Positions 1 to 44,050 of a stretch of DNA of 44,050 nt are shown here, piece after piece. The translations under genes were made by a program, and so were the position numbers. The DNA comes from Candidatus Rokuibacteriota bacterium (GTDB taxonomy: Bacteria; Methylomirabilota; Methylomirabilia; Rokubacteriales; CSP1-6): contig QHSP01000059.1 in the NCBI GenBank assembly GCA_003220495.1, positions 1 through 44,050 of the forward strand, in the 5' to 3' direction. Positions within the stretch are counted from its first letter, which is position 1. Every line of letters begins with the position of its first letter. The notes below the pieces were generated by a model. It had not been told where the DNA came from and ran no database searches. It saw nothing but the letters and a program-made list of their open reading frames with translations.

Positions 1-405
1 CGTGGCGAGCTGGGAAGGCGCGACCCCCTGCTCCCAGGGTCGACGGTACTCGAAGCGCAGCTGTTGTTGGCCCGGCTTGAGCGGCGCGAGCTTCCAGATC
101 TCCGTTCCGCCGGCGCCGACGGTCCCGCCGGTGCTCTGGGTGGCTTCGAAAGTCGACGGACCGTCAACTCTGAGCACCGCGTCTTTCGGCTCGACGTAGA
201 TCCAGCGGTAACCCGTCGTGGGATTGCTCGGCAGGCGCACGACCAGGCCCTGACCGGCGGCGAGGTCGACGCTGGTGCCGGATTGGGCGGCGCTCACGGT
301 CACGGGCTCAGGCGGCGGCTTCGGAGCGCTCATGAACAGGCCACACGCCGCTACGATCATGACCACGGCAGCTAGCGCGCCCGACACCACGATTCGTCGA
401 AGCAC
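1..405 (-). CDS. Chagasin-family (I42) protease inhibitor lipoprotein, partial
   Basis: The frame is open from a GTG at 405 to the window edge (135 codons), so the C-terminus is missing. An AGGAGG Shine-Dalgarno sequence lies six bases before the GTG. The N-terminus is a lipoprotein signal: basic residues, a hydrophobic stretch and a lipobox ending in VAAC, with Cys21 as the lipidation site. The mature part shows the three inhibitory loops of chagasin-type cysteine protease inhibitors in order: NPTTGYRW (residues 61-68), GAGG (97-100) and RRPW (121-124). Members of this family plug the active site of papain-like proteases. Anchored in the membrane it would guard the periplasm or cell surface. 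It lies 66 bp downstream of the hydrolase gene on the same strand, so it may be the last gene of the transporter operon. Family call is firm; target protease unknown. Confidence 0.85.
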   Translation of the reverse strand, partial: MLRRIVVSGALAAVVMIVAACGLFMSAPKPPPEPVTVSAAQSGTSVDLAAGQGLVVRLPSNPTTGYRWIYVEPKDAVLRVDGPSTFEATQSTGGTVGAGGTEIWKLAPLKPGQQQLRFEYRRPWEQGVAPSQLAT

Positions 406-471
406 CCTCCGCCTCCTCAGTCGTCACGTGATGCGACCCCAGAATCGCAGGGTAGCATCAGGAAGTCCCGT

Positions 472-1089
472 TCACTCGGCCAGATGCCGATCGATGTGCA
501 GAGCGACCTCTTCGGCTCGCTCCAGGACGAGATCATGTGTTCCGCCCGCGAAGACGACCAGTTCGGCGCGTGAAAATAACGTCGCGAGCCGTCGCCCGAC
601 CGCCACGGGGCTGATCGGGTCCGCGTCTCCCCACAGCAGGAGCACGGGAACGGTGATCGCGTGGAGCCGCTCGGTGAAGTCTTCGCGCGCGTCGGCGAAC
701 CAGCTCGGCAGCGCGGGATTGCTCTCCCGGAACCCGGGACGCCAGTCCTCGGCCCCGAGCGAGGCCACGTCGATTCCTCCCGACGTGGCCGAGAGCACCA
801 GGTGCCGTACCAGGCTCGGCTTCTCGAGCGCGGCCCTGACCGCGATGACCCCGCCCATCGACTGCGCGAGCAGCGCCACCGGACCGGTGATGTCACGAAC
901 GAGCCGCGCGACCAGATCGTCGATTCCGCTGACAGGCGGCTCCGCTGGCACTCCGCCGAACCCGGGCCAGGCGACGAACCGCTGAGCGCCGGGATGGCGG
1001 AGCTGCGCGCTGACCGGCTTCCAGAACTGGATATTGCCGGAAGCGCCCGGCAGGAACATCAAGGTCTCGAGATCACCCTCGCGTGTCAT
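472..1089 (-). CDS. Alpha/beta hydrolase
   Basis: A 205-residue single-domain alpha/beta hydrolase. The nucleophile elbow reads AQSMGG around Ser77, so the usual first Gly of GxSxG is Ala. The acid is probably the Asp in the WGDADP segment and the base the His in GGTHD near the C-terminus. The cap region is short. The start ATG at 1089 lies nine bases after the livF stop and is preceded by a GGGG-rich stretch, so it is probably co-transcribed with the importer genes. That suggests, but does not prove, that it acts on the imported compound, for example as an esterase or amidase. No signal peptide is seen, so it should be cytoplasmic. Substrate cannot be read from sequence. Confidence 0.8.
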   Translation of the reverse strand: MTREGDLETLMFLPGASGNIQFWKPVSAQLRHPGAQRFVAWPGFGGVPAEPPVSGIDDLVARLVRDITGPVALLAQSMGGVIAVRAALEKPSLVRHLVLSATSGGIDVASLGAEDWRPGFRESNPALPSWFADAREDFTERLHAITVPVLLLWGDADPISPVAVGRRLATLFSRAELVVFAGGTHDLVLERAEEVALHIDRHLAE

Positions 1090-1098
1090 GGGGCTCTT

Positions 1099-1803
<705 letters not shown>

Positions 1804-1813
1804 CGGAGACGAT

Positions 1814-2578
1814 TCAGCTCGAGCCAGCCGAGGCTCCGAGATACGCGCGGATCACGTCCGGGTGCGCCTGGATCGCCGCGGGCGCGCCCTCGGCGATGAC
1901 GCGGCCGCCGTTGAGGACGATCACAGTGTCGGAGATCCCCATCACCATCCGCATGTCGTGCTCGACCAGCAGGACGGTCACACCCTGCTCGCGAACCCGG
2001 CGGATGAGACCGCTCACGACGGTTTTCTCGGAACCGGTCATGCCGGCGCCCGGCTCGTCGAGCAGGAGCACCCGCGGGCTGGCCGCGAGGGCGACGGCCA
2101 GCTCGACGAGCCGCTGCTCGCCGTAGGGCAAGGCGCTGGCGGCTTCGCGCCGGCGATGGTCGAGGCCGACGAAGTCGATGATGGTGGCGGCCTCCGCGCT
2201 GAGCGCGCGCTCTTCGGCGACGAGCCGGCGCCGGCCGGCGAGGACGGCGAGGAACCCCGCGGTGCCGCGCAGGTGAAGGCCGGTCAGCACGTTGTCCTCC
2301 ACGCTCAACCCTGGGAACACGCTCGTCTTCTGAAAGGTGCGGACGATTCCCCGCCGCGCGATCGCGGACGGTCGCAATCCCGTCAGCGCCACGCCGTCGT
2401 ACGTGATGCGGCCGCCGGTGGGCCGCAGGTAGCCGGTGATCGCGTTGAACGCGGTGGTCTTGCCGGCGCCGTTCGGGCCGATGACGCTCGTGATCGAGCG
2501 GGGCCGCACGTCGAAGGACACGCTCTCGAGCGCGGTCACGCCGCCGAACCTCACGGCGAGATCTCTGACGGCAAGCAT
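1814..2578 (-). CDS. livG: Branched-chain amino acid ABC transporter ATP-binding protein LivG
   Basis: A 254-residue ABC ATPase that starts with ATG at 2578, overlapping the livM stop as ATGA. The frame is open much further upstream, but the similarity begins at MLAVRDLAVRFGG, so the longer frame is not the gene. Walker A is GPNGAGKT (34-41). The signature is the LivG-type LPYGEQR instead of LSGGQ, and Walker B is VLLLDEP. The C-terminal segment ending HPDVIRAYLG is typical of LivG. It forms the ATPase heterodimer with LivF at the inner face of the membrane. Confidence 0.93.
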   Translation of the reverse strand: MLAVRDLAVRFGGVTALESVSFDVRPRSITSVIGPNGAGKTTAFNAITGYLRPTGGRITYDGVALTGLRPSAIARRGIVRTFQKTSVFPGLSVEDNVLTGLHLRGTAGFLAVLAGRRRLVAEERALSAEAATIIDFVGLDHRRREAASALPYGEQRLVELAVALAASPRVLLLDEPGAGMTGSEKTVVSGLIRRVREQGVTVLLVEHDMRMVMGISDTVIVLNGGRVIAEGAPAAIQAHPDVIRAYLGASAGSS

Positions 2579-3534
2579 CAGCGGCGTGCAGTCGGCGTGA
2601 CCGGCTCGGGACGACGGAGCGCTACGCCGAGCCGGGGCACGATGCCGCGTGGCAGGAAGAATACGAGCAGCACGAGCAGCACGCCGTACGCGAGCATCTG
2701 CCATTGCCACGACGCGGCCGCGCGCAGCGCCTCCGGGAGCGCGGTGAAGAGCACGGCCCCGACCAGCGGCCCCGCGAGCGTGCCCTTGCCGCCCGCGACG
2801 ACCATGATGACCATGGTCACCGTGTAGGTGAACAGAAACACCTCCGGGCTCACGAACCGCGTGTAATGGGCGTAGAGGCTTCCGCCCAATCCCGCCATCG
2901 CCGCGCTCACGACCGCGGCGAGGACGAGATAGTGAGTCACGTCGACGCCGACCGACTCGGCCAGCGGCTCGTTCTCTCTGAGCGCCACGAGCGCGCGGCC
3001 GATGCGCGACCGGACGAGCCGCCGGCACACGAGGTACGAGAGCCCGACCGCCGCGAGGACCAGATAGTAGTAGGCGGTCTTGGTGCGGAGCGACCACGGC
3101 CCGAGCTCCGGAGCCGGCACGCCCGGGAGCCCGAGCGGACCGTTCGTCAGCTCGATCCAGTTGACGCTGACCAGGGAGATCACGCCGGCGAAGCTGATCG
3201 TGACCAGCACGAAGTAGGCGCCGCGCAGCTTCAACGCGAGGCGGCCGATGACGAAGCCCGCTGCGCCGGCGACCGCGACGGCGGCCGCGAGCGCCGGCCA
3301 GAAGGACCAGTCGAGCTTGAGTGTCAGCAACGCCGACGTGTACGCGCCGATGCCGAAGAACGCCGCGTGGCCGAGCGAGAGCTGGCCGGTGTAGCCGAGC
3401 AGAAGGTTCAGCGACATCGCGAGCACCCCGAAGATACCGGCCATGATGGCGACGTGCAGGTGATAGGGGCTCGGAAGCCAGAGCGGCAGGGCGAGCGCGC
3501 CCGCCACCAGGAGCCAGCCGCCGGTCCGCGTCAT
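2578..3534 (-). CDS. livM: Branched-chain amino acid ABC transporter permease LivM
   Basis: A 318-residue polytopic membrane protein. Near the N-terminus it carries the LivM hallmark MSLNLLLGYTGQLSLGHAAFFGIGAY spread over residues roughly 40-65, followed by further hydrophobic helices and a late cytoplasmic loop with RSRIGRALVALRENE, the ATPase-contact segment of this family. Start ATG overlaps the livH stop by four bases (ATGA), and its own stop overlaps livG the same way, so the permease and ATPase genes are translationally coupled. Confidence 0.93.
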   Translation of the reverse strand: MTRTGGWLLVAGALALPLWLPSPYHLHVAIMAGIFGVLAMSLNLLLGYTGQLSLGHAAFFGIGAYTSALLTLKLDWSFWPALAAAVAVAGAAGFVIGRLALKLRGAYFVLVTISFAGVISLVSVNWIELTNGPLGLPGVPAPELGPWSLRTKTAYYYLVLAAVGLSYLVCRRLVRSRIGRALVALRENEPLAESVGVDVTHYLVLAAVVSAAMAGLGGSLYAHYTRFVSPEVFLFTYTVTMVIMVVAGGKGTLAGPLVGAVLFTALPEALRAAASWQWQMLAYGVLLVLLVFFLPRGIVPRLGVALRRPEPVTPTARR

Positions 3535-4403
3535 GCGATGCGTTCTTGGCGCGCGAAGAGTCCGGAAGGCCGGAAGAGCAGCACGAGGATGATGATGACG
3601 AAGCCGATGGCGTCACGATAGCCGGACGAGATGTAGCCCGCGCCCAGCTCCTCGGCGATGCCGAGCAGCAGGCCGCCGAGGGTCGCGCCCGGCAGATTGC
3701 CGAGACCGCCGAGGATCACGACCGAAAACGCCTTCAGCGAGGCGAGGTCGCCCATCGAGGGGTAGACGAGGAAGATCGGGCCGAGCAGCGCCCCGGCCGC
3801 CGCGGCGAGCCCGGAGCCGAAGGCGAACGTCGCGGCGTGAATGCGGCCGATGGAGACGCCCATGAGGGCGGCGGTGTCGCGGTCCTGGAACGTGGCGCGC
3901 ATCGCGCGGCCGAGCTTCGTCTTCTGGATCAGGAGCCAGGCGGCGGCGATGAGTCCCGCAGCCAGAACGAGGACGAAGAGGCGCAGCGGGGCGATCGCGA
4001 CCGGGCCCAGCACGAGCGGCGCGGTCGGAAACGGATGCGGGATCGACTTCGCGACGCCGCCCCAGCCGAGGAGCTCGGCGTTCTGCATGGCGATCCCGAC
4101 GCCGATCATCACCAGCATCGTCGTGTCGATGGATTCGTTCCGGAGCGGGCGCAGCAGCGCGACTTCGCAGAGCCAGCCGAGCGCCGCGCCGGCGACGATT
4201 GCGACCAGCAGCGCCACGAAGAAATCGCTGCCGGCGAGCGCCAGCGCCGCGAACGAGACGTAGGCCCCGAGCGCGTAGAACTCGCCGTGGGCGAAGTTCA
4301 CGACGTTCATGAGGCCGAAGATCAGGGTGAGGCCGATGCCGAGCAAGGCGTACGTGCCGCCGAGCACCAGGCCGTTCAGCAGGTGCTGGAGGAGCTCCGC
4401 CAT
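3531..4403 (-). CDS. livH: Branched-chain amino acid ABC transporter permease LivH
   Basis: A 290-residue permease starting at ATG 4403 (MAELLQHLLNGLVLGGTYAL). A longer open frame upstream runs antiparallel to nothing recognisable and overlaps the binding-protein gene, so it was rejected. The N-terminal LIFGLMNVVNFAHGEFYALG motif and the later TKLGRAMRATFQD loop are diagnostic of LivH. It partners LivM to form the membrane channel. The gene begins 11 bp after the binding-protein stop. Confidence 0.93.
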   Translation of the reverse strand: MAELLQHLLNGLVLGGTYALLGIGLTLIFGLMNVVNFAHGEFYALGAYVSFAALALAGSDFFVALLVAIVAGAALGWLCEVALLRPLRNESIDTTMLVMIGVGIAMQNAELLGWGGVAKSIPHPFPTAPLVLGPVAIAPLRLFVLVLAAGLIAAAWLLIQKTKLGRAMRATFQDRDTAALMGVSIGRIHAATFAFGSGLAAAAGALLGPIFLVYPSMGDLASLKAFSVVILGGLGNLPGATLGGLLLGIAEELGAGYISSGYRDAIGFVIIILVLLFRPSGLFARQERIA

Positions 4404-4414
4404 CCGCCCGCGCG

Positions 4415-5587
4415 CTATTTCTTCGCGAGAAAGTCCGGCAGCGCCACCTTGCCGTCGCGGATCTGGACGACGAAGATGCTCGGCTTGCTCTGGCCGCTCT
4501 CCTTGCCGGCGGGACCGTCCTTCTCGAACTTGATCGGGCCGTTGACGCCCATCAGGCTCACGCTCCAGAGGGCCTCGCGCACGGCCTTGGGATCGTCCTT
4601 GCCGGCGACCCGGATCGCCTCGGCGATCGTGGCGATCCCGTCGTGGCCTCGGAAGCCCTCGGTGAGCCCCTCGAAGGGATGGCCGCGCTTGGCCCACTCG
4701 TCGACGAACGCCTTGGCGAGCTTGCCGTCGGGCATCGACTCCGGGAACCACGGCATGAAGAAGACGATGTGATAGCTGCCCTCGGCGGCGGCGCCGGCCT
4801 GCTTGATGAGCTGCGTGGGCGACGAGCTCCCGCCGGTCGTGACGATCTTGCGGCCGAGCCGCTGCTCCTGCGCCTGCTTCATCACGAGCGTGATCTGCTC
4901 GACGGCGGTCGTCAGGAAGAGCGTGTCGCCGCCGGTCGCCTTGATCTTGGTGATCTGCGCGTTCATGTCGGTCGCGGACTGGTCCATGAACTCGGCCACC
5001 CCGACCGCCGCGCCCTTCTTCTTCAGCATGTCGCCGAACGCGGTGATCGAGCCGCGGCCCCAGTCGGTGTTCACGGCCAGGAAGTCCACGCGCTTGACGC
5101 CGAGCTTGTCGACGTATTGCTCGAGGCCGAGCGCCTCCATCTCGGACGGCGGGCTGATGCGGAAGATCCACGGATTGCCGCGCTTCGTGATCGCCGCGGC
5201 GCTCGAGGTCTCGACGACCATCGGCACGCCGTACTCCTCGAGCTTCGGCATCGCCGCCAGGGTCATCGAGCTGCCCCAGGCGCCCATGATCGCGGGCACC
5301 TTGTCGCGGACGATCAGCTTCTCCGCGGCGCTCGCGGCCTCCTTGGGATCGGACTTGTTGTCCTCGATCAGGAGGTCGATCTTCCGGCCGGCGATCCCGC
5401 CCTTCGCGTTCAGCCAGTCACGCGCGATCTCGGCGCCCATCCGCACGTAGTTGCCGGAGGCCGCGACGGGACCGGAGAGCGGCTCGATGACGCCGATCTT
5501 GATCGGCGCCTGCGATTCGCCGGGAACGGCCAGCGTGGCGAGCGCGACCAGGACGAGAGCCGACAGCACGATCGAACAGTTGCTCAT
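4415..5587 (-). CDS. ABC transporter substrate-binding protein (LivK/amide-urea type)
   Basis: A 390-residue type I periplasmic binding protein, first gene of the importer cluster. A Sec signal peptide covers about residues 1-26. The mature part begins IKIGVIEPLSGPVAASGNYV, the standard opening of this family, and includes GAWGSSMTLAAMP in the ligand-contact area. An AGGAGG Shine-Dalgarno sequence sits about eight bases before the ATG. It delivers ligand to LivHMGF. The likely ligand is a branched-chain amino acid or a related small polar or carboxylic compound; the sequence does not decide this. Confidence 0.92.
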   Translation of the reverse strand: MSNCSIVLSALVLVALATLAVPGESQAPIKIGVIEPLSGPVAASGNYVRMGAEIARDWLNAKGGIAGRKIDLLIEDNKSDPKEAASAAEKLIVRDKVPAIMGAWGSSMTLAAMPKLEEYGVPMVVETSSAAAITKRGNPWIFRISPPSEMEALGLEQYVDKLGVKRVDFLAVNTDWGRGSITAFGDMLKKKGAAVGVAEFMDQSATDMNAQITKIKATGGDTLFLTTAVEQITLVMKQAQEQRLGRKIVTTGGSSSPTQLIKQAGAAAEGSYHIVFFMPWFPESMPDGKLAKAFVDEWAKRGHPFEGLTEGFRGHDGIATIAEAIRVAGKDDPKAVREALWSVSLMGVNGPIKFEKDGPAGKESGQSKPSIFVVQIRDGKVALPDFLAKK

Positions 5588-5639
5588 CGAGAGCCTCCTG
5601 CGAGTTCGGGGATGTGGCAGCGAGAATAGCGCACGATGG

Positions 5640-6017
5640 CTATTCGACGATGTCGTTCTTGAGGCTCTGGACGAACGCGACCACCTCCCGCTGCTCGGCC
5701 TCCGGCACCTTGAACTTCGCCAGGGTCGCCGCGGCGTGGCCGAGAAACACGCTCCAGTCGCTTTCGCTGATGCGCATACCTCGATGGCACAGCGCCATGT
5801 GCCGGCCGCGGTAGTACACGGGTCCGCCGGCGCTCGCGCAGAGGAAGTCGATCAGCAGCTGCTTCTCCCGATCGATCCCGTCATCGCCGCGATGCGCCCA
5901 GAAACGGCCGAGCTGCGAGTCGCCCCGAAGGCGAGGCAGCAGATCGTTCGCCACCGCCGTGATCGCATCGTAGCCGCCGAGTCGCTCATACAGAGACCGC
6001 TTGCCGTTGCTCATCAT
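5640..6017 (-). CDS. Truncated haemoglobin (group I-like)
   Basis: A 125-residue 2/2 globin. The opening SLYERLGGYDAI is the group I/II pattern, and the F-helix motif GRHMALCHRGMRI places the proximal haem ligand at His78. The distal pocket is less certain, but Tyr16, Phe39 and Trp40 are at plausible positions. Two adjacent ATG codons (6017 and 6014) are possible; a GGAG lies just upstream of both. Such globins bind O2 or NO and often detoxify NO. The frame is open far upstream, but that region is antisense to the hydroxylase gene. It is divergently transcribed from that gene, with 111 bp between. Confidence 0.88.
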   Translation of the reverse strand: MMSNGKRSLYERLGGYDAITAVANDLLPRLRGDSQLGRFWAHRGDDGIDREKQLLIDFLCASAGGPVYYRGRHMALCHRGMRISESDWSVFLGHAAATLAKFKVPEAEQREVVAFVQSLKNDIVE

Positions 6018-6105
6018 GCGCTCCGTGAGTTGGTGTGGACCAGAATAGTGTCGCGAGCAACCGAGCGCAACAGGCCCGCTTGATTCCACCGGAGGGAAGC
6101 GGGTG

Positions 6106-6111
6106 TATAGT
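6106..6111 (+). promoter_or_regulatory. Possible -10 box for the hydroxylase gene
   Basis: TATAGT (five of six to the sigma-70 consensus) lies 17 bp before the ATG at 6129. The TTGATT further upstream (6080-6085) is 20 bp away, too far for a standard spacer, so this call is weak. Confidence 0.3.
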
Positions 6112-6128
6112 CGCGGGCTGGGCGAGCC

Positions 6129-8489
6129 ATGGGCGCAAAATTTTTCGGCGCGGCGGTGAAGCGGCGGGAGGATCCACGATTCCTCCGGGGTGAAGGGCGT
6201 TTCATCGACGACGTGACCTTGCCGGGCCTGCTCCACGCGGCGTTTCTCCGCTCGCCCCACGCTCACGCGCGCATCGCGCGCGTCGACACCACGGCGGCCG
6301 CCGCGGCGCCGGGCGTGGTGCGCGTGCTCACGTTCGCGGACCTCGAGCGCTGGATGAAGCCGCTGCCGCTCTTCGGCGCCGTGCCGCCCGGTCTGGCGGC
6401 CGTCGTCACGTTCGACATGCGCCAGACGCCGCAGTGGGCGCTCTGCCGCGATCGTGCGCGCTATGTCGGCGAGATCGTGGCGATGGTCGTGGCCGATTGC
6501 CCGGAGCGCGCCGAGGACGCGGTCGACCTGATCCGGGTCGACTGGGAGCTGCTGACGCCTGTCGTCGACATGACGCGCGCCGCGGAGCCCGGCGCGCCGC
6601 TCCTCCACCCGGAGTGGGGGAGCAACATCGGGGTCGGCTTCACGCATTCGATCGGCGACGCCGACCGCGCGTTCGCGCAGGCCGACGTCACCGTCACGGA
6701 GACCTTCCACATCCAGCGCTACGTGGGCATGCCGCTCGAGAACCGCGGCGTGGTTGCAACCTGGGACCGGCGGGACGGGACGATGACGACCTGGAACTCG
6801 ACCCAGGTCTCGCACTTCGTCCAGCAAGGGCTGACCGGCGCGCTCGGGCTGCCGCCCCACAAGATTCGCGTGATCGCCCCCGATCTCGGCGGCGGCTTCG
6901 GGACGAAAGCGTCGGGGTACGCGGAAGACGCGCTGGTCCCGATCGCCGCGATGGCGCTCGGCCGGCCCGTGAAATGGATCGAGAGCCGGCGCGAGCACAT
7001 GTCCGGCGCCGCGCACGCGCGCCATCAGGTCCACGCGATCTCGCTCGCGGCCGCGCGCGACGGCGCGATCCTCGGCGTGCGCGACCGCATCTGGCTCGAC
7101 CTCGGCGCCTACAACGTCTGGGGCGTCGTGCTCCCGTACAACACGGTCGCGCACCTGATCGGACCACATCGGATCAAGCACATGCGGGTCGACGTGCAGG
7201 CGGTCGTCACGAACAAAACGCCGAACGCGCCGTACCGCGGCGCCGGCCGGCCCGAGACCGTGTTCGCGATGGATCGGATCGTGGATTGCCTGGCGCGCGA
7301 GCTCCGGATGGACCCGGCCGAGCTTCGGCGCCGTAACTATATCCGCCCGGACGAGCTCCCGTACGATTTCGGCATGCCCTATCGCGACGGCAACCCACTC
7401 GTCTACGACACGGGTGATTTCCCCGAGGCGCTCGAGCAGGCGCTCGAGGCCGCGGACTACCAGAAGTTCCGGGCAGATCAGCCGCGCCTGCGGGCGCAGG
7501 GGATCCATCGCGGCATCGGCATCTCGGGGTACGTCGAGGGCACGGCCATCGGCCCCTTCGAGGGCGCCACGGTGAAGCTCGACCTGGCCGGCCGCGTGCT
7601 CGTGGCGACGGGCGCGATCAGCTCGGGCCAGGGGCACGAGACGAGCTTTGCCCAGATCGCCGCCGACGCCCTCGGCGTGCCGATGGACTGGATCACCGTC
7701 ATCGGCGGGGACACCGCCGCGGTGCCCTTCGGCGTCGGCACCTTCGCGAGCCGCAGTGCGGTGACGGCGGGGAGCTCGATCGCCGACGCCTGCCGCGAGG
7801 TCCGGACGAAGCTGACGCGCGCTGCCGCGGTGTTGCTCGAGGCCGCGCCGGATGACATCGAGATCGACGACGGCCGGGTGTTCGTCAGGGGCTCGCCGGG
7901 CTCCGCGGTCGATCTCGCGCGGGTCGTCCAGGCGTCGATCCCGACTTTCGCGAAGCCCGGCGTGGCGTCACCCGATTTCGAGGCGAGTGCCTATCACCAC
8001 GTGCCGACCGTGACCTATGCGAGCGCCGTTCACGTCGCCCAGGTCGAGGTCGACGCCTCGACAGGCGGCGTCAAGCTGCTCCGATACGTCGTGGCCCACG
8101 ACTGCGGGCGGGTCATCAATCCCGTGATCGTCGAGGGGCAGGTGCACGGCGGCGTCGCGCAGGGCGTCGGCGGCGCCCTCTTCGAGGAGATGGTCTACGA
8201 CGAGACCGGCCAGCTCCTGACCGGATCGCTGATGGACTACGCGGTGCCCAAAGCGGACGATCTGCCGCCGATCGAGACGGTGCACCTGGAGTTCCCGTCA
8301 CCGCGCAACCCCCTGGGCGTCAAGGGGCTCGGCGAGGGCGGCGCGATCTCGCCGCCGGCGGCGATCGCCAACGCGGTCGAGGACGCGCTCGCCCCTTTCG
8401 GCGTGCGCGTCACCGAGACGCCGCTGACGGCGGCGCGCATCGTGGCGCTGCTCGAGCGAGCCGCGGGGAGCCCGCGCCGCACAGGGTGA
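6129..8489 (+). CDS. Xanthine dehydrogenase/CoxL-family molybdopterin-binding subunit
   Basis: A 786-residue large subunit of the molybdenum hydroxylase family, full length. The N-terminus (VKRREDPRFLRGEGRFIDD) is the usual opening of the aldehyde oxidase/CoxL a/b hammerhead domain. The active-site loop is PYRGAGR (residues 368-374). This is the pattern of 'form II' or generic hydroxylases, not the CSFR-type loop of true aerobic CO dehydrogenase. The catalytic base is Glu736 in GLGEGGA. The molybdopterin cytosine dinucleotide region GQGHETSFAQI is present. The FAD and 2Fe-2S subunits that normally form the enzyme are not adjacent. The next two genes are a hydrolase and an LLM oxidoreductase. 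It probably hydroxylates an aldehyde or N-heterocycle; substrate unknown. Confidence 0.9.
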   Translation: MGAKFFGAAVKRREDPRFLRGEGRFIDDVTLPGLLHAAFLRSPHAHARIARVDTTAAAAAPGVVRVLTFADLERWMKPLPLFGAVPPGLAAVVTFDMRQTPQWALCRDRARYVGEIVAMVVADCPERAEDAVDLIRVDWELLTPVVDMTRAAEPGAPLLHPEWGSNIGVGFTHSIGDADRAFAQADVTVTETFHIQRYVGMPLENRGVVATWDRRDGTMTTWNSTQVSHFVQQGLTGALGLPPHKIRVIAPDLGGGFGTKASGYAEDALVPIAAMALGRPVKWIESRREHMSGAAHARHQVHAISLAAARDGAILGVRDRIWLDLGAYNVWGVVLPYNTVAHLIGPHRIKHMRVDVQAVVTNKTPNAPYRGAGRPETVFAMDRIVDCLARELRMDPAELRRRNYIRPDELPYDFGMPYRDGNPLVYDTGDFPEALEQALEAADYQKFRADQPRLRAQGIHRGIGISGYVEGTAIGPFEGATVKLDLAGRVLVATGAISSGQGHETSFAQIAADALGVPMDWITVIGGDTAAVPFGVGTFASRSAVTAGSSIADACREVRTKLTRAAAVLLEAAPDDIEIDDGRVFVRGSPGSAVDLARVVQASIPTFAKPGVASPDFEASAYHHVPTVTYASAVHVAQVEVDASTGGVKLLRYVVAHDCGRVINPVIVEGQVHGGVAQGVGGALFEEMVYDETGQLLTGSLMDYAVPKADDLPPIETVHLEFPSPRNPLGVKGLGEGGAISPPAAIANAVEDALAPFGVRVTETPLTAARIVALLERAAGSPRRTG

Positions 8490-8513
8490 ACGACCGGCGC
8501 GGCTCATTCTTGA

Positions 8514-8519
8514 TATAGT
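8514..8519 (+). promoter_or_regulatory. Extended -10 promoter just before the hydrolase gene
   Basis: TGATATAGT (8511-8519) reads as an extended -10 element: TG, one base, then TATAGT. The start ATG is at 8530, so initiation about seven bases downstream of the box would leave a leader of only about four bases. There is no Shine-Dalgarno sequence in front of the ATG, in keeping with a near-leaderless transcript. Confidence 0.5.
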
Positions 8520-8529
8520 CCGTTCGACT

Positions 8530-9330
8530 ATGGCGACCAACGTGACTCAACCCGGCTGGGTGACCGTGCACGGCGTGCGGCTGGAGATCGTGGAGCGAGG
8601 GCAGGGGCGGCCGATCCTCTGGCTCCACGGCGAGGAAGGCCTCGATCCGGGCGCGCCGTTCCTCGATCTACTCGCCGCCCACGGCAGCGTGCTCGCGCCC
8701 TCGCATCCCGGCTTCGGCCACTCGCCCGACGTGGCGAGCATCGACACCGTCGACGACCTGTCCTATCTCTATCTCGATCTCCTGGCCGAGCGGAACCTCC
8801 GCGACGTGACCGTCGTGGGATCCTCGATGGGCGGCTGGATCGCGGCGGAGATGGCGGTGAAGTGCAGCGACCGCTTCAGCGGGCTCGTCCTCGTCGCACC
8901 GCTCGGCATCAAGGTCGGCGACCGCGAGACGCGCGACATCCCCGACATCTTCGCGCTGCCGCCCGACGAGGTCACGCGGCTTCAGTATCGAGATCCGGCG
9001 CGGGCCGCCGTCGACCACGGCAAGCTCTCGGACGATCAGCTCACGATTATCGCGCGCAATCGGGAGGCGACGGCGCTCTACGCCTGGGAGCCGTACTTCC
9101 ACAACCCCAAGCTCCGGCAGTGGCTGCACCGGATCAAGCTGCCGACCGTGCTCCTGTGGGGCGCCGACGATCGCTTCGTCACGGCGGCGTACTATGGCGA
9201 CGCCTTTCGCACCGCCATCCCCGGCGCGCGCTTCGAAACGATCCCCGGGGCCGGCCACTTCCCCCACATCGAGGAGCCGGCGGGGCTCGTCGAGCGCATC
9301 GGCGGGTTCATCGGCGAGCGAAAGGCGTAA
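8530..9330 (+). CDS. Alpha/beta hydrolase
   Basis: A 266-residue alpha/beta hydrolase of the meta-cleavage hydrolase/haloalkane dehalogenase-like group. The oxyanion segment is LWLHGEEG, the nucleophile elbow is GSSMG with Ser99, the acid is Asp in the WGADDRF segment, and the base is His in GAGHFPHIEEP. It ends six bases before the LLM gene, and the two are probably co-transcribed. The pair suggests oxidative ring or chain breakdown: a flavin monooxygenase followed by a C-C or ester hydrolase. That link is inferred from neighbourhood only. No signal peptide. Confidence 0.85.
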   Translation: MATNVTQPGWVTVHGVRLEIVERGQGRPILWLHGEEGLDPGAPFLDLLAAHGSVLAPSHPGFGHSPDVASIDTVDDLSYLYLDLLAERNLRDVTVVGSSMGGWIAAEMAVKCSDRFSGLVLVAPLGIKVGDRETRDIPDIFALPPDEVTRLQYRDPARAAVDHGKLSDDQLTIIARNREATALYAWEPYFHNPKLRQWLHRIKLPTVLLWGADDRFVTAAYYGDAFRTAIPGARFETIPGAGHFPHIEEPAGLVERIGGFIGERKA

Positions 9331-9336
9331 GCGGTC

Positions 9337-10482
9337 GTGAGCATGCGGGCCTGGTTCTTCAGCGAGAACGCGTATCACCTGCTGCCCGATTCGAAGGAGT
9401 ACGACTCGATCCGGGTGAAGCTGCCCAACCGCTACTACGATCCCAAGATCGGCGCCGATCTCTATCACCGCTTCATCGACGAGTGGAAGATCGCCGAGGA
9501 CCTCGGCCTCGAGATCATGGTGAACGAGCACCACCAGACGGCGACGAACCTGAATCCCTCGGCGGCGGTCGTCATGGGCGCGCTCGCGCGCGACACGCGC
9601 AAGGCTCGTCTCCTGATCCTCGGCAACCCCATCGCCAACCGGCGCGAGCCAGTGCGGGTGGCCGAAGAGATGGCGATGGTCGACGTCTACTCGCGCGGCC
9701 GGCTCGAGTGCGGGTTCGTCCGCGGCGTGCCGTACGAGATGTCGGCGGGCAATCATCGGCCCACGCGGATGATGGACCGCTTCTGGGAGGCTCACGACCT
9801 GATCGTCAAGGCGTGGACCAGCCACGACGGCCCCTTCAACTGGGAAGGCAAGTACTTCCATCACCGCCAGGTGAACATCTGGCCGCGCCCGTACCAGGAG
9901 CCGCATCCGCCGATCTGGATCACCGCGCTCAGCCCGTCGAGCGCGCGCGCCGTCGGCGAGCGGGGCTACATCGTGGCCTGCTTCCTGACGGGCTTCGAGG
10001 GCACGAAGAACGTGTTCGACTCGTATCGCGAGCGGCGCGCCGAGCTCAAGCTCTCGACGCCGGCGCTCGACCGCTTCGCCTATGCGGCGCTCGTTTACGT
10101 GGGCGAGACCGACGAGGAAGGGTACGCGGGCGCGCGCAAGCTGATGTGGTATCTGGAATCCAACAAGGTGCCGCCACAGTTCACGAGCCCGCCGGGCTAT
10201 CACCCGACGGCCTCCGCGGTGAACACGATGAAGGGGACGAACCCTGGCATCTTCAAGATGTTCCAGAATCCGGCGCTCGGGCCGCTCATGGAGCACGGCC
10301 TCGTCTTCGCCGGCAACCCGGACTCGGTCTACCGGCAGATCCTGAAGATGTACGACCACGTCGGTGGCTTCGGGCATCTGCTCATCATGGGTCAGGCTGG
10401 CTTCCTCGACCATGACGAGACCGTCAAGGGCATGCAGATGTTCGTTCGCGAAGTCTACCCGCGGCTCAAAGCTCTCGCGTAA
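9337..10482 (+). CDS. LLM-class (luciferase-like) flavin-dependent oxidoreductase
   Basis: A 381-residue bacterial-luciferase-like TIM barrel protein. Family landmarks include EIMVNEHHQTATNLNPSAAV near residue 60, GRLECGFVRGVPYEM, and PRPYQEPHPPIWITALSP, which lines the flavin site. Such enzymes use reduced FMN or F420. The start is either GTG 9337 or ATG 9343, two codons later; neither has a clear Shine-Dalgarno sequence, so coupling to the hydrolase stop is likely. It is followed directly by the palindrome at 10483. The substrate is not predictable. Confidence 0.88.
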   Translation: MSMRAWFFSENAYHLLPDSKEYDSIRVKLPNRYYDPKIGADLYHRFIDEWKIAEDLGLEIMVNEHHQTATNLNPSAAVVMGALARDTRKARLLILGNPIANRREPVRVAEEMAMVDVYSRGRLECGFVRGVPYEMSAGNHRPTRMMDRFWEAHDLIVKAWTSHDGPFNWEGKYFHHRQVNIWPRPYQEPHPPIWITALSPSSARAVGERGYIVACFLTGFEGTKNVFDSYRERRAELKLSTPALDRFAYAALVYVGETDEEGYAGARKLMWYLESNKVPPQFTSPPGYHPTASAVNTMKGTNPGIFKMFQNPALGPLMEHGLVFAGNPDSVYRQILKMYDHVGGFGHLLIMGQAGFLDHDETVKGMQMFVREVYPRLKALA

Positions 10483-10648
10483 GCGCCCGGGCCTGGCGGC
10501 GGGGTGCCGGGAGGGTTTGCCGGACCACGCGGCGGGCGTTCGCTGCCCCTCGGCGGCTGGGCTGCATCCGGGCGCGCGACGTCCGCCGCCGCTCTCAGGC
10601 AACGGGTCCGGCAACCCCTCCCGGCACCCCGCCGCCAGGCCCGGGCGC
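10483..10648. repeat. 166-bp near-perfect palindrome (two 42-nt arms, 82-nt loop)
   Basis: The left arm, 10483-10524, begins directly after the LLM stop codon. The right arm, 10607-10648, is its reverse complement over 42 bases with one mismatch (at 10516). The arms are almost pure G and C and enclose 82 nt with no open frame of interest. No target-site duplication is visible at the outer ends. The structure lies between convergent genes. It may be a bidirectional transcription block or a non-autonomous palindromic element. The remaining DNA to the next gene (10649-10757) shows nothing recognisable. Confidence 0.85.
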
Positions 10649-10757
10649 CCTCGGCGATTGAGCCTCCGCTCTCCTGGGGAACGACTCTCTTACACGCTTG
10701 GCGCGCGAGCCTCGTCATGGACGAAGGAGACTCTTTGCTTAGTGGTGGCGGAGGCGT

Positions 10758-12017
10758 CTACTTGGCGAAGGTGTTTTTGAGGGTGATGAGGCGGGGTTTC
10801 TTGAGGTAGTCGGCGGGGTCGAGGCCGAGGAACTGGTCGACGTTTCGGATGGTCTCGATCACCACGGGAACGATCTGGTCGCCGACCTTGTCGATCCGGC
10901 TGATGTGGATGTCGGTGACCACGTTCTGGTAGCGGTCGAAGCGTACGCGGCCCTGCGGCGCCTCGACGTCCATCTTGCGCAGCGCCTCGACGAAGCGCGC
11001 CGAGTCTTCGATGTTGCCGCCCGTCGCGCCGACGGCCTGGTCGATCGCGGCCATCGCGGCGTAAGTGAACGCGGCGGGCGAGCCCGGGTCGCGGCCAAAC
11101 TTCGACCGGAAGGCCTGGACGAACTTCCGGTTGCGCGGCGTCTCGATCGTGTACTGGTAGGGCTGGCTGTTGTAGACGCCCACGGCCGCCTCGCCCGCGG
11201 CGGGCAGGAGCGAGATCTCGCTCACGCCCACCGAGGCGTCGACGACCGGAATCTTCCCCTTCATGCCGTACTCCTGGAACTGCTTCACGAAGCGCACGCC
11301 GTCGGCGCCGACCGTCTGCACGCCGATGACGTCCACGTCCTGGCGCAGCTTCGCGACCCAGGGCGCCATGTCCGCGGTGCCCAGCGGCGGATAGATCTCC
11401 TGAACGATCTTGCCGCCGGATTCCTCGAAGGCGCGTGCCCACGCCATCACGAGCTCGAGCGGGCCCACGCTGTCCGAGGCGATGATCGCCGCCTTGCGCG
11501 CTTTCAGATGTCGATAGGTCCACTGGCCGATGGGCGCGCCGGTCATGGCCGCGCTGTAGGTCAGCCGGAACACGTAGGGGTTCGGCTGGAGCGTGAGATT
11601 CTCGGCGACCGCGAAGCCGGAGATCAGGAGCGGGACCTTCTGCGCGCTCACGTAGTCCTTCACCGCCAGCGCGGCCGCGGAGAGCACGAGGCCGACGATC
11701 GCCTGAGCCCGGTCGCGCTCGACCAGCTTGCGGATCTTCGTCAGCGCCACGTCGGGCCGGGTCTGGTAGTCCTCCACGACCATCTCGAGCTTGCGCCGGC
11801 CGAGCTGCCCGCCGACCTCGTCGGAGTAAAGACGCGCGCCGTCGATGATGTCGCGGGCGTAGGTCGCGAACGGTCCGGTCGAGGGCGCCAGCACGCCGAT
11901 CGTGATCGGCCCGGTGGACGCCGTCGCTTGCGCGAACGCGTTTCGGGGCGGGCCGAGAACCGCGAGGATTAGCCACGCGACACCGAGCGCGATCCGGTGG
12001 TCAGAGCGGCGGTTCAT
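10758..12017 (-). CDS. ABC transporter substrate-binding protein (type I, LivK-like)
   Basis: A 419-residue periplasmic binding protein with a signal peptide of about 29 residues ending AFA. The mature opening, ITIGVLAPSTGPFATYARDI, and GLVLSAAALAVKDY later on match branched-chain-type binding proteins. No permease or ATPase genes are next to it. It is coupled instead to an LLM oxidoreductase gene by a four-base ATGA overlap at its start. It may feed the importer at 1099-5587 or one elsewhere. It differs clearly from the binding protein at 4415, so it is not a recent duplicate. Confidence 0.9.
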   Translation of the reverse strand: MNRRSDHRIALGVAWLILAVLGPPRNAFAQATASTGPITIGVLAPSTGPFATYARDIIDGARLYSDEVGGQLGRRKLEMVVEDYQTRPDVALTKIRKLVERDRAQAIVGLVLSAAALAVKDYVSAQKVPLLISGFAVAENLTLQPNPYVFRLTYSAAMTGAPIGQWTYRHLKARKAAIIASDSVGPLELVMAWARAFEESGGKIVQEIYPPLGTADMAPWVAKLRQDVDVIGVQTVGADGVRFVKQFQEYGMKGKIPVVDASVGVSEISLLPAAGEAAVGVYNSQPYQYTIETPRNRKFVQAFRSKFGRDPGSPAAFTYAAMAAIDQAVGATGGNIEDSARFVEALRKMDVEAPQGRVRFDRYQNVVTDIHISRIDKVGDQIVPVVIETIRNVDQFLGLDPADYLKKPRLITLKNTFAK

Positions 12018-13057
12018 GACGTTCTCCTCTGAAAGGCCGGCATGACCTGCTCGGCGAAGAGGCGCAGCGAGCGGAGCGACTGCTCCTGGGTGAGATCCCC
12101 CCAGGCGAAGCAGCCGATCACGTAGTTCGCTCCCGTAGACTCGAGCAAGCGCGCGATCTGATCGCGCACGCGCTCGGGCGAGCCCACCAGGATCGTCTCG
12201 TGGCGCAGCGCCGCGTCGAGGTTCACGCGCTGCGCGTAGGTCGTGTCGCCGTGGTCGGCCCAGAGCTTCACGAAGCTCGCCGCCCAGCGGGGATGGGCCG
12301 TCCGCGCGATCGCCTCCGCGTCCTTGTCGGTGTCGGCGACGACGACCTGCCGGTTGATGCCGATGCGCGGCGTCGCGATGTGCGGATTGAGACGGTGCGG
12401 GTCGTCGCGATGCTGTGGCCAGACGGCGCGATACCGTTCGACGAAGGCGCGGTACGCCTCCGCCGGGCCGAGCCCGACCAGGTGCATGTTCTGCGACGCA
12501 GCCCAGGGCACGCTGTCAACGTTGCTCGTCGCGTACCAGAGCGGAGGATACGGGCGCTGGAGCGGCGCCAGCTCCATCGGCACGTCGTCGTAGTGGTAGT
12601 GCTCGCCTCGGTAACTCAGCCGCGCGCTCGTCATCCCGGCGACGAGCACCTCGAGCGCCTCCTGGAACATGGGCCGCGTGCGCGCCGGATCGAATCCGTG
12701 ATAGCCGACTTCGTAGGGCGACACGCCGCGTCCGACTCCCAGCTCGAGCCGGCCGCCGCTCAGGTGATCGAGCATGCAAATTTCGCCCAGCAATCGGAGC
12801 GGCGAATACAGGGGTAGAAGAAAGACGAGCGGCCCCAGGCGAATGCGCCGCGTGCGCTGGGCGGCGGCGGACAGGAACACCGAGGGCGACGGAGCCATGC
12901 CGAGCGGCGTGGCGTGATGCTCGGCGAGGTGATAACAGAAGAACCCGGCCGCGTCCGCCTCCTGCAGGAGCCGCAGCCGATCCTCGTAGAGCTGCCCGAG
13001 CGCCCCCTGCTGTCGGCGATCGATCCAGTCGAACATCCCGAACTCCACGTCCGCCAT
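12014..13057 (-). CDS. LLM-class (luciferase-like) flavin-dependent oxidoreductase
   Basis: A 347-residue luciferase-like protein starting at ATG 13057 (MADVEFGMFDWIDRR), with a GGAGGGGG ribosome-binding site a few bases upstream. The open frame continues upstream across the membrane-protein gene in the wrong frame, so that extension is false. Landmarks: YHLAEHHATPLGMAPSPSVF (the luciferase alpha-like H-H pair), DHLSGGRLELGVGRGVSP and RPYPPLWYATSN. It resembles alkanal monooxygenase-type members more than the one at 9337. The stop overlaps the next binding-protein start, so the pair is co-translated. Confidence 0.88.
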   Translation of the reverse strand: MADVEFGMFDWIDRRQQGALGQLYEDRLRLLQEADAAGFFCYHLAEHHATPLGMAPSPSVFLSAAAQRTRRIRLGPLVFLLPLYSPLRLLGEICMLDHLSGGRLELGVGRGVSPYEVGYHGFDPARTRPMFQEALEVLVAGMTSARLSYRGEHYHYDDVPMELAPLQRPYPPLWYATSNVDSVPWAASQNMHLVGLGPAEAYRAFVERYRAVWPQHRDDPHRLNPHIATPRIGINRQVVVADTDKDAEAIARTAHPRWAASFVKLWADHGDTTYAQRVNLDAALRHETILVGSPERVRDQIARLLESTGANYVIGCFAWGDLTQEQSLRSLRLFAEQVMPAFQRRTS

Positions 13058-13116
13058 TGCCCCCTCCGAGCTCTTTGGTTCGGCATTCTCGCATCGGCGG
13101 GGTTCGCTCGTGGAAA

Positions 13117-13806
13117 TCAGTTCGCGGGGGCGGCCTCGATGCGGGCGCTCGGCGCCCGGCGGAAGCGGATCTTGTAGTAGGTGATCCACACCACGATCAG
13201 CGGTGTGCCGATCACGGTGGGCCAGAGCCAGCGCACGGCGATCGGCAGAAAGGTGAAGTTGACGACGGAGAAGGCCGACACCGTGGCGACGTACGACCCG
13301 AGCATGCCCGCCATGTGGGCGAACCACCACGCGTTCCGGTCCGCCGGCGGGCGCGCGAACTTCCTGATGTCGAGCCCGGCGAGGATCATCCCGAGAACTC
13401 CGAAGACCACCGGGACGATACCGAGCCGCTGCCAGCTGGCACCCGGCCGGATGAGCCCGAGGACCGCCAGTGCGGCGCTGACGGCGAACGTCACGAGCGC
13501 GGCCGTCCAATCGAGCGCGATGGGCCCCTGTCCCTGCGCGGGCCGCTTGCGCGAGAGCGAACGATAGCCGGTGAACGCCTGATAGAAGCTGAAGACGGCC
13601 AGCAGCGCCAGGAAGATCTGCGGACGCCAGAGCGCCATGACGACGGCTGTCGCCGCGACCACCGCCATCGACCAGAAATAGATCTGGCCCCAGAGCCGGT
13701 GCGCTCGGCCGCCCTTCACGGTCAGCATAGCCAGCGGCGCCAGGCCGAGCGCGAGCGTGCCCGCCGAGATGTGGATCCACCGAAGGGTCGTCACCAGGGT
13801 CTCCAT
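13117..13806 (-). CDS. Membrane protein, DUF2306-like
   Basis: A 229-residue integral membrane protein with about seven hydrophobic helices. The N-terminal WIHISAGTLALGLAPLAML followed by HRLWGQIYFWSM resembles the DUF2306 family, in which conserved His residues in early helices suggest haem or metal binding. A GAGGAGG Shine-Dalgarno sequence lies just before the ATG at 13806. The C-terminal 20 residues are hydrophilic and basic. Function is not known. It follows a gene remnant and precedes the LLM gene by 59 bp. Confidence 0.7.
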   Translation of the reverse strand: METLVTTLRWIHISAGTLALGLAPLAMLTVKGGRAHRLWGQIYFWSMAVVAATAVVMALWRPQIFLALLAVFSFYQAFTGYRSLSRKRPAQGQGPIALDWTAALVTFAVSAALAVLGLIRPGASWQRLGIVPVVFGVLGMILAGLDIRKFARPPADRNAWWFAHMAGMLGSYVATVSAFSVVNFTFLPIAVRWLWPTVIGTPLIVVWITYYKIRFRRAPSARIEAAPAN

Positions 13807-13818
13807 GGCTCGTCCTCC

Positions 13819-14013
13819 TCAGCGGCGCCGCCGGCGGTCCCGCCGTCCGTCGACGAAAACCTGACAGACGAGAGAGAGAATCGTCAGCACGCCCGCGTGC
13901 GCGTGCCCGGCCGGGAAGAAGTTCTGGCTCAGCGCGTTTGTCATGTAGCCGGAATCTCGATCGATCAGCGAGGCGAGCAGGAAGGAGCCGCCGAGCTCGG
14001 GGGCGGGTGTCAA
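13819..14013 (-). pseudogene. Remnant of a small membrane protein gene
   Basis: The 64 codons read SFLLASLIDRDSGYM, then QNFFPAGHAHAGVLTILSLV, a clear transmembrane-type segment, then an arginine run and a stop. It begins 21 bases after the rnhB stop in the same frame, and the only start available is a TTG at 14013 with no ribosome-binding site. It looks like the middle of a longer membrane protein that has lost its first helix and its C-terminal helices. I cannot name the family with confidence. A real, very short gene is possible. Confidence 0.5.
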
Positions 14014-14034
14014 GCGCCGACGTTGGGGTGCGAC

Positions 14035-14679
14035 CTAGTCGTCCTTTTCCAGGACGAACAGCTCGCCTTGACGCCAGACGCCGGCGAAGGTGCGCCGGTG
14101 CAGGGGGCACGGCCCCCACCGATCGAGGGCGGCGAGGTGCTCCGGGGTCGCGTAGCCCTTGTGCCGGGCGAAGCCGTACTCGGGGAAGCTCAGGTCCGCC
14201 TCGACCATGAGGCGATCGCGCGTGACCTTGGCGATGATCGACGCGGCGGCGACGCTGGCGCAGCGCGCGTCGCCGTCCACGAGGTTGCGCTGCGGACAGG
14301 CGAGGTCGCGGAGCGCGACGAAGTCGGTGATGACCAGATCGGGCGCGACGGTGAGCCGCGCGAGCGCCTCGGCCATCGCGAGCCGCGTGGCCTGCAGGAT
14401 GTTGATCCGGTCGATCGTCTCGTGATCGACGATCCCCACGCCGACCGCGACCGCGCGCTCGCTGATGACGTGAAAGAGCGCCTCGCGCTGCTCGGATGTG
14501 AGGAGCTTCGAGTCGGCCAGCCCCCTGATGCGACGGTCCGCCCTGATGATGACGGCGGCCGCGACGACCGGTCCGGCGAGGGGACCGCGCCCCGCCTCGT
14601 CGATGCCGGCCACTCGAGTGACGCCTGTCTTCCAGGCTCGAGCCTCGTAGTGGTACGGCGCCGACGGGGGCGGCGTCAC
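14035..14679 (-). CDS. rnhB: Ribonuclease HII
   Basis: A 214-residue RNase HII, which removes RNA from RNA/DNA hybrids and single ribonucleotides from DNA. The catalytic motif GIDEAGRGPLAGPV carries Asp27 and Glu28; DSK and the SIIAKVTRDR helix follow, then YGFARHKGYATPEH. The start is GTG at 14679, 14 bases after the rplS stop. It closes the ffh-rpsP-rimM-trmD-rplS cluster, its usual place. A short N-terminal extension before the core is ordinary. Confidence 0.95.
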   Translation of the reverse strand: MTPPPSAPYHYEARAWKTGVTRVAGIDEAGRGPLAGPVVAAAVIIRADRRIRGLADSKLLTSEQREALFHVISERAVAVGVGIVDHETIDRINILQATRLAMAEALARLTVAPDLVITDFVALRDLACPQRNLVDGDARCASVAAASIIAKVTRDRLMVEADLSFPEYGFARHKGYATPEHLAALDRWGPCPLHRRTFAGVWRQGELFVLEKDD

Positions 14680-14693
14680 GTGATTCCGATCGA

Positions 14694-15071
14694 TTACTGC
14701 TCGACGGCCCCGGTGGCGGGAACGAGCGGCGCGCGCTTCTCTTTGAGGCGTGCGGCCTTGCCCGCGAGCCCGCGGAGATAGTAGAGCTTCGAGCGGCGCA
14801 CCCGGCTCCGCCGCGCGACCTCCACCCGCTCGATCCGGGGCGAGTGCAGCGGGAAGGTGCGCTCCACGCCGACGCCGTACGAGATGCGCCGCACGGTGAA
14901 CGAGGCGCGGCCGCCCTCTCCGCGGCGCCGGATGACGACGCCCTCGAACAGCTGCAGCCGCTCCTTCTCGCCCTCGATCACCTTGACGTGCACGCGTACG
15001 GTGTCGCCGGGCGCGAACCCGGCGCGGTCCTTCTTGAGCTGAGCGGCCTCGACCAGTCGAATCGCGTCCAT
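14694..15071 (-). CDS. rplS: 50S ribosomal protein L19
   Basis: A 125-residue L19 with the family core [22 protein letters not shown] and the [14 protein letters not shown] segment, then the basic RRSKLYYLR region that contacts 16S and 23S rRNA at the subunit interface. ATG at 15071 is chosen; a GTG one codon upstream (15074) is equally spaced from the AAAGGA element. The C-terminus carries a short Ala/Pro-rich extension after the conserved end. The gene is preceded by an unusual repeat-bearing leader. Confidence 0.95.
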
Positions 15072-15100
15072 CACGACAATCCTTTCGTCTCGTTTATAGC

Positions 15101-15201
15101 GGGGCCCCAGCCCCTCGCCGTCCTGCGGCTCACACTACCGCTATAGGCTCGCCTCGGACGGCGGGGGCCCCAGCCCTGCGACGACCTGCGGCTCACACTA
15201 C
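15101..15201. repeat. Tandem 38-nt repeat in the trmD-rplS spacer with hairpin
   Basis: Two 38-nt copies occupy 15101-15138 and 15164-15201, 63 bp apart. They share the first 13 and last 17 bases; only the eight in between differ. The copy at 15164 includes the trmD stop codon. The other copy keeps the same TAG out of context. Next to the first copy, an 8-bp inverted repeat (15095-15102 with 15138-15145) can form a stem just before rplS. Each copy contains a GGGGCCCC palindrome. Confidence 0.75.
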
Positions 15202-15938
15202 ATCTGCTCAGGCGTTTCCCCGCGCTCGAATCGCTCCACCAGCTTCCGTTCCTCGGGTGTCAGGCGCGCCGTCGCCAGCAGATCCGGCCGCTCGCGCCAC
15301 GTGAGCCAGATCGCCTGCACCCGGCGCCAGCGCGCGATGCGCGCGTGGTCACCCGAGAGCAGCACCGCCGGCACCCGCGCGCCCCGGTACTCCTCGGGCC
15401 GCGTGTACTGCGGCGGCTCCAGGAGCCCGTCGGCGAACGACTCGCGCTCGGCGGCGCCCTCGGCCCCCAGCACGCCCGGCAGCAGGCGTGCCACCGCGTC
15501 GGTCACCACCAGCGCCGGCAGCTCGCCGCCCGTCACCACGTAGTCGCCGATCGAAATCGCGTCGTCCGCGAGCTCTTCACCGACGCGCGCGTCGACGCCC
15601 TCGTACCGGCCGGCCAGCAGGATCAGGTGCGACTCGCGCGCGAGCGCGGCGGCTACCTCGTGCGTGAACGTTCGGCCCCTCGGGTCCATCAGCACGACGC
15701 GCGCCCCCGGGGTGCGCAGCGCCTCCACCGCGGCGAAGAGCGGCTCCGGCTTGAGCACCATGCCGCCGCCGCCTCCGAACTGATAGTCGTCGGTGACTCG
15801 GTGCCGGCCCCCCGCGTAGTCTCGGAGATTGACCACCCGGATGTCAACGAGTCCGCGCGTCTGCGCGCGCCCCACCATCGACTCCGCGAGCACCGGCGTG
15901 ATCATCCCGGGAAAGAGCGTCACGATGTCGATGCGCAT
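15198..15938 (-). CDS. trmD: tRNA (guanine37-N1)-methyltransferase TrmD
   Basis: A 246-residue SPOUT methyltransferase starting at ATG 15938 ([13 protein letters not shown]). It methylates G37 of tRNAs to prevent frameshifting. Trefoil-knot landmarks are present: [28 protein letters not shown] and [16 protein letters not shown]. The C-terminal domain ends normally. The longer upstream open frame overlaps rimM in another frame and was rejected. The start is 14 bp after the rimM stop. Confidence 0.96.
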
Positions 15939-15952
15939 GGCGCCGGGTGCCG

Positions 15953-16471
15953 CTACAGCTCCAGGAGCCCGTCCGGCGGTCGGATCACGACACGGCCTGC
16001 CGCCACGTCGACCTCGAGCACGATCTCGGCGACCGCCGGGATCAGGCACTCGCGGGCGCCGTCGCTCACCACCCACAGGTCCTGGGCGGCCGACTGCTCG
16101 ATGCGGATCACCCGCCCGACCTCTCGCCCGTCGTCCGTCGACACGCGGCAGCCCTCGAGCTGCCACGGATAGAACTGACCCGGCGGCAGCGGCAGCGCCT
16201 CGGCCTCCGGCAGCGCCACCAGCCGCCCCACGAGGGCGCTGGCCGCCTCGACCGTCTCGCATCCGGCCAGCGAGATCAGGACCGCCGCGCCCTGCCGGCG
16301 CGCCCCGGTGACGCGACAGCGCTCCCGCGTGTCACGCGCGCGATCCCACAGGACGCACTCGGTGACCGCCGCGAACCGCTCGGGGTGATCGGTCAGCGGT
16401 CTCACGCGCATCTCGCCGCGCAGACCGTGGGGCCGCGCGATCTCGCCGATCACCACGAGACGCTGGCCCAT
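15953..16471 (-). CDS. rimM: Ribosome maturation factor RimM
   Basis: A 172-residue RimM that assists 30S maturation near protein S19. The N-terminal domain opens [28 protein letters not shown], and the C-terminal PRC-barrel carries [21 protein letters not shown] 16471 is chosen because the family begins right there, although the frame is open further upstream across rpsP. It starts eight bases after the rpsP stop. The KH-domain protein gene often found between rpsP and rimM is absent. Confidence 0.93.
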
Positions 16472-16479
16472 CGCGGCCG

Positions 16480-16749
16480 CTACTTCTTCGCGGGCGCGCT
16501 CGCGATCGTGGTGTTCGGCGCGTTCGCGATCAGCCTCCGGACCGTATTCGACGGCTGGGCGCCCTTCTTGATCCACTCGTCCACCTTCGCCCGGTCGATC
16601 GACACCGTCGGCGGCTCGGTCAGCGGGCTGTAGTGTCCGAGCACCTCGATGAACCGCCCATCGCGCGGCGAACGTGAATCGGCCACCACCACGCGATAGG
16701 CCGGGCGCTTCGTCGTTCCCGTCCGTCTCAGTCGAATCGTCACTGGCAT
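16480..16749 (-). CDS. rpsP: 30S ribosomal protein S16
   Basis: An 89-residue S16 with the invariant opening [33 protein letters not shown] and [10 protein letters not shown]. It is a 30S assembly protein. The start is four bases after the ffh stop, so translation is coupled. The C-terminal tail is short and Ala/Lys-rich, as is common. Confidence 0.96.
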
Positions 16750-16753
16750 GTGC

Positions 16754-18100
16754 TCACCCCCTCGGAAACCCCGGAAGATTCTTCATGCTGCGGGGAAGCT
16801 TCCCCTCCATACCCTTGAACTGCTTCATCACGCGGCGCAGCTGCGCGTACTGCTTCAGGAGCCGATTCACGTCTTGCACGTTCGTGCCGCTGCCGCGGGC
16901 GATCCGCTGGCGCCGGCTGCCGTTGATCACCTCGGGATTGTTCCGCTCGCCCGGCGTCATCGAGCCGATGATCGCATCGAAGCGATCCAGATCGGCTGAC
17001 TCGCCGTCGAGGTCCTTGGGCGCGCCCTTGAGCATCTTGCCGAACGGCAGCATCCCGAGGATCTGGTCGAGGGGGCCCATCTGCCGGAGCTGCTTGAGCT
17101 GATCGCGGAAGTCTTCGAGCGAGAACGTGTCCTCGCGTAGCTTCTTGGCGAGCGCTTCCGCCTTGGTCTGATCGACCGCCGCCTGCGCCTTCTCGACGAG
17201 CGAGAGGACGTCGCCCATGCCGAGGATGCGCGAGGCCAGTCGGTCAGGGTGGAAGGGCTCGAGCGCGTCGGTCTTCTCGCCCACGCCGACGAAGGCGATG
17301 GGCCGCCCGGTGACGTGCCGGACCGAGAGCGCGGCGCCGCCGCGTGAATCGCCGTCCATCTTGGTGAGGACGACCGCGTCGATGCCGACTGCCTGGTTGA
17401 ACTTGTCGGCGACCGTGACCGCGTCCTGGCCGGTCATCGCGTCGACGACGAGGAGCACGTGATGGGGCGCGACCTCGCGCCGGATCGCTTGCAGCTCGGC
17501 GAGCAGCGCTTCGTCGATGTGGAGCCGGCCGGCGGTGTCGAGGATGAGCGGTGTGAGCCCGCGGCTCGCGGCTTCCTCACGCGCGGTGCGGCAGATCTCG
17601 AGCGGCGTCTGCCCTTGTGTCCCCGTCACCGGGACGCCGATTTGAGCCCCGAGCGTCCGGAGCTGATCCATCGCGGCGGGCCGCTGGGTGTCCGCCGCGG
17701 CGAGCAGGGGATGCTGTCCCTGCTTGGTATAGAGGCGGGCCAGCTTGGCCGCCGTCGTCGTCTTGCCCGAGCCCTGCAGCCCCATGAGCATGATGACCGT
17801 CGGCGGATGAGGCGCCGCCGCCAGACGATGCCCACTGCCGCCGAGCAGCTCGACGAGCTCGCCGTGGACGACCTTGACGACTTGCTGCGCCGGCGTCAGC
17901 GACGCCAGCACGTCCTGCCCCACCGCCCTGTCCTTCACGCGGTCGATGAAGGCGCGGACGACCTTGAAGTTGACGTCGGCTTCGAGGAGCGCCACGCGCA
18001 CCTCACGCAGCGCTTCCTGGATGTTCTCCTCCGACAGCCGGCCGCGACCGCCGAGCTTGTCGAAGATGGTTTGCAGTCTCGTACTCAGGGAATCGAGCAT
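16754..18100 (-). CDS. ffh: Signal recognition particle protein Ffh
   Basis: A 448-residue SRP54 GTPase that binds 4.5S RNA and signal sequences and docks with FtsY. Domains in order: N helical bundle (1-95), G domain with P-loop GLQGSGKT (107-114), DTAGR and [10 protein letters not shown], then the methionine-rich M domain (about 300-440) with the [16 protein letters not shown] RNA-binding helix. First gene of the ribosomal cluster, with its own promoter just upstream. The 4.5S RNA gene was not seen in the window. Confidence 0.97.
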
Positions 18101-18111
18101 GGGAACGCCCT

Positions 18112-18140
18112 ACTCTACGGGAACATCAGGCGAATATCAA
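18112..18140 (-). promoter_or_regulatory. Sigma-70-type promoter for ffh operon
   Basis: On the minus strand TTGATA (18140-18135) and TAGAGT (18117-18112) are separated by 17 bp. Initiation seven bases beyond the -10 box would fall about five bases before the ffh ATG at 18100, giving a nearly leaderless mRNA. The same TAGAGT hexamer serves the pyrR promoter. Confidence 0.6.
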
Positions 18141-18165
18141 CGCGACGGCTGCGGGGGGTTCGGAG

Positions 18166-18654
18166 CTACCGGCTACCGTTCGGGACGAATTGCATCGGGG
18201 CGATGCGCCACTGGTAGACACCGACGTTGACCTGATCGAGCACCCAGCGCTCGGGAATCCAGGTGCCGGTCGGCGTCTCGGTGACGTAGAAGCCCGGGAC
18301 CTGCGCGAACATCGTCTGGTATCGGGCAGGAACACCTTCCGGCGTGGGCACGTACACCTGCATCGCCACCGGTTGCGGCGGCATCCAGACCTGGCGCACG
18401 GCGTAGCCGAGGCCCGCGTTGGGCAGCATCGGGTGCGGGTTATTGAGGGCGTGCGGCTCGTCGCTAAAGGGAATCGACTCGCGGGAGCCAGAGGTGCCGG
18501 GCGGTACCACCCTGAACGGCCCGTTCGGATTCGGTCGAACGACGAACACTGGGGCCTGCGGGTTCGGCGTGCTCAACCCGGTCGTTTGCGCCGCGGCCGG
18601 GCTCAGCGCACCGACCGCCAGCAGAAGCCCGATAATCACCCCGAGAACCCGCAT
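18166..18654 (-). CDS. Secreted hypothetical protein
   Basis: A 162-residue protein that I do not recognise. ATG 18654 is preferred because a clear signal peptide (MRVLGVIIGLLLAVGALSP, cleavage near AAAQ) follows. The mature part is rich in Pro, Asn and Val, with a PxPQAPVFVVRPNPNGPF segment, and has one late region VPGFYVTETPTGTWIPERWVLDQ that looks like a folded domain core. It should be periplasmic or extracellular. The frame is open further upstream, where it encodes a cupin fragment (separate entry). A TATACT box lies just before the ATG. Confidence 0.65.
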   Translation of the reverse strand: MRVLGVIIGLLLAVGALSPAAAQTTGLSTPNPQAPVFVVRPNPNGPFRVVPPGTSGSRESIPFSDEPHALNNPHPMLPNAGLGYAVRQVWMPPQPVAMQVYVPTPEGVPARYQTMFAQVPGFYVTETPTGTWIPERWVLDQVNVGVYQWRIAPMQFVPNGSR

Positions 18655-18660
18655 ATCGTC

Positions 18661-18666
18661 AGTATA
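18661..18666 (-). promoter_or_regulatory. -10 box of a probable leaderless promoter
   Basis: TATACT on the minus strand ends seven bases before the first base of the ATG at 18654, so initiation would fall on or next to the start codon. No Shine-Dalgarno sequence and no good -35 were found. Confidence 0.4.
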
Positions 18667-18681
18667 CCCCACCAAAGGTGA

Positions 18682-18795
18682 CGGCCCACCGTCCTCGCCG
18701 GGCGCGATGGTCATGACGGCCGTCTGGCTGCGCTCGGTCTGCTGGAGCACGCGGAAGAAGCGGCCGCGGTGCGCGAGCGCGTCGACGAGGTCCAT
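18682..18795 (-). pseudogene. N-terminal fragment of a cupin protein gene
   Basis: Thirty-eight codons from ATG 18795 read MDLVDALAHRGRFFRVLQQ then TERSQTAVMTIAPGEDGGP. This resembles the first strands of small cupin proteins, where the next residues should be the metal-binding His-x-His motif. That motif is missing: the similarity stops after GEDGGP and the frame runs into the following secreted-protein gene. It lies five bases downstream of the rpe stop. Best read as a deletion remnant; the match rests on family memory. Confidence 0.5.
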
Positions 18796-18800
18796 CGCGA

Positions 18801-19454
18801 TCAGGCCGCCGTCGCGGCGGCTCGTATCGCGCGGACGGCGTCAGCCGGGTCGGCGGCGCCGAACACGGCCGAGCCGGCCACGAGGGTGGAGGCGCCGTCC
18901 TCGGCGAGCGACCTGGCGAGGTCGGCCTTCACACCGCCGTCGACCGAGACGTCGACGGACCGAGTCCCCAGGAGCTTCTTGAGCTCGCGGATCTTCCGAT
19001 GGGCGCTCGGGATGAACGACTGACCGCCGAAGCCCGGGTTGACCGACATCACCAGCACGAGGTCGAGGTCGTCGAGCACGAACTCCAGGGCCGAGGGCGG
19101 CGTCGACGGGTTCAGCGCGACACCGGCGCGCGCGCCGAGCTCTCGGATCTGGGCGAGCGTGCGCTGCAGGTGTGTGCAGGCCTCGACGTGCACCGTGACC
19201 ATGTCGGCGCCGGCCGCGACGAACTCGGGGACGTAGCGCTCGGGCTCGACGATCATCAGGTGGACGTCGAGCGGCAGCCGCGTGCGCTTGCGGATCGCCG
19301 CGACCACGACCGGACCGATCGTGATGTTCGGGACGAACCGCCCGTCCATGACGTCGACGTGGAGCTGGTCGGCGCCGCCGGCCTCGACGCGCGCGATGTC
19401 GGTGGCGAGCGCGGCGAAGTCGGCCGAGAGGATCGACGGCGCGATCTTGATCAC
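18801..19454 (-). CDS. rpe: Ribulose-phosphate 3-epimerase
   Basis: A 217-residue TIM-barrel epimerase interconverting ribulose-5-phosphate and xylulose-5-phosphate. Landmarks: [28 protein letters not shown] (metal His and catalytic Asp), [21 protein letters not shown] and DGGVK. Start is GTG 19454, overlapping the rsmB stop as GTGA. The open frame upstream of that GTG lies within rsmB in another frame and is rejected. Confidence 0.95.
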
Positions 19455-20878
19455 GGAGCTGTTATACCCGAAAGCTCGGAGCGGCGGAAGCGGACGGCTG
19501 AGAATCCGTCGGTGCCATGGCGGTGCGGCAGGCACCGGAGCCAGCCATCGGAGTCGAGCGGCAGCGGGAAGCCCTCGGGTGGATCGACGCGGAAGTCCGG
19601 CTTCGCCGCGAGGAACGCCTGCGCGACAGCGTCGTTCTCCTCGGGCTCGAGGGAGCACGTCGCATAGACCAGCCGACCACCCGGCCGGACCATGGTCGCG
19701 GCGGCGCCGAGTATGTCCGCCTGGCGTCGGCTCGCCAGGGCGAGGTCGGAGGGTTGTCGTCGCCACTTCACTTCGGGGTTGCGTCGCAGGACGCCGAGGT
19801 TCGAGCACGGCGCGTCGACGAGCACCCCGTCGCACGCGCCGCGGAACTCCGGCGCGAGCGCTTCGACCGCACCGTCGCGTGTGTCGATGATCGAGATGCC
19901 GAGCCGCGCGGCCGCCTCGCCGACCCGCGCCAGGCGTGCGCGCTCACGGTCGAAGGCGAGGATGCGGCCGCGGTTGTCCATGAGCTCCGCCAGATGGGTG
20001 GTCTTGGTCCCGGGCGCCGCGCACACGTCGGCGACCGTCGAGCCGGGCTCGGGCGCCAAAAGCCGCGCGATCAGCATCGACGCTTCGTCCTGCACGGCGA
20101 AGCCGCCGTCGGCGAAGGCGCGCCACTCGCCGGGGGCGCCGCCCGGGCCCACCACGAGCCCCTCGGGGGCCAGGCGCGTCGGCCGACAGTCGAGCCCGTC
20201 CTCGTCGGCGAGGCGCCGGCCGAGCGCCTCCCGCGTGGTCCGAAGCCTGTTCGCGCGCAGGGTCAGAGGCGGCCGCTCGTTCAGCGCGCGCATCAGCAAC
20301 TCGGCATCCTCGCGACCATAGCGGGCCACCCATCGCTCGACGATCCACGTGGGAAAGGAGCAGCGCGCCGCCAGGGCCTCGCGCGGGTTGCGCGGCGGCG
20401 CCGGCTCGCGCTCGCGCGCGCCTCGCCGGGCGAACGAGCGGAGCACGGCGTTGACGAAGGCGCTCACACCCGGTGTACGCGGCGCCAGCGTGACGGCGTC
20501 GTTGACCGCGGCGAACGCCGGGACGCGCTCGAGGAACGCGATCTGATACGCGGTCATTCGCAAGAGGACGCGCACGCGCGGGTCGAGCGACTCGAGCCGG
20601 CGACGAGAGTGTGGCGCCAGGATCCAGTCGAGATAGCGCTGCCAGCGGAGGGTGCCGTACGCGAGCTCGGTGGCGAGCGCGGCGTCGCGGGTTTCCAGGC
20701 GGCGCGACGTCAGCTCGGTCTCGAGCGCGCTGTCGGCAAAGCTCGCGTCGACCTCGACCCGCTCGAGCACGTGCGCCGCGACTTCGCGGGCGGGGGACGC
20801 CGGGCGGGTGGTGGCCATGCGACCGGCTCTGGCGCCCCGGCTTCCGGCCGGCCTCGCTCGCCGGCGCGGCGGGGTCAC
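19451..20878 (-). CDS. rsmB: 16S rRNA (cytosine967-C5)-methyltransferase RsmB
   Basis: A 475-residue protein with an N-terminal NusB-like RNA-binding domain and a C-terminal Rossmann methyltransferase. SAM-site motif [15 protein letters not shown] is present; the two catalytic cysteines are in DAPCSNLG and [13 protein letters not shown] 20878 overlaps the fmt stop as GTGA, like other junctions in this operon; an ATG at 20818 would remove an arginine-rich stretch of 20 residues and is a fair alternative. Confidence 0.93.
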
Positions 20879-21825
20879 GACGCGGGCCGGACGGCGTCCG
20901 GTTTCGCGAACATGGCGCCGGGCGCGACGCGCGCGCCACGAAGGTAGTCCGACCAGGACATCGCACGCCGGTTCTCGGGCTGAACCTCGACGGGACGGAG
21001 CCAGCCGTCCGAGGTGGCGATCGCGAGCTCGTCGCGCTCAGCGGGCGGGCGCTCCAGAGTGCCCGGCGCGAGCGCCTGCTGGGCGGCGAGCGCGGTCGCG
21101 CGCCAGATGGTGAGCGTGCCCGCGGGCCCGCGCGTGAGGGCGCCCGGCCAGGGGTTGCAGCCGCGGACCACGTTGACGAGCTCGTGCGCCGGGCGCTGCC
21201 AGTCGAGATGGCCGTCGGTCCGCTTGAGCCGCGGTGCCAAGGTCGCGTCCGCGTGGTGCTGTGGGATCGGCGTCAGCGTGTCGAGCCGCGCGAGCGTGTC
21301 GATCAGGACGTCGGCGCCGAGCGCGGCGAGCCGCGCGGCCAGATCGCCGGCGGTTTCTTCCGGGCCGATCGCCGTCGACACGGAGAGCAGCATCGGGCCG
21401 GTGTCCATGCCCGCGTCCATCTGGAACGTCGTGATCCCCGTCATCGTCTCGCCACGCATGATCGCCCACTGGATCGGCGCGGCGCCCCGATAGCGCGGCA
21501 AGAGCGAGCCGTGCACGTTGATCGAGCCGCGCCGGGGCGCGTCGAGCACGGCCTGCGGCAGGATCTGGCCGAACGCAGCCACGACCGCCACGTCGGCCCC
21601 GAGCGCCCGAAGACGGTCGGGCCACTCTGGGTCGCGCAGGCGCGGCGGTTGCAGGATCTCCAGCCCTGCGGCCAGCGCCCGCATCTTGACGGGCGATGGC
21701 GTCAAGCGCTGGCCGCGGTGCGCCGGCCGATCCGGCTGCGTGACGACCGCGACGACCTCGTGGTGACGCAAGAGCGCCTCGAGGGTCGGCAGGGCGAACG
21801 CGGGGGTGCCGTAGAAGAGAACTTT
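20875..21825 (-). CDS. fmt: Methionyl-tRNA formyltransferase, no standard start codon
   Basis: Formylates initiator methionyl-tRNA. The frame holds SINVHGSLLPRYRGAAPIQW (with the catalytic Asn and His) and MDAGMDTGPML. The expected N-terminus is encoded too: codons from 21825 read KVLFYGTPAFALPTLEALL, the invariant first strand and GTPxF loop. But no ATG, GTG or TTG stands in front of it. The first allowed start is TTG 21771, which would cut 18 residues including that loop. The coordinates given follow the homology and just overlap the def stop codon. Either translation begins at a non-standard codon by coupling to def, or there is a substitution or assembly error. Confidence 0.85.
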   Translation of the reverse strand, partial: KVLFYGTPAFALPTLEALLRHHEVVAVVTQPDRPAHRGQRLTPSPVKMRALAAGLEILQPPRLRDPEWPDRLRALGADVAVVAAFGQILPQAVLDAPRRGSINVHGSLLPRYRGAAPIQWAIMRGETMTGITTFQMDAGMDTGPMLLSVSTAIGPEETAGDLAARLAALGADVLIDTLARLDTLTPIPQHHADATLAPRLKRTDGHLDWQRPAHELVNVVRGCNPWPGALTRGPAGTLTIWRATALAAQQALAPGTLERPPAERDELAIATSDGWLRPVEVQPENRRAMSWSDYLRGARVAPGAMFAKPDAVRPAS

Positions 21826-22348
21826 AAAGCGCGAAGGCGTGGCGGGAAGCGTCCTCGCGGAGACCTTCCTTCTTGATCTTCCGCTTGATGCGGTCGCGCA
21901 CCATGGGATCGACCCGGTCGATGAAGAGCACGCCGTCCAGGTGGTCGATCTCGTGCTGCAGGACCCGCGCGCGCAGCCCGCGCGCGCTGAGCGTCAGGGG
22001 CTGGCCGTCGACCGAGCGCGCCTCGACCTTGACCGACGCCGCGCGCGTGACCGGGGCGAAGATGCCCGGGATCGACAGGCAGCCTTCCTCGCCCGTCACC
22101 TCGCCGCCTCGGTCGACGATCACCGGGTTCAGGAGCGCCTGCACGCCCCGGCCCTCCTCGTCGGCGACGACGATGAGGCGCAACGAGATGCCCACCTGCG
22201 GCGCCGCGAGGCCGATTCCGACCTCGTCGTACATCGTCTCGGTCATGTCGGCGATGATCGCGCGAACCTCCGGCGTCACCTCGCCGACGGGCATGGCGGT
22301 TCGCCGGAGCGCGGGATCCCCGTATTTCCGGACCTTTAAAACGGCCAT
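21824..22348 (-). CDS. def: Peptide deformylase
   Basis: A 174-residue metalloenzyme removing the N-formyl group from new proteins. All three motifs are present: GIGLAAPQVG, EGCLS (metal ligand Cys90) and QHEIDH (metal ligands His132 and His136, catalytic Glu133). The start overlaps the priA end by 13 bases. Its partner fmt follows directly, the usual def-fmt pairing. Confidence 0.96.
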   Translation of the reverse strand: MAVLKVRKYGDPALRRTAMPVGEVTPEVRAIIADMTETMYDEVGIGLAAPQVGISLRLIVVADEEGRGVQALLNPVIVDRGGEVTGEEGCLSIPGIFAPVTRAASVKVEARSVDGQPLTLSARGLRARVLQHEIDHLDGVLFIDRVDPMVRDRIKRKIKKEGLREDASRHAFAL

Positions 22349-24156
22349 TCGACCGGATCGACCTCCACATCAATGATACCGCGGCCGGCGCTCGGAGCTT
22401 TGAACTCCCGCAGCGCGTCGTCGAGAAGGCGCGGCAGATCGGCGCCGCCCTTGGTGACGATTCTCCGGGTACGGTCGCCCCGGTCGGCGATCGGCGGATA
22501 GACGGTGAGACCTTTGCTGCCCCGCAGCGCCGCGCCGACGGCGTCGGCCAGTCGGCGGGTTTCGTCCGACTGCCCGGCGCGCGCGCTGACGACCGCGAGA
22601 CGCCGGAAGGGCGGGTAGCCGAGCTCGGCGCGGAACTTGAGCTCCTGCCGGTAGAACTCGTGGAGGTTCTGCCGCGCGACGGCCTCGAACGCGTAGTGGC
22701 CGGGGTTCTGCGACTGGATGATCACCGCGCCGTCGGCGGCGACCCGCTCGGCGGCCGCCCACGCGAGCGCGAGCGTGCGCTCGCCGCCGCGGAAATCGGG
22801 CGCGCGCAGGAGCTGATCCGGGGCCACGAACGCGGCGAGCCCGAGCGCGGCCGGGCCGAAGAGCCGGAGCGCGCCCCGCGTGCCGATCACGACGTCGGCG
22901 GCGGCTGCCGCGGCGCGCTGCGCCTCGCCCTTGACGCCCCGCGCAGAGTCGGGGTCCCAGCGCGCGATGCGCGCATCGGCAAACCGGCGGCGCACGGCGT
23001 GCTCGACGCGCTCGGCCCCCCAGCCGAAGGGCGTCAGCCGCCGTCCGTGACACCCCGCGCACGTGTCCGGCAGCGGATGCGACGCGCCGCAGACGCGGCA
23101 GACCAGCCGGGCCGCGGCGCGCGAGTACGCGAAGGCGATCGCGCACTCCGCGCAGCGGACGACGGCGCCGCACTCGTCGCACGCGAGCGATGACGTGAGG
23201 CGACTGACGACGAGAAAGACGCGCCGCTTCGCCGCCAGAGTTTCGCGGATGGCGCGCGAGAGCGGCGGGGTGAGCGGCTCGCGCCTGAGGATGCCGCGCG
23301 TGTCCGCAATGCTCACCGCCGGCCACGGGCCCGGCTCCCGGGATGGCATGTCGATGAGCCCGGACTCGGCCCGCCACCACGCCTCGGCGCTCGGCGTCGC
23401 CGCCGTGAGCAGGAGCGCGAGGGGCTCGCGGGCGGCGCGCTCGAGCGCGACGTCGCGCGAGTGCATGCGCGGCGGGCCGGGCGGCTTGTGGGCCGCTTCG
23501 TGCTCGTCGATCAGCACGAGCGTGGCGGGCGACGGCAGCGGCGCCAGCAGCGCCGAGCGCGTCCCGGCCGCCAGGCGCGCCGAGCCGTCGCGCAGGGCGC
23601 GCCACGCCACGCGGCGCTCCTCGTCGGGCACGCCCGAGTCGAGCCTCACCGCTCGGTCGAGCTTCGCCAGCCGTTGAGCCCATCGCGCCACGGTCTCGAC
23701 GTCGGCGGCGATCACGAGCACCGGCCCCTTCGTCGTCTCGAGACGGTCCAGGACGCGCTTCTCGCGGCCCGCGCCGATCAGGAGCTCGGGCTTGGGCCCA
23801 CCGGGACGCCCCGCGACGGCGGCCGCGCGCCCCGCGACTCCAGCGGCGTCTCCGCTCGCGGGCGGCGGCAGGAGCGCGGCGCACGTCGATCCGACGGACG
23901 AAAGAGTCTGGGCGGCGATCCAGTTGACGAGGTCGAGCTGCGCCCTGGACAGCACGGGCTCGGCGTCGACCAGCCGCGCGAGCGGCTTGAGCCCTTCCTC
24001 GGCGCCGTCGCGCACGGCCACCACCATCCCGACCCGCGCGGCGCCGCGCAGGGGCGCCCGCGCGCGCTGGCCGGGCGCGAGCCTCCAGCCCTCGGGTACG
24101 CGATACGAGAACGAGTGGCGCACCGGGGCGTCGAAGGCGACGTCCGCGATGGTCAT
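22336..24156 (-). CDS. priA: Primosomal protein N' (PriA), ATPase-degenerate
   Basis: A 606-residue PriA, shorter than the roughly 730 of the model enzyme. The N-terminal 3' DNA-binding domain is recognisable (VAFDAPVRHSFSYRVPEG). Eight zinc-binding cysteines are at 326, 329, 335, 338, 353, 356, 366 and 369, and GWGAERVEH and the C-terminal LGYPPFRRL follow. The Walker A site is gone: around residues 125-145, where GxGKT should stand, the sequence is LLIGAGREKRVLDRLETTKG. The DEEH box is LIDEHE (215-220). It may still load DnaB at restart forks without unwinding DNA, as proposed for actinobacterial PriA. Placed before def and fmt, its common neighbours. Confidence 0.9.
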   Translation of the reverse strand: MTIADVAFDAPVRHSFSYRVPEGWRLAPGQRARAPLRGAARVGMVVAVRDGAEEGLKPLARLVDAEPVLSRAQLDLVNWIAAQTLSSVGSTCAALLPPPASGDAAGVAGRAAAVAGRPGGPKPELLIGAGREKRVLDRLETTKGPVLVIAADVETVARWAQRLAKLDRAVRLDSGVPDEERRVAWRALRDGSARLAAGTRSALLAPLPSPATLVLIDEHEAAHKPPGPPRMHSRDVALERAAREPLALLLTAATPSAEAWWRAESGLIDMPSREPGPWPAVSIADTRGILRREPLTPPLSRAIRETLAAKRRVFLVVSRLTSSLACDECGAVVRCAECAIAFAYSRAAARLVCRVCGASHPLPDTCAGCHGRRLTPFGWGAERVEHAVRRRFADARIARWDPDSARGVKGEAQRAAAAAADVVIGTRGALRLFGPAALGLAAFVAPDQLLRAPDFRGGERTLALAWAAAERVAADGAVIIQSQNPGHYAFEAVARQNLHEFYRQELKFRAELGYPPFRRLAVVSARAGQSDETRRLADAVGAALRGSKGLTVYPPIADRGDRTRRIVTKGGADLPRLLDDALREFKAPSAGRGIIDVEVDPVEWPF

Positions 24157-24229
24157 TTATCTGAGCCTGAGGCCGGTGCTACTGGCTCCGTCCTTGCGGA
24201 CAACCCGTGCGGTGGCATCCGACAGGTCG

Positions 24230-24928
24230 TCATTTAGTGCGGCGGCGGTCGTACTCCCGTCGGGCGAGCTGGAGATCCTCCCACGCCATGCGCTTGTACT
24301 CCTCGCCGGGATTGCGGAGGAGGAAGGCCGGGTGGAAGGTCGGGATCAAGACCGCGGAGCCGTACGGGTGCACGCGACCGCGCAGCTTGCCGATTGGCTC
24401 GCGCGTGCCGAGAAGACTCTGCGTTGCCACGCTGCCGAGGGCCAGGACGACCTTGGGCTGGAGCACGGCGAGCTTCGCGGCGAGGAACGGCGCGCAGGCG
24501 GCGAGCTCGTCGGCTTCGGGATTTCGGTTGCCGGGCGGCCGGCACATCACCGCGTTGCAGATGTAGACCTCGTCGCGCGACAGCTCGACCTTCCGGGCCT
24601 CGAGCATCTTCGTCAGGAGCTGTCCGGCCCGCCCAACGAATGGAAGGCCCTGGGCGTCTTCGTCCGCGCCCGGCCCCTCGCCGATGACGACCAGCTCCGC
24701 GCGCGGATTGCCCGACCCGAACACGATCGTCGAGCGCGCCTCGCAGAGCTTGCACTTCCGGCAGCCCTGGAGGGCCTTCTCCTGAGCGCGGAGCGCCTCG
24801 GCCGGGCCGAGCAGATAGTCGCCGCCGGTCGGCAAGTCCGTGAACCCGAGATCGCGGTGATGGCGGAGGGTCTCGCCGAGCGCCCCGAGCGCGTCGGCGA
24901 GCAGAGCGCGCGCATCGCCGGTCGCCAT
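24230..24928 (-). CDS. Uracil-DNA glycosylase, family 4 (4Fe-4S)
   Basis: A 232-residue family 4 (UdgA-type) uracil-DNA glycosylase, starting at ATG 24928. Family landmarks: VIGEGPGADEDAQGLPFVGR (motif A), PTFHPAFLLRNP (motif B), and a cysteine set for an iron-sulphur cluster: Cys56/59 or 59/62, Cys129 and Cys145, with the 16-residue spacing of the last pair usual in the family. It removes uracil from deaminated cytosine, useful at high GC. The ATG lies five bases after the coaBC stop. Confidence 0.92.
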   Translation of the reverse strand: MATGDARALLADALGALGETLRHHRDLGFTDLPTGGDYLLGPAEALRAQEKALQGCRKCKLCEARSTIVFGSGNPRAELVVIGEGPGADEDAQGLPFVGRAGQLLTKMLEARKVELSRDEVYICNAVMCRPPGNRNPEADELAACAPFLAAKLAVLQPKVVLALGSVATQSLLGTREPIGKLRGRVHPYGSAVLIPTFHPAFLLRNPGEEYKRMAWEDLQLARREYDRRRTK

Positions 24929-24933
24929 ACGGG

Positions 24934-26154
24934 CTAGGCGGGCGTCTTTCGGGTGGCGGCGGCGGTGCGGAGCGAGAGGACGTGCGAGAGGATCGCGTCG
25001 GCGACGTTGGGCTTCGGCATCCGCGGCAGTGGGCGCACGCCGCCCCAGCGGTCGAGCAGGAGCACCTCGTTGTCCTCCGCCTCGAAGCCGATGCCCTGCT
25101 GGCTCACGTCGTTGGCCACCAGGAGATCGATCCCCTTGCGCTCGAGCTTCGCGCGCGCGTTCGCGGCGACGTCGTCCGTCTCGGCGGCGAAGCCCACCAC
25201 GAACGCGTTTGGCCGCCGGGCCGCCACCTCGGCGAGGATGTCCGCGTTCGGGGTCAGCTCGAGGGTGAGGTCGCGCTTGCCCTTGATCTTCGTGCTCGAG
25301 GCGTGCCTGGCGCGGTAGTCGGCGACCGCCGCGGCCTTGACGACGATCGTCGCGCGGTCCAGGTGATGGAGCACCGCTTCGCGCATCTCTTCGGCGGTCT
25401 GCACCGGGACGAAGACGGCCCCGGCCGGCGGGGTCAGCGCGGTCGGACCGGAGACCAGGGTGACCTCCGCGCCGCGCCGGAGCGCGGCCGTCGCGAGGCC
25501 GTAGCCCATCTTGCCCGAGGAGCGGTTGGAGATGTAGCGCACCGGGTCGATCGGCTCCCGCGTCGGGCCGGCGGTGACGAGCAGTCGCTCGCCGGCGAGA
25601 TCGCGCGCCGGCACCAGCAGCCGCCGCAGCGCCTCCACGATCTCGTCGATGTCGGGGAACCGCCCCTTGCCGCTGAGCCCCGAGGCGAGCGCGCCCGTCT
25701 CGGGTTCGAGCACCGTGACGCCGCGGCGGCGCAAGGTGGCGACGTTGGCGGTGACCGCCGCGTGCTCCCACATGCCGCCGTCCATGGCCGGCACCATGAG
25801 CACGGGCGCCCGGGCCGCTAGCAAAAGCGTCGTCAGGAAATCGTCGGCGATGCCGTGCGCGGCCTTCGCGAGCACGTTCGCGGTGGCCGGCGCCACGATG
25901 ACCGCGTGGGCACGCTCGGCCAGGGCGACGTGCTCGACCGCGTCAGCGCTCTGCGGATCGAAGAGGTTCGAGAGCACGGCGCGTCCGGACAGAGTCCGGA
26001 ATGTCAGCGGGCCTACGAACTCGCGCGCGTGCTCGGAGAGGCAGACCGTGACCGAGGCGCCGAGCCGGGTCAGCTCGCGCAGCAAGTAGACCGCCTTGTA
26101 CGCGGCGATCGACCCGGTGACGCCCAGGATCAGCTCACGGCCGTCGAGGCTCAT
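24934..26154 (-). CDS. coaBC: Bifunctional phosphopantothenoylcysteine decarboxylase/synthetase
   Basis: A 406-residue CoaBC, two steps of coenzyme A synthesis. CoaC flavoprotein domain spans about 1-180 with GVTGSIAAYK and catalytic His75; CoaB spans about 190-400 with TAGPTREPIDPVRYISNRSSGKMG and the later ADYR and LTPNADIL segments. Two usual catalytic residues differ: the PxMNxxMW motif reads PAMDGGMW (Asp125 for Asn) and the Cys of the flap is Ser158 in LASG. The start overlaps the rpoZ stop (ATGA). Confidence 0.93.
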   Translation of the reverse strand: MSLDGRELILGVTGSIAAYKAVYLLRELTRLGASVTVCLSEHAREFVGPLTFRTLSGRAVLSNLFDPQSADAVEHVALAERAHAVIVAPATANVLAKAAHGIADDFLTTLLLAARAPVLMVPAMDGGMWEHAAVTANVATLRRRGVTVLEPETGALASGLSGKGRFPDIDEIVEALRRLLVPARDLAGERLLVTAGPTREPIDPVRYISNRSSGKMGYGLATAALRRGAEVTLVSGPTALTPPAGAVFVPVQTAEEMREAVLHHLDRATIVVKAAAVADYRARHASSTKIKGKRDLTLELTPNADILAEVAARRPNAFVVGFAAETDDVAANARAKLERKGIDLLVANDVSQQGIGFEAEDNEVLLLDRWGGVRPLPRMPKPNVADAILSHVLSLRTAAATRKTPA

Positions 26155-26366
26155 GCCTTGGGTGTGTCGCCCTCTTCCTTCACCCGGTATTCGACCTTGG
26201 CCGCCGCGATCTCCTCCAGGGCACCGCTCGTCGGCTTCTTGTGCCGGCTCTCGACGCGCGCCGCGGCGCCGCGGTTGAGCTGACGCGACCGCTTCGCGGC
26301 CAGGACGACGAGCAGATAACGGTTCGAGACCTTGTTCAGGGCGCTTTCCAGCGAGGGGAATGCCAT
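26151..26366 (-). CDS. rpoZ: DNA-directed RNA polymerase omega subunit
   Basis: A 71-residue omega subunit starting at ATG 26366, whose A is shared with the gmk stop (TGATG). The core SNRYLLVVLAAKRSRQLNRG is diagnostic, and EEIAAAKVEYR follows. It stabilises the beta-prime subunit. Placement after gmk is the classical arrangement. Confidence 0.93.
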   Translation of the reverse strand: MAFPSLESALNKVSNRYLLVVLAAKRSRQLNRGAAARVESRHKKPTSGALEEIAAAKVEYRVKEEGDTPKA

Positions 26367-26980
26367 CAATTCTGTACCTCCAGGTCGGGTAGGGTGAGGT
26401 CGATGCGCGCCGTCCGACAGCGCTCGGCCATGATGATCGACTCGAGCTGGTCCAGGGCCTCCTTCACGTCGCGGTTCACGATCAGGTAGTCGTACCGTCG
26501 CCACAGCGCGATCTCCTCGCGCGCGCGCACCAGCCGCCGCGCGATCTCGACTTCGGCGTCGGAGCGCCGCTCGCGCAGGCGTTTCTCGAGGTCCCGCACC
26601 GACGGCGCCACGACGAAGATCAGCACCGCATCCGGGTATCGCCCGCGCAGCTGCGCGGCGCCCTGCGTGTCGATGTCGAGCAGCACGTCGCGGCCAGACG
26701 CCAGGGCGTCCTCGAGCGACCGGGCGCGCGTGCCGTAGAGGTTGCCGTGCACGGTCGCCCACTCGGCGAGCTCGCCGCGGTCGAGCATCGCGCCGAACGC
26801 GTCTACGCCGACGAAGCGGAAATCGACGCCGTCCATCTCACCCGGTCGCGGCGGCCGCGTCGTGACCGAGACCGAGTACGTCAGATCGGGCACGCGCAGC
26901 CGGATCTCGCGGCACAGCGTCGTCTTGCCGGCGCCCGACGGCGCCGAGACGACGAACAGCGTGCCGCGCCGCTTAATCAA
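26366..26980 (-). CDS. gmk: Guanylate kinase
   Basis: A 204-residue guanylate kinase phosphorylating GMP. P-loop APSGAGKT is at 13-20, followed by the substrate-binding SVTTRPPRPGE and DGVDFRF segment and the LLDIDTQGAAQL region. TTG 26980 is the only start that keeps the N-terminal strand; it overlaps the end of the upstream remA-like gene by eight bases. Confidence 0.95.
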   Translation of the reverse strand: MIKRRGTLFVVSAPSGAGKTTLCREIRLRVPDLTYSVSVTTRPPRPGEMDGVDFRFVGVDAFGAMLDRGELAEWATVHGNLYGTRARSLEDALASGRDVLLDIDTQGAAQLRGRYPDAVLIFVVAPSVRDLEKRLRERRSDAEVEIARRLVRAREEIALWRRYDYLIVNRDVKEALDQLESIIMAERCRTARIDLTLPDLEVQN

Positions 26981-27230
26981 CCGGCGCGCCCCGCTCCGTG
27001 ACGAGGCGCTGGGCGAGCGTGGCGGGCTCGAGCGACGAGAGGATCAGATGATCGCTCCCGGTCACGATGACCGCCCGCGTGCGACGCCCGTTCGTCGCGT
27101 CGACCAGCTTCGTGCTCCCCTTGGCGCTCTCGATGAGCCGCTTCACCGGCAAGGAGTCCAGCGCGACGATCGCCACGATCTGATCGGCGACGACGACGTT
27201 GCCGTGTCCCACGTTCACCAGATGCGTCAC
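26973..27230 (-). CDS. RemA-like DUF370 regulator
   Basis: An 85-residue protein of the DUF370/RemA family. In Bacillus subtilis, RemA is a DNA-binding activator of matrix genes. The core THLVNVGHGNVVVADQIVAI, DATNGRRTRAVIVTGSDHLI and LSSLEPATLAQRL match well. GTG 27230 gives the family's usual length with a GGCGGGGG ribosome site; a TTG at 27263 is possible. It lies between yicC and gmk, the common order in many phyla. Its role here may differ from matrix control. Confidence 0.87.
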   Translation of the reverse strand: MTHLVNVGHGNVVVADQIVAIVALDSLPVKRLIESAKGSTKLVDATNGRRTRAVIVTGSDHLILSSLEPATLAQRLVTERGAPVD

Positions 27231-27255
27231 CGGCCGACCCCCGCCATTCGCGCGG

Positions 27256-28170
27256 CTATTCAAGATTCTGCGCCTGTTCGCGCATTTTTTCGATGATCCC
27301 CTTGGCGGCGAGCGCCGACTGGCTCAGCTCGAGATCGTCCGCCTTCGAGGCGATGGTGTTGACCTCGCGATTCAGCTCCTGGACCAGGAAGTCGAGCGGT
27401 CGCCCGACGGCTCCGCCGCGGTCGAGCAGCAGCGCGAGCTGCTCGAGGTGCGCGCCGAGCCGCGTCAGCTCTTCGCGCACGTCGGTCTTCTCGGCCCAGA
27501 TCGCCACTTCGGTGAGGATGCGTCCCTCGTCGACCACGACGTCGCCGAGCAAGGCCCCGATGCGCTCGCGCAGCCGCTCCTGGTACCGCGCGAGGGCCGC
27601 CGGCGTGCGAGCCGCGATCATGTCGACCTGCGCCCGGAGCGCGGCGTGCTGCGCGGAGAGCTCGGCGCCGAGCGCTTCGCCTTCCGTCGCGCGACACGCC
27701 ACGAGCGCGTCGAGCGCGCGGCCGAGCACCTCCGCCAGCGCCGGCCACGCGATCGCCGCCGCCGAGGTCTCCGACTCTTCCGTGCGCACGACGCCCGAAC
27801 GCTCGAGCACCCACGAGAGCGGCACCTCTTCGCCCAGGCCGACGGCGCGGCCGAGGGCTCGGGCCTGCTCGACATACTGGGCGGCGAGCGCGGCATCGAC
27901 GCGGATCTGCTGGGTGGATTGACCGGGCGCCGGACCGACCTGCACGGCGACGTCGATACGTCCTCGCTCGAGGCGCGACTGGATCAGCCGGCGCGCGTCC
28001 ATCTCGCAGGCACCGAGGGCGCGCGGCAGGCGCAGCGCGATGTCGAGGTGGCGGTGGTTGACGGAGCGCGCTTCGACGGTCACCGCGAATCCGTCACTGG
28101 CGACCTCGGCCCGGCCGAATCCCGTCATGCTGCGGAGAGACGGGTTCGCAGAGAGGCGGGTGGGTGGCAT
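27256..28170 (-). CDS. yicC: YicC/YloC family endoribonuclease
   Basis: A 304-residue YicC-type protein. The core starts SMTGFGRAEVASDGFAVTVEARSVNHR, and the C-terminal DUF1732 motif is LDFLVQELNREVNTIASKADDLELSQ. Family members are clamp-like RNases. ATG 28170 is chosen because a strong promoter lies so close that transcription should begin on that ATG; ATG 28128, at the MTGFGR core, is the alternative. It is the first gene of a long operon down to rpe. Confidence 0.9.
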   Translation of the reverse strand: MPPTRLSANPSLRSMTGFGRAEVASDGFAVTVEARSVNHRHLDIALRLPRALGACEMDARRLIQSRLERGRIDVAVQVGPAPGQSTQQIRVDAALAAQYVEQARALGRAVGLGEEVPLSWVLERSGVVRTEESETSAAAIAWPALAEVLGRALDALVACRATEGEALGAELSAQHAALRAQVDMIAARTPAALARYQERLRERIGALLGDVVVDEGRILTEVAIWAEKTDVREELTRLGAHLEQLALLLDRGGAVGRPLDFLVQELNREVNTIASKADDLELSQSALAAKGIIEKMREQAQNLE

Positions 28171-28176
28171 CGAGTG

Positions 28177-28206
28177 ATCATAGGGCGAAATTGCCTGTAG
28201 TGTCAA
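28177..28206 (-). promoter_or_regulatory. Strong promoter of the yicC operon (leaderless)
   Basis: A perfect TTGACA (28206-28201) and TATGAT (28182-28177) with an 18-bp spacer. Only six bases separate the -10 box from the yicC ATG at 28170, so the transcript should start at the A of the start codon. Its -35 is 10 bp from that of the divergent promoter. Confidence 0.8.
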
Positions 28207-28216
28207 TATGTTGCGG

Positions 28217-28245
28217 TTGACAGGCGCCGGGCGTGCCGATAGACT
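28217..28245 (+). promoter_or_regulatory. Divergent promoter for the membrane protein-kinase genes
   Basis: A perfect TTGACA (28217-28222) with a 17-bp spacer before TAGACT (28240-28245, four of six). Initiation near 28252 leaves about 10 bases before the ATG at 28262. Confidence 0.65.
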
Positions 28246-28261
28246 CGGCGCGCGCTCGGTC

Positions 28262-28624
28262 ATGAGCCGCTGGGCCCTCGCAACACTCGCAGTGCTCTTC
28301 CTGCTCGGCCTCGGGGCGGTCACGCTCGCCCGGCTATTCGGGAAATCCGGTTCACGCGCCTCGGTCGGCGTTTCCATCGCCGCGCACTGGCTCGCGGCCT
28401 ACGTCCTCTGGAGCTTCGCGGCCGGTCTGGCCGTGGCCGCCGGCCTGCTCACGACGTACCAGACAGCGGCGTTCGCCGCGATCTGCCTCCTCGGCGCCGT
28501 CTTCCAGTATCGCGCGCACCTGCAAGCCGGGCGGGATCGCGGGCTGGCGATTTTCTTCGGGGTGCAGCTGGCCTGGCTGGTGTTCGTCCTCCTCCAGAAC
28601 GGCATGCTCACCACCGGGTGGTGA
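28262..28624 (+). CDS. Small four-helix membrane protein, unknown
   Basis: A 120-residue protein with four hydrophobic segments: about residues 3-25, 38-66, 67-85 and 93-115. I do not recognise a family. ATG 28262 sits at the right distance from the divergent promoter. A start 18 codons upstream is in-frame but lies inside the promoter. The kinase gene follows after 13 bases, so it may form part of the same signalling unit, for instance as a membrane sensor for the soluble kinase; this is inference. Confidence 0.7.
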   Translation: MSRWALATLAVLFLLGLGAVTLARLFGKSGSRASVGVSIAAHWLAAYVLWSFAAGLAVAAGLLTTYQTAAFAAICLLGAVFQYRAHLQAGRDRGLAIFFGVQLAWLVFVLLQNGMLTTGW

Positions 28625-28637
28625 TAGGCTCAAGGAG

Positions 28638-31600
28638 ATGGGCGAGCAGGATGCCATCCTGGTCATCGACCATGACCCCGACGCCGCCCTCCTCCTGAGC
28701 GACTTCCTCGAGCGCGAAGGGTACGCGGTCGCCGTGGCCCGCACCGGCGTCGAGGGGCTCCGACTGATCCGCCAGGGCGCGTTTGCGCTCGTCCTCCTCG
28801 ATCTCGAGCTTTCCGACGCAGACCCCACGAGTCTCATGCGCGAGGCGGCGCTGATCGAGGCACCGCCCGAGATCATCGTCGTCACCGGCCGCGCGACGCT
28901 CGACTCGGCGATCCAGGCCATCGAGAGCCGGAGCGCCGGCTACATCCTCAAGCCCGTCGATCTCTCCCGCCTCGGTGTGATCGTCGCGCGCGTCTTCGAC
29001 CGGAGGCGGCTGGCGCAGGACAACACGCGCCTGCACGCCGAGCTGGCCGAGCGGCTCGCCGAGAGCGAGGCCCTCGCCGCGATCTCGGCCACCGTCAGCT
29101 CCACCCTCGACGTCCGCGAGGCGCTCCGCCGAATCTGCCGGGAGCTGGTCCGCTTGCTCGGCGCCGACACGTCCGCCGTCTATCTTCAAGATGCCGGGAG
29201 CGGTCGGCTCGTGCCGACCGCGGCATGCCACGTGCCCAGCGAGTATCTCGAGACCCTATCCACGACGCCGCTGCCGCTCAAAGAGGAGGGCTTCTTCCTT
29301 CCGCTCTGGCGGGAGCGACGTCCCGTGTACTCGGACGACGTTGCGGGCGACCCACGCTTCACGCACGGGATGTTCAGGAGCTTCCCGCATCAGTCGGGCC
29401 TCCTCCTGCCGCTGATCGTCGAGGACGACGTGATCGGGGGCTTCTACATCGTCTGGTGGACGGCCCGCCGGAGCTTTTCCGAGCGCGACCTGCGCGGTCT
29501 CGATCACATCTGCGAGCAGGTCGGGTTCTTCCTCCGAAACGCCCGGCTCTACGAGCAGGCCGGGCGGAACCAGCACCGGCTCGAGGTCCTCAACGACGTG
29601 TCGCGGCGGCTCGCCGCCGTCCACGACCCCGAAGAAGTGCTGACGGTCATCGTCAACGAGGCGGCCCGGCTCGTCGGCGCCGAGGCGGCGGGTCTGCGCC
29701 TTCTGGAAGGTGACGACCTGGTCGTCGGCGCCCGGACCGAATCGGCCGCCGGCGTGATGGCGCGGCCGCGGCTCAGGATCGGGGAGAGCCTGAGCGGCCT
29801 GGTGGTCGCCACCGGGCAGCCCCTCGTGGTCGAGGATCTGGCCGAGGACACGCGCCACGATCCCGCTCACAAGCGCGGCGCCCTCGAGCGCGGGTTTCGC
29901 GGTTTCGTCGGCGTGCCGCTGCGCGCCCGCGAGCGCACCGTCGGGACACTCAACGTCTTCACCAAGGGGGCGCGCCACTTCCTGCCCGACGAGGTCGCGC
30001 TGCTCTCGGCGCTGGCCGACCAGGCCTCGCTCGCGATCGAGAAGGCACGGCTGCTCCGAGAGGCGGAGGAGGGACGCGCCCTGCTCGAGCGGCTCTCTCG
30101 CGCCGCGATCGCGATGCAGAGCTCCTGGGAGCGGAGCGAGCGGCTCGCCGCATTCGTCCGCGCCGCGCGTGACGTCGTCGGCTTCGACCGCGTCAACGTG
30201 TTCCTCCTGACGGCCGACGGATCCGAGCTCGAGGCGGTGACGACGGGCGACGACGAGCCCTCCGAGCTCCGGCTGCCGGTCACCGCGGCCGCGGGCCCCT
30301 ACTACGAGGCGCTCAGGAGCCGTCGTCCGATCGCCGTGCTGTCCGACGCGGACCTCGCCCGTGTGCTGCCGCTCGATCGCGCGCACCTCGATCGGCCGTA
30401 CCTCCGATCGCGGCGCTTCGTCATCGCGCCGCTCGTCGCTGGCGACCGGGTGATCGGTGTCGTGAGCGCGGACAACAAGCCGAGCCGGCGGCCGATCAGT
30501 CCCCGGAGCATCGAGCCGTTCAGCTCGCTCTGCCAGAACCTCGCAATGGCACTCGAGGAGAGCCGGCTCTACGCCGAGGCCCACGCCCGCGAGGCGGAGA
30601 CGACACGGCTCTACGCCGCGGCGAAGACCTTGTCGGACGGTCTGGCGCTCCTGAACCAGGCGGCGCGGGCGCTCCACCGAACGCTCGACGTGGACGCGAT
30701 GCTCGACGACGCGCTCAGGGAGCTCGCGAAAGCCTTCGGCGCCAGCGGCGCGCTCCTCCATCGACTGGCCGACGACGGGACGTTGAGCCGGAGCGTCGGC
30801 CACTGGGTGTCGACCGGGCAACGCCCGGGCGATCCGGGCCGCCTGGGGGGACTCAGCGACCACGTGCGTCGGACGCGCGCGCCGGCCCTCCTCCGCGACG
30901 TGACGGCGCACCCCGAATTCGTGCATCCCGCGAACCTGGCCCACGGCGTCCGCTCCATGGCGGCGTTCCCGATCGTGGGCCAGAACGAGCGCGTGCTCGG
31001 CGTGCTCGTTCTCTACTACACGACGGCGCAGGCGTTCGGCGAGACCGAGACGCGCCTGCTGGCCTCCTACGCCGACCAGCTGGCGACGGCGCTCGAGAAC
31101 GCCGGGCTCTACGAGGAGACGCAGACGCAGCGGGTCCGGCTGGCGCAGATCTTCGACTCGACCTCCGACGGCATCCTGCTCGTCAGCCGCGAGGGTGAGA
31201 TCCAGGCCGCGAACCGGCAGGCCGGAGAGCTGCTCGGATTCGACCCGAGCTCCGTCATCGGGGTCGGCCTCTCGCAGCTCGCAGCCAGCCGCCGCGGCAC
31301 GGCGCCCGGCCACGACCGCGTCTTCGACGATCTCGCCGCGATCCTCCAGAAGCCGGAGCAGGGCGGCGAAGGCGACCTCGAGCTCCAGCGGAGCGGCCGG
31401 ACCATCCACTGGGCCGGGCGGCCGATCAAGGACGCCTCCGGCGCGACGGTCGGGTTCACCTTGACGCTCCACGACGTGACCCACGAGCGGCAGGTGAGCC
31501 AGATGAAGACCGACTTCGTCTCGTTCGTCACTCACCAGCTCCGCACGCCCCTGGCCGGCATCAAGTGGATGCTGGAGCTGGCGTCGCAGGCCCCCCACGT

Positions 31601-32183
31601 CCCCGCCGAGGCCGGCAGCTACGTCGAGGACGCTCGCACCGCCGCCGAGCGGCTGATCGGCCTCGTGAACGATCTGCTCGATATCGCGCGTCTCGAGAGC
31701 GGCAAGCTGACGGTGACGCTCCAGCCGACGAGCCTGGGCAAGCTGACGCGGAGCTCGGTGGACGACCTGGGCGCCCTCATCCGCGACAAGGGGCTGCGGC
31801 TCTCGACGATCGGCCTCGACGACGCGCCGATGGTGATGGCCGATCCGCAGCTCCTCCGGCAAGTGATCGTGAATCTCACCTCGAACGCGCTCAAATACAC
31901 GCCGAGCGGCGGCGACATCTCGATCCGCATCGAGCGCGACAACGGGCGCACGGCGCGGTGGACCATCACCGACAGCGGCATCGGGATTCCCAACACCGCG
32001 CTGGGTCGGCTTTTCGAGAAGTTCTATCGGGCCGAAAACGTCCACACGGTGGAGACCGAGGGCACGGGGCTGGGCCTCTATCTGGTCCGCCTCATCATCG
32101 AACGGCTTGCTGGCGAGGTCTGGTGCGAGTCCGAGGAAGGCGGGGGCTCGGCGTTCATCTTCACGCTCCCAATCAGCGGGTGA
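28638..32183 (+). CDS. Hybrid sensor histidine kinase: REC, four GAF, PAS, HisKA, HATPase
   Basis: A 1181-residue soluble multi-sensor kinase without transmembrane segments. Domains in order: REC (5-120) with phosphoacceptor Asp55, Thr83 and Lys105; GAF-like domains at about 155-305, 320-475, 485-645 and 670-825; a PAS domain (835-950); HisKA with phosphorylated His966 in FVTHQLRTPL; and HATPase with NALKYTP, DSGIGIP and GTGLGLYL boxes. One residue of the REC acidic pair is His12 (VIDHD). An AAGGAG stands directly against the ATG, unusually close. Two REC genes follow and are the obvious targets. Ligands of the GAF domains are unknown. Confidence 0.92.
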   Translation: MGEQDAILVIDHDPDAALLLSDFLEREGYAVAVARTGVEGLRLIRQGAFALVLLDLELSDADPTSLMREAALIEAPPEIIVVTGRATLDSAIQAIESRSAGYILKPVDLSRLGVIVARVFDRRRLAQDNTRLHAELAERLAESEALAAISATVSSTLDVREALRRICRELVRLLGADTSAVYLQDAGSGRLVPTAACHVPSEYLETLSTTPLPLKEEGFFLPLWRERRPVYSDDVAGDPRFTHGMFRSFPHQSGLLLPLIVEDDVIGGFYIVWWTARRSFSERDLRGLDHICEQVGFFLRNARLYEQAGRNQHRLEVLNDVSRRLAAVHDPEEVLTVIVNEAARLVGAEAAGLRLLEGDDLVVGARTESAAGVMARPRLRIGESLSGLVVATGQPLVVEDLAEDTRHDPAHKRGALERGFRGFVGVPLRARERTVGTLNVFTKGARHFLPDEVALLSALADQASLAIEKARLLREAEEGRALLERLSRAAIAMQSSWERSERLAAFVRAARDVVGFDRVNVFLLTADGSELEAVTTGDDEPSELRLPVTAAAGPYYEALRSRRPIAVLSDADLARVLPLDRAHLDRPYLRSRRFVIAPLVAGDRVIGVVSADNKPSRRPISPRSIEPFSSLCQNLAMALEESRLYAEAHAREAETTRLYAAAKTLSDGLALLNQAARALHRTLDVDAMLDDALRELAKAFGASGALLHRLADDGTLSRSVGHWVSTGQRPGDPGRLGGLSDHVRRTRAPALLRDVTAHPEFVHPANLAHGVRSMAAFPIVGQNERVLGVLVLYYTTAQAFGETETRLLASYADQLATALENAGLYEETQTQRVRLAQIFDSTSDGILLVSREGEIQAANRQAGELLGFDPSSVIGVGLSQLAASRRGTAPGHDRVFDDLAAILQKPEQGGEGDLELQRSGRTIHWAGRPIKDASGATVGFTLTLHDVTHERQVSQMKTDFVSFVTHQLRTPLAGIKWMLELASQAPHVPAEAGSYVEDARTAAERLIGLVNDLLDIARLESGKLTVTLQPTSLGKLTRSSVDDLGALIRDKGLRLSTIGLDDAPMVMADPQLLRQVIVNLTSNALKYTPSGGDISIRIERDNGRTARWTITDSGIGIPNTALGRLFEKFYRAENVHTVETEGTGLGLYLVRLIIERLAGEVWCESEEGGGSAFIFTLPISG

Positions 32184-32188
32184 GGCCG

Positions 32189-32578
32189 ATGGAGACTACG
32201 GGCAAACGGGTCTTGCTAGTCGAAGACGATCGGTTCCTGCGGCGGGCGTGTGAGGCGAGCCTCCGACAGCGCGGGCTCGCGGTGACGACCGCGGCGGACG
32301 GCGAGGAAGGGCTTCGCCTTGCCCGGAGCGAGCAGCCGGACCTCATTCTGCTGGACATGCTGATGCCGAAGCTCTCGGGCCTGGAGGTGCTGCGCGCCCT
32401 CCGCGGCGACGAGGCGACGCGCGCCGTGAAGATCCTCATCCTCTCCAACTCCTCGCGCGAGCAGGACATCGCGGAGGTGAGCAACCTCGGGATCTCCGGC
32501 TACTTCGTGAAGTCCAACCTGTCGCTCCAGGAGCTGGGCGAGCTGGTGGGCCGCTTGCTGGCGGGTCAGAGTGCCTGA
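32189..32578 (+). CDS. Single-domain response regulator (REC)
   Basis: A 129-residue stand-alone receiver with no output domain. Acidic pair Asp13/Asp14, phosphoacceptor Asp56, Ser in the LILSNSS segment and Lys in YFVKSN are all present. ATG 32189 is chosen; a GTG at 32180 overlaps the kinase stop (GTGA) and adds three residues. Very similar to the next gene in length, the EDDRFLRRA opening and residue numbering, so the two arose by tandem duplication. Confidence 0.88.
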   Translation: METTGKRVLLVEDDRFLRRACEASLRQRGLAVTTAADGEEGLRLARSEQPDLILLDMLMPKLSGLEVLRALRGDEATRAVKILILSNSSREQDIAEVSNLGISGYFVKSNLSLQELGELVGRLLAGQSA

Positions 32579-32960
32579 GGGGACGCGACGGGTCCTCCTC
32601 GCCGAGGACGACCGGTTCTTGCGCCGCGCGGCGGAGGCTCGCCTGCGCCAGCACGGTCTCGAGGTGCTCACGGCGGCCGACGGCGAGGAGGCGCTGCGCC
32701 TCGCGCGCGCCGAGCCACTGGATCTCGTCCTCCTCGACGTCGTCATGCCCAAGCTCGAAGGGTTCGAGGTCTTGAAGTTGCTGAAGCAGGACGAGGCCAC
32801 CGCGCGCATCCCGGTCATCATCCTGTCGAATCTCGGCCAGGAGCGCGACGTGGCGCAGGCAAAGGCGCTCGGCGCCATCGCCTTCCTCGTCAAGGCGCAC
32901 CTCTCGCTGCAGGAGCTCGTGGATCGCGTGGACGCCGCGCTCGGGACGGGCACGACGTAG
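32571..32960 (+). CDS. Single-domain response regulator (REC), paralogue
   Basis: A 129-residue receiver, sister of the preceding gene. It starts at GTG 32571, overlapping the previous gene by eight bases. Asp13/Asp14, phosphoacceptor Asp56 (VLLDVVMPKLEGFE), Ser in ILSNLGQ and the Lys in FLVKAH are conserved. It probably forms a phosphorelay or branched pathway with the kinase. It ends 12 bp before the convergent pyrE. Confidence 0.88.
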   Translation: MPEGTRRVLLAEDDRFLRRAAEARLRQHGLEVLTAADGEEALRLARAEPLDLVLLDVVMPKLEGFEVLKLLKQDEATARIPVIILSNLGQERDVAQAKALGAIAFLVKAHLSLQELVDRVDAALGTGTT

Positions 32961-32972
32961 CGCGGACGGGCT

Positions 32973-33542
32973 TCAGACGCGGCTGCCGGGCTTGATCGCC
33001 GGGCCGCCCGCTTTGCACAGCGGACACTCGTCCGGCTTCCAGGTCGTCGCCTTCACCGTCGCGAGCGTGGCACGCTTCACGGAGAAATTCGTGCTTCCGC
33101 CGCTCCGATCGATCAGGGAGCCGACTCCCACCACGGTCCCCCCGAGCGCCTCGACGCAGGTCGCGACCTCGCGGATCGAGCCGCCCGTGGTCATCACGTC
33201 TTCCACCACCAGGCAGCGCTCGCCAGGAGCCAGTGCGAACCCACGGCGCAGCCGCATGACGCCGTCCTCGCGCTCTGTGAAGAGCGCCCGCACGCCGAGG
33301 GCGCGCCCGACCTCGTGCGCGACCAGGATGCCGCCGATCGCCGGCGCCAGAACGGTCTGGATGCCGTCGTTGCGGAACGGTGCCGCGAGCGCCGCGCCGA
33401 GGGCCGCGGCGTGCACGGGATGCTGCAGGACCAGCGCCGACTGCAGATAGACGTCGGAGTGCAGGCCCGAGGTGAGCCGGAAGTGGCCTCGCAGCAGGGC
33501 GCCGGTCGCCTCGTAGAGATCGAGGGTCTCGCGCTCGGTCAC
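32973..33542 (-). CDS. pyrE: Orotate phosphoribosyltransferase
   Basis: A 189-residue enzyme joining orotate to PRPP. The PRPP loop is LVVEDVMTTGGS (111-122), with FTEREDGVMRLRRGF preceding it. GTG 33542 overlaps the pyrF stop as GTGA. The C-terminal tail carries a CPLC motif of possible metal-binding nature. The longer frame upstream is antisense to nothing conserved and rejected. Last gene of the pyr operon. Confidence 0.93.
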   Translation of the reverse strand: MTERETLDLYEATGALLRGHFRLTSGLHSDVYLQSALVLQHPVHAAALGAALAAPFRNDGIQTVLAPAIGGILVAHEVGRALGVRALFTEREDGVMRLRRGFALAPGERCLVVEDVMTTGGSIREVATCVEALGGTVVGVGSLIDRSGGSTNFSVKRATLATVKATTWKPDECPLCKAGGPAIKPGSRV

Positions 33543-34300
33543 GGGGCGCCGAGCTCGGCGACGATCGCGGCCGCGGCCGCGGCGGGATCCTTCGCGGCGC
33601 TCACCGGGCGCCCCACGACCAGGTAGTCGGCGCCGGCGGCGAGCGCCCGACGTGGCGTCGCGATGCGAACCTGATCGTCTTTTTGGAGAAGGGGGCTCCT
33701 GTCCGGCATGCGGACCGGCTCGGCTGGACGGATGCCCGGCGTCACGATCACCCATCGGGCGCCCATCGCCAGGCGCAAGGGGCTGATCTCCTGCGGCGAG
33801 GCGACGCAGCCGTCGAGGCCGGCCTCGCGGGCGAGCGCGGCGAGGTGCAGCACGTGCGACTCGACGCTCGTCGGCACGCCGACCTCGCGCTGGAGCGCCC
33901 GGCGGTCGAGGCTCGTGAGCACCGTCACGCCGAGGCAGAGCGGGCGGGGCATCGCGAATTCGCCGGCCGCCTTGGTCGCCGCCTCGGCGGCGGCGCGCGC
34001 CATCGCCAGGCCGCCGCTCGCGTGGATGTTCAGCATGAAGACCCCGAGGCGGGTCGCCTCGCGGACGGCCGCGCCGACGGTATTCGGGATGTCGTGGTAC
34101 TTGAGATCGAGGAAGACGCGAAAGCCTCGCTTGCGGGCGGTCTCGATCGCCGCCGGGCCGGCGGCGGTGAAGAGCTGCGAGCCGATCTTGCATCCGGTGA
34201 GGATCCCGTCCAGGCGGCGGAGCAGCGCATCGGCCTCGTCCAGGCTCGACACGTCGAGCGCCACCAGCACCCGGTCGGCGGGGCTAGCGGAGGTCGGCAT
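33539..34300 (-). CDS. pyrF: Orotidine 5'-phosphate decarboxylase
   Basis: A 253-residue decarboxylase making UMP. The catalytic tetrad motif DLKYHD has Asp65, Lys67 and Asp70; SLDRRAL and VTPGIRP follow in the usual order. ATG 34300 overlaps the end of carB by 17 bases. Group I (bacterial) type by size. Confidence 0.95.
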
Positions 34301-37300
34301 GGTATTCCTGCAGGCTCTGCACCAGGGGCTCACCCTTGAGCAGAGTCTCGATCGCGCCGATCGCGGCTTGCGCGCCGTCGAGCGTCGTGTAGTGGGGAAT
34401 GTCCTGGGCCACCGCGGTGCTCCGGATGATCGTCGAGTCCTTGCGCGCGCGGCCATCGGCCGGCGTGTTGATGACCAGGGCGATCTCGCGCCGCTTCATG
34501 AGATCGATCACGTTCGGACGATAGCCCTCGGCGACTTTGTGGATCGTCTCGACGCTCATGCCGTAACGTCCCAGGATGCGCGCGGTGCCCGGCGTCGCCA
34601 CGATCGTGAAGCCCAGATCGATGAGCCGCCGCGCCAGCGGCGCCACCGCGCGCTGGTCGCGCGGCCGTACGGAGACGAAGATCTTGCCGAGGGTGGGCAT
34701 CAGCAGTCCCGACGCCACCTGCGACTTGAGATAGGCCTTGCGGAAGTCGTGGTCGAGACCCATGACTTCGCCCGTGGATTTCATCTCCGGGCCCAGGACC
34801 GTGTCGACGCCCGGAAACTTGACGAACGGGAAGACCGACTCCTTGACCGCGATGTGGGGCAGATCGCGACCGTCCCATCTCAGCCACGCCTCGAGCGTCT
34901 CGCCGAGCGCGACGCGCATCGCGATCTTGGCGAGCGGCAGCCCGATCGCCTTGGACACGAACGGCACGGTGCGTGAGGCGCGCGGGTTCACCTCGAGCAC
35001 GTAGATCGTGTCGTTGCGGATCGCGAACTGCACGTTGATGAGCCCGATCACGCCGAGGGCCTGGGCGAGCGCGCGCGTCTGGCCGCGCAGCGCCTGGACC
35101 TCATCCTCGCCGAGCGAGTACGGCGGGAGCGCGCAGGCCGCGTCGCCGGAATGGATGCCGGCCTTCTCGATGTGCTCCATGACGCCGCCGACGAGCACGC
35201 GCGTCCCGTCGGCCACGGCATCGACGTCGATCTCGATCGCGTCGTCCAGGAACTTGTCGATCAGGACCGGATGCTCGGGCGAGACCTGAACGGCCTCGTG
35301 CATGAACTCGCCGAGGTCCTGGTCGTCGTGGACGATCCGCATCGCGCGGCCGCCCAGCACGTAGGAGGGCCGGACGAGCACCGGGTAGCCGATCTTGACG
35401 GCAATCACGCGCGCCTCGTCGAGGGAGCGGGCGGTGGCGCCGGCCGCCTGGTGGAGTCCGAGCTCGGCGATCAGCGCGTTGAAGCGCTGCCGGTCCTCGG
35501 CGCGGTCGATGGCGTCGGGCGAGGTGCCGAGGATCGGCACGCCGGCGTCGCGCAGCGGGACCGCCAGCTTCAGCGGAGTCTGGCCGCCGAACTGGACGAC
35601 CACGCCCAGCGGGCGCTCGCGTTCGACGATGTTGAGGACGTCCTCGAGCGTCAACGGCTCGAAATAGAGCCGATCGGAGGTGTCGTAGTCGGTGGAAACC
35701 GTCTCCGGGTTGCAGTTGACCATGATCGCCTCCACGCCGAGGTCGCGCAGCGCGAACGCGGCGTGGACGCAGCAGTAGTCGAACTCGACGCCCTGGCCGA
35801 TGCGGTTGGGGCCCGAGCCGAGGATGACGACCTTGGGCCTCGCGGTCGGCGGCGCCTCGTCCTCCTCCTCGTAGGTCGAGTAGAGATACGGCGTGTGGGC
35901 GACGAACTCGGCGGCGCACGTGTCCACCGTCTTGAACGTCGCGCGGATCCCATGCGCCAGCCGGCGCGCGCGGACGGCCATCTCGGTGGCGCCGGTGAGG
36001 TCGGCGATGCGCCGGTCGGCGAAGCCGAGCTGCTTGGCCCGCCGGAGCACCTCCGGGTCGGTCGCCGCCGCGACGATCTGCGGCTCGAACTCGACGACCT
36101 CGCGAATGTTCTCGAGGAACCAGGGATCGATGTGGGTCAGCGACCGGATCTGCTCGGTCGTGAATCCGGCCCGGTAGGCGTCGCCGATCGCGAAGATCCG
36201 ATCGGGGGTCGGGACGCTCAGCAGGCGCCGGAGCTCGTCGTCGGCGAGCGGCCGGCCCAGGGTCAGCGCCCAGCGGTCCTCCTCGAGCGAGCGGATCGAC
36301 TTCTGGAGCGCTTCCTTGAACGTCCGCCCGATCGCCATCACCTCGCCGACCGATTTCATCTGGGTCGTCAGGGTGCGATCGGCTTCGGGGAATTTCTCGA
36401 ACGCCCAGCGCGGGAACTTGACCACGCAGTAGTCGATGGCCGGCTCGAACGACGCCGGCGTCTCGCGCGTGATGTCGTTCCGGATCTCGTCGAGCGTGTA
36501 GCCGACCGCGAGCTTCGCGGCGATCTTCGCGATCGGGAAGCCGGTCGCCTTGGAGGCGAGCGCCGAGGAGCGCGACACGCGCGGGTTCATCTCGATCACG
36601 ACCAGGCGGCCGTCGGCCGGATTCACAGCGAACTGGATGTTCGAGCCGCCCGTCTCCACGCCGATCTCGCGGATGATCGCGATCGCGGCGTCGCGCATCA
36701 GCTGGTATTCCTTGTCGGTCAACGTCTGGGCCGGCGCCACCGTGACGGAGTCGCCGGTGTGCACGCCCATCGGGTCGACGTTCTCGATCGAGCAGATGAT
36801 GACGACGTTGTCGGCGAGGTCGCGCATCACCTCGAGCTCGAACTCTTTCCAGCCGATCACCGACTCCTCGACCAGGACGGTGCCGACCGGCGACATCTGG
36901 AGCCCCCACCGCACGGCACTCTCGAGCTCGTCGGGGTTGTATGCGATCGAGCCTCCGGTGCCGCCGAGGGTGAACGAGGGGCGGATGATCGCGGGGTAGC
37001 CCACCGTCGCCACGATGGTGCGCGCTTCGTCGAGGCTCCGGGCGTGACCCGAGCGTGGGAGCGCCAGCCCGATCCGCTCCATCGCCTGCTTGAAGAGCGC
37101 GCGGTCCTCGGCCTTCCGGATCGCCTCAAGCTTGGCGCCGATCAGCTCGACGCCGAATCGATCGAGCGTCCCCGCCTCGGCCAGCGCGACGGCGACGTTG
37201 AGACCGGTCTGGCCACCGAGCGTCGGCAGGAGCGCCTGCGGCCGCTCGCGCTCGATGATCTTTGCCACGAACTCCGGCGTCAACGGCTCGATGTACGTCC

Positions 37301-37487
37301 GATTCGCGAGCTCGGGATCGGTCATGATCGTCGCGGGATTCGAGTTCACCAGCACGACCTCGAACCCTTCTTCCCTGAGCGCGCGACACCCCTGCGTGCC
37401 CGAATAGTCGAACTCGCACCCCTGACCGATGACGATCGGCCCGGAGCCGATGATCAGGATGCGCTGGAGGTCGGTACGCTTGGGCAG
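34284..37487 (-). CDS. carB: Carbamoyl-phosphate synthase large subunit, CTG start
   Basis: A 1067-residue synthetase, normal length when begun at CTG 37487 (CTG, then [20 protein letters not shown]). The conserved N-terminus lies directly behind this codon. A GGAGG ribosome site is five bases upstream, inside the last codons of the preceding gene. The first ATG/GTG/TTG in frame is GTG 37355, which would lose 44 residues including the nucleotide loop [10 protein letters not shown]. Two ATP-grasp halves and the C-terminal allosteric MGS-like domain (about 930-1060) are complete. It makes carbamoyl phosphate from ammonia delivered by CarA. Confidence 0.93.
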
Positions 37488-37754
37488 CTACTCCTCCACG
37501 AGCCCGTACACGATCGAGGTTTCCGGCGCGGCCTCTTCGCGGCGATAGAGCACGTCGTCGAGCCGGCCGTTGCCGACCCACGCGACCTCCCCGCTGCCCC
37601 AGAGCTGCTCGCCCAGCACGCTCATGCGGCGGTCGACGCGCTCGCGGATCGCGTGGGCTTCGAGCGAGGCCTCGCTCTGCGCGGTGAACGAGGTCCACTC
37701 CGGTTTCTGGCCGCCCCCTTCGGTCTTACGGTATGAGATCAAGTACTTGGGCAT
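37488..37754 (-). CDS. Small hypothetical protein between carA and carB
   Basis: An 88-residue protein, starting at ATG 37754, seven bases after the carA stop, with a GGGAGG site upstream. I do not recognise it. It is hydrophilic and charged, with no membrane or signal segments, and reads like a compact soluble domain (MPKYLISYRKTEGGG at the start, a late GSGEVAWVGNGRLDDVLY). Its stop codon abuts the carB start, and its last codons supply the carB ribosome-binding site, so it may tie carB translation to carA. Insertion between two genes whose products form one complex is uncommon. Confidence 0.7.
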   Translation of the reverse strand: MPKYLISYRKTEGGGQKPEWTSFTAQSEASLEAHAIRERVDRRMSVLGEQLWGSGEVAWVGNGRLDDVLYRREEAAPETSIVYGLVEE

Positions 37755-37761
37755 GACGAGG

Positions 37762-38886
37762 TCAGCCTCCCTTCTGGCTCATCAGATCGGCGAAGCGGTG
37801 AAACAGGTCGTTGGCGTCGTGCGGTCCCGGCGACGCTTCCGGGTGGTACTGCACCGAGAACACCGGCCACTCGCGGTGCCGCAGCCCCTCGCAGGTGCCG
37901 TCGTTGAGGTTGAGATGCGTGGGCTCCCAGCCGTGCGCCGACACCGATGCCGGGTCGACGGCGAAGCCGTGGTTCTGTGCGGTGATCGAGACCTTGCCGG
38001 TCGCGACGTCCTTGACCGGATGGTTGGCGCCGTGATGACCGAACGGCAGCTTGTACGTCCGGCCGCCGGCCGCCAGGCCGAGGATCTGATGTCCGAGGCA
38101 GATCCCGAAGATCGGCACGCGTCCGAGGAGCCCGCGCACCGACTCGATCAGGTAGGGCACGCCTTCCGGATCGCCCGGCCCGTTGGAGATGAACACGCCG
38201 TCGGGCTTCGCGCCGAGCACGTCGGCGGCTGTCGTCGAGGCCGGCATGACGGTCACGTCGCAGCCGATCGTGCTGAGCTGGCGCAGGATGTTGAACTTGA
38301 TCCCGCAGTCGTAGGCGACGACCCGGAAGCGCGGCGGTGGCGGCGCGACGTACCCGCGCGAGAGCTCCCAGCCGCCCTCGGACCACGTGTAGGGCGCGTC
38401 GGCGGTGACCTCGGCCACTAGGTCGCGGCCGACGAGCCCCGGCAGCGCCCGCGCGCGCGCGAGGAGCGGCGCGGGCTCGGTCGCGATCGACGAGATGAGG
38501 CCGTCCTGGGCGCCGCGGTCGCGCAGGTGGCGCGTCAGCGCGCGCGTGTCGATGTCCTGGATCCCCACGATGCCGTGGCGCGTGAGGTAGGCGTCGAGGC
38601 TCGCGCACGAACGGAAGTTCGACGCGACGGGCGACGCCTCCTTGACGATGAACCCGTTGACCCACGGCCGACGCGACTCCACGTCTTCCTCGTTGACGCC
38701 GTAGTTGCCGATCATCGGGTACGTCATCGCCACGATCTGTCCCCGGTAGGACGGATCGGTGAGGATTTCCTGGTATCCCTGCATCGCGGTATTGAAAATG
38801 ACTTCACCCGATGCTTCGCCCACCGCGCCGAGCGATCGGCCTCTGAACGTGCGGCCATCGCGCAGGACGAGCCAGGCGGGCTTCAT
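37762..38886 (-). CDS. carA: Carbamoyl-phosphate synthase small subunit
   Basis: A 374-residue glutaminase subunit. The N-terminal domain is followed by a class I amidotransferase domain with nucleophile Cys in [13 protein letters not shown] and the YHPEASPGP segment with the catalytic His and Glu. ATG 38886 overlaps the pyrC stop (ATGA). Supplies ammonia to CarB. Confidence 0.96.
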
Positions 38887-40166
38887 CTCGGGGCGACTCG
38901 CGCGATCGTTCCGCCGACCACCGTCATCCACGGGCCACCGCGAAGCTGCCATCCGCCGAACGGCGTGTTCCGGCTCCGCGAGTGAAACCGCGCCGGCTCG
39001 ACGGTCGTTTCGGCGTCGAGGTCCAGGACGGTCACGTCGGCGGGCGCGCCGGCGGACAACGTCCCGCCCGGCAGGTTGAGCAGCCGCGCCGGATCCCGGC
39101 TCCACCGGGCGATGAGCGTGGCGAGCGGCAGATGTCCGGACCGCACCAGCCGGTCGAGCACCACCGCCACCGCCGTCTCGAGCCCGACGATGCCGAAGGC
39201 GGCGCGATCGAACTCGCCTTCCTTCTCGGAGAGGGCGTGCGGGGCGTGGTCGGTCGCGATGCAGTCGATGGTCCCGTCGACGAGCCCCTCGATCAGCGCC
39301 TCGACGTCGCGCTTGGTCCGAAGCGGCGGCGCCATCTTCGTGTTGGCGTCCCAGCTCCGCACCGCGTCCTCCGTCAGGACCAGATGGTGCGGGGTGACCT
39401 CGGCCGTGACCCGGATCCCGCGCGCCTTCGCGTCGCGAACGAGGCGCACCGTGCCGGCGGTGGACGCGTGCGCGATGTGGACGTGGGCGCCGGTCAGCTC
39501 GGCCAGCAGGATGTCGCGGGCCACCATCACGTCCTCGGCCGCCGCGGGCTGCCCCGGCAGGCCGAGCTCGGTGGAGACGACGCCCTCGTTGATCGAGGCG
39601 CCCGCGCTCAGCGCCGAATCCTCGGCGTGGCTGATGATCGGCGCGCCGAACGGCAGGGTGTATTCCATGGCGCGGCGGTAGAGTCCCGCGTTCATAACGC
39701 ACCGGCCGTCGTCGGAAAAGGCGACGCAGCCCGATTCCGCCAGCTCGGCCAGCTCGGCGAGCTCCTCGCCGCGGAGGTTCCGCGTGACGGCGCCGATCGG
39801 GTAGACGCGCACGAGGCCCTCGACCTTGGCCTTGGCGAGGATATAGTCCGTCACCGCGCCGTTATCGTTGACGGGACTCGTGTTCGCCATGCAGCACACG
39901 GCGGTGAATCCGCCGGCGGCGGCCGCCCGCGTGCCGGTCGCGACCGTCTCTTTGTACTCCTGGCCGGGCTCGCGCAGGTGCACGTGCATGTCGATGAATC
40001 CCGGGCAGACGATCTTGCCCTTCGCGTCGACCACCTCGACGTCTGCGGGCGCCTCGAGATGCCGCCCCAGCCGCGAAATCTTGCCGTGCTCGATGAGGAC
40101 GTCCTGGACGGCGTCGACGTTGTTCGCCGGATCGATCACGCGGCCGCTCCGGATCAGCAAGCTCAT
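38883..40166 (-). CDS. pyrC: Dihydroorotase, class I
   Basis: A 427-residue amidohydrolase closing carbamoyl aspartate to dihydroorotate. Zinc-site motif [15 protein letters not shown], then HAEDSAL and the late [11 protein letters not shown] with the catalytic Asp. Start ATG 40166 overlaps the pyrB stop as ATGA; class I dihydroorotases often pair with PyrB in one complex, in keeping with that coupling. Confidence 0.95.
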
Positions 40167-41101
40167 GCTCCGTCTCCGCCTTTGTGGCCAGCGAGCAGGA
40201 GCAGGACCCCCATGCGCACGGCCACGCCGCGGGACACCTGGTCGAGGATGACGGAGTAGGGGCCGTCGGCGACCTCGGGCGCCAGCTCGATGCCGCGGTT
40301 CACGGGGCCGGGATGCATGATCAGGACATCGGGCCGCGCGTGCCGGGCCAGCTTGTCGAGCGTGAGGCCCCAGAAGCGCGCGTATTCCCGGAGCGAGGGG
40401 ATCAGCCCCGCCGTCATGCGCTCCTGCTGCAGGCGGAGCATCATGATCACATCCACGTCGCCGATCGCGTCTTCCAGGCGGTAGCTCACCTTCGCGCCGA
40501 GCTCCTGCACGAACGGCGGGATGAGCGTGGGCGGTCCGGCCACGGTGACGGTCATGCCGAGCTTGCGCATGCCGTGGATGTCGGAGCGCGCGACGCGGCT
40601 GTGGGCGATGTCGCCGACGATCGCGACGTGGAGCCCGTCGAAGTGCCCCTTCTTCTCGCGGATGGTCAAGAGATCGAGCAGCGCCTGGGTCGGGTGCTCG
40701 TGGGCCCCATCGCCCGCGTTCACGATCGAGCACGGGAGCTCACGGGCGAGCAGATCGGCGGCGCCGGCCGACGAGTGGCGGACCACGACGACGTCGGGGC
40801 TCATCGCGGCGATGTTCTTGGCCGTGTCGATGAAGCTCTCGCCCTTGGTCGTGCTCGAGCCGCTCGCCGAGAAGTTGATCACGTCCGCGGAGAGCCATTT
40901 CCCGGCGATCTCGAACGACGTGCGCGTCCGGGTGGACGACTCGTAGAAGAGGTTGACGACCGTCTTGCCGCGGAGCGCCGGGACCTTCTTGATGTCGCGC
41001 GACGCGATCTCCTGGAGCGACGCTGCGGTGTCCACCAGCAAGGTGATCTCGCCCGCGTCGAGCTCGCGCATCGAGAGCAGATCCTTCCGCGTCCAGCCCA
41101 T
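40163..41101 (-). CDS. pyrB: Aspartate carbamoyltransferase catalytic subunit
   Basis: A 312-residue transferase starting at ATG 41101 (MGWTRKDLLSM) with GAGGAGGG upstream. The carbamoyl-phosphate loop YESSTRTRTSFE, the AGDGAHEHPTQAL segment and HPGPVNRG are all conserved. It starts one base after the pyrR stop. No pyrI regulatory subunit is present. Confidence 0.96.
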   Translation of the reverse strand: MGWTRKDLLSMRELDAGEITLLVDTAASLQEIASRDIKKVPALRGKTVVNLFYESSTRTRTSFEIAGKWLSADVINFSASGSSTTKGESFIDTAKNIAAMSPDVVVVRHSSAGAADLLARELPCSIVNAGDGAHEHPTQALLDLLTIREKKGHFDGLHVAIVGDIAHSRVARSDIHGMRKLGMTVTVAGPPTLIPPFVQELGAKVSYRLEDAIGDVDVIMMLRLQQERMTAGLIPSLREYARFWGLTLDKLARHARPDVLIMHPGPVNRGIELAPEVADGPYSVILDQVSRGVAVRMGVLLLLAGHKGGDGA

Positions 41102-41102
41102 C

Positions 41103-41726
<624 letters not shown>

Positions 41727-41728
41727 TC

Positions 41729-41758
41729 ACTCTACATGGCGCTCGTCCCTCGTGTCAA
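41729..41758 (-). promoter_or_regulatory. Promoter of the pyr operon
   Basis: A perfect TTGACA (41758-41753) with an 18-bp spacer to TAGAGT (41734-41729). The -35 box contains the stop codon of the upstream amidohydrolase. Initiation near 41722 gives a leader of about 56 nt, too short for an attenuator terminator. Confidence 0.7.
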
Positions 41759-43011
41759 CCCGACGAGGGGCGCGACGCGCCGCCGGAGCGCCAGCGCTCC
41801 ACGGTCCGCCGGTGGTGCTCGACGGTGACGCGGCCCGCCTTCACCACGAAGCGCCGCGGCGGCAGGGCCATCACGATCTCTTCCACCCGCTCGCACTCCC
41901 AGACGACGAGATCGGCCCGGCAGCCGGCGGCGCAGCCGTAGTCGCGGAGGTTGAGGATGCGTGCCGGATGGTGCGTGATCGCGGCTACGAGGTCGCGCAT
42001 CAGGTCGCGGGTGCCCATGTGGGCGGCGACGGCGGCGACGAACGTCAGGTGCGCGGGGTCGGCCGTGCCGATCGGCGTGAACGGGTTCCGGATATTGTTG
42101 GACGCCAGCGCGACCGGAATGCCCGCCTCCAGCAGGCGGCGGATGGGTGTCAGGCCGCGGCGGACGTTTCGCTCGTCGCGCCGGCCCATGAGATAGAGAT
42201 CGGTCAGCGGCAGGCTGATCACGCCGATCCGGGCCGCCGCGAGGTCGGCGATCAACGCCGCCTGCTCGGGTCCGGCCAGCGCCGCCAGCTCCGTCAAGTG
42301 GCCGACCGCGACCTTGCCCTGCCAGCCCGCGCGGATCGTCTGGCGGATGATCTCGCGCACGTGCAGGTGCTCGGGCTCGTCGCTGAAATCGACGTGGAAG
42401 TCCGCGTCGACTCCGAACTCGGCCGCGAGCGCCAGGACGATCTCGATGTGGCGGCGCGGGTCGGTGTCGTTGTACGGACAGCCGCCGACGAGATCGGCGC
42501 CCATCTCGAGGGCGCGGCGGAGCAGCGTCTCGGTCGGCGGCGCCTGGAGAATGCCTTCCTGAGCGAATGCGCTGAGCTGGAGATCGATGGCCGGCGCGTA
42601 CTCGCGCTTGAGCGAGAGCATGGCCTCCATGCCCATGAGCCCGACGATCGGGTCCACCTCGACGTGCGCGCGCATTGCCGTCGTGCCGGCGGCGACGGCC
42701 AGGTCGAGCACGCGGCGCGCCCGCGCGCCGATGTCGTCGGCGGTGAAGTCGCGCTTGGCCGCGCCGGTGAGCCGGATCGCCTCGGCGGCCGTCTCGGCCG
42801 AGCCGGAGATCCGCTCGGTCAAGAGCGCCTTGTCGAGATGCATGTGCGACTCGACGAGCCCGGGCGTGACGAGCCGGCCGGCGACGTCGATCGTCTCGCG
42901 CGCGGGCTCGCGCGCCGGGCCGACGCCGAGGATGCGCCCGCCGGCGATCGCGAGATCGACGGGCTGGGCTCGATCGGGCAGGCCACAGCCGCGAAGGATC
43001 AGGTCGAGCAC
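41755..43011 (-). CDS. Cytosine deaminase-like amidohydrolase
   Basis: A 418-residue metal-dependent amidohydrolase of the CodA/AtzC group. Metal ligands VESHMHLDK in the N-terminal part, then FHVDFSDEPEHLH and VAVGHLTELAAL are as expected. The site that holds the metal-binding and catalytic Asp (HDD in CodA) reads LASNNIRNPF: Asn replaces Asp. A subfamily with SNN in this place may exist. The start is GTG 43011, 18 bases after the sigma-54 activator stop. Its end overlaps the pyr promoter, but its link to pyrimidines is only suggested. Confidence 0.88.
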   Translation of the reverse strand: MLDLILRGCGLPDRAQPVDLAIAGGRILGVGPAREPARETIDVAGRLVTPGLVESHMHLDKALLTERISGSAETAAEAIRLTGAAKRDFTADDIGARARRVLDLAVAAGTTAMRAHVEVDPIVGLMGMEAMLSLKREYAPAIDLQLSAFAQEGILQAPPTETLLRRALEMGADLVGGCPYNDTDPRRHIEIVLALAAEFGVDADFHVDFSDEPEHLHVREIIRQTIRAGWQGKVAVGHLTELAALAGPEQAALIADLAAARIGVISLPLTDLYLMGRRDERNVRRGLTPIRRLLEAGIPVALASNNIRNPFTPIGTADPAHLTFVAAVAAHMGTRDLMRDLVAAITHHPARILNLRDYGCAAGCRADLVVWECERVEEIVMALPPRRFVVKAGRVTVEHHRRTVERWRSGGASRPSSG

Positions 43012-43029
43012 GTCAGTCGCTCCGCGCGC

Positions 43030-44050
<1,021 letters not shown>

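Follow-up and report, generated by a model that had tools for sequence, protein, structure and literature searches.

A dispersed palindrome with a conserved directional core, found mostly at gene 3' ends in Rokubacteria

The window, a stretch of 44,050 nt from a Rokubacteria genome of 5.98 Mb in 159 contigs, contains a near-perfect 166-bp palindrome at 10483-10648 between two convergent genes. On its upstream side lies a + strand gene for a luciferase-like monooxygenase (Bac_luciferase, 9337..10482), whose TAA stop codon is followed directly by the first base of the palindrome, while 109 nt separate its other end from a - strand gene for a periplasmic ligand-binding protein (Peripla_BP_6, 10758..12017). 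A preliminary description had reported arms of 42 nt enclosing 82 nt, beginning immediately past a stop codon and placed between convergent genes. Both the start and the convergent placement are borne out, and the arms delimited here (44 nt, 98% complementary, 78 nt between them) represent the same real structure counted slightly differently. The G-rich 5' arm (10483..10526, + strand), defined by the inverted-repeat call and by copy comparison, resembles other copies in its inner part and is specific to its own locus and its orthologs in its outer part; the 3' arm (10605..10648, + strand) is complementary to it with one mismatch in 44. Copy comparison further delimits a conserved core that is directional and 84 nt long (ACC...GGGT; 10524..10607, + strand); it is sense to the upstream gene and extends a few bases into the inner end of each arm. 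A covariance model matches the window copy at 10509-10626 on the + strand. With the distance between arms limited to 250 nt, the runner-up among the window's inverted repeats is 32 nt long at 72%. RNA folding of 186 nt at the palindrome yields -165.3 kcal/mol (z = -12.65), a value equalled by none of 200 dinucleotide shuffles. A known Rfam RNA is rejected, as Rfam 15 returned five hits for positions 10000-11200, all with E of at least 1.4 and under the gathering score, and none for five other element loci.

The palindrome is not unique. The preliminary description had suggested a dispersed palindromic element, a suggestion to be doubted if the genome held no second copy and the locus no transcription boundary; a DNA search of the genome found 18 other places matching the element at E<=1.3e-6 (20 rows, including two for the window copy, one per strand), and the many copies now known lie mostly at gene 3' ends. 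A covariance model built from 15 copies gave 20 matches at E<=1 in the same genome. All nine genomes of the genus, this one included, carry the element, with 11 to 54 matches each at E<=0.1, and 24 of the 57 genomes and nine of the 24 genera in the family do so at E<=0.001, in a patchy distribution with 4 to 64 matches per carrier genome. When 95 genomes of the phylum were searched at E<=1e-4, the element was identified in 23, every one belonging to the same family, and in none of the 38 genomes outside it, in a setting where a model trained on the source genome and stricter filters could miss diverged relatives. An exact-pattern search returned 30 stretches, all named matches being titled Candidatus Rokubacteria or Rokuibacteriota. 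Phage records searched with the window element, plasmid records searched with the consensus core and viral contigs searched with one exact 20-base pattern gave no match, and a phage, plasmid or virus origin is rejected on these searches. On an Ffh tree of 21 genomes, which has few well-supported forks, a single origin of the element requires five changes, and the pattern is compatible with either gain or loss. Searches of open-licence PMC papers, judged by title and the opening of the abstract, turned up no account of such a repeat in Rokubacteria, and the element appears to be undescribed in this large uncultured group.

The anatomy of the element was derived from 147 distinct full-core copies, drawn from 214 hits in fetched loci and sharing the core by construction. 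The core of about 84 nt is directional and contains near-invariant blocks, including ACCACGCGGCACGCGT, GGCTGGGCTCCATCC and GGGAACGGGT. The arm sequences beside it often resemble GGGAGGGGTCG and CGACCCCTCCC, and the outer arms vary among copies and between orthologs, yet pair with each other. The median arm measures 31 nt and the median element 172 nt over full-length copies. G makes up 55% of the 5' arm sequence over 141 arms, and G-quadruplex motifs occur in 56 of 141 arms against a mean of 37 and a maximum of 50 in shuffles, a weak excess. A consensus RNA structure of the core was tried and found weak, with a covariation term of about zero, a hairpin P2 that is often broken and one-sided changes in hairpin P3. 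In P3 (GCGGCUGGGCUCCAUCCGGGCGC), the one-sided changes are mostly of the G:U type on the + strand and double changes are absent, a pattern that hints at an RNA function and falls short of proof.

Placement relative to genes was read with our own gene caller, whose codon log-odds were trained on seven window ORFs and whose starts are approximate. By these calls, 53 of the 147 copies lie between tandem genes in sense orientation (L+R+), 41 between convergent genes (L+R-), 34 between tandem genes in antisense orientation (L-R-) and seven between divergent genes (L-R+); ten lack a neighbour and two fall inside a gene call. A called stop codon is found within -30 to 60 nt of an arm at 109 copies (76 sense only, 17 antisense only and 16 both), and the other 38 have none in this range. 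The distinct gene ends near copies number 124, comprising 91 sense ends at a median of 10 nt and 33 antisense ends at a median of 17 nt, and for the middle half of the sense ends the arm begins 1.5-16.5 nt from the stop codon. Intergenic regions of at least 60 bp that hold an element comprise 34 convergent, 64 tandem and 6 divergent cases, versus 6, 76 and 44 without one, as counted in fetched loci that had mostly been picked for holding elements. This placement past stop codons, the rarity between divergent genes and the great stability of the fold would suit an element that, in either orientation, forms a hairpin at 3' ends or marks a transcription boundary, and such a role is the one we infer from sequence. 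An RNA-stabilising 3' end and a bidirectional terminator, both raised in the preliminary description, are possible candidate roles.

A canonical intrinsic (Rho-independent) terminator is disfavoured. The element shares with such terminators a GC-rich hairpin directly past a stop codon and a position between convergent genes, but differs in its far longer stems, in its 84-nt conserved core in place of a short loop and in the missing T-tract. T-runs after the hairpins (at least 5 T in 8) show no excess in either direction, occurring in 1 of 140 and 2 of 139 cases against 2.75 and 1.75 in shuffles, and none was found at positions 10300-10850 of the window. Any transcription ending brought about by the element would therefore be T-tract-free.

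The core appears to be under constraint at each locus. Its identity is 0.798 between orthologs (254 pairs) and 0.794 between non-orthologs of different genomes in the genus; the value is 0.811 within genomes, and comparisons between genera give 0.792. Across 21 sense ortholog pairs that are disjoint and whose upstream DNA is 89% identical, identity falls from 0.847 in the core to 0.795 in the inner arm and 0.625 in the 60 nt beyond the arm, compared with 0.825, 0.708 and 0.581 in random pairs. The surroundings of the core are, by contrast, near random. Descent, gene conversion or recent spread would contribute besides constraint, since orthologous cores are slightly closer when longer flank matches are required for orthology (0.812 versus 0.796 for others) and non-orthologs within genomes of the genus are more alike than under permuted labels (0.8088 versus 0.7961, with 0 of 300 permutations as high).

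The arms follow a different course. A long perfect hairpin whose arms change in pairs is commonly taken for a selected RNA structure, and the first alternative to be weighed is that the element is a selected RNA hairpin at mRNA 3' ends, in which compensatory mutations preserve the stem because the fold protects or terminates the transcript. The closeness of the arms to stop codons, the preponderance of sense over antisense gene ends, the stability of the fold and the G:U character of the one-sided P3 changes all agree with it. The manner in which the arms change argues otherwise. Across 18 disjoint ortholog pairs in which at least 75% of the pair columns are identical, 584 Watson-Crick pairs are unchanged and 44 paired changes stand against 40 single ones, although misaligned divergent arms can yield false paired changes and ortholog pairs share ancestry. 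Transversions account for 27 of the 44 paired changes and transitions for 17; among those flanked by two identical pairs on each side, the numbers are 11 and 9. Indel columns in the arms are mirrored in 29 cases, versus 8 that affect one arm or do not pair. Other identity thresholds give 77 paired versus 72 single changes (at least 65%, 31 pairs) and, in the six most alike pairs (at least 85%), 7 versus 11, a reversal that weighs against copying between arms. A selected sense-RNA stem should tolerate G:U, whereas neither the core strand nor the L+ copies show a G:U excess, which speaks against RNA selection: the 40 single changes comprise 6 G:T, 19 A:C and 15 others, and the sense strand of the 94 L+ copies carries 33 G:T and 59 A:C mismatches. 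Isolated arm mismatches over 140 copies amount to 47 G:T or T:G, 97 A:C or C:A and 69 others, against 3626 Watson-Crick pairs. The asymmetry, with A:C about twice G:T, tracks the orientation of the core and is alike in L+ and L-R- copies. It equals a G:U excess when read on the strand opposite the core, and RNA selection may act on that strand.

Changes of the core at orthologous loci bear on the same question. A flipped core was observed in 12 of 85 unpaired ortholog comparisons, and in nine of these, at two loci (L212 versus L100, L221, L199, L200 and L002; L054/L143 versus L070/L169), the inverted core occupies an unchanged position between the two flanks. Two further flips (L012-L173 and L056-L127) lie at unequal distances from the stop codon and may represent the partner copy of an inverted pair; one more (L166-L183) matches on one flank only. 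In published work, the marks of template switching between inverted repeats include arm homogenisation and spacer inversion (PMC8604942), and the process has been proposed to maintain hairpins (PMC8794818). Both marks are seen here, homogenisation as mirrored indels and as paired changes about as frequent as single ones, and inversion at two loci, and template switching is what they suggest. Recombination between arms could be an alternative route to core inversion. Taken together, paired transversions, mirrored indels and two in-place core inversions, with no core-strand G:U excess, point to copying of the arms at the DNA level, and the sequences suggest that template switching during replication fits better than RNA compensatory evolution; the selected RNA hairpin is thus regarded as unlikely.

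A second alternative, judged improbable, is a MITE, that is, a non-autonomous transposon with terminal inverted repeats that is spread by a transposase and inserts near stop codons, often TAG. Its patchy distribution, its variable copy number and the within-genome excess in core similarity would agree with this, as would the enrichment at copies of TAG stops (60 of 124 versus 89 of 348) and of CTAG (35 of 124 versus 35 of 348), both counted with orthologs included. However, conservation resides in the core and not at the ends, and terminal inverted repeats constant across copies were not found, the outer arms differing even between orthologs. The sole transposase family searched, Y1_Tnp (PF01797), was found at E<=1e-5 in none of the nine genus genomes and in one of 24 carriers (G052). 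Filled and empty sites also argue against mobility of this kind. Behind the gene that precedes the window copy, counterparts exist in G002, G006, G007 and G008, while G003 retains the gene pair without the element and G001, G004 and G005 have different sequence past the gene. Fourteen other loci of the source genome also served as queries. Among fetched ortholog regions, the core was present in 10 of 11 in G006, 3 of 12 in G003 (one partial), 6 of 9 in G002 and 4 of 8 in G007, and one element of the source genome (L015) is absent from the three counterparts compared (L195, L203 and L210). By eye, some absences retain remnants such as the 5' arm and part of the core (L188), the 3' arm alone (L193 and L224) or a decayed arm pair (L189). 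A clean empty site (L191 versus L204) joins at CCGG and fits either deletion or duplication. The target-site duplication sought since the preliminary description was not established: no filled/empty comparison displays a clear gain with a duplication, none appears in six copies derived from G003 or G006 when set against their counterparts (L179, L178, L137, L143, L142 and L132, the alignments of L178 and L142 being unreadable), and the readable comparisons mostly resemble losses. The third and weakest alternative, in which the element enters pre-existing terminator hairpins at their loop and its arms are host terminators, is very improbable. In its favour, YPAL elements target dyad symmetry (PMC2229807), and of 52 element-free gene ends lying 40-90 nt from the next gene, 10 carry an inverted repeat scoring at least 11, versus 1 when shuffled. 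Against it, longer element-free gaps are at chance (convergent 0 of 14 and tandem 2 of 54, against 0 and 1 in shuffles), the longest listed core-free hairpin scores 20 (L099), under the median arm, and the lost sites that were read retain a single arm, a decayed arm pair or neither.

What lies in these genomes is therefore a repeated element, mostly at gene 3' ends, with a conserved directional core and arms that turn over yet stay complementary. We favour, with a confidence somewhat above even, a dispersed palindrome specific to this Rokubacteria clade, with template-switched arms, a core in sequence-specific use and a 3'-end role. During replication, one hairpin arm would template the other, as in quasipalindrome correction, so that arms would be homogenised, indels mirrored and the core occasionally inverted. 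The core would be retained because a sequence-specific user, whether a protein or an RNA structure, depends on it. At gene ends the element, co-transcribed with the upstream gene, might provide a 3'-end hairpin or a transcription boundary that tolerates either orientation, and copies between divergent genes may be rare because promoters would be disturbed there. A more far-reaching proposal, which is speculative though conceivable, is a clade-wide 3'-end system in which a host factor reads the core at dozens of gene ends and constant template switching maintains the hairpin. If so, arms and at times core orientation would turn over at fixed loci, and the family would offer a natural test bed for the origin of perfect hairpins and compensatory changes. 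If DNA-level copying of the arms is correct, RNA discovery can be misled by covariation, and the process could be measured in this family.

YPAL elements reportedly lie close to stop codons. Judged by size and build, the closest kind of element seems to be this Yersinia palindromic sequence (YPAL/RU-2, about 168 bp), which the present element (166 bp here) resembles in length, palindromic build, intergenic position and multiple copies. An effect of YPAL on upstream RNA has been suggested (PMC2229807). The two differ in that Rokubacteria belong to another phylum, that their arms differ among copies around a conserved core and that YPAL copies are flanked by target duplications of 3-26 bp (PMC2229807), whereas none is established here. 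REPs lie mainly downstream of coding regions and occur as inverted-orientation dimers (PMC3733652), and the present element is likewise found 3' of genes and in facing pairs. REPs are, however, 20-40 bp long with GTAG/CGTC tags (PMC3733652), while the Rokubacteria element, at about 170 bp, has no constant GTAG/CGTC end; a RAYT-mobilised REP is rejected on this length, the lack of a tagged constant end and a Y1 transposase missing from 23 of 24 carriers. Template-switched inverted repeats are similar in that arms are made alike and the spacer is inverted in place, but the published cases concern short inverted repeats in yeast genes and rRNA hairpins (PMC8604942 and PMC8794818), whereas the arms here are mostly 20-60 bp long and belong to a dispersed family of bacterial elements.

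Several smaller observations concern the arrangement of copies and their surroundings. Close pairs of copies, 144-303 nt apart, are in the '+-' order in 12 of 12 cases, with their cores facing each other (L165, L122, L053, L144, L121, L129, L145, L162, L186, L167, L180 and L226). At L047 (G000:C77:6998-7081), on a contig that ends at 7200, a palindrome sets the left core half opposite an inverted copy of itself. This is probably a fused pair: a fold-back duplication was considered and dropped, since in G003 and G006 the same gene is followed by two inverted elements, and a pair of this kind that lost its centre would explain it. Core-free, ordinary perfect hairpins scoring 12-20 lie between genes on both strands at L099:4386, L108:747 and L030:331, with T-tracts absent by eye. 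A different short hairpin, with the stem CGGCGCGCCG or one close to it, occurs past the stop codon of seemingly one gene at L044, L053, L121 and L173. Finally, what look by eye like degenerate tandem repeats of the neighbouring gene's end or start, in units of about 20-40 nt, lie between element and gene, past the element at L082 and before the next gene at L201.
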